Source: Alphaproteobacteria bacterium
GTDB lineage: Bacteria; Pseudomonadota; Alphaproteobacteria; Sphingomonadales; Sphingomonadaceae
Assembly (NCBI GenBank): GCA_030424845.1
Contig: JAUHWC010000002.1
Coordinates: 186,001 to 250,000, forward strand
Direction: 5' to 3'
Length of the DNA stretch: 64,000 bases
This document shows, in pieces, positions 1-64,000 of this stretch (positions within the stretch are counted from its first letter, which is position 1; each line of letters starts with the position of its first letter). The position numbers and the translations under genes are program-made. Below the pieces are notes generated by a model, which worked only from the letters and a program-made list of their open reading frames with translations, ran no database searches and was not told where the DNA came from.

Positions 1-1
1 C

Positions 2-508
2 GGCGACCAGCCCGAAGGGGCCGCCTTCTACGCCATCAAGCACGAGGCCGCCTTCGAGGCGATCGATATCCCCAACCGCTTCACCTATCCCGCGGGCTTT
101 GCGAAGAAGGAACTGTTCGACATTCCCGGCTGGGGAAGGGCCGCGCGCACCTATGGCGCGATCCCCGTGCATCGCAAAGAAGGAGCAAAGGCGCTGCGCA
201 ACATGCTCAAGGAGGCTCGGCCCTATATCAACCAGGACCGCCCGATCATCATCTTCCCCGAAGGCACGCGGGTGAAGCATGGCGAACGGGCCAAGCTGCA
301 AGCGGGCTTTGCCGCGCTGTACAAGCTGCTGGGCCTGCCGGTGATTCCCGTCGCGGTGGATAGCGGCAGGAGCTATGCGAAGCTGTGGAAGCGGCCGGAA
401 ACGATCCGCGTGCATTTCGGCGAACCGATCCCGCCCGGCCTGCCGCGCGCAGAGGTGGAGGCACGCACCCATGCGGCAATCAACGCGCTGAACTCACCGC
501 CTGCCTAG
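2..508 (+). CDS. plsC: 1-acyl-sn-glycerol-3-phosphate acyltransferase, 5' truncated
   Basis: The frame is open from base 2, before the ATG at 167 in the ORF track, so this is the C-terminal part of a longer gene cut by the window edge. The visible 168 residues include KHEAAFEAIDI near the start and the acyltransferase block IIIFPEGTR, with a following PVIPVAVDSG segment typical of the PlsC fold. The family transfers an acyl chain to the sn-2 position of lysophosphatidate at the inner membrane in phospholipid synthesis. The catalytic HxxxxD motif lies mostly upstream of the window or in the degenerate first residues. The stop overlaps the stop of the convergent next gene in a shared CTAG. Confidence 0.85.
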   Translation, partial: GDQPEGAAFYAIKHEAAFEAIDIPNRFTYPAGFAKKELFDIPGWGRAARTYGAIPVHRKEGAKALRNMLKEARPYINQDRPIIIFPEGTRVKHGERAKLQAGFAALYKLLGLPVIPVAVDSGRSYAKLWKRPETIRVHFGEPIPPGLPRAEVEARTHAAINALNSPPA

Positions 509-1224
509 GGCATCAGCGCCAGCATGCGGTGCACCCATTCATGCGCTTCGTCATCCTCGCCCGCATCTGCCACGAATTCCTGGCCACGTGCCACGCTTTG
601 CAACATGCCATTGCCGCGCCAGCATTCGGCCTTGTCGTGATAGGACAGTCCTGAACGCTCGAGCCAGGCAGGTACGCGCCACAAGCTGGGCGGTCCTCCC
701 TCAACGCTCAACCGCAATTCGGGATGGCTGGAATGCGCCGTCGCCCCGCGCCCGACCCAGATCGCATCGTTCCCGGCGTGGGCGGCCAGCGCGTGCGGGT
801 GGCCAAGTTCCGCCAGTTGCACCATCGCCGGATCGCCGTGACGGATCACTTCCTCCACCCACAGCCAGCCGAAGATGCGGTGGTGCGCTCGCTCCTTCCC
901 TTCGCGGAAGAAGCCGAAGAACAGGAACAGGTCGCCTGCGCCCACACCCTGGTTCTCGAGGTGGGTCTGTGCTGCGCCGCACTGGCCGAACCGGCAGGTG
1001 CCATCGTCCATGAAAGCGGGATCAGCATGGGCCTTGCTGCGCCCCGTCAGCTTGCCGCCACTTGCCGTGCGCACGTGGCCGGACAGGCCGAGCGAGGCAT
1101 AGCTCACCCCGGGCATGCCCTTGCCCGCCGGGATCGGCAGGCTCACCGGCGCGCCATCCACGATCGGAGACGGCCCGCCGCCGGAACTGGAATCGAAACC
1201 CTTGCGGGACAGCACCACTTTCAT
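505..1224 (-). CDS. Nmad3-domain (nucleotide modification associated) protein
   Basis: A 239-residue soluble protein. The N-terminus MKVVLSRKGFDSSSGGGPSP followed by SLPIPAGKG, and the later NQGVGAGDLFLFFGFFR and SVARGQEFV blocks, match what I remember of the nucleotide modification associated domain 3 family (Nmad3, formerly a DUF). That family was linked to modified nucleotides by comparative genomics; no reaction is established here. There is no restriction or modification partner beside it: its neighbours are plsC (convergent, stops overlapping) and a divergent MBL hydrolase. The start ATG is the first in the frame and leaves 73 bases to the divergent gene. Family call is from recall. Confidence 0.75.
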   Translation of the reverse strand: MKVVLSRKGFDSSSGGGPSPIVDGAPVSLPIPAGKGMPGVSYASLGLSGHVRTASGGKLTGRSKAHADPAFMDDGTCRFGQCGAAQTHLENQGVGAGDLFLFFGFFREGKERAHHRIFGWLWVEEVIRHGDPAMVQLAELGHPHALAAHAGNDAIWVGRGATAHSSHPELRLSVEGGPPSLWRVPAWLERSGLSYHDKAECWRGNGMLQSVARGQEFVADAGEDDEAHEWVHRMLALMP

Positions 1225-1297
1225 GGGGCAGCAGGCCTAGCGCAGCAGGCCCCAGCGCACTAGGCTGCACTGCAAAAGGGAGAGGACAGACAAGACG

Positions 1298-2194
1298 ATG
1301 AAGCCGATCACGCTGGGGCGCATGCGCGTCCACAAGATCCATGAAATGGATTCACCCACGCCGATGCTGGCCAACCTGCCCGGTGTCGAGCCGGCTGACC
1401 TTGTGCGGCTGAAGCAGTGGTACACCGCGCCCGATGACGAGATCACCGACGATCCCGAAACTTCCATGATGACCTTCGGTGTGCACAGCTGGGTGATCGA
1501 GGTCGACGGGCAGACCATCCTGGTGGATAGCTGCTGCGGCAACCACAAGAACCGCTCCATCCCCGAAGTCCACCAGATGGATACGCGCTACCTCGAGAAC
1601 CTGCGCGCAGTCGGCTTCGCACCCGAGGATATCGACCTTGTCATGTGCACGCACCTGCACTTCGACCATGTCGGCTGGAACACGCGGCTGGAGAACGGCA
1701 AGTGGGTGCCCACCTTCCCCAATGCCAAGTACCTGTTCGGGCGGAAGGACTATGATTACTTCGTCACCAACCCGGAAGGCGAGGAGGTCCACCAGGAAGC
1801 CTTCCTCGATTCGATCCTGCCGGTCATGGATGCCGGGCAAGGCATACTGGTGGACGAGAACCATGTCGCCCATCGCGAGATCGGCAATGGCATCTGGCTG
1901 GAACCCGCCTTCGGCCATTCGCCCGGCAACGTAACGGTCCACGGCCAGTGCGGCGCCGAAGAAGCGATCTTCTGGGGCGACGTGATCCACCACCCGTTGC
2001 AAATGATCCGCTTCGACTTGCCCTTTGCCTTCGATGCCGATCCGGCCGCTGCCAGCCTCACCCGACAGCGCGTGATGCGCAAGGCCGCGGAGGAAGACCT
2101 GCTGTGCTTCCCCGCCCACTTCCGCCTCACCTCCGCTGGCAAGGTACGCGCAGATGGCGACGTCTTCCGTTATGAATGGTGGAAGGAAGGCTGA
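1298..2194 (+). CDS. MBL-fold metallo-hydrolase
   Basis: A 298-residue metallo-beta-lactamase-fold hydrolase without a signal peptide. The metal motif HLHFDHVGWN (HxHxDH) lies at about residue 118, after DLVMCT; a second ligand region FGHSPGNVTVH and a third FWGDVIHHPLQ follow, and the C-terminal FPAHF supplies the last histidine. This arrangement is found in quorum-quenching lactonases and related hydrolases, but substrate cannot be set from sequence. The start ATG has a purine-rich GGAGAGGACAG upstream. It is divergent from the Nmad3 gene and followed by a putA remnant, so no operon partner suggests its substrate. Confidence 0.85.
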   Translation: MKPITLGRMRVHKIHEMDSPTPMLANLPGVEPADLVRLKQWYTAPDDEITDDPETSMMTFGVHSWVIEVDGQTILVDSCCGNHKNRSIPEVHQMDTRYLENLRAVGFAPEDIDLVMCTHLHFDHVGWNTRLENGKWVPTFPNAKYLFGRKDYDYFVTNPEGEEVHQEAFLDSILPVMDAGQGILVDENHVAHREIGNGIWLEPAFGHSPGNVTVHGQCGAEEAIFWGDVIHHPLQMIRFDLPFAFDADPAAASLTRQRVMRKAAEEDLLCFPAHFRLTSAGKVRADGDVFRYEWWKEG

Positions 2195-2266
2195 CCCAGG
2201 CATCCGGCACGACAGCTTGAGCGACTGAGGTTGAATGCGCATGGTTGCGCAGGCACATAGGCCCGC

Positions 2267-2574
2267 ATGCAGTTTGACCGCGTTGACCGCAAAGCCCTTC
2301 GATCCGCCTATCGCATGGAGGAGGGGGCCTGCGTGGCCGAGCGGCTGCAGGAGGCAGCCGATGTCACCCGGCTGCACCCGCGTTCCCGCGACCTTGCCGC
2401 GCAACTGATCGAAGGGGCGCGCAGGCAATCGAGCGACGGGCTGGACGACTTCCTCAATTCCTAGGGCCTTGCCACGAAGGCATCGTGCTGATGTGCCTTG
2501 CCGAAGCCTTGCTGCGCGTGCCGGACAGCAAGACGGCAGACGCGCTGATCCATGACAAGCTGGCAGGGGGTTAG
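2267..2574 (+). pseudogene. putA: putA N-terminal remnant (proline dehydrogenase / P5C dehydrogenase)
   Basis: The 65-aa ORF of the track is only the first part of a decayed gene. It reads LRSAYRMEEGACVAERLQEA and ends at GLDDFLNS, a premature TAG. In frame beyond the stop comes GLATK, and then, after a one-base frame change near 2480, GIVLMCLAEALLRVPDSK and ADALIHDKLAGG, ending in TAG at 2572. This is the N-terminal region of PutA (E. coli has EGVALMCLAEALLRIPDKAT and DALIRDK). About 100 codons remain of a protein normally over 1000 residues, with at least one nonsense change, one frameshift and loss of both catalytic domains. No function is expected. Confidence 0.8.
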
Positions 2575-2656
2575 CCTGTTCTCCCGTCCCGCAAGCGGGA
2601 GGGGATAAATCGCCAGAGCCCTTGCCCTTCCCGCGCCCATCGGGAATCCCTCTGGC

Positions 2657-3211
2657 ATGGCAATTCTTTCCGATAAGTGGATTCGCGAGGCTGCGCAGAC
2701 GAAAGGCATGATCGAGCCTTTCGTGGAGGCGCAGCGGCGCGATGGCTGCATTTCCTACGGCCTGTCTTCCTTCGGCTATGACGCGCGGGTCGCACCCGAA
2801 TTCAAGATCTTCACCAATGTGAACTCTGCCGTGGTCGATCCCAAGGATTTCGATGGCGGCAGCCTGGTGGACCGGGAGACCGACGTTTGCATCATCCCGC
2901 CCAACAGCTTCGCGCTGGCCCGCACGGTGGAATATTTCCGCATCCCGGAAGACGTGCTGGTGATCTGCCTGGGCAAGAGCACCTATGCCCGCTGCGGGAT
3001 CATCGTGAACGTCACCCCGCTGGAGCCGGGCTGGGAAGGCCACGTGACGCTGGAGTTTTCCAACACCACCCCGCTACCCGCCAAGATCTACGCCAATGAG
3101 GGCGCCTGCCAGTTCCTGTTCCTGCAGGGCAATGAGCGGCCCGAAGTGACCTATGCTGACCGCGCAGGCAAATACATGGGCCAGCGCGGAGTGACACTGC
3201 CGCGACTATAG
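2657..3211 (+). CDS. dcd: dCTP deaminase
   Basis: A 184-residue protein of the usual family length. It converts dCTP to dUTP and ammonia, feeding dTMP synthesis. The family signature is clear: [10 protein letters not shown] at the N-terminus, [19 protein letters not shown] in the nucleotide-binding region and the catalytic-glutamate block [17 protein letters not shown], ending in [12 protein letters not shown]. The ATG is the first in frame; a small hairpin CTCCCG/CGGGAG lies upstream, after the putA remnant. The next gene follows 29 bases downstream on the same strand but is functionally unrelated. Confidence 0.96.
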
Positions 3212-3240
3212 GCAGCCGCGACAAGGCGAGGGGAAACAGC

Positions 3241-3837
3241 ATGACCACGACAAAGGAACTGGCCGAGCGGATTGACCGGCTGGAAGCACAGGCGCGCAAG
3301 GCGGCAGACTGGGTGGACATCGCCAACCTGCAAGCGGCCTATGGCTACTATGTCGACAAGGGGATGTGGGACAAGGCGGCGGACCTCTTCGCCAGGGATG
3401 GCACGCTGGAGATCGCCGGGCGCGGTGTCTACGTGGGCCAGGACCGGGTGCGGCAGTACCTGCACGAGCTGCCCAGATATGAAGACGGCGCCATCTTCAA
3501 CCACATGCAGTTGCAGCCGGTGATCCACTTCGATGATGACGGCAGCCGCGCCAAGGCCCGCTGGCGCACGCTGATCATGATCGGCTGGATCGGCAAGGAA
3601 GGCCGCTGGGGCGAGGCGACCTACGAGAATGCCTATGTCCGCGAAGGCGGCAAGTGGCGCATCGCCTCACTGCACGGCATCATCAACTTCTATTGCGAAT
3701 ATGACGAAGGCTGGCATCGCGGCGGCGTGCCGCTGTTGCGATCCACCAAGGGGCTGGAACCCGACCTGCCGCAAAGCTTCGAGTACGAGGCCCACCCCAA
3801 GGCGGTGATCGCGCCGTTCCACTACGACGAGGTCTAG
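3241..3837 (+). CDS. nuclear transport factor 2 (SnoaL-like) family protein
   Basis: A 198-residue soluble protein. After a short coiled start (ELAERIDRLEAQARK) it has ADWVDIANLQAAYGYYVDKGMWD, the helix that opens NTF2/SnoaL-like domains, then LFARDGTLEIAGRGVYVGQDRV and later YENAYVREGGKWRIASLHG, the closing strands of the cone-shaped fold. Members are isomerases, dehydratases or hydrolase-like proteins acting on small molecules; the active-site residues do not allow a substrate call. A GGGGAAAC stretch precedes the ATG. The stop codon shares a CTAG with the stop of the convergent TonB receptor. Confidence 0.8.
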   Translation: MTTTKELAERIDRLEAQARKAADWVDIANLQAAYGYYVDKGMWDKAADLFARDGTLEIAGRGVYVGQDRVRQYLHELPRYEDGAIFNHMQLQPVIHFDDDGSRAKARWRTLIMIGWIGKEGRWGEATYENAYVREGGKWRIASLHGIINFYCEYDEGWHRGGVPLLRSTKGLEPDLPQSFEYEAHPKAVIAPFHYDEV

Positions 3838-6047
3838 ATCCTGCTGCGGATGGTCAGGCTGAAGTTGCGGCCTGCCAGCGGCACGAAATCCTTAGTGTAG
3901 CTGGTATGGCGGCGGCCTTCGGCATCGAAGATGTTCTTGGCCTGCAACAGCACCACGATCCGCTGGTCCGCGAAGGGATGGAAATTGGCGGACAGGTTCA
4001 CATGGGTGAAACCGTCGGTGCGTGTTTCATAGGCGGCAATGCGATCCTGCGCGTCGTGCCATTCCACCTCGCCGCGGATATCGACCATGCGTGATTGCCA
4101 TTCCAGGGCGCCCGTCAGGCTCAATGGCGGGATGCGCGGCACGGGGGAGCCATCGTCCAGCGTGGCGCGGATATAGGAACCGCTGATGTCGGCGATAAGG
4201 CCGCCATTGTCGCCATTGTAGAGCGGCACGCTGGCCTCTGCCTCCACGCCGAACCAGTTCGCGCCCTGCTGCTGGAAGGCGAACAGCGGAAGCTCGTCCT
4301 CCTCCAGGCCGGTGTCGGCAAGGTAGATGAAGTTGTCGAACCAGTTCTTGTAGACGGCCAGGCGCATTTCCGCCCCGCCGATGGAGGCATTGGCATAGCC
4401 TTCCAGCCCCCATGCGCTCTCCACCCGCAAGCCCGGATCACCCAGTTCATACTGGCTGGTGGCGATATGCGGACCGTCGGCGAAAAGTTCCTCCGATGCC
4501 GGCGCGCGCTCGGTGTGCGAGACATTGATGCCGGTACGCACGCCAGTGTCCGTGGTGTAGGAAAGGCCGAGCGCACCGGAGAAGGTGTCGAAGTCGCGCT
4601 TCAGCCCCAGGCCGGATGCTTTTTGCGAGGTGCTTTCCCAGCGTGCCCCGGCTTCCGCCTCGAAAGGCCCGCTGCGCAATTCCTGCAGGGTGAACAGCGC
4701 GAATTGGCGTGTCGTGTTGGGCGGTACGAAGGCTTCGGCGCCGATCGCCTCGAAATCGCGGTGGAAGAATTGCGCGCCGGTGGAACCGCGCAGCGTCACG
4801 CTGCCCAGGTCCTGCGGGTTCTGGATCAGTTCGATGCGGCCTTCCACGCCTTCCACGGCGAAGGTGGTGCCCACCTCGTCGCCTTCGAGTTCGACATGGG
4901 TATAGTCCGAATAGCCCCAGCGCGTAGCGATGTTGCCGAACAGTCCCTCGCCCAGGTAGATGTCGCCGCGGAAATCCGCGCGGAACTGCTCGAGGTCGAT
5001 GGAAACGGATTCCTCGCCGTGCTCGTGGCCTTCCTCCTCGTGGTCCTCGTCGCCATGATCATCGTGATCGTCATGATCATCGTGGTCGTCGTGGTCGTCG
5101 TGGTCCTCTTCCTCGCCATGGGCATGGCCGGCACCGGGGGCCAGCGGCACGCCGTAGAGCGTGTCGTAATAGCCGACGGAAAAGCCGAAGCTGGACCGGC
5201 CGGCAAACAGTGTCAGGCCGGTGCCCAGCGACCAGGTCTCGCTTGAACTGTCCGGCAGGATCCCGCGCACATTGGCTGCTTCGAGCAGCTCCTCGCCTTC
5301 CTCGTCATGGCCTTCCTCGAATTCCTCCGCGGCATCGGCCAGGAGGTCAGCCCGCAGGTCATCCGACAAGGCAAAGCCGGCAATCTCCAGGTCATCGGTC
5401 CGGCGATAGGAACCATCGACGTGCCAGACCAGGCTGTTGCCCAGCGCCAGGTCTGCCGCGCCGGCGGCGTTGAACATGTCGCTGGCGGTATCCATGCCCA
5501 CCAGGCCTTCTGCATGGAAGCCGCCGGCAGGGCGCGAACGGGGGATGCGCTTGTCGCGCACGTTCACCGCGCCGCCGATGGCGGAGGAGCCGTAGAGCAG
5601 CACGGCCGGGCCGCGCAGCACTTCGATGGCCTCGGCGGTCATCGGGTCGATCGACACGGCATGGTCGGCACTGGTGTTGGAGGCATCGAGCGAACCCAGT
5701 CCGTCCACCAGCACGCGCACGCGCTCGCCATCGAAGCCGCGCAGGATCGGGCGCGAGGCTCCGGGCGCAAAGCCGCTGGCGGAAACACCGGGCAAACCGG
5801 CGAGCACTTCACCGAGCTGCCCATCCTGGTTGCGGTCCAGCACCTCGCCCGCCACGACCGATGTGCCAGCCAGGAAATCGAGCCGCTCGAGACCGCCAGC
5901 GGTAATGACGATCACATCCTCGTGCGGATCATGGCTATGCGGCAGGTCATCCTCGCCTGGCGCATCCTGCGCAATGGCAGGCGCTGCACCCAGCATGGCA
6001 AGGCTTGCGGCGGACAACAGCAGAACGGCACGATTGCGGATGGACAT
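3834..6047 (-). CDS. TonB-dependent outer-membrane receptor, probable zinc receptor (ZnuD-like)
   Basis: About 737 residues: a signal peptide (MSIRNRAVLLLSAASLAMLG...AIAQ), a plug domain with LAGLPGVSASGFAPGASRPI and VRVLVDGLGS, and a 22-strand-type barrel ending in LTIRSRI. A long surface-loop segment (near residues 320-360) is a run of DDH units plus EEEGHEHGEE, with a second His/Asp patch just after the signal peptide, as in ZnuD zinc receptors. Energy would come from TonB-ExbBD, not in the window. I start at the seventh codon of the listed ORF because the first ATG lies only 7 bases from a candidate Zur operator. Zinc is inferred; copper or nickel is possible. Confidence 0.85.
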   Translation of the reverse strand: MSIRNRAVLLLSAASLAMLGAAPAIAQDAPGEDDLPHSHDPHEDVIVITAGGLERLDFLAGTSVVAGEVLDRNQDGQLGEVLAGLPGVSASGFAPGASRPILRGFDGERVRVLVDGLGSLDASNTSADHAVSIDPMTAEAIEVLRGPAVLLYGSSAIGGAVNVRDKRIPRSRPAGGFHAEGLVGMDTASDMFNAAGAADLALGNSLVWHVDGSYRRTDDLEIAGFALSDDLRADLLADAAEEFEEGHDEEGEELLEAANVRGILPDSSSETWSLGTGLTLFAGRSSFGFSVGYYDTLYGVPLAPGAGHAHGEEEDHDDHDDHDDHDDHDDHGDEDHEEEGHEHGEESVSIDLEQFRADFRGDIYLGEGLFGNIATRWGYSDYTHVELEGDEVGTTFAVEGVEGRIELIQNPQDLGSVTLRGSTGAQFFHRDFEAIGAEAFVPPNTTRQFALFTLQELRSGPFEAEAGARWESTSQKASGLGLKRDFDTFSGALGLSYTTDTGVRTGINVSHTERAPASEELFADGPHIATSQYELGDPGLRVESAWGLEGYANASIGGAEMRLAVYKNWFDNFIYLADTGLEEDELPLFAFQQQGANWFGVEAEASVPLYNGDNGGLIADISGSYIRATLDDGSPVPRIPPLSLTGALEWQSRMVDIRGEVEWHDAQDRIAAYETRTDGFTHVNLSANFHPFADQRIVVLLQAKNIFDAEGRRHTSYTKDFVPLAGRNFSLTIRSRI

Positions 6048-6071
6048 CGGTGAATGCAGCCTCATGAAACT

Positions 6072-6088
6072 ATGTAATGGTATATCAT
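6072..6088 (-). promoter_or_regulatory. candidate Zur operator
   Basis: The sequence ATGTAATGGTATATCAT matches the core of the proteobacterial Zur box (ATGTTATAATATAACAT as I recall it) at 13 of 17 positions and is an imperfect palindrome. It lies 24 bases upstream of the chosen receptor start and just downstream of a -10-like hexamer, where a repressor would block initiation. The fit with the His-rich receptor is what makes it credible. Confidence 0.6.
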
Positions 6089-6092
6089 AAGG

Positions 6093-6121
6093 CCATATAG
6101 ACGAGGCAGATCGCGGCGCAA
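6093..6121 (-). promoter_or_regulatory. sigma-70-type promoter of the TonB receptor
   Basis: Read on the minus strand: TTGCGC, a 17-base spacer, then TATATG. The expected start point falls inside the Zur-like palindrome. Confidence 0.5.
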
Positions 6122-6163
6122 GGGCGCTGTTGCATCATTCTGTCGCAATCAGGGAACCTTTGG

Positions 6164-7492
6164 TCAGGCTGCGGCGCCCTTGAGCCTCTTCAAGGCCTGT
6201 TCGGTGCCGATCAGTGGCAGCAGGCTGGCCATGTCCGGCCCGTGATCCATGCCGGTCAGCGCCAGCCGCAGCGGCAGGAACAGCGCCTTGCCCTTGCGGC
6301 CGGTCCGCTCCTTCAAGGCAGTCGTCAGCGCCTTCCAGTCATCGCCCGTTTCGGCCATGACTTCGGCCGCCATGGCGCAATAGGCCTTGTCCTCCGCCTC
6401 AAGGCCCCTTGCCGCAACCGGCCCGGTGACGATGGACCACCAGTCCGCCACGTCGCTGACCTTCTCGATGTTCGGGCGGATCGCCAGCCATGCGGCCTCG
6501 TCCATGCCATCGGGAAGGCGCGCAGCCACGTCGGCATAGGCAAGGGAGTGCACGATCGCGGTGTTGAGGCGGTGCAGTTCCTCGTCATCGAAGCGCGCCG
6601 GTGCCCGCCCGAAGGTCGACAGGTCGAAGCCGCCGACCAGCACATCGCGATCCGCAACCGGTTCCACCGGCTGCGAGGTTCCGAGCCTTGCCAGGAGCGC
6701 CACAAGCGCTTCCGGCTCGACACCCTGTGCGCGAAACGCATCGCACCCAAGCGCACCAAGGCGCTTCGACAGCTTGCCTTCGCGGCCAACAAGCAGCGCC
6801 TCATGCGCGAAAGACGGGGGCGCAGCCCCCAGCGCGGTAAACATCTGGATCTGCACGGCGGTGTTGGAGACATGGTCCTCCCCGCGCAGCACATCAGTCA
6901 CGCCCATGGCGATATCGTCCACGGCGCTCGGCAGCATGTAGAGCCAGCTGCCATCTGCTCGGCGGATCACCGGATCGGAAAGCTGTGCGGCATCGAACTT
7001 CTGGCTCCCGCGGATGGCGTCCTCCCAGCGGATCGGCTCGTCATGGTCGAGCTTGAAGCGCCAGTGCGGGGCGAAGCCTTCCGCCTCCTTCGCAGCACGA
7101 TGCCCATCGGACAGGGCAAGCGCGGCACGGTCATAGATCGGCGGCAAGCCGCGCCCCAGCTGGATCTTGCGCTTGAGGTCCAGCTCCTGCGCGGTTTCGT
7201 AGCAGGGATAGACGCGGCCGGCTGCCTTCAGCTTGTCGAAGGCCTCCTCATAGATCGCGAGGCGGGCGGACTGCCGCTCCTCCCCGTCCGGCACCATGCC
7301 CAGCCAGGCCAGGTCCTCGCGGATCGCCTCGACATATTCCTCCCTGCTTCGCTCGGCATCGGTATCGTCGATCCGCAGCAGGAACCTGCCGCCGGCCTTG
7401 CGGGCGAGCAGCCAGTTATGCAGCGCCGTGCGGATATTGCCGACATGCAGGCGGCCCGTGGGCGATGGGGCAAAGCGGTTGATCGTGGTCAT
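6164..7492 (-). CDS. gltX: glutamate--tRNA ligase
   Basis: A 442-residue class I aminoacyl-tRNA synthetase. The N-terminus RFAPSPTGRLHVGNIRTALH carries the HIGH-type motif (HVGN), and GKLSKRLGALG is the KMSKS loop. TDAERSREEYVEAI and DHVSNTAVQIQMFTALG are further GluRS blocks. It charges tRNA-Glu with glutamate, also supplying tRNA-Glu for tetrapyrrole synthesis. Length is slightly short of the 470-480 residues of many GluRS. Sphingomonads often carry two GltX paralogues, and a tRNA-Gln mischarging role cannot be excluded. It lies 49 bases downstream of the TPR gene on the same strand, so it may be at the end of that transcript. Confidence 0.94.
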   Translation of the reverse strand: MTTINRFAPSPTGRLHVGNIRTALHNWLLARKAGGRFLLRIDDTDAERSREEYVEAIREDLAWLGMVPDGEERQSARLAIYEEAFDKLKAAGRVYPCYETAQELDLKRKIQLGRGLPPIYDRAALALSDGHRAAKEAEGFAPHWRFKLDHDEPIRWEDAIRGSQKFDAAQLSDPVIRRADGSWLYMLPSAVDDIAMGVTDVLRGEDHVSNTAVQIQMFTALGAAPPSFAHEALLVGREGKLSKRLGALGCDAFRAQGVEPEALVALLARLGTSQPVEPVADRDVLVGGFDLSTFGRAPARFDDEELHRLNTAIVHSLAYADVAARLPDGMDEAAWLAIRPNIEKVSDVADWWSIVTGPVAARGLEAEDKAYCAMAAEVMAETGDDWKALTTALKERTGRKGKALFLPLRLALTGMDHGPDMASLLPLIGTEQALKRLKGAAA

Positions 7493-7541
7493 GGCCGCAG
7501 CCTCTAGCGCGGAACGCTGCCCAGCGCGAGCATTGGCGCGA

Positions 7542-8474
7542 TCAATAATCGCTGCGCATGCGGAACTTCGTCAGTTCCTTGCGCACGATCCGTTCCACCA
7601 GCAGACGGTTGGCGTAGATGCCAAGACCGAAGGCGAGATAGGCGGCGATGAACAGCCACTGCACCAGCTCCGATGCCTCGAAGTGGGCCATTGTCGAGAG
7701 CACCATCATGTATCCCAGCCACAGGCCCCAGGCGAACCACATGATCCAGCGATTGCCCAGCCGCCGCAGGAAGCGGGCGATGTGCCAGTAGATACCACCG
7801 ACAAGGTTGCGTGACAGTTTCACCCCGCCGAGCAGGTCCAGCGCCTCGACATTGTTGGCATCGATGGACAGGGCCGACATGGCAAGGTGCCACGCTTCGT
7901 CCACATCGCCGCGATCCCGGCGGATTTCGCCTAGCAGCACCAGCGCGCCGACATGGTGCGGGTCTTGCGCCACGAGCTCGCGCGCCTTCGCCTCGGCCTC
8001 GTCCAGCCGCCCGCGCGAGTGGGCAACACGTGCCAGTTCGAGCTGGGACGCGCGATTGCCCGGCCAGAGCCGCAGCGCTTCGGTGATGGTCTCTTCCGCG
8101 CCTTGCCAATTGCCGGCATCGCGCAAGTATTGCGACTTGATCTGCAGGGCCTCGATATTGAGCGGATCGATGGCGAGCACCTCGTCCAGCCGGGCAATCG
8201 CTTGCTTGCGGCGGTTCTCGAAGAAGTCGCACAGTGAAAGCACCACCAGCGCCTGCGTGTTCTGCGCGTCCAGTTCCAGCGCACGGCTCGCCTCCGCCCG
8301 GGCCCCGACCAGGCGCCGTTCCTCGAACAGGCTGCTGGCAAGCCCGGCATGCGCGTTGGCGATCATCGGGTCTTCGGTCAGCACATCGCGCCATGCCTCG
8401 ATCGCGGCACCATGATGGCCGCGGCGGGCAAGGCTTTCGGCCCGGTCATATGCTGCCCACACGGCCTCGCTCAC
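7542..8474 (-). CDS. TPR-repeat protein with C-terminal membrane segments
   Basis: A 310-residue protein. The ORF track starts upstream at 8660, but that part is a shadow; the likely start is the GTG at 8474 (SEAVWAAYDRAESLARRGHH). Its GTGA overlaps the TGA of the preceding gene, suggesting translational coupling. Residues about 1-220 form tetratricopeptide-like helix pairs (AIEAWRDVLTEDPMIANAHAGLA, LDEVLAIDPLNIEALQIKSQ, DEAEAKARELVAQDPHHVGAL). Two hydrophobic segments near the C-terminus (WFAWGLWLGYMMVLSTM and LFIAAYLAFGLGIYA) anchor it in the membrane. Third gene of an AAA-ATPase / membrane protein / TPR unit. Function unknown; a scaffold for a membrane complex is an inference. Confidence 0.8.
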   Translation of the reverse strand: MSEAVWAAYDRAESLARRGHHGAAIEAWRDVLTEDPMIANAHAGLASSLFEERRLVGARAEASRALELDAQNTQALVVLSLCDFFENRRKQAIARLDEVLAIDPLNIEALQIKSQYLRDAGNWQGAEETITEALRLWPGNRASQLELARVAHSRGRLDEAEAKARELVAQDPHHVGALVLLGEIRRDRGDVDEAWHLAMSALSIDANNVEALDLLGGVKLSRNLVGGIYWHIARFLRRLGNRWIMWFAWGLWLGYMMVLSTMAHFEASELVQWLFIAAYLAFGLGIYANRLLVERIVRKELTKFRMRSDY

Positions 8475-8854
8475 AGTGCCACCGATGCGCGCAATTGCAC
8501 CGTGCGCTGTTGCTGGATCACGGAATGGACCTGCGGCAGGAACATCACCGCAATCATCAGGTCCCGCGTGTATTCGGCAAGGAGGCCATCCAGCCCCATG
8601 TCGAGCAGCAGGCCGACGGCGATGGCGGCGAGCAGGAAGATCACGAAGGACAAGCCGCACATCAGCGGATCGAACAAGCGATGCCGCCCGCCGATGAACA
8701 GGCCGATCAAGCCGGGAATGGCAAGGAATAACAGCGATTGTGACAGGGACAGGAACACCGTTGCGGGCAAGGACAGGAAGATCAGCAGCTCCATGCCGTG
8801 GAAGGGCATGCGCGCAGGCTCATCGTCTATCCGGTAACGGCCATCATCGCGCAT
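8471..8854 (-). CDS. small integral membrane protein of unknown function
   Basis: A 127-residue protein, mostly hydrophobic after about residue 20, with three to four predicted membrane segments (LLIFLSLPATVFLSLSQSLL, AIPGLIGLFIGG, LSFVIFLLAAIAVGLLLDMGL). The hydrophilic N-terminus MRDDGRYRIDD may be cytoplasmic. I do not recognise the family. It starts 6 bases after the stop of the AAA ATPase gene and its stop overlaps the GTG start of the TPR gene by 4 bases, so the three genes are almost certainly co-translated and probably work together. Confidence 0.75.
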   Translation of the reverse strand: MRDDGRYRIDDEPARMPFHGMELLIFLSLPATVFLSLSQSLLFLAIPGLIGLFIGGRHRLFDPLMCGLSFVIFLLAAIAVGLLLDMGLDGLLAEYTRDLMIAVMFLPQVHSVIQQQRTVQLRASVAL

Positions 8855-8860
8855 CCCGAC

Positions 8861-10213
8861 CTACTTCCCGTATTTCGCGATGAACTTGGCAACCTCGTCA
8901 TACTGGCCGCCGCTGTTGCCGTATTTGGCGAAGTTGCGCGCGGTGGTGAGCCATTCCGCCGTGGTCGCCTTCACCTCCTCCAGGCTTTCCGTGAAATGCG
9001 CCATGGTGATCGGCACCTCGTCCCCCGCATCGATCGATTCCTCGATGGCGAAGTCCGTTGCGGTATCGACGAGGTTCTGGATGTCCGCACCGGAAAAGCC
9101 CGGCGTTCTTGCAGCAATCGCGCCCAGGTCCAGCGCATCGGCACCGGGCCTGCCATCCAGTTGCAGGCGCAGGATCTCTGCCCGCGCCTCGCGGTCCGGT
9201 GGAGGCACGAACAACAGCCGGTCGAACCGGCCCGAACGGCGGAAGGCAGGATCGACCGACCATGGCATGTTCGTGGCGGCAAGGATCAGCACGCCCTCGT
9301 TGTTCTGGGCAAAGCCGTCGAGTTCGGCAAGGAAGGTGGAGACCACCGCCATCTCGTGGCTGGAGGAGGCATGGCTGCGCTTGCCCGCCAGTGCCTCGAT
9401 CTCGTCAAAGAACAGCACGGCGGGGGTTTCCCGGCGGGCATCCTCGAAGATGGCGGCCAGCTTGCGTTCGGGCTCTCCCACATATTTGTCGAGCACGTCC
9501 GTCACCGGCACGTTGATGAAGCGCGCCTGGCATTCGCCAGCCGTGGCCCGGGCCAGCAGCGTCTTGCCGCATCCGGGCGGGCCGTAGAGCAACTCGCCGC
9601 CGCCCGCCTTGCGGCGGAAGCGGGCGAACAAGGCAGGCTTGCGGAAGGGCGCGATGATGCGGCGGTCGATCTGCTTCTTGACCGCATCATGACCGCCGAC
9701 ATCCCTGAAGGTGACACGGCCCGCCTCGACGAAAGAGAGGCGCGCGCGCTCCATCTCCTGTTCTTTCGTTGCGTCGCCTGGCTGCGGAGTGCCTCGCGTC
9801 GCAAGCTGGACGACATTGCTTTCCTCGCCAGCTTGCGAACGCGCCGCGAGGATGGCTTCGAGCAGCTTGGGCTGTTCCAGCGCGGGGTTGGCGTGGACGA
9901 CTTCACGATAGCGCGCTTCGGCTTCGTCCAGCACACCAGTGGCGAGCAGCGCGCCGACTTCGCTTTCCATCGCCTCGGGCAGGCCTTTGGACAGGCGCAG
10001 CGCAAGGTCGTGATAGCCTGCATCGAGTGCGGCGGCGGCCAGCCGGACAAGCTCGGGATCGGAGAGGTCGTTCTGTGAAGTCTCCTCCGCCAGATCGAGC
10101 ACCCTGGCCACGTCTTCCTTGCCGGAGCAGACATCGAGCGCCGGAACGAGCAGGCGCGGATCGCCGCTCGCGGCATGGGCGGAAAGCATCGCCTCAAGTG
10201 CAGGATTACTCAT
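8861..10213 (-). CDS. AAA+ ATPase with N-terminal TPR-like region
   Basis: About 450 residues. Residues 1-130 are helical and TPR-like (ALDAGYHDLALRLSKG, DEAEARYREVVHANPAL). A classic AAA module follows: TFRDVGGHDAVKKQI, Walker A LLYGPPGCGKTLLAR, Walker B VLFFDEIEAL, sensor 1 LILAATNMPW and arginine finger region RRSGRFDRLLFVPPP. The C-terminus EWLTTARNFAKYGNSGGQYD resembles Vps4/spastin-clade AAA proteins. There is no protease domain, so it probably remodels or extracts proteins. I start at ATG 10213 (MSNPALEAM) rather than 10249. First gene of the AAA / membrane / TPR unit; substrate unknown. Confidence 0.88.
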   Translation of the reverse strand: MSNPALEAMLSAHAASGDPRLLVPALDVCSGKEDVARVLDLAEETSQNDLSDPELVRLAAAALDAGYHDLALRLSKGLPEAMESEVGALLATGVLDEAEARYREVVHANPALEQPKLLEAILAARSQAGEESNVVQLATRGTPQPGDATKEQEMERARLSFVEAGRVTFRDVGGHDAVKKQIDRRIIAPFRKPALFARFRRKAGGGELLYGPPGCGKTLLARATAGECQARFINVPVTDVLDKYVGEPERKLAAIFEDARRETPAVLFFDEIEALAGKRSHASSSHEMAVVSTFLAELDGFAQNNEGVLILAATNMPWSVDPAFRRSGRFDRLLFVPPPDREARAEILRLQLDGRPGADALDLGAIAARTPGFSGADIQNLVDTATDFAIEESIDAGDEVPITMAHFTESLEEVKATTAEWLTTARNFAKYGNSGGQYDEVAKFIAKYGK

Positions 10214-10260
10214 GGGTTTCGATATGTAGCACGCAGCAGGGCGCGGCAAGTGGAGACACG

Positions 10261-10291
10261 AAAAAGCCCCGCCGGATCGCTCCGGCGGGGC
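10261..10291 (-). terminator. Rho-independent terminator of rpoC
   Basis: On the minus strand the 11-bp stem GCCCCGCCGGA / TCCGGCGGGGC with loop GCGA is followed by TTTTT, 37 bases after the rpoC stop. It ends the rpoBC transcript, so the AAA-ATPase unit downstream should have its own promoter. Confidence 0.85.
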
Positions 10292-10327
10292 CTTTCATGT
10301 CAGCAGACAAGCTGGTGGAAGGAGCGC

Positions 10328-14599
<4,272 letters not shown>

Positions 14600-14642
14600 G
14601 TCTCAAATTCCCTTGGGGGGATTAACAGGGGTTGGCGGGGAT

Positions 14643-14665
14643 GGCGGCCCTGCGGAAGGGCCGCC
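14643..14665 (-). other. intercistronic hairpin between rpoB and rpoC
   Basis: GGCGGCCCT / AGGGCCGCC with a 5-base loop. There is no following T-run, so it is more likely an RNA-stability or processing hairpin than a terminator. Confidence 0.45.
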
Positions 14666-14674
14666 GGACCCCTG

Positions 14675-18844
<4,170 letters not shown>

Positions 18845-19076
18845 AGGAGGAATAAGCCTCTTGCCTTGGGGCCGGCCCCTCATGCTCAAGGGCCGGACAA
18901 ATGAAATTTTCGCAAGCGGTGGGACCCGTGAGACGCCAAAACGGCCACGTCCACACAACGCCTCACCGGCGCCGCGACGCAGCCTTCATATCGGTCTCAC
19001 GGAATGTCGAAGCTTCCATCCGATTGCGCGCCCCCGCGATTGGCCCGCATTGCTCGAAGCTGTTCGACGAGGTGGG

Positions 19077-19105
19077 CATATAGGGAGAGGGGGACTGTGG
19101 GTCAA
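19077..19105 (-). promoter_or_regulatory. predicted rpoBC promoter
   Basis: Minus strand: TTGACC, exactly 17 bases, TATATG, a strong sigma-70-type match. The start point would be near 19070, giving a leader of about 225 bases to the rpoB ATG. The rest of the 18845-19175 gap shows no gene; it holds this promoter, its leader and the adjacent homopolymer. Confidence 0.7.
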
Positions 19106-19106
19106 T

Positions 19107-19117
19107 GGGGGGGGGGG
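19107..19117. repeat. 11-G homopolymer directly upstream of the rpoBC -35 box
   Basis: Eleven consecutive G on the plus strand (C on the coding strand for rpoB), one base from the TTGACC hexamer. Such tracts are prone to slipped-strand length change, and the position is where upstream promoter contacts occur. Confidence 0.9.
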
Positions 19118-19175
19118 TGTCGGCGTTTGTCCAGTGCCAATTGACACACGGCGCGGCATTGCCGAGGAGGGGGCC

Positions 19176-19574
19176 ATGAACGCCGACGTCCTCAATGCAC
19201 TTTGCCAGGCGGCAACTGAAATCCACTCGCTGTTGCAGGCAGGCAAGGGCCTTACTGTTGCCGGGGACCTCAACGCCACTGGTGACAAGCAGCTGGAACT
19301 GGACCTGGTGGCGGACCGAATCCTAGTCGAGCGGTTGTCCCAACTCGATTGCGTGCGCTTCGTCGCTTCGGAAGAAAGACCCGAACTGCTGCGCGCGGGC
19401 AGGAACCCCCGCGCTTTGGATCATCGTTCGTCACGCGAGAACGGGTGCATACCGGGACGCAAAAGAGCCGCACTCCAAACGCAAACCCCCGGGCCGCATG
19501 GTGTGCAGCTTCAACATAAGCGTCGCGAATATGGCGAGCGCCGCTTCCATTCTTGGCGCGATCCCCGCGCATGA
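19176..19574 (+). pseudogene. class 1 fructose-1,6-bisphosphatase remnant
   Basis: An ORF opening at ATG 19176 behind GAGGAGGGGGCC. Its translation TGDKQLELDLVADRILVERL followed by CVRFVASEE matches the N-terminal part of class 1 FBPase (E. coli GEVQQKLDLFANEKLKAAL ... VAGIASEE). The downstream DPLDGSSNID catalytic block cannot be read in this frame; in another frame there is only a weak SxNIxV...SIL echo near 19509. The protein would lack the sugar-phosphate and metal sites, so this is a decayed fragment, about 130 codons against the normal 330. It sits in the spacer that splits rpoBC from rplJL and marks a rearrangement or insertion scar. Confidence 0.6.
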
Positions 19575-19653
19575 ATCGGTCCGGCTCGAAGCTGGCGTGT
19601 GAGGGTGCATTTAGGGGGGATGTTGGATTTGTAAAGGGGGAGTATTTCTGGTC

Positions 19654-19874
19654 CGCACGCCATCCGGCGTGCGATATCCTCGCTCACGCGGCCTGACGGC
19701 CGCATCGCTGCGGGCGCGCGGTCACGCTTGCGACGCCTGCGGCGTCGAACCAGCACACCGGTCTCTGCGTGTGGGAAGGCACGGTTGCGCCAGCAACCGC
19801 AAGGGCGGCCGCCCGCCCGCAGCGGGTGCAGCTCGCTGCACGCATAGCGAGGACGTGCAGCCGGATGGCTGCAC
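19654..19874. repeat. cluster of six short perfect inverted repeats (palindromic mosaic element)
   Basis: In 221 bases there are CGCACGCC-atcc-GGCGTGCG (19654), GCGGCC-tgac-GGCCGC (19688), CGACGCC-tgc-GGCGTCG (19731), CGGTTGC-gcca-GCAACCG (19782), GTGCA-gctcgc-TGCAC (19826) and GTGCAGCC-ggat-GGCTGCAC (19855). No credible ORF covers it. The GCGCGCGGTC..CGC...GCGACGC core is shared with the element at 61.8-62.0 kb. The rest of the 19575-19984 gap holds the operator region of the next operon. Confidence 0.8.
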
Positions 19875-19907
19875 GGAAAACAATAAACGTCATATCGTTT
19901 TTCAATA

Positions 19908-19964
19908 TTATTGATTGACAATAAATCGAATCGGCTGTAGCTGCGGATTATCGATAAACAATAT
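19908..19964 (+). promoter_or_regulatory. promoter and two 17-bp operator-like repeats of the DUF2975/XRE operon
   Basis: TTATTGATTGACAATAA (19908) and TTATCGATAAACAATAT (19948) agree at 13 of 17 positions and start exactly 40 bases apart, on the same face of the helix if B-form. The first overlaps a TTGACA -35-like box. They are likely binding sites for the XRE regulator encoded at the end of the operon. The region is markedly AT-rich against its surroundings. Confidence 0.55.
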
Positions 19965-19984
19965 GTCATTTAAAGGAGATCGAT

Positions 19985-20116
19985 ATGACCCGTTTTGCCA
20001 ACCATGCGTTCGCCGTCGCCGCCGCGCTGTTTCTCACCCTCGGATCGATCGGCACGATCGTGACTGTGCCAGCCGCTCAGGCGCACAGCGCCATCGCTCC
20101 GACCGAACTTGCCTAA
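19985..20116 (+). CDS. 43-residue exported peptide
   Basis: Too short for the ORF track. ATG 19985 follows a strong AAAGGAGAT site at ideal spacing. The product is a basic N-terminus (MTRFANHAF), a hydrophobic core (AVAAALFLTLGSIGTIVTV) and an AQA cleavage motif, leaving a mature tail of roughly ten residues. It precedes the DUF2975 gene by 21 bases. I believe similar small ORFs occur in sphingomonads beside this module, but that is recall. Function unknown. Confidence 0.6.
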   Translation: MTRFANHAFAVAAALFLTLGSIGTIVTVPAAQAHSAIAPTELA

Positions 20117-20137
20117 ACCACAACCAAGGGGATCACC

Positions 20138-20668
20138 ATGACCGCCAAAAGCTCGCTTGGCCTTGTCCGTGTCGCCAAGCTCTTCAACATTGTCGCCATG
20201 TTCCTTATTGCGATTGGATGGGTTGTCCCGATCCTCGCAGTCGCGATGCATATCCTCATTCTTTTCGCCAACAATCTCGGCTATGGCGGCGACCTAATAT
20301 TTGACGATTGGCAGGAGGCAGGGCCGCTCCTGATCGCTTTCTTGATCTGCTTCCCGATGTATTTCTTTTTCAAACGGCTGGGCGCTATCATTGATAGTGC
20401 AACCGGCAGTGACATCTTCTCGACCGACAACGCCGACAATCTTCAAGCCATGGCCTGGTTTCTTTTCGCGTCACAAGCGGCCATCACGCTCGCAACAGCC
20501 TGGAACTTCATCTGGATCGAAAGCTCTGATGAAGATGCGATATGGGATAACTCGATCGAACTGGCCCTGACGTTCCCGTATTATCTCATGGTGGTTGTCC
20601 TGTTCATCCTGGCCGGAGTCTTCCGCCACGGCGCCGCAATGCGCGACGATCTCGAAGGGACCGTGTGA
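20138..20668 (+). CDS. DUF2975 membrane protein
   Basis: A 176-residue integral membrane protein with four hydrophobic segments (FNIVAMFLIAIGWVVPILAVAM, PLLIAFLICFPMYFFF, AMAWFLFASQAAITLATAW, YYLMVVVLFILAGVF), the layout of DUF2975 proteins. The SATGSDIFSTDNADNLQAMAW block between segments two and three is the family signature. DUF2975 genes are characteristically paired with a small XRE-type regulator, as here. Biochemical role is unknown. Its TGA overlaps an ATG, but the regulator more likely starts 30 bases further on. Confidence 0.85.
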   Translation: MTAKSSLGLVRVAKLFNIVAMFLIAIGWVVPILAVAMHILILFANNLGYGGDLIFDDWQEAGPLLIAFLICFPMYFFFKRLGAIIDSATGSDIFSTDNADNLQAMAWFLFASQAAITLATAWNFIWIESSDEDAIWDNSIELALTFPYYLMVVVLFILAGVFRHGAAMRDDLEGTV

Positions 20669-20697
20669 TGCCTGCTGATGATGAAGGAGCAACGATC

Positions 20698-20895
20698 ATG
20701 GTCAAACTCGACGACCTGCTGCACGACCGCCGCATGACCCTGACCGAACTGGCAGACCGCGTGGGTCTGACCCTCGCCAACCTCTCGATCCTCAAGACCG
20801 GCAAGGCCAAGGCGATCCGCTTCTCCACCCTCGCCGCGATCTGCCGCGAACTGGAGTGCCAGCCGGGGGACTTGCTGAGCTACCAGACGGACTGA
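20698..20895 (+). CDS. small XRE-family (YozG-like) transcriptional regulator
   Basis: A 65-residue protein that is almost entirely one helix-turn-helix: LDDLLHDRRMTLTELADRVGLTLANLSILKTGKAKAIRFSTLAAI, ending CQPGDLLSYQ. GTG 20665 and ATG 20668 are also in frame; ATG 20698 is preferred because GAAGGAG lies eight bases before it and the residues after it match the family start. It probably controls its own operon through the 17-bp repeats upstream of the 43-aa peptide gene. Confidence 0.88.
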   Translation: MVKLDDLLHDRRMTLTELADRVGLTLANLSILKTGKAKAIRFSTLAAICRELECQPGDLLSYQTD

Positions 20896-20903
20896 CAAAG
20901 GAT

Positions 20904-20990
20904 CGTCATTGCGAACGGAGCGAAGCAATCCAGAGCGTCCGAACGAAATGGCTCTGGATTGCTTCGTCGCTTCACTCCTCGCAACGACGA
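20904..20990. repeat. dispersed inverted repeat (CGTCATTGCGA...CAATCCAGAGC type)
   Basis: The left arm CGTCATTGCGAACGGAGCGA continuing into AGCAATCCAGAGC is answered by the right arm GCTCTGGATTGCTTCGTCGC running to GCAACGACG, with only a short gap and a few mismatches. This sequence type is a widely scattered intergenic repeat in many proteobacteria. Transcribed, it would form a long imperfect hairpin just after the XRE stop. Confidence 0.8.
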
Positions 20991-21006
20991 CAAGCGCGCT
21001 TTTGGG

Positions 21007-21034
21007 TTGACCTTTGGAACGATTCAGCTATCTG
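21007..21034 (+). promoter_or_regulatory. predicted rplJL promoter
   Basis: TTGACC, a 16-base spacer and TATCTG. It would give a leader of about 240 bases before rplJ, containing the L10 leader fold. Confidence 0.55.
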
Positions 21035-21066
21035 CGCGCCCCGACCGCTCTTGAGTGGTCATCCGT

Positions 21067-21118
21067 CCGAGACAGTTGGTGACCGGAATTTGCCGGTCTT
21101 AATTTCCAGCCTAGACGG
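21067..21118 (+). ncRNA. ribosomal protein L10 leader (autoregulatory mRNA element)
   Basis: The segment folds as an outer stem CCG...CGG with GTTGG / CCAGC and an inner hairpin GACCGG-aatttg-CCGGTC, with conserved-looking GAGACA and CTTAAT internal strands. Position upstream of rplJ and this shape fit the L10 leader, where free L10(L12)4 binds and represses its own operon. The call is from structure and context by eye. Confidence 0.6.
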
Positions 21119-21277
21119 GGAAAAGAGATTACTCGCGGTGGCCATCTGCCATCGTTTCGCACGTTTGGCGTGCACTCCTTCCCCATCAACGGACTCGTCC
21201 CTGTCGCATGAGCGGCATGGCAACTTGAGCCGGTCGTTCGCACCAATACGCGAGCGGCCATAGTGAAGGAGTACGGC

Positions 21278-21793
21278 ATGGATCGTTCGCAGAAAGCCGA
21301 TGCGGTCGCCCAGCTGAACGCAGTGTTCAACGAGGTTGGCGTGGTGGTTGTCACCCGCAATCTCGGCCTGTCGGTGGAGCAGTCCACTGACCTGCGGAAC
21401 AAGATGCGCGAAGCAGGTGCGTCCTACAAGGTTGCGAAGAACCGTCTCGCCAAGCTCGCCCTGAAGGACACCGATTACGCCGGGATCGAAGAGTTTCTCT
21501 CCGGCCCGACCGGTCTGGCCTGGTCGGAAGACCCGGTCGCAGCTGCAAAGGCTGCTGTCGAGTTCGCCAAGACGAACGCCAAGCTGGAAATCGTCGGTGG
21601 TTCGATGGGTTCGCAGGTTCTCGACGAAGCAGGTGTGAAGGCCCTCGCCTCCATGCCCAGCCTCGACGAACTGCGTGGCAAGATCGTGGGTCTCGTCAAC
21701 GCGCCGGCAACCAAGGTTGCCCAGCTCGTCAACGCCCCGGCTGCCAAGCTTGCCCGTGTCTTCGGTGCCTATGGCGCCAAGGACGCTGCGTAA
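21278..21793 (+). CDS. rplJ: 50S ribosomal protein L10
   Basis: A 171-residue stalk-base protein. The ORF track begins at a GTG at 21263, but the ATG at 21278 lies behind GAAGGAG and gives the normal N-terminus [17 protein letters not shown]. The body has [33 protein letters not shown], and LSGPTGLAW, typical of L10, and the C-terminal helix [15 protein letters not shown] binds L7/L12 dimers. It is preceded by an L10 leader and followed by rplL. Unusually it is not followed by rpoB: the operon is rplJ-rplL only, ending in a terminator. Confidence 0.98.
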
Positions 21794-21867
21794 CAGACGT
21801 TTCTCGCATTCGAGACGAAACATCATGGGGCGCAATCTGCCCCGCCTAAATTTTGGAGTGTTACATC

Positions 21868-22248
21868 ATGGCTGATATTGCCAAGCTTGTTGAAGATCTG
21901 TCGGCGCTGACCGTCATGGAAGCCGCTGAACTGGCCAAGGCCCTGGAAGAAGCATGGGGCGTTTCCGCTGCAGCAGCTGTTGCTGTTGCCGGCCCGGCTG
22001 CCGGTGGCGGCGATGCCGGTGGCGCAGCTGAAGAAAAGGACGAATTCGACGTCATCCTGACCGGCGACGGCGGCAAGAAGATCCAGGTGATCAAGGAAGT
22101 CCGCGCCATCACCGGCCTGGGCCTCACCGAAGCCAAGGCTCTCGTCGAAGGCGCCCCGAAGGCGCTGAAGGAAGGCGTGAACAAGGCAGAAGCCGAAGAA
22201 ATCAAGGGCAAGATCGAAGCAGCCGGCGGCACCGTCGAACTGAAGTAA
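21868..22248 (+). CDS. rplL: 50S ribosomal protein L7/L12
   Basis: A 126-residue stalk protein. [22 protein letters not shown] is the N-terminal dimerisation domain, followed by the Ala/Gly hinge ([19 protein letters not shown]) and the C-terminal factor-binding domain [20 protein letters not shown] to AAGGTVELK. The listed ORF has six extra codons; ATG 21868 behind TTGGAGTG is the standard start. It recruits elongation factors to the ribosome. A good terminator follows 35 bases after the stop, so rpoB is not read from this transcript. Confidence 0.98.
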
Positions 22249-22282
22249 TCTTGGCCTGCCGATTTCGGCAGACGAAAAAGAA

Positions 22283-22318
22283 GGGCGGCATCTCCGACTG
22301 GAGGTGCCGCCCTTTCTT
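22283..22318 (+). terminator. Rho-independent terminator of rplJL
   Basis: GGGCGGCATCTCC / GGAGGTGCCGCCC with one mismatch and loop GACT, followed by TTTCTTGTT. It closes the operon after rplL. Confidence 0.85.
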
Positions 22319-22369
22319 GTTGGCGTTGGATCGGCTGGGCCGGGAATCCGGCCGAGCGCAGCCCGCGCC

Positions 22370-22921
22370 TTACAGCGTCTTGAGGTAGTCGATGATCGCC
22401 TTGCGCTGCGCGGCATCCAGCGGACCGACTGCCATCGTGGTGCCGGGAACGACGCCCGACGGATTGGCGAGGTAGCGATCGAGGTTGGCCTCGTTCCAGG
22501 TCAGGCCCGAGTTGCGCATGCCATCGGTGTAGGAAAAACCGGAAACGGCAGCAGCACGGCGGCCGAACACGCCGGCCAGCGAGGGGCCGATACCGTTCTG
22601 GCCGGGCTGCACGGCATGGCAGACCTGGCATTGGGTGAAGGATGCCGGCGGTCCGGCGGGCGCGGCAGCAACCGTGGCAGTAGGCGTGGGTGTGGGCGTG
22701 GCTTCCGCTTCAGGCTCTTCAGCCCCCTCTTCGGCGGCCGCATCTTCACCTTCGGCATCTTCGGATGCAGCGTCTTCGCCTTCTGCTTCCGTAGTATCCA
22801 CTTCCATAGCTTCCTCTGCTTCTGCGGCGGCTACATCATCGGCTTCCTCTTCCGGGCCACCGCAAGCGGCAAGCGCCAGGGCAAGGGCGGAAACGGCGAC
22901 AAGGTGACGGTTGGTACGCAT
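22370..22921 (-). CDS. cytochrome c family lipoprotein with acidic linker
   Basis: About 183 residues from ATG 22921 (MRTNRHLVAVSALALALAACGG); the longer listed ORF is upstream shadow. LALAACGG is a lipobox, so the protein should be membrane-anchored. Residues 20-95 are a low-complexity Ala/Glu/Asp region (EADDVAAAEAEEAMEVD, EGEDAASEDAEGED) ending in PTPTPTATV. The C-terminal 95 residues form a class I c-type cytochrome: heme site CQVCH, GIGPSLAGVFGRR, and the axial-methionine region GTTMAVG. It resembles periplasmic electron carriers of the c552/c550 type, tethered by a long spacer. Oxidase partner not in the window. Confidence 0.85.
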   Translation of the reverse strand: MRTNRHLVAVSALALALAACGGPEEEADDVAAAEAEEAMEVDTTEAEGEDAASEDAEGEDAAAEEGAEEPEAEATPTPTPTATVAAAPAGPPASFTQCQVCHAVQPGQNGIGPSLAGVFGRRAAAVSGFSYTDGMRNSGLTWNEANLDRYLANPSGVVPGTTMAVGPLDAAQRKAIIDYLKTL

Positions 22922-23126
22922 GATTACTCGCTCCACTCGGAAATGCTCGGCGGCGCTCCTAACCCCGCCGGACGCAAAGGGGAAGAGCCTTTGCCACATG
23001 TCCTGCCGGGCGCGAAAAGCTGTGGCCTGATGGCCGCAGGCAGCAAAGGAAATTTCATTCGCAACCATTCCGGCCTTCCCGGCGATCCACGCCGCGCCTA
23101 TCCGGGCCGGCTTTTTCGAGCACGTG

Positions 23127-24527
23127 ATGAGACCGGTTGCGCATCCCCGCCCGCTCGGCTGGAAGGCCGAATGCATCGAGACCCTGCGCCTGTCGGGGCC
23201 GCTGGCGGCTGCCAATCTGCTGCAGATGCTGACTTATGCGGTGGACGTGATGTTCATCGCCCGGTTAGGGGCCAGGGAACTGGCGGCATCCTCTCTTGCC
23301 ATCGCCGTCTTCGCCATCATGCTCTCGGCACTGAGCGGGCTGATGAGCGCGCTCTCGCCCATTGCCGCGGCGGAACTCGGGGCCCGCGCACCCGCCTTGC
23401 GCCCGATCCGCCGAACCGTGCGCATGTCGCTGTGGCTGGCGGTTGGCGTTTCCGCGCTGGGCATATTCCTGTGCTCGCAAGCCGAAGCGATCATGCTCGC
23501 GACCGGGCAGGACCCGGCCATAGCCGCGCTGGCCGATCGGTATCTTGCGATCCTCATGTGGTCGATCCTGCCTATGGCGATGGCCATGGCCCTGCGCAAC
23601 TTCGTGTCCACGCTGGGCAGGCCGTTGTACGCCACCATGATCACCGCATTGGCAGTGGTGGTGAACGCACTGGCGAACTACGCTCTGATATTCGGTAATT
23701 TCGGAGCCCCCGCGCTGGGCCTGGAAGGTGCGGCGATCGCCACGGTCATCTCCACCACGACGGTGCTGTTCGCCTATATATTGGCGATCCGCATCGATCC
23801 GCGGCTGCACCGCTACCACATATTCGGCTTCTTCTGGCGGCCGGACTGGCAACGGCTGTCGGAGCTGCTGCGCATCGGCATCCCCATCGCCTTTACCGTT
23901 ATGGCCGAAGGGGGAGTCTTTGCCGCCGCCGCGTTCCTGATGGGCCTGTTCGGGCCCGAACAGCTGGCAGCTCACACGCTTGCGATCCAGCTCGCGGCGC
24001 TTGCCTTCATGATCCCGGCCGGCGTCAGCCAGGCGGCCACGATCCGCGTGGGCTACTTCTTCGGTGCGCGCGAGCCCGAAGGGATTCGCCAGGCCGGCTG
24101 GTCAGCCATTGCGATCGGCACATGCTTCATGGCCTTCTCCGCCAGCGTCATGGTCATGGCGCCGGACTTGCTGTTCGGACTTTATCTGGACACCGGCAAT
24201 CCGGCGAGTGCAGCGGTACTCGGCTTTGCGCTCAACTACGTGGTGATCTGCGCGGCCTTCCAGCTCTTCGATGGCCTGCAGGTCGTGTGCGTCGGGGTCC
24301 TGCGCGGCTTGAAGGATACCCGCGTGCCGATGTGGATCGCGATCTTTTCCTACTGGGTGCCGGGCTTCGGCCTTGCTGCCGGCCTGGGACTTGGCACTCC
24401 GCTTGCCGATATCGGCGTATGGATCGGCCTTGCCGCGGGCCTCACCTGCGCCGCCCTCCTGCTGCTGACCCGCTGGCACCGGCGCGAGGCGCTTGGCCTT
24501 ACCGCAAGGGCAGCATTGGGCGCGTAA
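23127..24527 (+). CDS. MATE family efflux transporter
   Basis: A 466-residue polytopic membrane protein with about twelve hydrophobic segments arranged as two six-helix halves. LRLSGPLAAANLLQMLTYAVDVMFIARLG at the N-terminus and the second-half IPIAFTVMAEGGVFAAAAFLMG match the two NorM/MATE repeats. Members export cationic drugs, toxins or metabolites in exchange for sodium ions or protons. GTG 23124 and ATG 23127 are adjacent possible starts; ATG is chosen. It is divergent from the cytochrome gene with overlapping upstream regions and unlinked to groESL. Confidence 0.92.
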   Translation: MRPVAHPRPLGWKAECIETLRLSGPLAAANLLQMLTYAVDVMFIARLGARELAASSLAIAVFAIMLSALSGLMSALSPIAAAELGARAPALRPIRRTVRMSLWLAVGVSALGIFLCSQAEAIMLATGQDPAIAALADRYLAILMWSILPMAMAMALRNFVSTLGRPLYATMITALAVVVNALANYALIFGNFGAPALGLEGAAIATVISTTTVLFAYILAIRIDPRLHRYHIFGFFWRPDWQRLSELLRIGIPIAFTVMAEGGVFAAAAFLMGLFGPEQLAAHTLAIQLAALAFMIPAGVSQAATIRVGYFFGAREPEGIRQAGWSAIAIGTCFMAFSASVMVMAPDLLFGLYLDTGNPASAAVLGFALNYVVICAAFQLFDGLQVVCVGVLRGLKDTRVPMWIAIFSYWVPGFGLAAGLGLGTPLADIGVWIGLAAGLTCAALLLLTRWHRREALGLTARAALGA

Positions 24528-24546
24528 AAATTTTCGCCGTCACCTG

Positions 24547-24574
24547 TTGACTCATGTGCGGCCCGCCCCCATCT
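24547..24574 (+). promoter_or_regulatory. RpoH (sigma-32) type promoter of groESL
   Basis: TTGACT, a 14-base spacer, and CCCCATCT closely match the heat-shock consensus CTTGAA-N13/15-CCCCATNT. Confidence 0.7.
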
Positions 24575-24583
24575 GCGCCGCCG

Positions 24584-24610
24584 TTGGCACTCTTGAGAGG
24601 AGAGTGCCAA
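24584..24610 (+). promoter_or_regulatory. CIRCE element (HrcA operator)
   Basis: TTGGCACTC-N9-GAGTGCCAA is a perfect 9-bp inverted repeat with the fixed 9-base spacer, one substitution per arm from TTAGCACTC. It lies at the start point of the RpoH-type promoter and 39 bases before groES, so HrcA repression and RpoH activation act together. Confidence 0.95.
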
Positions 24611-24649
24611 GTCAGACAACCACTCAAGCTTTAGGAAGAGGTCGTTACT

Positions 24650-24937
24650 ATGGCATTCCGTCCGCTGCATGACCGTGTTCTGGTCCGTCGCCTCGAAGCC
24701 GAGGAAAAGACCGCCGGTGGCATCATCATTCCCGACAGCGCCAAGGAAAAGCCCAGCGAGGGCGAAATCGTTGCCGTGGGCGACGGCGCCCGTGACGACG
24801 ATGGCGATCGTATCCCCATGGACGTCAAGGTTGGCGACCGCGTGCTGTTCGGCAAGTGGTCCGGCACCGAGGTGAAGATCAACGGTGAAGAACTGATCAT
24901 CATGAAGGAAAGCGACATCATGGGTGTGATGGGCTGA
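24650..24937 (+). CDS. groES: co-chaperonin GroES
   Basis: A 95-residue protein of the standard length. [20 protein letters not shown], the mobile-loop region [19 protein letters not shown] that contacts GroEL, and [20 protein letters not shown] are all present. It caps the GroEL ring as a heptamer during folding. AGGAAGAGG lies just before the ATG. First gene of groESL, under CIRCE and an RpoH-type promoter. Confidence 0.98.
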
Positions 24938-24954
24938 TCGCCCCACGCTTTTGA

Positions 24955-26643
<1,689 letters not shown>

Positions 26644-26671
26644 GCCTTTCGTCCACGACCGAGAGAAAAAG

Positions 26672-26706
26672 GGGCCGGGAGGAGCGATCCTCCCGGCCCT
26701 TTTTGA
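26672..26706 (+). terminator. Rho-independent terminator of groESL
   Basis: GGGCCGGGAGGA / TCCTCCCGGCCC, a perfect 12-bp stem with loop GCGA, then TTTTTGATT, 28 bases after groL. Confidence 0.9.
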
Positions 26707-26768
26707 TTGCAGGCCCATCCGATCCTCGCGGATTTGAGATTTGCGTTCAAATCGGTATCCTCCTGTTC

Positions 26769-27524
26769 ATGCAGGAGGAAGTCGAAACACCGGCCCGCCC
26801 GCAACCCGCCGGCGAGGAGCGATACGAACGCCCCAGGCAATCGCTGTCCGTTCGCATCGGGCGCAAGCTTCGCCGCCCGGTCAATGGGTTCCTCGAAGGC
26901 CAGTCACTTGTCGGCAATGATCCGGTTCTGCCTGCCGATATCCTGCCCCAGCTCGCCCCGCTGGTGCCGCAATGGCAGGACTTCCGGCGCGAAGCGGAGG
27001 ACCTCCTGCGACAGCGCCAGAGCGTCCCGGCCTTCGGCAAGATCTCTCCCGATCACCGCCGCATTGCCAGTGACGGGAAATGGAAGAGCCTGTTCCTCAC
27101 CGGCTATGGCTACCGGGCAGAGAAGAACCATGCGCAGGTCCCGCGCATCAGCGCCGCGATCGAGGGCATGGACGGGCTTGTCACCGCATTTCTGTCGATC
27201 ATGGAACCGGGTATCCACGTGCCCAGCCACCGCGGGCTGACCAAGGGCTGGCTCAATTGCCATTTGCCGCTGGTCCTGCCCAGGGGCGAAGGGCAATGCG
27301 CAATCGAGATCGCTGGCCGGACCTACCATTGGCGCGAAGGAGAATGGCTGGTCTTCGACGAGACCTTTGTCCAAAAGGTCTGGAACACCACGAAAGAACC
27401 GCGCGTGGTGCTGTTCCTGCAGGTGCGCCGCCCGATGCGCTGGCCGGGAAGGCTGCTATCCGGGCTGATCTACCGGATGATCCGCCGTTCCCGCTTCGTG
27501 CAGGATGTCAGGAAACGCTTGTGA
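26769..27524 (+). CDS. aspartyl/asparaginyl beta-hydroxylase family protein
   Basis: About 251 residues from ATG 26769 (MQEEVETPARP); the listed ORF runs 22 codons further back into the groEL terminator. The core GIHVPSHRGLTKGWLNCHLP continuing to LVLP, then WREGEWLVFDETFVQKVWN, is the 2-oxoglutarate/Fe(II) dioxygenase fold of the Asp/Asn beta-hydroxylase family, which includes LpxO (lipid A 2-hydroxylation). The histidines in PSHRG and NCHL are the likely iron ligands. Lipid A or another lipid as substrate is a reasonable guess given bacterial homologues, but is not shown. It has no operon partner. Confidence 0.82.
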   Translation: MQEEVETPARPQPAGEERYERPRQSLSVRIGRKLRRPVNGFLEGQSLVGNDPVLPADILPQLAPLVPQWQDFRREAEDLLRQRQSVPAFGKISPDHRRIASDGKWKSLFLTGYGYRAEKNHAQVPRISAAIEGMDGLVTAFLSIMEPGIHVPSHRGLTKGWLNCHLPLVLPRGEGQCAIEIAGRTYHWREGEWLVFDETFVQKVWNTTKEPRVVLFLQVRRPMRWPGRLLSGLIYRMIRRSRFVQDVRKRL

Positions 27525-27581
27525 CACGCGGCCATTGGGCTAGTCTTTCCGCCACCTAGAGGAGTTGGGGGAGAATTCATC

Positions 27582-28382
27582 ATGCGCAAGTTCCTGGGCA
27601 TCGCCCTTGCCACCACCATTCTGGCATCCTGCGGTTCATCGGAAGAAGCGGCGGTGGAGGCGCCGCAGTATGAAGCACGGCAGTACATGCAGGCGATCAA
27701 CGACGTCGCCCGCATCGATGACCAGCAGTATGATGAGGCGCGCAAGCCCGGCGAGCTGCTGGCCTTCGCCCAGATCGACAGGGGCGAAGCGGTCGGCGAT
27801 TACATCATGGGCGGCGGCTACATCACCCGGCTGCTGGCCACGGCTGTCGGGGCTGACGGCCGGGTCTATGCTTTCCAGCCCGAGGAATTCATCGCCTTCC
27901 GCGGCGAGTATGCGGACGAGCAGGATGCCGCGATCGCGCCCTACACCAATGACCAGGGCGAACCGGTTCGGGTCTTCCCGCTTCGCGCACCGATCACGGA
28001 ACCGGGCTGGCCGGAGCCGCTCGACACCATCATCACGGTGATGAACCTGCATGACCTGTTCATTCCGCAGATGCCCGAAGGCACGGCGCAAGCCGCGATC
28101 GCCAATCTCTATGCCTCGCTCAAGCCGGGTGGCACCTTGGTGGTGGTGGATCATCTCGCTGCCGATGGCGGCGGTCTGGAAGCAGCGGACGCCCTGCACC
28201 GGATGGATCGCGAACTGGCATTGCAGGCGCTGACCGATGCCGGGTTCGTGCTGGAGGAGGAGAGCGACCTCTATTCGCGCCCGGACGATCCGCGCGATGC
28301 CAATGTCTTCGACGAGGCAATCCGCGGCAAGACGGACCAGTTCGCCTGGCGACTGCGGAAGCCGGAAAGCGCTTCCGAATAG
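27582..28382 (+). CDS. exported methyltransferase-like lipoprotein
   Basis: 266 residues. MRKFLGIALATTILASCGSS is a lipoprotein signal with lipobox LASC. The rest resembles predicted class I methyltransferases (COG4798 type): DYIMGGGYITRLLATAVGADGRVYAFQ is in the place of the SAM-binding loop but the glycine motif is GGGY rather than GxGxG, then TIITVMNLHDL and SLKPGGTLVVVDH. Export puts it outside the cytoplasm, where SAM is not expected, so it may have another ligand or act before export. RBS GAGGAG is near the ATG. A lone gene between the hydroxylase and a host-attachment gene. Confidence 0.75.
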   Translation: MRKFLGIALATTILASCGSSEEAAVEAPQYEARQYMQAINDVARIDDQQYDEARKPGELLAFAQIDRGEAVGDYIMGGGYITRLLATAVGADGRVYAFQPEEFIAFRGEYADEQDAAIAPYTNDQGEPVRVFPLRAPITEPGWPEPLDTIITVMNLHDLFIPQMPEGTAQAAIANLYASLKPGGTLVVVDHLAADGGGLEAADALHRMDRELALQALTDAGFVLEEESDLYSRPDDPRDANVFDEAIRGKTDQFAWRLRKPESASE

Positions 28383-28455
28383 CGGCAGGATCGGGCACTT
28401 TCTCCCGTCTTGCTCGTTGATATAATGAAACGACAGGCAAACGGGAGAAGATGCC

Positions 28456-28863
28456 ATGAAAGTACCGCACAAGGCACATGTCGCGCTGGTTGACGGCCAG
28501 AATTTCCGCCTCCTTCACAACGAGGGCCAGATCTTCGAGCCCAAGCTGGTGCTGGTTGAGGAGCCTTCGCTGGAAGCGACCAATTACAGCGCCGGGGTTC
28601 GCCACCAGGACGAGCCCGGCATGCGCAAGACCGAGACCGATTTCGAGGAACTGGCACACGCTGCTGCGGCCGCCGAATGGCTCAACCAGGCGGCGATCAA
28701 GGGGATGTTCGACAAGCTCATCATCGTTGCCGACCCCAAGAGCCTTGGCGAGATGCGCCGGCACTACCACAAGCAGCTGCAAGCCTGCCTGGAAGCCGAG
28801 TTGGACAAGGCCATCGCGGCAGAGCCGCTGGACAGGCTGGAGCAGGTCCTGAAATCGGCGTGA
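28456..28863 (+). CDS. host attachment family protein (baeRF-like)
   Basis: A 135-residue soluble protein. HVALVDGQNFRLLHNEG opens it in the way of the Host_attach family (protein required for attachment to host cells), and FDKLIIVADPKSLGEMRRHY with LDKAIAAEPLDRLEQVL closes it. The fold is related to the archaeal release-factor (baeRF) central domain. The family name comes from an Agrobacterium study; the biochemical function is not known. ATG with GGGAGAAG upstream. A GC-rich hairpin (GGCTGCAGGC / GCCTGCAGCC, 28870-28896) follows the stop. Confidence 0.82.
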   Translation: MKVPHKAHVALVDGQNFRLLHNEGQIFEPKLVLVEEPSLEATNYSAGVRHQDEPGMRKTETDFEELAHAAAAAEWLNQAAIKGMFDKLIIVADPKSLGEMRRHYHKQLQACLEAELDKAIAAEPLDRLEQVLKSA

Positions 28864-28869
28864 TTCCCG

Positions 28870-28896
28870 GGCTGCAGGCCGTTTTTGCCTGCAGCC
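28870..28896 (+). other. hairpin after the host-attachment gene
   Basis: A 10-bp perfect stem with a CGTTTTT loop. No T-run follows, so termination is uncertain. Confidence 0.4.
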
Positions 28897-29022
28897 GACC
28901 CCGGATCTACGCAGATTTATGCAACTTGCCGACGCGAGGACTCGTCTCGTCGTATGGCAAATTGCCAGGCAGCGCGGCCCTGTTAAGTTATCCACAACCA
29001 TAATAAGGGCATGACGGGTCCC

Positions 29023-30039
29023 ATGAGAATCACATTGCTCAGCAAGTTTGTCGCCGCGGCCGCACTGGCTCTCGCGCCGCTGGCTCCTGCACAGGCAAAC
29101 GACCAGGCGATCGAAAGTGCCTTCGATGCCTATTTCGGGACCGAGGTCCGTACTCCGCGCGATTATTCACCGGTCTATGGCAGCGAGCTTGAGCGCCATA
29201 TCGCCACATTGGCCGAAGGCAGCCAGGGGCGGATCGGTGTGGCGGCAATCGATCTTTCCACCGGCCAGCAGATCTCCATTCTGGGCGACCAGCGTTTCCC
29301 GATGGCGAGCACCAGCAAGATCGCCATCGCCGCGACCTATCTCGAGATGGTCGACCAGGGCCGCGCCAGCCTGACCAGCGAATATCCCCTGCTGCTGCCG
29401 GTCCGCTCGCAGCGCTTCTCGACCGCCGTCGCGCCGGTTCGCCGCGGCGACTACATGGCTGCGTACGAGTTGATCGACCTGATGATCACCCGCAGTTCCA
29501 ACCCCGCCACCGATGCGCTGATTGCCGCGGTTGGCGGCGTGGATGCCGTGAATGACTGGGCCCGCCGCGCGGGGATCGAGGATTTCAACCTCACCCGCGA
29601 TATCGCCACGCTCGTGCGCGATGATGGCGAATTCGATCCTGCGGTGCATATCGATCTGCGCGACAGTTCCACGCCCGAGGCGATGGTGGAATTGCTGACG
29701 GGATTGTACCAGGGCCGCTGGCTGACACCGACGAGCCGTGAAGTCATCATCGATGCCATGGAACGCTGCCGGACGGGTACGCGCCGCATCCCTGCACTGA
29801 TGCCGGAGAATGTGACCGTCGCGCACAAGACCGGCTCGCTCAACAACACTTCGAGCGATATCGGCATCATCACGGGCCCTGATGGCCGCTCCATCGCCGT
29901 TGCCATCTATGTGACCGGGCAAGGCACGCGCCGCAACCGCGAAGCACGCATCGCGGCAATCGCCCGAGCCATCTATGATGGCTATTCCGAGCCACGCCGC
30001 ATGTATGCCAGCGCCGAATACGGCGGGACCGGCAGCTGA
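29023..30039 (+). CDS. periplasmic serine hydrolase, class A beta-lactamase-like
   Basis: About 338 residues with a Sec signal peptide (MRITLLSKFVAAAALALAPLAPAQA). The penicillin-binding fold motifs are present: SxxK as MASTSKIAI, an SSN in ITRSSNPATDALI in place of SDN, and HKTGSLNNTSSDIGII as the KTG triad. The omega-loop glutamate (ExxLN) that deacylates beta-lactams is not evident; the matching region reads GIEDFNLTRD. It may therefore be a peptidase-like or slowly turning-over relative rather than a resistance enzyme. ATG 29011 is an alternative start four codons back. Monocistronic, with a bidirectional terminator after it. Confidence 0.8.
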   Translation: MRITLLSKFVAAAALALAPLAPAQANDQAIESAFDAYFGTEVRTPRDYSPVYGSELERHIATLAEGSQGRIGVAAIDLSTGQQISILGDQRFPMASTSKIAIAATYLEMVDQGRASLTSEYPLLLPVRSQRFSTAVAPVRRGDYMAAYELIDLMITRSSNPATDALIAAVGGVDAVNDWARRAGIEDFNLTRDIATLVRDDGEFDPAVHIDLRDSSTPEAMVELLTGLYQGRWLTPTSREVIIDAMERCRTGTRRIPALMPENVTVAHKTGSLNNTSSDIGIITGPDGRSIAVAIYVTGQGTRRNREARIAAIARAIYDGYSEPRRMYASAEYGGTGS

Positions 30040-30105
30040 GGAGCCGCAGCCCGGTTCGTGCCAATGCACGAGGCGGCGCGCTAATTCGGGACGGGCAAAA
30101 GAAAA

Positions 30106-30139
30106 GGGCGCGGCCAGCAGGCCACGCCCCTTCTTTTTC
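30106..30139. terminator. bidirectional terminator between convergent genes
   Basis: GGGCGCGGCC / GGCCACGCCC with one mismatch and loop AGCA, T-rich on the right (CTTCTTTTT) and, read on the minus strand, followed by CTTTTCTTTT. It serves the serine hydrolase and the small lipoprotein. Confidence 0.8.
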
Positions 30140-30156
30140 GAAAAGTCGCGAAGGAC

Positions 30157-30408
30157 TTATTCGCTCACAGCTTCGACAGCGCCTTCAGCGGCGTCAACAG
30201 CTTCACCAGCAGCGTCGACGGCTTCACCAGCAGCGTCGGTAGCTTCTTCAGCAGCGCCTTCCATGGCATCGCCAGCAGCTTCAGCATTTGCTTCCATGTC
30301 GGCAGCAGCAGCGTCCACAACGTCGGTTGCTTCTTCAGCGGTTTCGCTGCAAGCGGACAGGGTCAGAGCGGCACCGGCTGCAGCAGCAGCGAGAATGATC
30401 TTGCGCAT
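30157..30408 (-). CDS. small Ala/Glu-rich repeat lipoprotein
   Basis: 83 residues. MRKIILAAAAAGAALTLSACSE is a lipoprotein signal with lipobox LSAC. The mature part has only Ala, Glu, Asp, Gly, Val, Thr, Met and Asn in a helical pattern with near repeats AGEAVDA-AGEAVDA-AEGAV, reminiscent of entericidin-like and other short coiled lipoproteins. It is strongly acidic. No known family is assigned. It is transcribed toward the shared terminator and away from polA. Confidence 0.75.
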   Translation of the reverse strand: MRKIILAAAAAGAALTLSACSETAEEATDVVDAAAADMEANAEAAGDAMEGAAEEATDAAGEAVDAAGEAVDAAEGAVEAVSE

Positions 30409-30638
30409 GAATTCAATTCCTTACACAGCAATAGGATTGGACCGGATGGTAACTCTCGATCCAGAGCCGACCGCAACGGCCGACCTGCTGCCTAATTACT
30501 GCCACAATTGTGACAGCGCAAGAGAAATATGGCGACAATGCGGCAAGGGCTTTGCCGGTCGGTCCAATTCGGCCAATTCTGTGCCTAGGTCAAGCAAGCC
30601 CCAAGACCTGCGCAAGATTGGCTGCTAGCAGTGATCGC

Positions 30639-33479
30639 ATGAGCGACAAGCAGCACCTCTACCTGGTGGACGGATCGTCCTATATCTTCCGCGCCTACCA
30701 CCGGCTCCCGCCGCTGACCAACCCGGAGGGCACGCCCGTGGGTGCGGTCTATGGCTACACCACGATGCTGTGGAAGCTGGCCGAAGACCTCGACAAGGCA
30801 GAAGGGCCCACGCACCTGGCCGTGATCCTGGATGCGGCAAGCAAGAGTTTCCGCAACGAGATCTATGCGGAATACAAGGCGCATCGCCCACCCGCGCCGG
30901 AAGACCTGGTGCCCCAGTTCCCGCTGATCAGGGACGCAACGCGAGCCTTCAGCCTGCCCTGCATCGAGGAAGAGGGGCTGGAAGCGGACGACCTCATCGC
31001 CTCCTATGCCCGCGCGGCGGCGGCCCAGGGCTGGGATGTCACCATCGTTTCTTCCGACAAGGACCTGATGCAGCTTGTCAGCAAGGGCGGAGACGGCGTG
31101 GGCGAGATCGACATGCTTGACACGATGAAGAACCAGCGCATCTCGATTCCCGAAGTGGAGGAAAAGTTCGGCGTGCCGCCGGAGCTGGTCGGCGACGTGC
31201 TGGCGCTGATGGGCGATTCGGTGGACAATATCCCCGGCATCTTCGGCATCGGCCCCAAGACCGCGACCAAGCTGATCCAGGAACACGGCAGCCTGACCGC
31301 CGCGCTGGATGCCGCGCCGGACATGAAGAAGAGCAAGCTCAAGGAACGCCTGCTCGAACATCGCGCCGATGCGGAAATGAGCCGGGTGCTGGTGGAACTG
31401 AAGCAGGATGCCGCTCTTCCCCAGCCGCTGGAGGAGTTCAAGCTGGATGGCGTGCCGAAGGAACCGCTCGCAGCCTTCCTCAAAAAGCACGGCTTCTCCA
31501 GCCTGCTGCGCCGCCTTGATGCAGGCACCGGCAGCCCGACGCGCGCGACGGACCTCAACCCGGCGAAGCAGGAAACCGCGAGCGAGGCACATGCTCCTGA
31601 AGGCAACCGGCAGGACATGCCTGAATGGCCGGATATCGACCGCGAAGCATACGAGTGTGTCCAGACCATGGAACGGCTGGAGCACTGGATCGCCCGCGCC
31701 AGCGCCGCCCGGATCGTGGCGGTGGATACAGAGACCAATTCGCTCGATGCCATTTCTGCCGATCTGGTCGGTGTCAGCCTTGGCCTTGGCCCCAATGATG
31801 CCTGCTACATCCCGCTGGGCCACGGCGGGACGGACATGTTCGCCGAAAAGCCCGAACAGGTTGATCGCGATGCCGCGATCGCGGCACTGAAGCCGCTGCT
31901 GGAGGATGATGCCGTCCTCAAGATCGGCCAGAACATCAAGTATGACCTCAACGTGCTGGCACGCCACGGCATTACGGTAGCCCCCATCGACGATACGATG
32001 GTGTTGAGCTTCGCGCTTGATGCCGGTCGCGGCACCGATGGCATCGGCGGCGGCCACGGCATGGACGAGCTGGCCGAGCGCCATCTTGGCCACACCTGCA
32101 TGAGCTTCAAGGAGGTGTGCGGCACCGGCAAGAAGCAGATCCCCTTCGGCGAAGTGCCGCTGGACGTTGCAACGAAATATGCTGCGGAAGATGCCGAAGT
32201 GACGTGGCGGCTCTGGAAGCACCTGAAGCCGCGCCTCGCGCTCGAAGGGGGCACAAGAGTTTACGAGCGCGTCGATCGCCCGCTGGTGCCTGTCGTCGCC
32301 CGAATGGAACGCGAGGGCATCAAGGTTGACCGCGCTGCCCTGTCCCGCCTGTCGGAGGAATTCGCCAACCGCACCGCCGCGATCGAAGCGGAGATCCACG
32401 AGATCGCAGGCGGCGAGTTCACCATAGGCAGCCCGAAGCAGCTGGGCGAGGTGCTGTTCGACAAGCTGGGATACAAGGGCGGCAGGAAAGGCAAGAGCGG
32501 GCAATATTCCACCGACCAGTCAGTGCTGGAAAAGCTCGCAGCCGAAGGCGCTCCGATTGCAGGCAAGGTGCTGGAATATCGCCAGCTGACCAAGCTGAAG
32601 AGCACCTACACGGACGCGCTGCAGGAAGCGATCAACCCCGATACCGGCCGCGTGCACACCAGCTATTCGCTGGTCGGCGCGCAGACGGGGCGCTTGTCCT
32701 CGACCGATCCCAACCTGCAGAACATCCCCATCCGCACCGAGATAGGACGCGAAATCCGCAAGGCCTTTGTACCTGAAGCGGGCAATGTCCTGCTCGCGGC
32801 GGACTACAGCCAGATCGAACTGCGCCTTGCCGCGCACATGGCGGACGTGCCGCAATTGCGCGAAGCCTTCGAGGCTGGCGAGGACATCCATGCCCGCACC
32901 GCGCAGGAGATGTTCGGCACGGTTGATCGCGACACCCGCGCCCGCGCCAAGACGGTGAACTTCGCCATACTCTACGGCATTTCGCGCTGGGGCCTTGCCG
33001 GCCGACTGGGCGTGGAGGCCGACGAAGCACAGGAGATCATCGACACCTATTTCCAGCGCTTCCCGGGCATCCAGAACTACATCCACGAAACGCTCGAAAG
33101 CGTGCGCGAGCGCGGCTATTCGGAAACGCTGTTCGGCCGCAAGACGTGGTTCCCGCGCATCAATTCCAAGAACCAGGCGGAGCGACAGGGATCGGAGCGC
33201 GCCGCCATCAACGCCCCGATCCAGGGCACCAGCGCCGACATCATCAAGCGCGCCATGGCCCGGATGCTGCCCGCGCTGGAAGAGGCCGGCCTGCCGGATG
33301 TGCGCATGCTCCTGCAGGTGCATGACGAACTGGTTTTCGAACTTCCCGAAAGTGACGTGGAGGCGGCCTCACCCGTCATCGAGAAGGTGATGGCCCAGGC
33401 GGCAGCGCCAGCCGTGGAGCTGAGCGTGCCGCTGGGCGTCGAGATCGGCACGGGCACCAGCTGGGACGCGGCACACTAG
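30639..33479 (+). CDS. polA: DNA polymerase I
   Basis: 946 residues from ATG 30639 (MSDKQHLYLVDGSSYIFRAYH); the listed ORF has 43 upstream shadow codons. All three domains are intact: 5' nuclease (SSDKDLMQLV, GDSVDNIPGIFGIGPKTA), 3'-5' proofreading exonuclease with DTE, NIKYD and YAAED motifs, and the family A polymerase with motif A DYSQIELRLAAH, the O-helix region AKTVNFAILYG and motif C VHDELVFE. It fills gaps and removes RNA primers. Start and stop leave short flanks; no operon partner. Confidence 0.98.
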   Translation: MSDKQHLYLVDGSSYIFRAYHRLPPLTNPEGTPVGAVYGYTTMLWKLAEDLDKAEGPTHLAVILDAASKSFRNEIYAEYKAHRPPAPEDLVPQFPLIRDATRAFSLPCIEEEGLEADDLIASYARAAAAQGWDVTIVSSDKDLMQLVSKGGDGVGEIDMLDTMKNQRISIPEVEEKFGVPPELVGDVLALMGDSVDNIPGIFGIGPKTATKLIQEHGSLTAALDAAPDMKKSKLKERLLEHRADAEMSRVLVELKQDAALPQPLEEFKLDGVPKEPLAAFLKKHGFSSLLRRLDAGTGSPTRATDLNPAKQETASEAHAPEGNRQDMPEWPDIDREAYECVQTMERLEHWIARASAARIVAVDTETNSLDAISADLVGVSLGLGPNDACYIPLGHGGTDMFAEKPEQVDRDAAIAALKPLLEDDAVLKIGQNIKYDLNVLARHGITVAPIDDTMVLSFALDAGRGTDGIGGGHGMDELAERHLGHTCMSFKEVCGTGKKQIPFGEVPLDVATKYAAEDAEVTWRLWKHLKPRLALEGGTRVYERVDRPLVPVVARMEREGIKVDRAALSRLSEEFANRTAAIEAEIHEIAGGEFTIGSPKQLGEVLFDKLGYKGGRKGKSGQYSTDQSVLEKLAAEGAPIAGKVLEYRQLTKLKSTYTDALQEAINPDTGRVHTSYSLVGAQTGRLSSTDPNLQNIPIRTEIGREIRKAFVPEAGNVLLAADYSQIELRLAAHMADVPQLREAFEAGEDIHARTAQEMFGTVDRDTRARAKTVNFAILYGISRWGLAGRLGVEADEAQEIIDTYFQRFPGIQNYIHETLESVRERGYSETLFGRKTWFPRINSKNQAERQGSERAAINAPIQGTSADIIKRAMARMLPALEEAGLPDVRMLLQVHDELVFELPESDVEAASPVIEKVMAQAAAPAVELSVPLGVEIGTGTSWDAAH

Positions 33480-33541
33480 GCTGTAACAACCCCGCCCCGT
33501 TCGCACTTGCAGCATGACGGCGAGGCGCCTACCTTGCCCCC

Positions 33542-34693
33542 ATGCCGGAACTCACCTTCCTGCCTGCAGGAGCCCAGGCCTTCCTGGACGGCCTGCCCCA
33601 ATGGATGGCTGTCGCGACCATTGGCGGTACCGCCGCCCTTCTCGCGATCATCGCTTCCCTGGGCGTGCATTCGCTGATCTTCCGCGTACTGCGGCGGATC
33701 GCGAAATCCAGCGAGAGCGAGGCCGACAATATCGTGGTACGCAAGCTTGCCCGCCCCACGCGGTGGGCGCTGGTTGCACTCGCGCTGGTGCTCGTGTCCG
33801 ACATCTTCCCCGTCTTCGAGACCTTGTGGGACCGCATGGGCGGGCTGGTGATGCCGCTGCTGGTGGGCTGGATGGCGCTCGCCATCATGCACGCGCTGGT
33901 CGAGGCGGCGATCCTGAAGAATGATATCGACATGGCAGACAACCGCGCTGCCCGCCGCAAGCGTACCCGCCTCACCATCTTCAACCGCATCGCCACCTTC
34001 GTGATCGTCTTTGTTACCGTGGGGCTGATGCTGCTCGCCATTCCCGGCGTGCGCGATATCGGGGTGACGCTGATGGCCTCTGCCGGCCTCGCGGCCCTTG
34101 CAGTGGGTGCCGCCGCGCAGCCTGCGCTCAAAGCACTGATCGGCGGCTTCGAGATGGCGCTGACAGAGCCTGTGATCGTGGGCGATGCGGTGATCATCGG
34201 AGGCGAATGGGGCTGGGTCGAGGAAATCCGCACCACCTATGTCGTGGTGAAGGTGTGGGACGAGCGGCGACTGGTTGTCCCGACATCGAAATTCCTCGAG
34301 GAGATCTTCCAGAACTGGACCAAGACCACCGCCCAGCTGATGGGCACCGTCTATCTCTATGTCGATCCGGCGACCAAGCTGGACCCGATCCGTAAAAAGG
34401 CACTGCAGCTTATCGAAAGCAACGAGCGGTGGGATGGCCGCGTGAAGCACATGCAGGTGACTGACCTCACCCGTGACGCCTTCGAACTGCGCTTCCTGAT
34501 GACGGCAAGGGATTCGCCCACGCTCTACGACCTGCGCTGCGATGTGCGCGAAGCACTGATCCAGTGGCTCGCCGCCGAGATGCCCGAAGCACTGGTGCGC
34601 AGCCGCATCGTCCCGACCGGCGAGGACGGCAGGATGCTCGGCGCACCCTCGGCAGAGGCCCTGGCTCAGCTGGGCGAAGGTTCCTCCAGCTGA
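33542..34693 (+). CDS. MscS-family mechanosensitive channel
   Basis: A 383-residue membrane protein. Four hydrophobic segments (ATIGGTAALLAIIASLGVHS, TRWALVALALVLVSDIF, VMPLLVGWMALAIMHALV, FVIVFVTVGLMLLAIPG) precede the pore helix region LMASAGLAALAVGAAAQPALKALIGG and the MscS beta domain (DAVIIGGEWGWVEEIRTTYVV, PTSKFLEEIFQNW). The small C-terminal cytoplasmic part is present. It would open on membrane tension after hypo-osmotic shock. It ends 9 bases before the convergent CDC48 gene. One of three MscS-type genes in the window. Confidence 0.9.
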   Translation: MPELTFLPAGAQAFLDGLPQWMAVATIGGTAALLAIIASLGVHSLIFRVLRRIAKSSESEADNIVVRKLARPTRWALVALALVLVSDIFPVFETLWDRMGGLVMPLLVGWMALAIMHALVEAAILKNDIDMADNRAARRKRTRLTIFNRIATFVIVFVTVGLMLLAIPGVRDIGVTLMASAGLAALAVGAAAQPALKALIGGFEMALTEPVIVGDAVIIGGEWGWVEEIRTTYVVVKVWDERRLVVPTSKFLEEIFQNWTKTTAQLMGTVYLYVDPATKLDPIRKKALQLIESNERWDGRVKHMQVTDLTRDAFELRFLMTARDSPTLYDLRCDVREALIQWLAAEMPEALVRSRIVPTGEDGRMLGAPSAEALAQLGEGSSS

Positions 34694-34702
34694 GCGCCAG
34701 GC

Positions 34703-37006
<2,304 letters not shown>

Positions 37007-37138
37007 TTGTCTGTCCGTCTTGCGAAGAAACTGTTTCGACAAAGCTAGGTAGCAGGCAGGCGGATTGCAAAGGGCTTTTCCATTCAGCGTAGTAGCTGCC
37101 ATTTGCCCGCCATCGCCTTTGCCCTATGGATGCCAGCG

Positions 37139-38488
37139 ATGAGAAAGCTGCTTATTGTTCTGGGGTTGATTGCCGGGTTTGCGTTGGGCCTGCAGCCTGC
37201 GGTCGCGAAGGATGCGGCAGAGCCGGTGAAAGTCGAAGTCACGCGGCACGATGGCGTCTGGTCTGCACGTTTTACCTTCCCCGAGAGCGCGGCACACTGG
37301 GCCTTCCAGCGATCTTCCCTGCAACGCATCACGCAGCAGCCGTGGCGGCAGGAAAGCTGGCGCATCGCAACCCCGGGGGTGCGGCTGGAACGGATCGGCG
37401 AATTCGAGGTGCTGGTGGCCGATGGCGAGGCCGTTCCCACGCAGGTGGAAATGCAGTTCACGCCTTTCGCCAAGGACCTGATGGCCGATTACGATCCGGC
37501 CATGGTCTTCTCCAACGGCACGGTCGGGCTTTACACGGGGCACTTCTTCACCTTCCCCATCCACGAACGGGCGGACCTCGAAGCCCTCTCGCGCCCCCGC
37601 GACTATCCCTCCCAGATAGTGCTGACCGACGAAGGCGATGCACAGCTGCTCTACAACGGCCAGCGTTGGAACAGCGTGACCACCGCGAACGAGGCCTATG
37701 TCCTGTTCGGCGAGGCGGCACTGGTGGAAAGCGCGCTGGTGGCAACGATCTTCGATCCCGGACTGCCTGCATGGCTGAGCGAAGCGATGCCCGGCTTCAA
37801 CGAGCGAACCTTCGCATATTACACCAGCCGTCTTGGCGAACACACGCAGGCGCGCCCCACGATCCTTGCCAGCTGGGCCGGGCCGACACCGGAACTGATG
37901 AGCATGGGCGGCAGCGTTACCGGCAACATGGTGGCCATGCGGCTGGAAGGCGAAGGGCTGCTGGAACCCCGAACCGAGGCGCTGGAGAGGATCGAGTGGT
38001 TCGTGGCGCATGAGGCTGCCCATTTCTGGCTGGGGCAGACGGTTTCGCATGACGATCGGCGCAACGCGTGGATTTCGGAAGGCGGGGCCGACCTGATGGC
38101 CCTCAGGTTGATGCTCAGGCAACCGCTGCCAGCGGAATCCGAGATGTTCGAGGCGATCCCCAACGCCCGCCAGGATTGCGCACGATCGCTGGCTGACGGC
38201 GGCGTCCAGCAAGCGGGGGACAGGCTGGATCATCGTGCCAATTATGCCTGCGGGATGATCTTTGCCCTGGCCGTGGAACAGGCCGGGAAGGAGCGCGGGG
38301 AGGACTTTTTCGACTTCGTTGCCCTGCTTGCCAGCCGCTATCGCGAACAAGGGATCGGCAGCGACGAATGGCTGGATTCCGCCCGGGATTTCGGCATGGC
38401 GGAGAGCGACCTGCTGCATATCCGTGCCTTGCTGCACCATGGCGCCAAAGATGGCGAAGCCGCTTTGGCACGATTGCTTGACAGCTGA
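37139..38488 (+). CDS. exported M1-like zinc metallopeptidase
   Basis: About 449 residues from ATG 37139, with a signal peptide (MRKLLIVLGLIAGFALGLQ...AVA). The gluzincin motif is complete: HEAAHFWLGQ, and a glutamate in WISEGGADL exactly 18 residues after the second histidine, the HExxH-x18-E of M1 aminopeptidases. The usual GAMEN exopeptidase motif is not seen; GSVTGNMVAM lies in that area. The substrate-side N domain is present but divergent. It is probably a periplasmic peptidase of unknown specificity. Divergent from the CDC48 gene with 132 bases between starts. Confidence 0.8.
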   Translation: MRKLLIVLGLIAGFALGLQPAVAKDAAEPVKVEVTRHDGVWSARFTFPESAAHWAFQRSSLQRITQQPWRQESWRIATPGVRLERIGEFEVLVADGEAVPTQVEMQFTPFAKDLMADYDPAMVFSNGTVGLYTGHFFTFPIHERADLEALSRPRDYPSQIVLTDEGDAQLLYNGQRWNSVTTANEAYVLFGEAALVESALVATIFDPGLPAWLSEAMPGFNERTFAYYTSRLGEHTQARPTILASWAGPTPELMSMGGSVTGNMVAMRLEGEGLLEPRTEALERIEWFVAHEAAHFWLGQTVSHDDRRNAWISEGGADLMALRLMLRQPLPAESEMFEAIPNARQDCARSLADGGVQQAGDRLDHRANYACGMIFALAVEQAGKERGEDFFDFVALLASRYREQGIGSDEWLDSARDFGMAESDLLHIRALLHHGAKDGEAALARLLDS

Positions 38489-38834
38489 CACTCCGCAGCC
38501 AGAGCGCCGCAGAAAAAGAAAAGGCCCGGTCGAAACCGGGCCTGGGAAGTTTTGGGAGAGGATGCCTGAAAGGCCCGACCTATGTGCTTGAGGCCGCGCC
38601 ATTTCGCAAGTGCGAAAAGCGCAATCGATGTTCGATTTTATGCAACTCATGTTCGAGTCTCTGTAATCAAAAGACTTATTCTGGTTTCAGTAGAGAATAA
38701 ATTGTCCGGTCGAGTCCCGGTTTCGCCATTCGCGAGTCTCATATTGCAATGCAATAATGGATGAAAGCGGGGTGACAGGGGCATCGGCAGGGCTTATCCG
38801 GTGGTCTGGAAATCCGTCAGAAGGAAGCCAACCG
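38489..38834. other. intergenic region with a hairpin and three GANTC sites
   Basis: No gene is visible. At 38522-38543 there is a perfect hairpin AGGCCCGGT-cgaa-ACCGGGCCT whose T-run is on the minus-strand side (the plus side has GGGAAGTTTT), so it is a weak plus-strand terminator. The right half (38600-38770) is AT-rich and contains three GAGTC sites at 38655, 38712 and 38734, in the region expected to hold the scoA promoter. Confidence 0.6.
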
Positions 38835-39542
38835 ATGCGCAAACTCTTTCCCGACGCGGCCTCTGCACTCGAGGGCCTGCTGCATGACGGCATGCTGATT
38901 GCCAGCGGTGGTTTCGGCCTGTGCGGCATTCCCGAACGCCTGCTCACCGCCATCCGCGACAGCGGGGTGAAGGACCTGACCTTTGCCAGCAACAACGCCG
39001 GGATCGACAATGAAGGCATCGGCATGCTGTTGCGCACACGGCAGGTGAAGAAGATGATCAGCTCATATGTCGGCGAGAACAAGGAGTTCGAGCGGCAGTA
39101 CCTGGCAGGCGAACTGGAAGTGGAATTCTGCCCGCAAGGCACGCTGGCAGAGCGCATGCGCGCAGGCGGGGCCGGCATTCCCGGCTTCTACACCAGGACC
39201 GGCGTGGGCACGCAGGTGGCCGAAGGCAAGGAACACAAGGAATTCGACGGCGAGACCTACATCCTTGAGCGCGGCATCTTTGCCGACCTTTCCATCGTCA
39301 AGGCATGGAAGGCGGATGAAACGGGCAATCTGATGTTCCGCAAGACGGCGCGCAACTTCAACCTGCCTGCCGCAACCTGCGGCAAGGCCTGCATTGTCGA
39401 AGTGGAAGAAGTGGTGCCTGCAGGCGCGCTCGATCCGGACTGCATCCATCTGCCCGGCGTCTATGTCCAGCGCATGATCGTGGGCGCGCCCTACGACAAG
39501 AAGATCGAATTCACCACCACCCGGGAACGCGAGGCTGCATGA
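38835..39542 (+). CDS. scoA: 3-oxoacid CoA-transferase subunit A
   Basis: 235 residues from ATG 38835 (MRKLFPDAASALEGLLHDG) behind AGAAGGAAG; the listed ORF extends upstream. ASGGFGLCGIPERLL, SNNAGIDNEGIGML, GTLAERMRAGGAGIPGFYT and LPGVYVQRM are the class I CoA-transferase alpha blocks. With ScoB it moves CoA from succinyl-CoA to acetoacetate, in ketone-body/PHB breakdown. ScoB is not adjacent: a lipoprotein gene of unknown role lies between them, 4 bases after this stop. Confidence 0.95.
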   Translation: MRKLFPDAASALEGLLHDGMLIASGGFGLCGIPERLLTAIRDSGVKDLTFASNNAGIDNEGIGMLLRTRQVKKMISSYVGENKEFERQYLAGELEVEFCPQGTLAERMRAGGAGIPGFYTRTGVGTQVAEGKEHKEFDGETYILERGIFADLSIVKAWKADETGNLMFRKTARNFNLPAATCGKACIVEVEEVVPAGALDPDCIHLPGVYVQRMIVGAPYDKKIEFTTTREREAA

Positions 39543-39546
39543 TCCG

Positions 39547-40935
39547 ATGATCCGTAGCGCGCAGGCACGGTTGGCATTTGCCGCGGCCCTTGCAGGCACC
39601 GCCTTGCAAGGGTGCAGCGGTATGGAAAAGCTCAACATCCTTGCAGCGATCGACGGACCCTACATCAGCCCTTCCGAGCGCGAGGCGATGGCTCGCGAGC
39701 AGGCGGCTCTCGCCCAAGCAGAAGCACTGGCAAGAGCCGATGAACCGGTTGCAAGCCCCGTTCCTGCCGCACCGGCCAGCCCGGCATTGGCTGCACCTGC
39801 CATCGCAGAGCCGGAACTGGCTGCCTCGGCAACTCCTGTTCAGACACCTCCGCAAACACCCTTGGCAACGACATCCCCCCCAGGGCCTTCCGCCGCCGAG
39901 ACAGCGGTGATCGGCACCGAGGCCTTGCCGGTGCTGGCAGACCCGGCGCTGACCAGCGTGGGACCGGACTTCCTGCCGCCGGAGGTAACGGCACCGGCAG
40001 CGCCGATCCCCGCTTCGGTTTCCACCGCGTTTATCGGGCCCGTACTCACTGCGGAGGAACCGCCGGCTGCAAGGCTGCAAACGCAGCTGCCTTCGGCTTT
40101 TGACTATGTTGCCAGCGAGCAGCAAACGCCGCCGCCGGCACGTCGCCCCGTGCCGGCAGAAGCAACGCCTGTCGCGGGCGAGGCGGCCGCATCGGTCGTA
40201 ACCCTGCCCGCAAGCGCGCTGGCTGCATTGCCGGAGCCGGAGCCTGAACCGCAAGCCGAGGCAACGGGTTCCGCATCGGCGGACCCTTTGGCCAACGCAG
40301 CCGATGCAGCGGGTTATTCCGTGGTCAGCACGCTACCTTCACCGGCAACGCCCGCCGCGCGTTCGGCAAGCGCGAGCAGCGATGGGTGGGCCTATCTCGG
40401 CTTCTACCAGTTTGCCTTGTCGAAGCTCGGGGAAGTACCGGCAGGCGGTGCGCGCGAGAGCATGCTGCTGCTTGATCCGCCGAGCCTTGATCCCGAGTTG
40501 CAGAAATGCGGCAATCTTCCACCTGCCGTGCTGATCGACCTCGACCCCGCCAACGGCTTGCTGCCGCTGGTGAGCAGCAACCGCACGAGCCCGGAGCTGG
40601 CCGGCTATCTTGCGGACCTGCGCCGGAAAGGCGTGACGATCTACTGGATCAGTGGCCATGCGCCCAATGCCGCCGGCCGCATCCGCCAGCGGCTCAGGGA
40701 CAGCGCGCTCGACCCTTACGGGATCGATCCGCTGATCGTCACCCGCTTTGCCGGCGAGAGCAAGCAGGAAAGGCGCTATGCGCTGGGCGAAAGCCATTGC
40801 CTGCTGGCAATCCTTGGTGACCATCGCGGCGACTTTGATGAATTGTATGACTTCGTGCTGGATCCGATCATGGCCGGGCCGCTTGAAGTGCACGTTGGCG
40901 ATGGCTGGTTCATTGCCCCTCCCCCGCTTGATTGA
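39547..40935 (+). CDS. Pro/Ala-rich lipoprotein with HAD-type phosphatase domain
   Basis: 462 residues. The N-terminus FAAALAGTALQGCSG carries a lipobox. Residues about 60-290 are a low-complexity Pro/Ala/Glu linker. The C-terminal 170 residues read like a HAD fold: VLIDLDPANGL (DxD, motif I), IYWISGHAP (Ser, motif II), ESKQERRYAL (Lys, motif III) and ILGDHRGDFDE (motif IV). Pieces resemble HAD acid phosphatases that are surface-attached. Start 4 bases after scoA stop; scoB begins 15 bases after its stop, so the three are one operon. The link to CoA transfer is unknown. Confidence 0.75.
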   Translation: MIRSAQARLAFAAALAGTALQGCSGMEKLNILAAIDGPYISPSEREAMAREQAALAQAEALARADEPVASPVPAAPASPALAAPAIAEPELAASATPVQTPPQTPLATTSPPGPSAAETAVIGTEALPVLADPALTSVGPDFLPPEVTAPAAPIPASVSTAFIGPVLTAEEPPAARLQTQLPSAFDYVASEQQTPPPARRPVPAEATPVAGEAAASVVTLPASALAALPEPEPEPQAEATGSASADPLANAADAAGYSVVSTLPSPATPAARSASASSDGWAYLGFYQFALSKLGEVPAGGARESMLLLDPPSLDPELQKCGNLPPAVLIDLDPANGLLPLVSSNRTSPELAGYLADLRRKGVTIYWISGHAPNAAGRIRQRLRDSALDPYGIDPLIVTRFAGESKQERRYALGESHCLLAILGDHRGDFDELYDFVLDPIMAGPLEVHVGDGWFIAPPPLD

Positions 40936-40950
40936 AGGAACCGGATACGC

Positions 40951-41586
40951 ATGCCCTGGACCCGAGATGAAATGGCTGCGCGCGCGGCGCGCGAATTGCA
41001 GGATGGCTTCTATGTCAATCTGGGGATCGGGATCCCGACGCTGGTGGCAAACCACATCCCCGAAGGGATGCAGGTGACCTTGCAGAGCGAGAACGGCATG
41101 CTCGGCATCGGCCCTTTCCCCTATCCCGACGAGGTGGATGCGGACCTGATCAACGCCGGCAAGCAGACCATCAGCGAGCTGCCGCATTCGGCCTATTTCG
41201 ACAGCGCGGCCAGCTTCGCCATGATCCGCGGCGGGCATATCGACCTGACGGTGCTGGGCGCGATGGAAGTGTCCGAGAAGGGCGATATCGCCAACTGGAT
41301 GATCCCGGGCAAGATGGTGAAGGGCATGGGCGGCGCGATGGACCTTGTCGCGGGCGTGAAGAAGATCATCGTGGTGATGGAGCATGTCTCGAAGCACGGC
41401 GATCCCAAGTTCATCCCCGAATGCACGCTGCCGCTGACGGGCCAGAACGTGGTCGACATGATCATCACGGACCTGTGCGTGTTCGCGCGCGAAGATCATG
41501 ACAGCCCCTTCAAGCTTGTGGAGCTTGCCCCCGGTGTGACGGCTGAGGAAGTGGCCGAGAAAACCTCGGCCGCTTACGTAAGCTGA
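40951..41586 (+). CDS. scoB: 3-oxoacid CoA-transferase subunit B
   Basis: 211 residues, usual length. [20 protein letters not shown] and the catalytic block [12 protein letters not shown] with its active-site glutamate, then [20 protein letters not shown] and [20 protein letters not shown], are class I beta-subunit motifs. It forms the active transferase with ScoA. It shares an operon with the HAD lipoprotein before it and with a small secreted-protein gene starting 4 bases after its stop. Confidence 0.96.
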
Positions 41587-41590
41587 CACG

Positions 41591-42064
41591 ATGCGAACCG
41601 GTTTTTCCTCTCGCGCCGTTGCGCTTGTCTTTGGTGCGGCATCGCTTGGCCTAGCGCCAGGCCTTCATGCGCAGGAGGCCGGGCTTGCTGATCAAATCGC
41701 CCAGGCAATTGAGGCCGGCGATACCGAGGCACTGGGCGCCCTTGTGCCCGGCGGAACCTATCAAGTGGTTGGACCGGACTTTATCGATTCGTCTTTCGAT
41801 CAGTTGCTGCAAGCCGTGGACGGTTGTGACCTTGCAGAGAGCGAGGACATTACCGACCGGATATTCCTCACTTCCGCCGGCTGGTTGTGCACGGGGCAAA
41901 CCATGCCCGATGACGAGTGCTTCACCCTGGGCTATCTGGTGATGGCCATGCGGCAGTCAGACGGGCCCGCCCTCGCATTTACCGAGGCACCGACCTATTC
42001 CTATGAGCGCTGCGGCCAGCCCACCGTGCGCAGCTTCCCGGTTCCCCCGCCTCCTTCGCAATAG
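41591..42064 (+). CDS. small secreted protein of unknown function
   Basis: 157 residues with a Sec signal peptide (MRTGFSSRAVALVFGAASLGLAPGLHAQ). The mature part begins with GLADQIAQAIEAGDTEALGAL, has SSFDQLLQAVDGCDLAESED and three cysteines, and ends in a proline tail. I do not recognise the family; the size and layout are like small periplasmic NTF2-like or DUF proteins. Fourth gene of the sco operon by spacing (4 bases). Confidence 0.6.
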   Translation: MRTGFSSRAVALVFGAASLGLAPGLHAQEAGLADQIAQAIEAGDTEALGALVPGGTYQVVGPDFIDSSFDQLLQAVDGCDLAESEDITDRIFLTSAGWLCTGQTMPDDECFTLGYLVMAMRQSDGPALAFTEAPTYSYERCGQPTVRSFPVPPPPSQ

Positions 42065-42094
42065 CGCCCGGGTGACGCTGCAACGCCAAGGAAC

Positions 42095-42137
42095 TTGACT
42101 TTGCACCCAATACTCTTATTTCTGAAATTACAGAAAT
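42095..42137 (+). promoter_or_regulatory. GbsR-gene promoter with palindromic operator
   Basis: TTGACT, a 16-base spacer and TATTTC, with the perfect palindrome ATTTCTG-aaatta-CAGAAAT (42118-42137) covering the -10 box. It ends 12 bases before the regulator start, the layout of autorepression. Confidence 0.7.
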
Positions 42138-42149
42138 TGGAAAAGCGCA

Positions 42150-42695
42150 ATGCGAGTCACCGATATTCCCGAAGCCGAAGCCTTCATCCTCCACTGGGGG
42201 GAGATGGGTTCGCATTGGGGGGTGAACCGCTCGGTCAGCCAGGTGCACGCCCTGCTCTATCTGTCCGACCGCCCGCTGCATGCGGAAGAGATCTGCGAAA
42301 CGCTGGGCCTCGCCCGTTCCAACGTCTCCACCGCACTCAAGGAACTGCAGGGTTACGGCATCATCCGCCGGCAGCACGTGGTGGGTGACAGGCGCGATCA
42401 CTTTGTGGCCGAAACCGATCTGTGGGACATGCTGATGCGCATCACGGCAGAGCGCAAGAAGCGCGAGATCGACCCCACCATAGCCACGCTGGGCGAACTT
42501 GCCGCCAAGCTGGAAGGGCGCAAGGACGTGCCTGCCCATATTCGCGAACGCATTTCCCACATGCATACATTCATCGACAGGCTGGCCACTTGGTATGACG
42601 ACGTGCGCCGCCTGCCCAAGTCCACCCTTGTCACGCTGATGAAGCTGGGCAGCCGCGTTGCGCGCCTGCTTCCGGGCGCCGGCAAGAAGGACTGA
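42150..42695 (+). CDS. GbsR/MarR-type transcriptional regulator
   Basis: 181 residues. FILHWGEMGSHWGVNRSVSQVHALLYLSDRPLHAEEICETLGLARSNVSTALKELQGYGI is a winged helix-turn-helix of the GbsR family; RRQHVVGDRRDHFVAETDLW completes the wing and the C-terminal half is helical for dimerisation. GbsR proteins in Bacillus respond to choline; others have unknown ligands. A palindrome at its own promoter and a matching one before the next gene identify likely targets. Confidence 0.88.
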   Translation: MRVTDIPEAEAFILHWGEMGSHWGVNRSVSQVHALLYLSDRPLHAEEICETLGLARSNVSTALKELQGYGIIRRQHVVGDRRDHFVAETDLWDMLMRITAERKKREIDPTIATLGELAAKLEGRKDVPAHIRERISHMHTFIDRLATWYDDVRRLPKSTLVTLMKLGSRVARLLPGAGKKD

Positions 42696-42759
42696 CACCC
42701 CTCCCCTCCCGCCACTGAAAGGACAATCCAGCAGCATACCGACCCAGTCACAAACAGGA

Positions 42760-42779
42760 ATTTCTGTTTTTACCGAAAT
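42760..42779 (+). promoter_or_regulatory. second copy of the GbsR-type operator
   Basis: ATTTCTG-tttttac-CGAAAT repeats the arms of the palindrome before the regulator gene (ATTTCTGN6CNGAAAT), 14 bases before the start of the small membrane protein. Confidence 0.65.
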
Positions 42780-42793
42780 AACAGGAGGAAATG

Positions 42794-43165
42794 ATGATCG
42801 AAGTAAGCTATGCTCTCTATCTCGTCTTCAGCATCGGCCTGACGGTGTGGGTTGCCCGCACGCTGAGCACCAATGGCGAGATTTTCCTGATCGACTGCTT
42901 CGGCCATGACGAGAAGCTGGCGAGGAGCACCAACCACCTGCTGGTCGTCTGCTTCTACCTCGTGAACCTGGGCTTCATCCTGCTGGCGCTGCAACTCGGC
43001 AAGGAACCGACAAGCGCGCCGGAGGCGATCCGCTTTGTTGCCACCAAGGTGGGTTTGGCCGTGCTGGTGCTGGGCGGATGGCACTTCTTCAACATGCACG
43101 CCATCGCCAAGTTCGGCCGCAAGGTAGGCCGCTGGATCCGCGAAGCCCACGTGCTGAACGGATGA
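42794..43165 (+). CDS. small membrane protein controlled with the GbsR regulator
   Basis: About 123 residues. Two ATGs are adjacent (42791, 42794); AGGAGG ends two bases before the first, so the second is the better start. Three hydrophobic segments (YALYLVFSIGLTVWVA, LLVVCFYLVNLGFILLAL, VGLAVLVLGGWHFFNMHAIAKFG) are interrupted by IFLIDCFGHDEKLARSTNH. I do not recognise a named family, though it looks conserved rather than random. An operator copy upstream makes it the probable target of the neighbouring regulator. Confidence 0.75.
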   Translation: MIEVSYALYLVFSIGLTVWVARTLSTNGEIFLIDCFGHDEKLARSTNHLLVVCFYLVNLGFILLALQLGKEPTSAPEAIRFVATKVGLAVLVLGGWHFFNMHAIAKFGRKVGRWIREAHVLNG

Positions 43166-43246
43166 CATGCAACTTGCACCGCGAGGCTGGAACCTGACCA
43201 GCCTCGCCCAGTCCACACAACCCAGTCCATACAAGGAGCGTTGATC

Positions 43247-43783
43247 ATGCCAGAAGCGACCCAAAAAGCGATCCGGGCGATGCTGCTGGGCATCCTCGTC
43301 ACGGGCGGACCGTTCATGTTGCTCACCGTCCCCATCGGCCTTGCGATCCTGTTTGGGGACGGCAGGCCGGAGGGTATCGCATTTGCGGCTATGCCCTTGC
43401 TGGTTGCAGGCGTGGGCGTGGTTCCGGCCTTTGTGCTGATAGGCCTGCCACTGACAGCGCTTTATCGCCACCTGAAATGCGAGAGCGTCTTTCTCTATGC
43501 TTGGTCTGGCCTTGCCACCGGAATAGTAGCGCCAGGCCTGCTCATGTTTGCATTGGAAGGACAAAGCGGGCTTGGCTTAGGCATACTGCTATATCCTTTA
43601 GGTGCTTTTGCCGGACTGCTCACTGCCGATTCATGGGGAAGGTGGCGCGTCGAGCAGGCAGAGGCTGAGCGCGACAGCGACGACGAACTTCGCCCCGCCG
43701 CGGGCGTGAGAAATTCCTCTCCTGAACCCAACGGGCTTGCCAAAGCGCGCCTTTGGTGGGAGCCATGGCGTTGGAGGCGGTAA
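43247..43783 (+). CDS. hypothetical integral membrane protein
   Basis: About 178 residues from ATG 43247, behind AAGGAGCGTTG; the listed ORF begins at a TTG two codons earlier. Four hydrophobic segments (MLLGILVTGGPFMLLTVPIGLAIL, AAMPLLVAGVGVVPAFVLIGLPL, YAWSGLATGIVAPGLLMF, GLGILLYPLGAFAGLL) are followed by a charged tail rich in Glu, Arg and Trp. No family is recognised. It lies 81 bases after the GbsR-linked membrane protein on the same strand. Confidence 0.6.
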   Translation: MPEATQKAIRAMLLGILVTGGPFMLLTVPIGLAILFGDGRPEGIAFAAMPLLVAGVGVVPAFVLIGLPLTALYRHLKCESVFLYAWSGLATGIVAPGLLMFALEGQSGLGLGILLYPLGAFAGLLTADSWGRWRVEQAEAERDSDDELRPAAGVRNSSPEPNGLAKARLWWEPWRWRR

Positions 43784-43813
43784 CACCCGCCCGGAGAGGG
43801 AGAGACTTCGCAT

Positions 43814-45097
43814 ATGACCATGCGGCGCAATTCGCCGGTGCTGGCGCTGGTGGTGCTGGCTGCGATCAGTACGGTGGGCTTTATTGACCGGATCGTGGTC
43901 AATGTGCTGGTGGAGCCGATCAAGACCGAGTTCGGGCTGACAGACGGGCAGGTCTCGCTGATGGCGATGGCCTTCACCGTGCTGAACATCGGGGTGGGCC
44001 TGGTTGTCGCCCGCTTCGCCGAGCGGGTGCGACGGCTGTCGCTGATATCGGTCGGCACCTTGCTGTGGTCCGGCGCGACCGCACTGTGCGGCTGGGCAAC
44101 GGGCTGGATCAACCTGCTGGTGGCGCGGATGGGCGTGGGCCTTGGCGAGGCAATCGGCCTGCCAAGCCTGCAATCGGTGATCGCCGACTACTTTCCTGCA
44201 AACAAGCGCGGCACGGCGATCTCGGTGCTGATGCTCGCGCCGCCCGTCGGTGCCTTCGTCGGCTTCGTGGGCGGCGGCTACATCGCCCAGGAATATGACT
44301 GGCGCTTCACCTTCCTGATCGCGGCCCTTCCGGGCTTCGTGCTGGCAGCAGTGGCGTGGTTCCTGGTGGCAGAACCGAAGCGCGGCGCGCATGACGCGGT
44401 GGCGGACAGCGACGATGTCCCCTCGGTCATGGAAGTGCTCCGGCGGCTGTTTGCACTGCCCAGCGCACGCAACCTGGTGATCGGGTCTGCATTTGCCGCA
44501 ATGCTCGGCTTCGGGGTCAACTACTTCTTCACCTCGCTGATGATGCGCAAGTTCGAGGTCGGGCTGGCGGAAGCAGGGCTGTATTCCGGCCTGATTGCCA
44601 GTGCGCCAGCGGCGCTTTCCGTGGTCATCTCGGGCATGCTGGGAGACAAGCTGGGCGCGAAGAACCCGGCTGCCTATGCGCTGGTTCCTGCCGTCTGCCT
44701 GTTGCTGGGCGGGCCGATCTATGCGCTGGCCATCACGCGGGAGGATCTGGGCGCATTGCTCGGCCTGGTCAGCATCGCCACATTCCTCAACTTCGGCTAT
44801 CTCGGCATCACCTATGCCGCCCTGCAGAACCTGATGCATCCGCGCATGCGCGCCACCTGTTCCGCCGTCCTCAACGTGGTCTACGGCATCGCCAGCGCGC
44901 TGGGACCGATCCTGGTCGGCTATCTGAGCGACGGGTTTGCCGCCAGCCGGGGCGAGATTGACGGATTGGTCCTGGCCATGGCGATCACTGGTGCGCTCTA
45001 TGTCTGGGCAGGCGTGCATTACCTGCTGGCCGCCCGTCGCTACGGGGCGGACCTTGCCCGCACAACAGTGCCAACCTCACCAGCGGCCGAGGGCTAG
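43814..45097 (+). CDS. MFS transporter
   Basis: 427 residues with twelve hydrophobic segments. RIVVNVLVEPIKTEFGLTDGQVSLMAMAFTVLNI and the RFAERVRRL loop (the MFS A motif position) lead the first half; MGVGLGEAIGLPSLQSVIADYFP and RGTAISVLMLAPPVGAFVGFVGGG are the motif C/D areas common in spinster-like and sugar-acid MFS families of sphingomonads. Substrate unknown. It follows the hypothetical membrane gene by 30 bases and ends at a palindromic terminator shared with metK. Confidence 0.9.
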   Translation: MTMRRNSPVLALVVLAAISTVGFIDRIVVNVLVEPIKTEFGLTDGQVSLMAMAFTVLNIGVGLVVARFAERVRRLSLISVGTLLWSGATALCGWATGWINLLVARMGVGLGEAIGLPSLQSVIADYFPANKRGTAISVLMLAPPVGAFVGFVGGGYIAQEYDWRFTFLIAALPGFVLAAVAWFLVAEPKRGAHDAVADSDDVPSVMEVLRRLFALPSARNLVIGSAFAAMLGFGVNYFFTSLMMRKFEVGLAEAGLYSGLIASAPAALSVVISGMLGDKLGAKNPAAYALVPAVCLLLGGPIYALAITREDLGALLGLVSIATFLNFGYLGITYAALQNLMHPRMRATCSAVLNVVYGIASALGPILVGYLSDGFAASRGEIDGLVLAMAITGALYVWAGVHYLLAARRYGADLARTTVPTSPAAEG

Positions 45098-45125
45098 GAC
45101 TCCCGGACAGGAGAACGCGCCACGA

Positions 45126-45159
45126 CGCAAAAGGGGCGCAGCGCTGCGCCCCTTTTGCG
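45126..45159. terminator. 34-bp perfect palindromic terminator, bidirectional
   Basis: CGCAAAAGGGGCGCAGC / GCTGCGCCCCTTTTGCG reads the same on both strands. It sits between the convergent MFS and metK genes and gives a TTTTGCG tail in either direction. Confidence 0.9.
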
Positions 45160-45181
45160 TTTCCGGTTTCACGCGTCAGGC

Positions 45182-46399
45182 TTAAGCAAGCGCGGCCTTG
45201 AGATCGTCGACCAGGTCAGTGCGTTCCCACGGGAAGGTGTCGCCTTCCGGCTTGCGTCCGAAGTGGCCATAGGCCGCGCTGGTGCGATAGATCGGCTTGT
45301 TGAGGCCCAGGTGCATGCGGATGCCGCGGGGGGTCATGCCGCCCAGCTTGCCGATGGACTTGATCGCATCCTCGATCCTGTCGTCAGTCACCTTGCCCGT
45401 GCCGTGCGTATCGACATAGAGCGACAGCGGCTCGGACACGCCGATGGCATAGGCCAGCTGGATCGTGCACTTTGTGGCAAGGCCGGCCGCCACGATGTTC
45501 TTGGCAAGGTAGCGCGTGATGTAGGCGGCCGAACGGTCAACCTTGGTCGGATCCTTGCCGGAGAACGCACCGCCGCCATGCGGGGACGCGCCGCCATAGG
45601 TGTCCACGATGATCTTGCGGCCGGTGAGGCCGGCATCACCATCAGGCCCGCCGATCTCGAAGCTGCCGGTGGGGTTGAGGTGGTAGACCGTCTCGTCCGA
45701 CAGCAGCTCGGCCGGGATCACCGATGCAATCGCATCCTTCAGGTAAGCCTTCAGCTCGGCTTCCTTCTCGCCCTTGTCGTAACCGGGGGCATGCTGGGTG
45801 GAAATGACGACCGCAGTGCAAGCCACCGGCTTGCCGTTTTCGAAACGCAGGGTGACCTGGCTCTTGCTGTCCGGCTCCAGGAAAGGCGCGGCGCCGGACT
45901 TGCGGTCATCAGCCAGCTTCTGGAGGATCTTGTGGCTGTAATCGAGCGTTGCCGGCATCAGGTCCGGCGTCTCGTCACAGGCATAGCCGAACATGATGCC
46001 CTGGTCGCCTGCGCCTTCATCCTTGTTCGAACCTTCCGCGCCAGCATCCACGCCTTGCGCGATATGGGCGCTCTGCCCGTGGAGGTGGTTTTCGAACTTC
46101 AGCGTTTCCCAGTGGAAGCCGTCCTGCTCGTATCCGATGTCCTTGACGACGCCGCGAACGGTCTTTTCGATCTCGTCCAGCGCGCCCGGAGCCCATTCGC
46201 CATTCTCGTACACGCCCTTGCAACGGATCTCGCCAGCCAGCACCACCAACTGCGTGGTCGTCAGCGTTTCACAAGCAACACGCGCCTCCGGATCCTTCGA
46301 CAGGAACAGGTCGACGATCGAATCCGAAATCTGGTCCGAAACCTTGTCGGGATGGCCTTCGGAGACACTTTCTGACGTGAACAGGTAGGATTGGCGCAT
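45182..46399 (-). CDS. metK: S-adenosylmethionine synthetase
   Basis: 405 residues. [20 protein letters not shown] at the N-terminus, [16 protein letters not shown] and the [19 protein letters not shown] loop are the MetK signatures. It makes SAM from methionine and ATP. The catalytic residues are intact and length is slightly longer than the 384-390 of enterobacteria because of short insertions, as is usual in alphaproteobacteria. It lies 51 bases downstream of lnt on the same strand. Confidence 0.98.
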
Positions 46400-46450
46400 A
46401 GCTCTTGTCGGTCCTTCGCGTAACAGGGAAAGATGATGTCGCCTCGCGGT

Positions 46451-48028
46451 CTAACTGTCCGTTTGCCGCAATGCAACGAAAGCGATCAGTAGAAATGCGA
46501 GGGCCCATCCAAGCGCGAGCATGTTGCCCAGGCGCGCGAAGGGCGTGACAGCGCCGGCAGCGGGCACGATTGCGTCGATGCGATCCGCCCGGTGGGCGGG
46601 AATGGACGCGCGAACCACGCCGCGTGAATCGATGATTCCAGATATGCCGGTGGTGGTTGAGCGCAGCACCGGCAAACCTTCCTCGATCGCGCGCATGCGG
46701 GCCTGGGCGAAATGCTGCCGCGGCCCGAACATCCCGAACCAACCGTCATTCGATCCGGTATAGATGTAGTCCGGGCGATGGCCGCGATCGACCACCTGGC
46801 CGGAAAAGATGATCTCGTAGCAGACCTGGATCCCTGCCTTGCCATGCGCGCCAAGATCCAGCGTCTGCGGGCCGGGGCCGGGCAGGAAATCGATCGCTCC
46901 GGGGACAAGGCGGCTCAGGCCGAGCGGCTCGAGGATCGCGCGCATCGGCAGGTACTCACCGTAAGGGACAAGGTGCGCCTTGGAATAGATCCCGGCAATC
47001 CGGGCGTCGTCATCCACCGCCAGCACGGAATTGTATGCACCTGCAAGGCGGCCATCCTCGAAGGCGAGCCTTTGCCCGCCGGTCAGCAGCAGCGCCCCTT
47101 CGCCCAACGTGCGGGCAATGCGCGCGCGGGCGAATTCAGGGCTGCCCAGCGCGGTGGTGCGGTCATAATAGCGCTGCGGGTAACCCTCCTCGAGGTAATC
47201 GGCCATGCCGGACTCAGGCCACAGCACAAGCCGGGGCTCGCCGGCTTCACCCTGCGGGAGGGAAAGCTCTGCCAGCCGGGAGAAATTGGCTTCGTAAAAG
47301 CGCGAATCATTGAGCTGTGCCTGGCGGATGTCAGGCTGCACCAGCGTGACGGCCAGCGTGCCATCCTCGCCCTTGCCCGCGGGCCAGTACATCCCGGCCG
47401 CCACGAGAACGGCGGCAAGGGCAGCAAGTGTCCAGCGCCGTTCCACCAGCAGGCGCACCAGCCCTGCGGCAAGCAGCACGGCAATGCCGGACAGGGCATA
47501 GGTACCCATCCATGGAACCATGGCGGCAAGACCCGGGCGATCCATCGGCCCCAGCAGGACCATGGAGAAGGGGTTCCAGGAATAGCCGGTGAAGACCCAG
47601 CTGCGCAGCCATTCGGATATGATCCAGAAGCCGGCGAACGCCAGCACCGCCGCCATGCCCCGCCGCTCACCCGCCAATGCCCGCGCAGCCCCCGCCGCCA
47701 GCGCCGGATAGACCGCGAGGTAGACGGACAGCAGCGGCACCGCTGCCCAGCCGAGCACGGCGGGCATGTTGGACTGGTAGGTAAAGGCCGTGGCAATCCA
47801 GTTGTTGCCGAATGTGAAGTGCCCCATGCCGAACAGCCAGCCGAGCCAGGCCGCCTGTTTCCAGCCGTTGCACAAGGGAACAAGGGCCGCAAAAACACCC
47901 ATTGCGAAAAGCGCGAGCGGCCACAGGCCCAGCGGCGCGAAGCCGGCAGCCGAAAGCACGCCGAGCAACAGCGTGAGTAGCCAGTAAAGGCGTGGCCTGG
48001 TCTGGAGGAGGCCGGACAGTCGCGTCAT
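46451..48028 (-). CDS. lnt: apolipoprotein N-acyltransferase
   Basis: About 525 residues; ATG 48028 (MTRLSGLLQTRP) is preferred over 48067. Six to eight membrane segments fill the first 210 residues. The nitrilase-type catalytic triad is visible: glutamate in LVLWPESGMADYL, lysine in YSKAHLVPYGEYLP and cysteine in GIQVCYEIIFSG. It N-acylates the cysteine of lipoproteins at the inner membrane, which serves the several lipoproteins found in this window. NDGWFGMFGPRQHFAQARMRAIEEGLPVLRS is the C-terminal Lnt block. Confidence 0.95.
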   Translation of the reverse strand: MTRLSGLLQTRPRLYWLLTLLLGVLSAAGFAPLGLWPLALFAMGVFAALVPLCNGWKQAAWLGWLFGMGHFTFGNNWIATAFTYQSNMPAVLGWAAVPLLSVYLAVYPALAAGAARALAGERRGMAAVLAFAGFWIISEWLRSWVFTGYSWNPFSMVLLGPMDRPGLAAMVPWMGTYALSGIAVLLAAGLVRLLVERRWTLAALAAVLVAAGMYWPAGKGEDGTLAVTLVQPDIRQAQLNDSRFYEANFSRLAELSLPQGEAGEPRLVLWPESGMADYLEEGYPQRYYDRTTALGSPEFARARIARTLGEGALLLTGGQRLAFEDGRLAGAYNSVLAVDDDARIAGIYSKAHLVPYGEYLPMRAILEPLGLSRLVPGAIDFLPGPGPQTLDLGAHGKAGIQVCYEIIFSGQVVDRGHRPDYIYTGSNDGWFGMFGPRQHFAQARMRAIEEGLPVLRSTTTGISGIIDSRGVVRASIPAHRADRIDAIVPAAGAVTPFARLGNMLALGWALAFLLIAFVALRQTDS

Positions 48029-48083
48029 CACAGGCGCACTGGTGGACTGCCGCGTTCGAGCTGGCAAGCCCCCGATGCGGCGA

Positions 48084-48731
48084 TCAGCTTACCGCCTGCA
48101 ATTCCTCTTCACCATCGTCGCCGCGCGGTTTGCGGGCGCGCAGGCGACGCGGCTTGGCAGCGGGCTCCTCACCGTCATCATCGCCATCACTGGATCGGGC
48201 AATCGACGGAGGCAGCATTTCGGGATCCAGACCCGCCTCGCCATCGTCCTTGCTTTCCGTCTTGCGGGAACGCTTCTTGCGCGGCTTGGCGGCGAAAGGG
48301 TTTTCACCGTCCTCGCCTTCGGCACCGCGCTCGCCTTCGCTGGCACACGCATCGTCGGAACTGTCATCCTTGCGCGAACGGCGCGGCTTGCGGCCACGAT
48401 CTTCCTCGCGGCGATCGTCACGATCATCGTCATCGCTGTCGTCGTCGTTCTGCTCGCGCTCGGCATCGCGCTTGGCGCGCTGCTCGTCCTTCTGCGCCTT
48501 GGCATCGGCAATGACGCGGAAATAGTGATCGGCGAACTGCAGGTAATATTCGGTCTGCACCCGGTCGTCATTCAGCGAAGCCTCATGGGCCAGCTTCTTG
48601 TACTTTTCCAGCAGCTGCGGCGCATTTCCGCGCGCCCGGGAATCGATCCGGTTGGACTGGTTCTGGTTGCCGCCTCCGCCGCGATTGCCACCACGGCCGC
48701 GCCGACGATTGTTATTGCGTTGGCTATTCAA
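48084..48731 (-). CDS. DUF4167 protein, disordered charged tail
   Basis: 215 residues. The first 30 are Gly/Arg/Asn-rich (NNNRRRGRGGNRGGGGNQNQ), RNA-binding-like. NRIDSRARGNAPQLLEKYKKLAHEASLNDDRVQTEYYLQFADHYFRV is the conserved DUF4167 helical domain. Residues about 85-215 are Asp/Glu/Lys/Arg runs (DDDSDDDDRDDRREE) and probably disordered. Alphaproteobacterial; role unknown, with an RNA link suggested by composition only. It shows why antisense ORFs open up here: they are shadows of the biased composition. Confidence 0.85.
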   Translation of the reverse strand: MNSQRNNNRRRGRGGNRGGGGNQNQSNRIDSRARGNAPQLLEKYKKLAHEASLNDDRVQTEYYLQFADHYFRVIADAKAQKDEQRAKRDAEREQNDDDSDDDDRDDRREEDRGRKPRRSRKDDSSDDACASEGERGAEGEDGENPFAAKPRKKRSRKTESKDDGEAGLDPEMLPPSIARSSDGDDDGEEPAAKPRRLRARKPRGDDGEEELQAVS

Positions 48732-48961
48732 GGGAAATCCGTTTCCTCATTGGGACCGGTTCTCATTCTTTCCGGTCACATGACCCCCGATGCAGCGCCA
48801 CATGGCGCGTGCACGTTCTCCGATTTGCGTAGACGAATGACGTTCCCGCCGCTCAAAAAGCAAATTTGGGAGTTCAGGCCGTGGCTGGGGGAAAATCCCT
48901 TCGCAGCAATGGCCTTCGAGTCAGAGGTAGCTACTCGAAAATGGTTTGCCAAGTCCTAATG

Positions 48962-49789
48962 TCACTCGGGGCGCAGCACGAGAGCGCGCGGCCTGCCGGC
49001 AAGATCATCGCGGCATTCCACTGAAAATCCGGCACTTCTCGCGATTTCGCTGACGCTTTCGCGCTGTGTCGCGCCAATTTCGAGCACAGCGAGGGCGCCT
49101 TCGCCGAGCAGATTCGCCAATTGCGGCACCAGCTTGCGATAGTCGTCCAGCCCGTCCTTCCCGGCAAAGAGCGCACCTGCAGGTTCCCAGTCCCTGACGT
49201 CGGGATCGAGTTCGGCATCGGCCTCCACATAGGGCGGGTTCGCCAGGATCAGGTCGAACGTGCCGAGATCGTCTGCCCAACCCTCCTCGTGCCAGTCGGC
49301 ATGGAGGATTCGCACGCGATCCTGCACGCCCAGCCGCGCAGCATTCTGCGACGCGACCGCCATTGCGCCCAGCGAACGGTCGATGCCGATCCCCTCGGCC
49401 TGCGGACGCTCCGCCAGCACGGTGAGCAGCAGCGCGCCCGTCCCGACACCACAATCCAGAACGCGGGCGGGAGCGGGCGCAGCATCGAGCGCGGCTTCCA
49501 CCACGCTTTCGCTGTCACCGCGCGGGATCAGCGTTTCGCAGGTCACGACAAAGCTGCGGCCATAGAATTCCTGCGAGCCGGTGATGTAGGCCACCGGCTC
49601 GCAGTGCCTGCGGCGTTCGATGAAGTCGGCAAATCCATCCGGCACCTCGCCCTGCATATGACGCAGCAACAGGTCGGACCGCGACACACCCAGCGCGTGC
49701 GCCATCAACAGTTCGGCATCGAGCCGTGCGGTGCCAGAAGTGCCTGCCAGCGCCGCGCTCGCATCGCGCAAGGCATCGGCGATGGTCAT
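48962..49789 (-). CDS. prmC: release factor glutamine methyltransferase
   Basis: 275 residues from ATG 49789 (MTIADALRDASAALA); the longer ORF runs back into prfA. RLDAELLMAHALGVSRSDLLL is the PrmC N-domain, RVLDCGVGTGALLL the SAM-binding loop (cysteine in place of the common leucine/aspartate pair), and LANPPYVEAD the glutamine-binding NPPY motif. It methylates the GGQ glutamine of PrfA, whose gene ends one base before this start. Confidence 0.95.
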   Translation of the reverse strand: MTIADALRDASAALAGTSGTARLDAELLMAHALGVSRSDLLLRHMQGEVPDGFADFIERRRHCEPVAYITGSQEFYGRSFVVTCETLIPRGDSESVVEAALDAAPAPARVLDCGVGTGALLLTVLAERPQAEGIGIDRSLGAMAVASQNAARLGVQDRVRILHADWHEEGWADDLGTFDLILANPPYVEADAELDPDVRDWEPAGALFAGKDGLDDYRKLVPQLANLLGEGALAVLEIGATQRESVSEIARSAGFSVECRDDLAGRPRALVLRPE

Positions 49790-49790
49790 C

Positions 49791-50858
49791 TCACCCTTCC
49801 ATCGCGGCAAGGCGCTTGGCTTCGTCTTCTGCGGTGAGCGCATCGACGATCTCGCCCAGCGCGGTGCCGGCGAGAACCTCGTCAAGCTTGTGCAGGGTGA
49901 GGCCGATGCGGTGATCGGTCACGCGGCCTTGCGGGAAATTGTAGGTGCGGATGCGTTCACTGCGGTCGCCACTGCCGACCATTGCCTTGCGCGCGGCGGC
50001 TTCCTCGCCCTGCGCTTCCTCGCGCATCTTTTCATAAAGGCGCGCGCGCAGCACCTGCATCGCCTTGGCACGGTTCTTGTGCTGGCTGCGCTCGTCCTGC
50101 TGGATCACCACGAGGCCTGTCGGCAAGTGGGTGATGCGCACTGCGGAATCCGTCGTGTTGACGTGCTGGCCGCCTGCACCGGAGGCGCGGTAAATATCTA
50201 TTTTCAAATCATTATCATTGATCTGGACATCGACCTCGGTGGGCTCCGGCAGTACCGCCACTGTTGCCGCAGAGGTATGGATGCGGCCGCCGCTTTCGGT
50301 GACGGGAACGCGCTGCACGCGGTGCACGCCGCTTTCCCACTTGAGCTTGGCGAACACGCCCTGGCCGGTGATGTTGGCGACAATTTCCTTGAAACCGCCG
50401 GCATCGCTGGCGTTCATCGAAACAGGCTCCACGCGCCAGCCGTTCTCGGCCGCGAAACGCTCGTACATGCGGTAGAGGTCGCCCGCGAAGAGCGCCGCCT
50501 CGTCGCCGCCCGTTCCGGCGCGGATTTCCAGCATGGCGGGGCGCTGGTCCGCCTCGTCCTTGGGCAGCATGGCGATGGCGAGCGCGCGTTCGGCTTCGGG
50601 CAACGCCTTCTTCAGGCTCGCCAGTTCCTCCTCGGCCATGGCCTTCATTTCCGGATCGGAGAGCAACTCGGTGAGCCCTTCGACCTCGCTGCGCATGGCG
50701 GAAACTTCGGCTGCCGCCTTCGCCACCGGCTCCAGCTCGGCATAGTCGCGGCTGGCCTTGACGAACTCCTCGCCCTCCAGCTGGCCGGACGCCATCCTCG
50801 CCTCGAGTTCAGCGAAGCGGTTGGTGATCTGGTGCAGGCGTTCGGCGGGTATCTGCAT
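49791..50858 (-). CDS. prfA: peptide chain release factor 1
   Basis: 355 residues. [20 protein letters not shown] carries the GGQ peptidyl-tRNA hydrolysis motif; [19 protein letters not shown] and the decoding region [13 protein letters not shown] to DQRPAM are also seen, with [20 protein letters not shown] downstream. It ends translation at UAA and UAG. Followed by prmC with the stop and start practically touching, and preceded by hisS (3 bases), so hisS-prfA-prmC form one operon. Confidence 0.97.
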
Positions 50859-50861
50859 GGG

Positions 50862-52103
50862 TCAGGAGAGGGCCGCTTCGATCTTCGCAGCGTGCACATC
50901 GTCGGCCTTGATCCGCCGGTCTGCTTCGCCATCTCGCGTTGCAAGGGCAACGATCGATACCGCGCCGGACTTCACAGCCTTGTCGAAGCGCTTGCGCGGC
51001 GAACCACTTGCGACCAGTTCGGCAGACATTCCCGCTGCGCGCAGCTTGCCAATGGCGACAATTGCATCGCCAATCAGTTCATCATCCTCGACGACAACAG
51101 CAACATCCGCGCCAGCCTCACCCTTCTCGCCAACCAGCATCGCAAGCCGTTCGATACCGGCAGCCCAGCCGACAGCGGGCGTGGGCGCGCCGCCGAGCGA
51201 TTCCATCAACCCGTCATAACGGCCGCCGCCCAGCACGGTGCTCTGGCTGCCGAGTGCGCCAGCTGCGGCGGAGCCTTCGTCAGGGATGAACTCGAAAGCG
51301 GTGTGGCGGTAGTAGTCGAGCCCGCGCACCAGGGTTTCGGCGCGTTCCCACCTCACGCCCGCCGCATCAAGCCCGCTGGTCACTGCATCGAAGAAGGCTC
51401 GCGCGTCGTCTGACAGGAACTGGTCGATGCGCGGGGCATCGCCGACGAACTTGCGGTCGCGCGGGTCCTTGCTGTCCAGGATGCGCAGCGGGTTCTTGTG
51501 CAGCCTTTCCTGCGAATCCTCGGACAACTCGCCCTGCACCGCGCCGAAATATTCGATCAGTGCCGCGCGCCATGCCTCGCGGCTGTCGCCATCGCCCAGC
51601 GTGTTGAGGTGCAGCGTGACGCCTTCGATGCCCAGTTCCTTCAAGAGCTGGTCCGCCATGCACAGCAGCTCCACGTCCGCCTGCGGTTCGGCAGCGCCTA
51701 TGATTTCCGCATCGATCTGGTGGAACTGGCGATAGCGGCCCTTCTGCGGGCGCTCGTAGCGGAACAGGGGCCCATGCGTCGCCACTTTCAGCGGCGCATA
51801 TTGCTGCCAGCCTTCGGTGAGATAGGCGCGGGCGATACCTGCGGTGAATTCGGGGCGCAGCGTCAGCGATTCGCCGCCGCGATCCTCGAAAGAGTACATT
51901 TCCTTGGAGACAACGTCGGTCGTCTCGCCAATGGCGCGGCTGAACACCTCGGTCTTTTCGAACACGGGCATTTCCACGCGGCGGAAGCGATAGAGCTTGC
52001 GCACGCGCTCGAAGGTTTCGACCACAAAGGCGAAGGCTTCGGCCTCGGGACCGAAAATGTCCTGCGTTCCCCGGATCGGGCGCGGTGTCTGTGTCTTGCT
52101 CAT
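50862..52103 (-). CDS. hisS: histidine--tRNA ligase
   Basis: 413 residues, class II synthetase. [17 protein letters not shown] is the N-terminus, [16 protein letters not shown] and [19 protein letters not shown] hold motif 2, [13 protein letters not shown] and [13 protein letters not shown] the histidine-specific and motif 3 regions. An anticodon-binding domain closes the protein. First gene of the hisS-prfA-prmC operon. Confidence 0.97.
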
Positions 52104-52141
52104 GGGGAGCAGCCCTTAAGCCGCCCCCGCAAAAGCCGCAA

Positions 52142-53254
52142 CTACTCCGCTGCTTCCAGGAAGCGATCATCAATGCTGGTTTCGGCTTCCCAGCTCTTCA
52201 CTTCGGGCAGCACCTTCTCGGCAAAGAGCCGCATCGAGCGGACCGCATCTTCTGCCGGCATGCCCCCGAAATAGACATGCGGGAAGAAGCCCTGCGGCTG
52301 GTAGATTTCCTTCAGCTCCCACATCCGGTCGAGGATCATCTGCGGGGTGCCGGTGACAGCCGACTTGCTGAAGTTCTCGACATAGGCATCGATCTCTTCA
52401 GGCGAGTGCAACATCATGTTCTCGTAATGCTCGTAGCCCTTCACATTGGCGAAGGTGCCGGGCTTGGCGAGGGAATAGTTCTTCACCGCCGCGCGCATGG
52501 TGTGGGCGAGGTATTTCTGGCCCTGCTCCTCTGCGTAACCGGCATCCTCGTGGATGTAGAAATTGCCCGAGAGCATCGGCGGCGGCGGAGTGGAGCCGTC
52601 CTTGTGCACGTCCTGCCACACTTCCTTGTACTGGTCCGGCGGGGCCTCCTTGCCGCGCTGGGGCAGCATCAGCACCATGTTGCCGAAGCCGTGGCGGGCG
52701 GCCGCAACCATCGAATTGCCCGAAAGTGAGCCGCAGAACTTGCGGCCTTCGAAGCTCTTGATCGGGCCGGGGAACAGCTTTGTGCGCGGGATTTTCCCGA
52801 AAGCGCCCTCGCCCTCGATCACGCCGGTTTCCAGCGCCGGGATCAGCACGTCGAGGATATCGTTGTAAAGGTCGCGGCTCTTGTTCTGGTCAATGCCGAG
52901 GCCGGCAAATTCCTGCGGTGCCAGCCCGCCGCCGAAGCCCAGCAGCGCCCGCCCGCCGGACAGGATGTCGAGGTTGATGATATGCTCTGCCAGGCGCACC
53001 GGGTTGTGCCACGGCACGATGATGCACTGGGTGCCCAGCTTCACCCGCTTGGTGCGTCCGGCGAGGTAGGTGAGCAGCTGCAAGGGATCGTTGGAAACCG
53101 AATAGTCGGAGAAGTGGTGCTCGGTGATCCAGACCGAATCGAAGCCCAGTTCCTCTGCCAGTACCAGCTGGTCCACTTCCTCGCGCACCAGCCGCGCGGC
53201 ATCATAGCTGTCACCGCGCTGGTGCGCGAAACCCGTGCCGATACCTACATGCAT
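52142..53254 (-). CDS. LLM-class flavin-dependent oxidoreductase
   Basis: 370 residues from ATG 53254 (MHVGIGTGFAHQRGDSYDAA), with a GAGAGGGA site just before; the listed ORF runs 17 codons further. LAEELGFDSVWITEHHFSDY, LGTQCIIVPWHNPVRLAEHI, GGRALLGFGGGLAPQEFAGLGID and the C-terminal FFPHVYFGG are luciferase-like monooxygenase blocks with F420 or FMN as cofactor. The substrate is not predictable. A lone gene, divergent from ppa. Confidence 0.88.
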   Translation of the reverse strand: MHVGIGTGFAHQRGDSYDAARLVREEVDQLVLAEELGFDSVWITEHHFSDYSVSNDPLQLLTYLAGRTKRVKLGTQCIIVPWHNPVRLAEHIINLDILSGGRALLGFGGGLAPQEFAGLGIDQNKSRDLYNDILDVLIPALETGVIEGEGAFGKIPRTKLFPGPIKSFEGRKFCGSLSGNSMVAAARHGFGNMVLMLPQRGKEAPPDQYKEVWQDVHKDGSTPPPPMLSGNFYIHEDAGYAEEQGQKYLAHTMRAAVKNYSLAKPGTFANVKGYEHYENMMLHSPEEIDAYVENFSKSAVTGTPQMILDRMWELKEIYQPQGFFPHVYFGGMPAEDAVRSMRLFAEKVLPEVKSWEAETSIDDRFLEAAE

Positions 53255-53450
53255 TCCCTCTCTCCTCTCCGTCGGCGGGCGGAGCCGTTTGCCGACTCTT
53301 CTCACACCCCATCTTCACGGCCGTGAGGATGACCCAGATCGCCCCCTTGCGCAATTCGCCTGTGGCATTGCCGGGCAACTTGCTCTAATCCCGCGCCGGA
53401 ATTTGGGAGGGGATGCCGCAGAATCTCGCAAAGAGGACACACGAGCATCC

Positions 53451-53987
53451 ATGCGTATTGAACATATCACGGTCGGCGACAACCCGCCGGAAAACCTGAA
53501 CGTCATCATCGAAGTCCCCACCGGGGGCGAACCGGTGAAGTATGAGTTCGACAAGAAGTCGGGCGCCTTGTTCGTGGACCGCATCCTGCACACGCCGATG
53601 CGCTACCCGGCCAATTACGGCTTCGTTCCGCACACGCTGAGCCCGGACGGGGATCCGCTCGATGCGCTGGTCATCGCCCGCTCGCCCTTCATGGCCGGCT
53701 GCGTCGTCCGCGCGCGCCCGATCGGCGTGCTCAACCTGGAAGACGAGCATGGCGGCGATGAGAAGCTGATCTGCGTGCCGGTGGATTCCACCTTCCCCTA
53801 TTACTCCGACGTCGGGGAAACAAAGGACCTGCCGAGCATCATCTTCCAGCAGATCGAGCACTTCTTCACCCACTACAAGGACCTCGAAGCCGAAAAGTGG
53901 GTGCGCATCGGCGCATGGGGCGATGCCGCCGAAGCGCGCAAGGTGACCCTGGAAGCGATCGAGCGGTACAAGGCCAGCAAGGGCTAG
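53451..53987 (+). CDS. ppa: inorganic pyrophosphatase
   Basis: 178 residues from ATG 53451 (MRIEHITVGDNPPENLNVIIEVP); upstream codons in the track are leader. The family I signature is intact: KYEFDKKSGALFVDRIL, MRYPANYGFVPHTLSPDGDPLDAL with its acidic metal ligands, and the HFFTHYKDLE block. It hydrolyses pyrophosphate from biosynthetic reactions. Divergent from the LLM gene with about 195 bases between starts; no clear promoter hexamers seen. Confidence 0.97.
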   Translation: MRIEHITVGDNPPENLNVIIEVPTGGEPVKYEFDKKSGALFVDRILHTPMRYPANYGFVPHTLSPDGDPLDALVIARSPFMAGCVVRARPIGVLNLEDEHGGDEKLICVPVDSTFPYYSDVGETKDLPSIIFQQIEHFFTHYKDLEAEKWVRIGAWGDAAEARKVTLEAIERYKASKG

Positions 53988-53998
53988 GCCTTGCGCTG

Positions 53999-54028
53999 AC
54001 CGGGCCGCACGATCACCTGCGGCCCGGT
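53999..54028. terminator. hairpin between convergent ppa and alkylsulfatase
   Basis: ACCGGGCCGC / GCGGCCCGGT, a perfect 10-bp stem with a 10-base loop, followed by TGCCTTGT. A moderate terminator for ppa, and in reverse for the sulfatase. Confidence 0.6.
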
Positions 54029-54043
54029 TGCCTTGTGCCGCGA

Positions 54044-56050
54044 TCAAGGCGTGACGATGTTGAAATCGGGCGCAAAGGTATCGAACAGCCCGAAGAATTC
54101 CCCCGCCTTTGCCGCATTGCCTGAAATCGCCACCATGTCCTGCGCTGCCGCATCAGCGAGGGCGATCCTGCCGTTGAGCAATTGGTCGAATGCCCGCTTG
54201 TCCAGCCGGACAATCGCATCCGGGTCCTGCGCTGCACCGGCGCGATAATTCAGCAGGCCGCCACGGACTGCGACCTGATAAATGCCGCCTCCGCTGCCGA
54301 AGTCGAGGTTGAGCAGGATCGAGGCGCTGCCTGCCTTGGCAGGCGAAAGGGCAATGCCAGCGTAGTCGAGCAGCATTTCGGGTGACATGTTGACGAGAAA
54401 ATCGTCCAGCCTTGCTCCCGGCGGGATCGGCACCACGCCTTCGCGCAGTTCGCGTGCCGCAGTGAGATAGACGTTGCGCCAGGTGGCGGACACCTGCTGG
54501 TAGCCCAACTGTTCCAGCGTCCGCGCCTGCAGTTCACGCGCCGCCATATTCTCCGGCTCGGCAAAGACCAGCCGGTTGAGCACTTCGGCAACCCAGCGGA
54601 AACGGCCGGCATCGAAGTCAGCCTGCGCACGCGCCAGAATGGCATCTGCACCACCCATGTACTCGGCGTAATGCGCTGCGCTCTGGTCAGCCGGCAATTG
54701 GTCAAGGTTTGCCGGATTGCCGTCATACCAGCCGAGATAGAACTGGTAGGTTGCCTTGCCGCCGGAACCGAAGGTCCCGTAGAAATCCTGCACAGACCAG
54801 ACATCCTCCAGCCCCGGCGGCAATTCCATGCGTTCGCCGATCTCGTGCATGGTGAAGCCCCGGTTCGCCAGGTTGAGGCTGCGGTCATGCACGGCCTTGT
54901 AAAGGTCGCGCTGGTTCTCGAGATGGGTGATCGCGGCCGCATTGCCCCAGGTCGGCCAGTGATGTTGCCCGACAAGAACATCGGTTCCCTCGCCAAACTC
55001 GGTGATCATCCGGTCAATCGCCTGCCACCACAAGGCGGCATCGCGTGCCTTGGCCCCGCGCGGGGTCAACACGTTGTGCAGCGTGCGCACTGCAACTTCG
55101 GACACGTTGAGCAGCCGGAACTGCGGCAGATACATAGCGAATTCCGAAGGCGCCTCGGTTCCGTTGGCCCCCATGAAGACGATCTCGACCCCGTCAATCG
55201 TCCGGCTCGCCAGGTCCTCGCCGATCTCTTCCGTGGGCGCAATGAAGCTCTGCTGCCCGTTGGACACACCAGGGCCGAGCCCCGCACCGGTTGGCCCTTC
55301 CGGCCCGGGCGGGACCATGATGCCCGAGTAGTAGATCGTCCGGCGCAACATGGCATTGCCGGCACTCACGTTCTCGCTGACCGCTTCCTCGAGGAAATCT
55401 CCCGGCGCAATCACCTGCACCTTGCCGCTGGCGACATCTTCGGGCGAGATCACGCCGCGGACACCGCCGAAGTGATCCATATGACTGTGGGTATAGATGA
55501 CAGCGACCACGGGTTTGTGCCCGCGATGCGAATAATAGAGATCGAGCCCGGCACGCGACACCTCGATCGTGGTCAGGGGATCGATGATGACAAGACCCGT
55601 CTCGCCTTCGATGATCGTCATGTTGGCAAGGTCGAACCCGCGGATCTGGTAAACCCGGTCGGTGACGCGGAACAGGCCGTGAATGGCATTCAACTGCTGC
55701 TGCCGCCACAGCAGGGGATGGACATTCGGCGGAGCGGGTTGGTTGCGGATTGCCTCATCGTCGCGGAAGGTCCAGACGACGTTCCCCGCCTCCCCGTAGA
55801 TCACCGGATCGGGGTAGCGTGCAACCAGGCCGCGCAGGGCAGCTTCGAAATCGCTCCGATCACTCCAGTCGAAATCGGCCAGTGCCTCCTCGAACACGGC
55901 AGTGGTCGAAGGGCTGACCCAGGCTGGCGAATGTTCCGGAGCGGCATTGGTGGAAGACGCGTCCTGCTCGTTGGCAAGGATCGGCGATGCCGACAGGCAC
56001 AGGATTGGCGACACCGCCGTCAATGCGAGCAGACTTGTCTTTCTAGCCAT
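54044..56050 (-). CDS. type III alkyl/aryl-sulfatase, SdsA1-like
   Basis: 668 residues with a signal peptide (MARKTSLLALTAVSPILCLSASPILA). The N-terminal MBL-fold domain has IYTHSHMDHFGGVRG (HxHxDH) and LLNVSEVAVRTLHNVLTPRG, and DVLVGQHHWPTWGN supplies further zinc ligands, as in SdsA1 alkylsulfatases. A dimerisation helix region and an SCP2-like C-terminal domain (DFLVNMSPEMLLDYAG, LDFGSGGGIYQVAVRGGLLNY) follow. The family splits primary alkyl sulfates such as SDS. A periplasmic detergent or sulfate-ester hydrolase. No uptake genes beside it. Confidence 0.9.
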   Translation of the reverse strand: MARKTSLLALTAVSPILCLSASPILANEQDASSTNAAPEHSPAWVSPSTTAVFEEALADFDWSDRSDFEAALRGLVARYPDPVIYGEAGNVVWTFRDDEAIRNQPAPPNVHPLLWRQQQLNAIHGLFRVTDRVYQIRGFDLANMTIIEGETGLVIIDPLTTIEVSRAGLDLYYSHRGHKPVVAVIYTHSHMDHFGGVRGVISPEDVASGKVQVIAPGDFLEEAVSENVSAGNAMLRRTIYYSGIMVPPGPEGPTGAGLGPGVSNGQQSFIAPTEEIGEDLASRTIDGVEIVFMGANGTEAPSEFAMYLPQFRLLNVSEVAVRTLHNVLTPRGAKARDAALWWQAIDRMITEFGEGTDVLVGQHHWPTWGNAAAITHLENQRDLYKAVHDRSLNLANRGFTMHEIGERMELPPGLEDVWSVQDFYGTFGSGGKATYQFYLGWYDGNPANLDQLPADQSAAHYAEYMGGADAILARAQADFDAGRFRWVAEVLNRLVFAEPENMAARELQARTLEQLGYQQVSATWRNVYLTAARELREGVVPIPPGARLDDFLVNMSPEMLLDYAGIALSPAKAGSASILLNLDFGSGGGIYQVAVRGGLLNYRAGAAQDPDAIVRLDKRAFDQLLNGRIALADAAAQDMVAISGNAAKAGEFFGLFDTFAPDFNIVTP

Positions 56051-56115
56051 GGTTCAACCCCATCGTATGAATTGGCAGCACTTGAGGAAGGGGAGACAAT
56101 CCTCCCGCATCGCCC

Positions 56116-57501
56116 TTATTCCACCGGCCTGCCGGGATCGAGCAGGTCCTTCTCGCCTGCTCCGCTTGTCGCGCGCTCCTCTTCCACCTTGCGGGCGATT
56201 TCGTCTGCGGGGCGGACATCGGGCGTGCTGTCGTCTCTCGGGGCCGCGGAATGGGCCGGCGCAGGCACAGGTCCCGTGCCTGACGTTGGCAAGGGCGCGC
56301 TGCGCGGGTCCCTGCGCAGGCGGTAGATCGGTTCGGGTATGGCAAAGCCTGCCTGTTCCAGTGCGCTCTTCACGGCAGGGATCGCGCGGCTCTTGGCCTT
56401 GTACCAGTCGGTCTCCTCCTGGTTGATCCAGCCGAGGAACTTGATGACGATGTTGGAATCGCCCACCGCTTCCACCCGGCCTTGCGGCTCCGGCGTGTCG
56501 AGCACGAAGGGCAGGCTGCGCAGCACGTCCACGCCAAGGTGGCGCGCGGCGGTGGGGTCATCATCCGCATCGATCCCGATATCGAATTCGAAGCGGCGTT
56601 CCGGGTTGCGGGTGTAGTTCAGGATCACCGCCTTGAAGACGGCCGAATTGGGAATGCGCAGGTGATTGCCGTCCAACGTCATCAGGATCGTGGCGCGACT
56701 GGTAAGGCGGATCACGCGTCCTTCGTGGTTGTCGATCACCACCCAGTCGTTGGCGCGGAACGGCTGGCGCAGGCTCAGCATCAGGGACGCGACGTAGTTC
56801 TCCACCGTGTCGCGCATGGCAAAGCCCAGCGCGATGCCGATCACACCCGCACCGCCCAGCACCGCGCCGAGCAGCGTGCCCGCACCCAGCATGTCAAGCG
56901 CCACCACCAGCCCGCCGATCACGAAGATGAAGCGGATCGCGCTGGCGATCAGTTCGGCAAGGAAGACATTGGGCGTGACCTTGCGCCACAGGCCGGAAAG
57001 CGCGGCGAGCGCATAACCGATGCCGGCGATCAGGAAGGCGACCAGCGCGGCTGCACCGAGCAAGGGCAGGAGGCGCGAGAAATTGGCCAGCTTCTCGCCC
57101 AACGCGCCCAGTTCGTCCCCCGCATCGACGGAGATATCGCGCTCGACATTGTTCTCAACCGTCACCACGCCGGTAATCCGGCTGGCGATCGCCTCGGCGC
57201 GCGCGCCCGCCTGGGCATCCTGCACGGTGCCCGACAAGGTGACCACGCCCTCCTCCACCGTGGCGGTGATGCCCGCCAGGCTGGGCACCTCGGCAAATAT
57301 CCCGGCAATCCGCTCGGCGATCAGGTCATCCTGCCCGGTTTCGCGTTCGGCCGCGATGGCAGGGGCCGCAGTGGCCTCTGCCGCAGGCGGTTCGGGCGTC
57401 TCGACAGGCAGGATCGCGGCATGCGCAGCGCTCGCCAGCAGCAGCACGGGAACCAGCAGCATCGCCAGCATTCCCCGCATCGGGACATTGCCTCTCTTCA
57501 T
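56116..57501 (-). CDS. MscS-family channel with N-terminal BON domain
   Basis: About 461 residues; the start is ATG 57501 (MKRGNVPMRGMLAMLLVPVLLL) or the ATG 7 codons on. A signal-peptide-like start is followed by a BON domain (DDLIAERIAGIFAEVPSLAG, VVTLSGTVQDAQAGARAEAI), three membrane segments, and the MscS pore and beta domain (AVLGGAGVIGIALGFAMRDTVENYVASLMLSLRQPF, DWVVIDNHEGRVIRLTSRATIL). The tail is Pro/Ser-rich. BON-MscS fusions occur in proteobacteria; the BON domain probably touches the periplasmic surface or phospholipid. Confidence 0.9.
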   Translation of the reverse strand: MKRGNVPMRGMLAMLLVPVLLLASAAHAAILPVETPEPPAAEATAAPAIAAERETGQDDLIAERIAGIFAEVPSLAGITATVEEGVVTLSGTVQDAQAGARAEAIASRITGVVTVENNVERDISVDAGDELGALGEKLANFSRLLPLLGAAALVAFLIAGIGYALAALSGLWRKVTPNVFLAELIASAIRFIFVIGGLVVALDMLGAGTLLGAVLGGAGVIGIALGFAMRDTVENYVASLMLSLRQPFRANDWVVIDNHEGRVIRLTSRATILMTLDGNHLRIPNSAVFKAVILNYTRNPERRFEFDIGIDADDDPTAARHLGVDVLRSLPFVLDTPEPQGRVEAVGDSNIVIKFLGWINQEETDWYKAKSRAIPAVKSALEQAGFAIPEPIYRLRRDPRSAPLPTSGTGPVPAPAHSAAPRDDSTPDVRPADEIARKVEEERATSGAGEKDLLDPGRPVE

Positions 57502-57588
57502 GCGGGCCAGTGTGCAGCAGATATGCAAGGGGAGGCAACGGCTTTTACCGCGCCTCCCCTTGTCCCCCTGCGTATCCGGCGTGCGATG

Positions 57589-57972
57589 TCAGGCAAGCAG
57601 CGCGGCCAGCCCCTTCACGATGGCAGCCAGCGCCAGCGGCGCGAGCAACGCGAAACACCAGATGATCGCGCGATCCCGGCGATATGTCCCGGCCAGCGCC
57701 GGGTCAGCGGCAGCCTCGTCCGAAAGCTCGCTCCAGCGCGCTTCGAACAGGCGGCAAGCCGGAATGATCGCGAAGACCAGCACGACCAGTGCGAAATAGG
57801 GCAGGATCGACGAGCTGTTTTCCTTCAGCACCGTCATGGTCACGAAAATCTGCAGGCCGGTATAGACCAGCAAGCCATAAGCCACGTGATCGCTGACGCG
57901 CTTGCGCCAATCCAGTTTATCCGCCGTGCGCTGTTGCGCTTGTTCGGCGGAGTGATGCAGCGCCTTTGCCAT
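57589..57972 (-). CDS. small membrane protein of unknown function
   Basis: 127 residues with three hydrophobic segments (HVAYGLLVYTGLQIFVTMTVL, SILPYFALVVLVFAIIPACRLF, IIWCFALLAPLALAAIVKGLAAL). The N-terminus is charged. No family is recognised. It lies upstream of the BON-MscS gene on the same strand, 87 bases from its ATG. Confidence 0.65.
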   Translation of the reverse strand: MAKALHHSAEQAQQRTADKLDWRKRVSDHVAYGLLVYTGLQIFVTMTVLKENSSSILPYFALVVLVFAIIPACRLFEARWSELSDEAAADPALAGTYRRDRAIIWCFALLAPLALAAIVKGLAALLA

Positions 57973-58145
57973 CGCGCCATCTCCTCTCCAGTCCCGTGAT
58001 ACACATTATTACAAATTGGCATGCCCCTGCAAGGGCGGTAACCATATTTTCAAAATGGCCTGCCAATGCGGGTTTTCATGGAGGCCATGCATGAATCTTG
58101 CCAATTTCACTTCAAAGCATCGCCAGCCATGCTAGAGGACCGGTC

Positions 58146-58961
58146 ATGAGAAGCCTTGAAGACAATGCGCTGGACACCCAGGCGCTGGCCGAAAAGATGG
58201 AACAGGCCCACGATGCCGCCGCCCCGACGCTGGGCGAGGCGGGCGGGCTGGAAGTGGTTTCCATCGCCAAGAGTTATGACAAGCGCGCGGTGCTGACCGA
58301 CATTTCGCTGACCGTGGCGAAGGGCGAGGTGCTGGGCCTGCTCGGCCCCAATGGCGCCGGCAAGACAACGTGCTTCTATTCGATCATGGGCCTGGTGCGC
58401 CCGGATAGCGGCCGCATCCTGATGGACGGCGTGGATGTCACCAAGCTGCCGATGTATCGCCGTGCGATCCTTGGCCTTGGCTACCTGCCGCAGGAAACCA
58501 GCATCTTTCGCGGCATGACCGTGGAACAGAACATCATGTGCGTGCTGGAAATGGTCGAGCCGGACAAGGCCACCCGCGAAGCCGAGCTGGAACGGCTGCT
58601 GGAGGAATTCCACATCACCCGCCTGCGTGACAGTGCCGCCATGGCGCTGTCAGGCGGTGAACGCCGCCGCTGCGAGATCGCCCGCGCGCTGGCCGCCAAG
58701 CCCTCGATCATGCTGCTGGACGAACCCTTTGCCGGTATCGACCCGCTGTCGATCAGCGACATCCGCGACCTGGTGAAGGACCTGAAGCAGCGCGGCATCG
58801 GCGTGCTGATCACCGATCACAACGTGCGCGAAACGCTCGACATCGTGGACCGCGCCTGCATCATCTATGGCGGGCAGGTGCTCTTCGCAGGCAGCCCGGA
58901 AGAACTGGTGGCCGACGAGAACGTGCGCCGCCTGTACCTGGGCGAATCCTTCACATTATGA
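58146..58961 (+). CDS. lptB: LPS export ABC transporter ATP-binding protein
   Basis: 271 residues from ATG 58146 (MRSLEDNALDTQALAEKM); the listed ORF starts 16 codons earlier. Walker A GPNGAGKT, Q-loop LGYLPQETSIFRGMTVEQN, signature LSGGERRR, Walker B IMLLDEPFAGIDP and H-loop ITDHNV are in order. LptB powers lipopolysaccharide extraction with LptFG. The 35-residue N-terminal extension before LEVVSIAKSYDKRAVL is longer than in enterobacteria. Followed by rpoN, as in most proteobacteria. Confidence 0.96.
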   Translation: MRSLEDNALDTQALAEKMEQAHDAAAPTLGEAGGLEVVSIAKSYDKRAVLTDISLTVAKGEVLGLLGPNGAGKTTCFYSIMGLVRPDSGRILMDGVDVTKLPMYRRAILGLGYLPQETSIFRGMTVEQNIMCVLEMVEPDKATREAELERLLEEFHITRLRDSAAMALSGGERRRCEIARALAAKPSIMLLDEPFAGIDPLSISDIRDLVKDLKQRGIGVLITDHNVRETLDIVDRACIIYGGQVLFAGSPEELVADENVRRLYLGESFTL

Positions 58962-59064
58962 TTTTCCGGCCACTTGCGATCACGTCGCGAGCGGCTGATG
59001 TCGGTGGCCGGACCCGCCACTGGCCCGCGACCTGCCAGCATCGCTGGCAGCGGACAACGCACTG

Positions 59065-60546
59065 ATGGCGCTCGGCCCACGCCTCGACTTACGCCAGTCG
59101 CAGTCGCTGGTGATGACGCCGCAGTTGCAGCAGGCGATCAAGCTGCTGGCGCTGTCCAACCTGGAGATCGAGGCCTTCATCGGCGATGCGCTGGACAACA
59201 ACCCGCTGCTCGAAGCAGGCGAGGTCAGCCGCGAAAATGGCGATGACGCACCGGATGGCAATTTCGAAGGCGACTCCCCGCCCGATGCCCCCACCGCCGA
59301 CGAGCTGATGCTGGCAGGCGGCGGCGAGGCTGATGCCCCGCTCGACCTTGATCCGGGCGCGCTCGATATCGATCGCGAAACCGGCGAATGGTCGGCCAGC
59401 CAATCCATCGGCGGCGGCGAGGACGGGCCGGATATCAACGAGCAGGGCGATGCCGAGCCTGACCTTGCCGCCCACCTCGAAGCGCAGGTCGGCCCCGCCG
59501 CGCCGGACGAGCGCACCGCCTTCATCGCCCGCCACATCATCGGCCTGCTGGACGATGCAGGCTATCTTCCGGTTTCCCTGCGCGATCTTGCGGCGGACCT
59601 CGGCATACCGCTCGCCGAAGCAGAGCGCGCGCTGGAACTGGTGCAGACACTCGATCCCACCGGCGTGGGTGCGCGCAGCCTTTCCGAATGCCTCGCGCTG
59701 CAAGCGATCGAAGCGGACCGCTACGATCCCTGCATGGAAGTGCTGATCGCCAACCTGGACCTCCTCGCCAAGGGCAGCTTCGCGCAACTGAAGCGCATCT
59801 GCGATGTCGATGACGAGGACTTTGCGGACATGCTGGGCGAGCTTCGCAGCTACAACCCCAAGCCCGGCCTCAAGTTCTCGCGAGGGGAACGCGCGCCGGT
59901 GGTGCCTGATGTCCTGATTACCGCAGCCGGCGATGGCGGATGGGACATCCGCCTCAACGAAGCGACGCTGCCGCGCCTTGTGGTGAACCGCGACTATTAC
60001 GTCGAACTGCGCGGCGGCTGCACCGACAAGCAATCGAAAGGCTGGCTGAGCGAGAAGCTGGCCGATGCCAACTGGCTGGTGAAGGCGCTGGACCAGCGGC
60101 AGAAGACGATCCTCAAGGTCGCCAGCGAAATCGTGAAGCAGCAGGACGGCTTCTTCAGGAAGGGCGTTTCCGAACTGAAGCCGCTCACCCTCGCCAAGGT
60201 GGCTGAAGCCATCGAGATGCACGAAAGCACTGTCAGCCGCGTCACCAGCAACAAGTATCTCAATTGCGACCGCGGCACCTTCGAGCTGAAATACTTCTTC
60301 ACCAGCGGCGTGGGCGGCGGAACCGATGGCGAAGGCGCGAGCGCGGAAAGCGTAAAGGCCCGCATCAAGGCGCTGTGCGATGCAGAAGACCCGAAGAAGA
60401 TCCTGTCAGACGACAAGCTGGTGGAGCTTTTGAAAGCCGAGGGCTTCGACCTGGCCCGGCGGACGGTGGCGAAATATCGCGAGGCTATCGGGATTGGCTC
60501 CAGCGTGCAGCGGCGGCGGCAGAAGAAGTTGCAGGGGGTTGGGTGA
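59065..60546 (+). CDS. rpoN: RNA polymerase sigma-54 factor
   Basis: 493 residues. The N-terminal region I is glutamine/leucine-rich (GPRLDLRQSQSLVMTPQLQQAIKLLALSNLEIEAFI), region II is an acidic linker, region III begins near DERTAFIARHIIG, and the C-terminal RpoN box ARRTVAKYREAIGI is intact. It needs enhancer-binding ATPases; none is in the window. About 100 bases separate it from lptB, with no clear promoter read by eye. Confidence 0.97.
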   Translation: MALGPRLDLRQSQSLVMTPQLQQAIKLLALSNLEIEAFIGDALDNNPLLEAGEVSRENGDDAPDGNFEGDSPPDAPTADELMLAGGGEADAPLDLDPGALDIDRETGEWSASQSIGGGEDGPDINEQGDAEPDLAAHLEAQVGPAAPDERTAFIARHIIGLLDDAGYLPVSLRDLAADLGIPLAEAERALELVQTLDPTGVGARSLSECLALQAIEADRYDPCMEVLIANLDLLAKGSFAQLKRICDVDDEDFADMLGELRSYNPKPGLKFSRGERAPVVPDVLITAAGDGGWDIRLNEATLPRLVVNRDYYVELRGGCTDKQSKGWLSEKLADANWLVKALDQRQKTILKVASEIVKQQDGFFRKGVSELKPLTLAKVAEAIEMHESTVSRVTSNKYLNCDRGTFELKYFFTSGVGGGTDGEGASAESVKARIKALCDAEDPKKILSDDKLVELLKAEGFDLARRTVAKYREAIGIGSSVQRRRQKKLQGVG

Positions 60547-60662
60547 TGTGATCCTTGGCCGAACGTCAGCTTTTCGGCGATGTCGCAGCATTCGGTAGCG
60601 ACTGGCACTAGGTGGAAAGCGGACGTTGAGGACGTTGCCAATGTCGGGCATAATCAACCGCT

Positions 60663-61427
60663 GTGGACACTCTTAAGCTTTATGATCTCCAAATGAGGTC
60701 CCAGCCGCCGCTGGAGCCCGGCTTGGTATTGGAGCGCCAAGGTAAAAGAACAAGGCTCGCCGGACCCTACAACTGCCTCATTTACTCCGAACTCTCGGAG
60801 CAAGATGCGGACAAAGAAATCGATGATGAGGTCGCTTTTCTCCGTGCAAACAGCCGTACGCTGGAGTGGAAAGTCCACGGGCACGATCAACCCCATGATC
60901 TTGCCACCCGATTGAGCCGGCGCGGATTTCAGCCTGAACCAACTGAGACCCTTTTGGTTCGCGAGGTAGGAGAGGATATTCACACAATGGCCTTTAATCC
61001 TGACGTGACCATCAGCGTTGCATCGACACTTGCGGAGCTAGAGGCATTCATTTCGGTTACGGCGACAGCATTCGGCCAGCAATTCTCTGATGATCCGTCC
61101 GACCTAATGTCGCGCATCACGGCCGGAACCTGCTCGGTTCATGTTGCTTATCTTGGCCGCGAGGTCGTGGGCGGGGGTCGATTAGAGATGCCGCCATCGC
61201 GCGCCTTTGCTGGCCTCTTCGCTGCGGGCGTAACCCCCAATCAACGCGGCAAAGGAATTTATCAGACTCTAGTCCGAAGCCGATCCCTCCAAGCCGCGGA
61301 GCGGGGTTATCAGTTCTTGTTTAGCGAGGCGGCTGAAACCAGTCGCTCAATCCTTCAGCGGCTGGGTTTTCATCCGCTTACTACTGTGCAGGGGTGGCAG
61401 TATGATCCCTGTCGGAAGATCGCCTGA
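60663..61427 (+). CDS. GNAT family N-acetyltransferase
   Basis: 254 residues starting at GTG 60663. The C-terminal half is a GNAT domain: VAYLGREVVGGGRLEMPPSRAFAGLFAAGVTPNQRGKGIYQTLVRSRSLQAAERGYQFL, in which RGKGIYQTL holds the acetyl-CoA-binding turn, and ILQRLGFHPL ends the fold. The N-terminal 100 residues are not recognised. Substrate unknown. Base composition is visibly less GC-rich than its neighbours and it is followed by a repeat-rich island, so it may be acquired. Confidence 0.8.
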   Translation: MDTLKLYDLQMRSQPPLEPGLVLERQGKRTRLAGPYNCLIYSELSEQDADKEIDDEVAFLRANSRTLEWKVHGHDQPHDLATRLSRRGFQPEPTETLLVREVGEDIHTMAFNPDVTISVASTLAELEAFISVTATAFGQQFSDDPSDLMSRITAGTCSVHVAYLGREVVGGGRLEMPPSRAFAGLFAAGVTPNQRGKGIYQTLVRSRSLQAAERGYQFLFSEAAETSRSILQRLGFHPLTTVQGWQYDPCRKIA

Positions 61428-61574
61428 TACAACTCTCCAATGTCCGCCATCGGGTCGTTAGCTGACTGGCTGCTGTTAGCCCGGCCTTTCCTACTCAAAT
61501 CGACGTGCATTACGCGGTGCACCCAACTCCTCGACAGGCGCTACCCATGCCGCATCCTCCGAATTCGCCCGACA

Positions 61575-61679
61575 CGGTTACACTTCACCCCAGCCAAGGT
61601 GACGCTATCGGCGGCAAAGGTCACACATTCGCACCCGAGGGTGACACTTTCGCCGCCCACAGTCACAGAACGGCGTTTT
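61575..61679 (+). repeat. five degenerate 21-bp tandem repeats
   Basis: Units starting at 61575, 61596, 61617, 61638 and 61659, consensus about ARGGTSACACTTTCGCCGCCC. In frame two of the ORF track the period is seven codons (KVTLSAA, KVTHSHP, RVTLSPP), but no credible protein surrounds it. Confidence 0.75.
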
Positions 61680-61738
61680 CCGCCCTAGGACCGTGTTCCA
61701 AGTGTTCCATATTCCCGTTCACTGCAGCGCCAGAAGGA

Positions 61739-61769
61739 AGCTGGAACCCGGATCAAGTCCGGGGTGACG
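61739..61769. repeat. dispersed repeat CCCGGATCAAGTCCGGG
   Basis: A 6-bp inverted repeat (CCCGGA-tcaag-TCCGGG) followed by GTGACGT. This type of sequence is scattered through many alphaproteobacterial genomes. Confidence 0.6.
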
Positions 61770-61777
61770 TCGGTTTG

Positions 61778-61998
61778 TTTTGGCCCCTCAGGCGCCGGGC
61801 GCAGCGCATCCGCGCTGCTTGGCTTGGCCTATGGCCGTCTTCGACTCCGCCCTACCGGGCGGCGCATGGTCATGCGCTGGCGACGCGTTCCGCATCTTGT
61901 TTATTTTGGCCCCTCAGGCGCCGGGCGCAGCGCATCCGCGCTGCTTGGCTTTCGCCCTACCGGGCGGCGCGCGGTCGCGCGCTGGCGACGCGTTCCGC
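61778..61998. repeat. two direct copies of a palindromic element (126 bp apart)
   Basis: Copy 1 (61778-61893) and copy 2 (61904-61998) both begin TTTTGGCCCCTCAGGCGCCG, continue GGGCGCAGCGCATCCGCGCT and end TGGCGACGCGTTCCGC. Each contains CGCCC-tac-cGGGCG and a hairpin: GCGCAT-ggtc-ATGCGC in copy 1, GCGCGC-ggtc-GCGCGC in copy 2. The rest of the 61428-62286 gap holds the other repeats and the ctrA control region; no gene is supported. Confidence 0.85.
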
Positions 61999-62160
61999 GC
62001 CGCGAACATTCCAAGCCAAGCAGCTCGCGCCAAGGTTCCTGGTCACGGCAGTCAAAGGCCGACTGGCCGCCCGCAGGGGCCCCGAAGCGGAGCGGAGGGA
62101 TGCGCCCCGGAGGACGCTCCGGCAGATGCCGGAGTATGAAACAAAAACTGTCACCCAAAA

Positions 62161-62230
62161 GACTCACACCAGAATCCACGGAGCCTTAAACCTGTTATTA
62201 ACCTTTTTTGGTGAGAAGTTGCGTGGTTAA
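62161..62230 (+). promoter_or_regulatory. ctrA control region: GANTC methylation sites and CtrA-type half sites
   Basis: GACTC (62161) and GAATC (62172) are two CcrM sites within 16 bases. TTAAAC (62186), TTAACC (62198) and GGTTAA (62225) are CtrA-type half sites; the first two have an 8-base gap, one more than the TTAA-N7-TTAA consensus. Cell-cycle methylation and CtrA autoregulation are known for this promoter in Caulobacter. Confidence 0.6.
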
Positions 62231-62286
62231 TTCGCGGCAACCTCTCCTAAGGAGGGATTACCGCAGGGGAACAATGGGACACCCAA

Positions 62287-62988
62287 ATGCGTGTGCTGCT
62301 GATCGAAGACGAGCCGACAACCGCCAAGGCGATCGAGCTGATGCTCACCACCGAAGGCTTTAACGTCTACTCCACTGACCTGGGCGAGGAAGGCCTCGAT
62401 CTGGGCAAGCTGTATGACTATGACATCATCCTGCTGGACCTGAACCTGCCGGACATGCACGGCTATGACGTGCTCAAGAAGCTGCGCGTCGCCAAGGTGC
62501 AGACGCCGGTGCTGATCCTTTCCGGCATTTCGGAAATGGACAGCAAGATCCGCTCGTTCGGCTTCGGCGCCGATGACTACGTGACCAAGCCCTTCCATCG
62601 CGATGAGCTGGTTGCCCGCATCCACGCCGTGGTGCGTCGTTCCAAGGGCCACAGCCAGTCGGTCATCCGCACCGGCAAGCTGGCGGTGAACCTGGATGCC
62701 AAGACCGTTGAAGTCGATGGCGCCCGTGTGCACCTGACCGGCAAGGAATATGCGATGCTGGAGCTGCTCAGCTTGCGCAAGGGCACGACCCTTACCAAGG
62801 AAATGTTCCTGAACCACCTTTATGGCGGCATGGACGAGCCCGAACTCAAGATCATCGACGTGTTCATCTGCAAGCTGCGCAAGAAGCTCTCCAGCGCATG
62901 CGGCGGGGACAACTACATCGAAACCGTGTGGGGCCGCGGCTATGTGCTGCGCGATCCTGATGCGGAAGAAGAGACGGCAGCAGCCTGA
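62287..62988 (+). CDS. ctrA: cell-cycle response regulator CtrA
   Basis: 233 residues. The receiver domain has [20 protein letters not shown], phosphoacceptor aspartate in [17 protein letters not shown], and the lysine in [14 protein letters not shown]. The OmpR-type winged helix reads [32 protein letters not shown] to [11 protein letters not shown]. It binds TTAA-N7-TTAA sites and governs cell-cycle, motility or division genes in alphaproteobacteria; in Sphingomonadales it is not always essential. CckA-ChpT, its phosphorelay, is not here. A strong terminator follows. Confidence 0.96.
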
Positions 62989-63047
62989 TCTTTTGAGGAC
63001 CGTCTTCGGAGGGGCAAGTACCCGAAGGACGGGGGGAGCACAGCGAG

Positions 63048-63083
63048 ACGGCCCGCTACCGGCGATGGTAGCGGGCCGTTTTC
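63048..63083 (+). terminator. Rho-independent terminator of ctrA
   Basis: ACGGCCCGCTACC / GGTAGCGGGCCGT, a perfect 13-bp stem with loop GGCGAT, then TTTCGC. It also lies 10 bases from the convergent MscS stop. Confidence 0.9.
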
Positions 63084-63089
63084 GCTTTC

Positions 63090-64000
63090 CTACACGCCCT
63101 TGAGGCCCTGAAGGTCCAGCCCGCTCGGTTCCTGGAACAGGCGCAGGCCGAATTCCGGCAGGATCGCAATCAGGTGGTCGAAGATATCTGCCTGGATGCT
63201 TTCGTATTCGCCCCAGTTGGTGGTGTTGGTGAAGCAGTAGATTTCCAGCGGCAGCCCTTGCGGCGTGGGTGGCAGCTGCCGCACCAGCAGGGTGAAGCCC
63301 TTGTCCGTCAACCTGGGGTGGGCCTTGAGATAGGCGATCACATAAGCGCGGAAGGTTCCGATATTGGTGATCCGCCGTGCATTGACCGGGTTGGTATCGC
63401 CAGCCAGCTCGCGCTCGTTCCATTCTGCCAGCTCCTTGTCCTTGGCGGCAAGGTAATCGGTGAGCAGGCGGAAGCGGTGCATGCCCTTCACTTCGTCCGC
63501 GCTCAGGAAACGAACGGAGTTCTGGTCCAGCGGCAGGGCGCGCTTGATCCGCCTTCCGCCGGCATCGCTCATCCCGCGCCAGTTGCGGTAGCTGTCGGAA
63601 ATCAGCTTGTGCGTGGGAATGGTGGTGATGGTCTTGTCGAAATTCTGCACCTTCACCGTGTGCAGCGCGATATCGACCACGTCGCCATCGGCATTCATGC
63701 TCGACATCTCGATCCAGTCGCCCACGCGCAGCATGTCGTTGCTGGAAAGTTGCACCGAGGCGACCAGCGAAAGGATGGTGTCCTTGAACACCAGCATCAG
63801 CACCGCCGCCATCGCGCCAAGGCCGGAAAGCAGCAGCAGCGGCGATTCCTCGATGAGGACGGAGATCATCAGGATAACCGCAGTGCAATAGACCGCGATC
63901 TTGAGCACCTGGATATAACCCTTGATCGGGCGGCTCTTCGCCTCCGGTCGGCGCGAATAGAGCTCGTTGACGTAATCCAGCGCCTTGCTCATCGCCATGG
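63090..64000 (-). CDS. MscS-family channel (YbdG-like), 5' truncated
   Basis: At least 302 codons, running off the window end on the minus strand. The ATG at 63998 is probably internal, since YbdG-type channels are about 415 residues and begin with more membrane segments. Seen: two hydrophobic segments (VLKIAVYCTAVILMISVLI, LLLLSGLGAMAAVLMLVF), pore-lining KDTILSLVASVQLSSNDMLRVGDWIEM, and the YbdG block SYRNWRGMSDAGGRRIKRAL with TNTTNWGEYESIQADIFDHL near the C-terminus. A small-conductance, osmotic or stress-linked channel in E. coli. Confidence 0.9.
   Translation of the reverse strand, partial: MAMSKALDYVNELYSRRPEAKSRPIKGYIQVLKIAVYCTAVILMISVLIEESPLLLLSGLGAMAAVLMLVFKDTILSLVASVQLSSNDMLRVGDWIEMSSMNADGDVVDIALHTVKVQNFDKTITTIPTHKLISDSYRNWRGMSDAGGRRIKRALPLDQNSVRFLSADEVKGMHRFRLLTDYLAAKDKELAEWNERELAGDTNPVNARRITNIGTFRAYVIAYLKAHPRLTDKGFTLLVRQLPPTPQGLPLEIYCFTNTTNWGEYESIQADIFDHLIAILPEFGLRLFQEPSGLDLQGLKGV

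Follow-up and report, generated by a model that had tools for sequence, protein, structure and literature searches.

A gene for a GbsR-type regulator and the gene for a small membrane protein that follows it are each preceded by a copy of the same palindrome, in a stretch of 64,000 nucleotides (the window) from a sphingomonad bacterium. The question raised by this locus is whether the two palindromes are operators of the adjacent regulator, which genes would then be under its control, and what that control might serve. The sequence-only reading had taken the palindromes for a matching operator pair, and both sequences were found where it had placed them, in the following arrangement:

42095-42122, plus strand: putative promoter of the regulator gene, TTGACT at 42095-42100, 16 bp, and TATTTC at 42117-42122, overlapping operator 1
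42118-42137, no strand assigned: operator 1, ATTTCTGAAATTACAGAAAT, a perfect palindrome in the regulator promoter
42150-42695, plus strand: REG, a GbsR-type MarR regulator of 181 aa (Pfam MarR_2, 1.5e-11; AlphaFold model nearest to Mj223/1ku9)
42760-42779, no strand assigned: operator 2, ATTTCTGTTTTTACCGAAAT, agreeing at 13/14 arm positions, 11 bp before the MEM ATG
42791-43165, plus strand: MEM, a small membrane protein of 124 aa with three long helices and no Pfam family (67-sequence alignment)
43247-43783, plus strand: MEM3, a fast-evolving polytopic membrane protein of 178 aa, of no family, grouped with MEM in relatives
43814-45097, plus strand: an MFS transporter (Pfam MFS_1, 1.2e-42), a conserved neighbor in the genus

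The locus is bounded by scoB/atoA upstream and by metK downstream on the opposite strand, and its closest named relatives were found in Erythrobacteraceae such as Alteraurantiacibacter aquimixticola. The gene starts proposed earlier for the regulator (42150) and the membrane protein (42791) were correct. REG, which matched Pfam MarR_2 with 44.7 bits against a cutoff of 27, is of an already known regulator kind, the GbsR-type MarR proteins. Its model predicts a winged helix, with a putative recognition helix at residues 56 to 68 in which RSNVS is followed by Thr61 (AlphaFold), and its top match was 1ku9 (Mj223), with E values of 2.4e-21 by profile and 1.4e-9 by Foldseek. MEM was predicted to form three long helices (pLDDT 90), and among its 67 homologues an STNH motif was invariant and HFFNM was near-invariant; the broad phylum samples searched for MEM gave few genomes. 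Its earlier description as a membrane protein of unknown family held, with no Pfam match, a single NCBIfam match far below the cutoff (E 0.06), a best sequence match in the PDB of E 0.009 (part of a rhodopsin), a best fold match there of E 2.1, and no significant match in fold searches of the model against the PDB and viral models. For MEM3, too, no family was found, and the MFS gene scored 146.6 bits with MFS_1 against a gathering score of 33.4. Between scoB and operator 1, positions 41591-42064 encode a secreted-looking protein of 157 aa that belongs to no family, is unmatched in the relatives' loci compared, and is probably lineage-specific.

Both operators consist of 7-base arms flanking a 6-base center. 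Operator 1 (ATTTCTG-N6-CAGAAAT) is a perfect 7+7 inverted repeat, and operator 2 (ATTTCTG-N6-CCGAAAT) is off at 1 of 14 arm positions, with CCGAAAT for CAGAAAT. They end 12 bp before the regulator start and 11 bp before the MEM start, respectively, operator 2 adjoining the MEM ribosome-binding site. With up to three mismatches allowed, the window held 12 matches against 2.6 expected; only the two operators matched the pattern proposed in the sequence-only reading with zero mismatches. When the organism's own genome was scanned by pattern, as had been suggested, they were the sole zero-mismatch sites in the whole 2.83 Mb, and a reversed-pattern control returned 0. A weight matrix was also trained on relatives' loci picked by the MEM protein, the motif not being used, and gave operator 1 a score of 40.3 bits and operator 2 a score of 33.9 bits. 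The next-best site of the window by matrix, at 16.8 bits, was a register shift of operator 1 itself, the best other genomic near-match tested with the matrix reached 15.7 bits, and other genomic sites with one or two mismatches (L003-L007) scored far below both operators. The proposed pair therefore comprised, by a wide margin, the top two sites of the window and the best found in the genome. Frequent occurrence of the motif at unrelated promoters, which had been named as grounds for abandoning the idea, was not observed, as the motif was nearly absent elsewhere. A chance palindrome was rejected from the window scan and the genome scan together with the 401-genome scan described below.

The overlap of operator 1 with the -10 element of the regulator gene, also claimed earlier, is plausible. 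TTGACT and TATTTC occur at 16-bp spacing, and in relatives two bases of the -35 element (T and A) and a T at -1 were mildly conserved. A strict sigma-70 scan found no promoter, so that the promoter is retained as putative.

Conservation was assessed in 58 distinct relatives' loci, chosen without using the motif. All 58 loci had operator 1 upstream of the regulator, with no more than 2 of its 14 arm positions mismatched (0, 1, and 2 mismatches in 31, 26, and 1 loci, respectively), and operator 2 was present with at most 2 mismatches in 49/58 loci and with at most 3 in 56/58. Information content, calculated from the 57 loci alignable at operator 1 and the 56 alignable at operator 2, was 1.63 and 1.40 bits per base, respectively, against 0.20 to 0.28 in the 45-bp flanks, and the operator was the main conserved block of both intergenic regions. 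The spacing between the operators, 600 to 660 bp, equaled one regulator gene. The arms were conserved in sequence and did not covary, a pattern that favors a protein-binding site over an RNA stem.

The earlier placement of MEM in the regulon was supported. As for the two transport-like genes that had been added tentatively to the regulon, MEM3 is very probably a member, encoded in the same operon as MEM, as polytopic proteins like it share MEM's unit, before or after MEM, in 42/67 loci. Coregulation of the MFS gene is uncertain, since this neighbor is conserved only near the genus and its spacing is variable. In a number of MEM3 frames (L079, L084, L085, L088, and others), the operator was found to be read in frame and to translate as ISEITEI. 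Frames taken from the first ATG bear a false conserved N terminus, and the true starts should follow the operator; ISEITEI is thus an annotation trap for the MEM3 family.

The presence of the site was found to track the regulator. Among 37 congeners, 26 had the regulator and MEM, 1 had the regulator alone, 0 had MEM alone, and 10 had neither, for which the Fisher p value of 3e-8 overstates independence because the congeners are related. With one mismatch allowed, the regulator-bearing congeners had one to three matches, mostly at the regulator-MEM locus, and those without the regulator had zero, save three GC-centered ones in two genomes. In one congener (G034) without MEM and operator 2, operator 1 and MEM3 were kept. 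In Alteraurantiacibacter buctensis (L066, 5356-6372), the regulator was only 48% identical and came from a DUF4166-associated clade, the operators were of that clade's type, and MEM was still 84% identical. This locus is best read as a natural swap, in which MEM has come to follow a regulator with matching operators from the DUF4166 clade. In a further locus (L181 of G010, 3473-4560), which adjoins an FAD-linked oxidase gene, the regulator is cut to about its last 45 codons, and the operator and MEM3-MEM-MFS are retained; this unit would be expected to be constitutive. That the sites are the regulator's own operators, as first proposed, was thus borne out by their conservation as isolated blocks, by their presence with the regulator, by their near absence elsewhere in these genomes, and by the match to the CydE footprint considered below.

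The targets of the clade were surveyed in 401 family genomes, which were scanned for exact ATTTCTG-N6-CAGAAAT with a reversed-pattern control. In total, 73 exact copies were detected in 64 genomes (control, 0), and 71 of these lay either beside a regulator of this clade or at one of a small number of target types, namely, MEM with or without MEM3; a DUF4166 gene followed by an oxidoreductase gene of the SDR or saccharopine dehydrogenase type; a membrane fatty acid desaturase; and a membrane-anchored protein that carries a lipid-transfer-like domain (Polyketide_cyc2/SRPBCC). The two copies without the regulator or a known target, one within a coding gene (L242, position 2044, G464) and one in an AT-rich genome (L250, position 2067, G550), are probably due to chance. 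Three genomes had a distant DUF4166 site in addition to the regulator-MEM site (L200/L214, L216/L217, and L220/L221), and four congeners had an additional site directly 5' of a desaturase gene. The desaturase orthologue in a regulator-free congener had no site, and neither did more distant desaturase paralogues. In other sphingomonads, the desaturase lay within the operator-2 unit in three loci of the order regulator-desaturase-MEM (L096, L127, and L128), as did the SRPBCC gene in one of the order regulator-SRPBCC-MEM (L095). Neither site-bearing desaturase type was present in the window genome, and its single FA_desaturase-family gene had no site nearby. Here, therefore, only MEM and MEM3, and perhaps the MFS transporter, would be controlled, and the lipid role is taken from the relatives. 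The regulon in this organism appears to consist of two local promoters only.

MEM homologues were also observed outside the range of the GbsR-type regulator. In Xanthomonadaceae and Undibacterium (L132-L144), none had a GbsR neighbor, an ArsR-type regulator was encoded directly downstream of MEM in 13/13 loci, and several loci had desaturases and an SRPBCC homologue nearby. By their gene content, these loci represent a putative parallel system built on another class of regulator. On a plasmid of the actinobacterium Streptomyces cynarae (L258, 7986-9174), a MEM homologue with 49% identity precedes a DUF393 (DCC1-like) gene, and a protein resembling DUF393 was also encoded near the GbsR-type locus of Cupriavidus (L263).

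We propose with considerable confidence that the locus encodes an autorepressed GbsR-type regulator with a local regulon, the relatives' targets pointing to membrane lipids. Comparison of sequences established the identity of the operators, their linkage to the regulator, the range of targets, and a DNA code like that of CydE; we infer repression rather than activation, as well as binding as a dimer, and the operator positions fit repression of the adjacent operon. A dimeric repressor would bind two copies of one 20-bp palindrome. Binding at operator 1, which overlaps the regulator's own promoter, would lead to autorepression, and operator 2 lies in the expected RNA polymerase binding region in front of the MEM-MEM3 operon. 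The regulator and MEM promoters would both be silent until a ligand released the repressor. Among the relatives, this operator and repressor clade would govern desaturases, SRPBCC proteins, and DUF4166/SDR genes instead of or alongside MEM; the regulon would serve to adjust the lipid composition of the membrane, and MEM would be one of its effectors. A lipid role is the most likely one given these targets, and we regard the case for it as about evenly balanced. As its ligand, REG may bind a lipid or, like CydE and CioR, a small toxic or inorganic signal; the responses of CydE-type relatives to sulfate or cyanide (PMC6096048, PMC11837568) mean that a lipid is not required.

The alternative that survives best retains the same operators and repressor and assigns them to a regulon for respiratory or toxic-compound stress, in which the membrane genes would protect rather than tune lipids. 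The nearest characterized relatives are indeed repressors of cytochrome bd operons, with sulfate or cyanide as their signals, and the CydE-type regulators are 41 to 50% identical to REG over its whole length. However, the clade's relatives carry desaturases, SRPBCC, and SDR/DUF4166 genes and none that is respiratory, and the cydA of the window genome has no such site, which leaves this explanation unlikely, although it deserves to be taken seriously. Clearly less probable is a role for MEM as a sensor that would sequester the repressor at the membrane upon a signal, as in the SdpI/SdpR system of Bacillus, where a membrane protein sequesters the repressor at the membrane when the signal is present. 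A small winged-helix regulator adjoins MEM in nearly every locus seen, being GbsR-type in sphingomonads and ArsR/SdpR-like in all 13 of the xanthomonad and Undibacterium loci; however, MEM is missing from other loci at which members of this regulator family operate (DUF4166, desaturase, and cyd), the conserved core of MEM is kept despite the change of regulator class, and in one MEM locus (L066) the regulator has been swapped for a 48%-identical paralogue. It is very improbable that the sites serve a different regulator or represent an RNA hairpin or a chance repeat. A perfect inverted repeat can form a hairpin, and single such sites can arise randomly in AT-rich DNA (L250), but the arms are conserved by sequence without compensatory change, no T-run follows the site, genomes retain or lose the site together with the regulator, in one locus both have changed type together, and only 2/73 exact sites are unexplained.

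The open-access literature was consulted as well. Four papers there name both GbsR and desaturase, the latter once each. Nothing was found that links GbsR-type regulators to desaturase control or describes DUF4166, nor was anything found on GbsR with operator palindromes or on GbsR in Sphingo-/Novosphingobium. Within that literature, neither the set of targets nor the operator code appears to have been described before. The broader proposition, that a GbsR clade governs an undescribed membrane-lipid regulon, which would include a new membrane-protein family, and shows a Thr/Asn-versus-Met half-site switch, with xanthomonads having a similar gene set beside an ArsR-type protein, is put forward tentatively, its chances falling slightly short of even. 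In a 2018 survey, 73/179 GbsR homologues were without deducible function (PMC6207618). A large proteobacterial GbsR clade now gains an operator, a small coherent target list, and a footprinted relative, and the rarity of the motif makes it usable for target finding genome by genome. The ligand of the clade, the function of the three-helix MEM, and the possible setting of one operator base by one residue are directly testable now.

By profile and by fold, the nearest solved structure to REG is Mj223 of Methanocaldococcus jannaschii (PDB 1ku9), which has been used as the template to model GbsR (PMC6207618) but is archaeal and 29% identical to REG in the fold alignment. GbsR, OpcR, OpuAR, and CudC of Bacillus and Staphylococcus resemble REG in family and in fold and are local repressors of neighboring operons (PMC6207618), as REG is predicted to be. 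These proteins, however, are sensors of choline or glycine betaine that regulate osmoprotectant genes. REG scored 62 bits with the CudC NCBIfam equivalog against a cutoff of 218, and no genes for glycine betaine synthesis or Opu transport were found beside it, its neighbors being scoB, MEM, MEM3, MFS, and metK. On the basis of the sub-cutoff score and the lack of osmoprotectant neighbors, assignment of REG as a choline-sensing GbsR/CudC protein was rejected.

CydE, the GbsR-type repressor of Alishewanella sp. WH16-1, and CioR of Chromobacterium violaceum, for which direct repression of the cytochrome bd operon has been shown (PMC11837568), share with REG the regulator family and, as predicted for REG, an autoregulated operon with the regulator gene first. 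Their targets, in contrast, are oxidase genes, with regulator and oxidase in one operon, whereas the window locus has two operators about 640 bp apart. No cyd gene was present at the locus, and a CydE function by similarity was rejected, the cydA of this genome lying elsewhere without a site. The DNase footprint of CydE is ATTTCAGAAATTTCTGAAAG (PMC6096048), and DNase footprinting with the Alishewanella protein protects TATTTCAGAAATTTCTGAAAGTTCA (PMC6096048). This footprint has the same arm length and 6-bp center as the window operators, a match with a chance probability of 1.5e-5 to 4.5e-5, and differs from the window site at base pair 6/15 and at the last base; base 6 is A in the CydE operator and T in the window operator. 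The CydE operator, ATTTCAG-N6-CTGAAAT, was not matched by the window operators, and the A type was seen at cyd loci. CydE-type loci had this sequence or a near variant together with a recognition helix in which RSNVS is followed by Met, whereas 114 regulators of ATTTCTG type had RSNVS-Thr or RSNVS-Asn. A regulator with IARSNVSM that is 55% identical to that of the window was flanked by A-type operators (L276/L280). It retains the Ala before RSNVS, where CydE proteins have Ser, and the Met position is therefore the better candidate determinant. This correlation of half-site with helix residue, resting on nine A-type examples, suggests a one-residue/one-base code that would distinguish the window clade from CydE, with Thr or Asn specifying ATTTCTG and Met specifying ATTTCAG.
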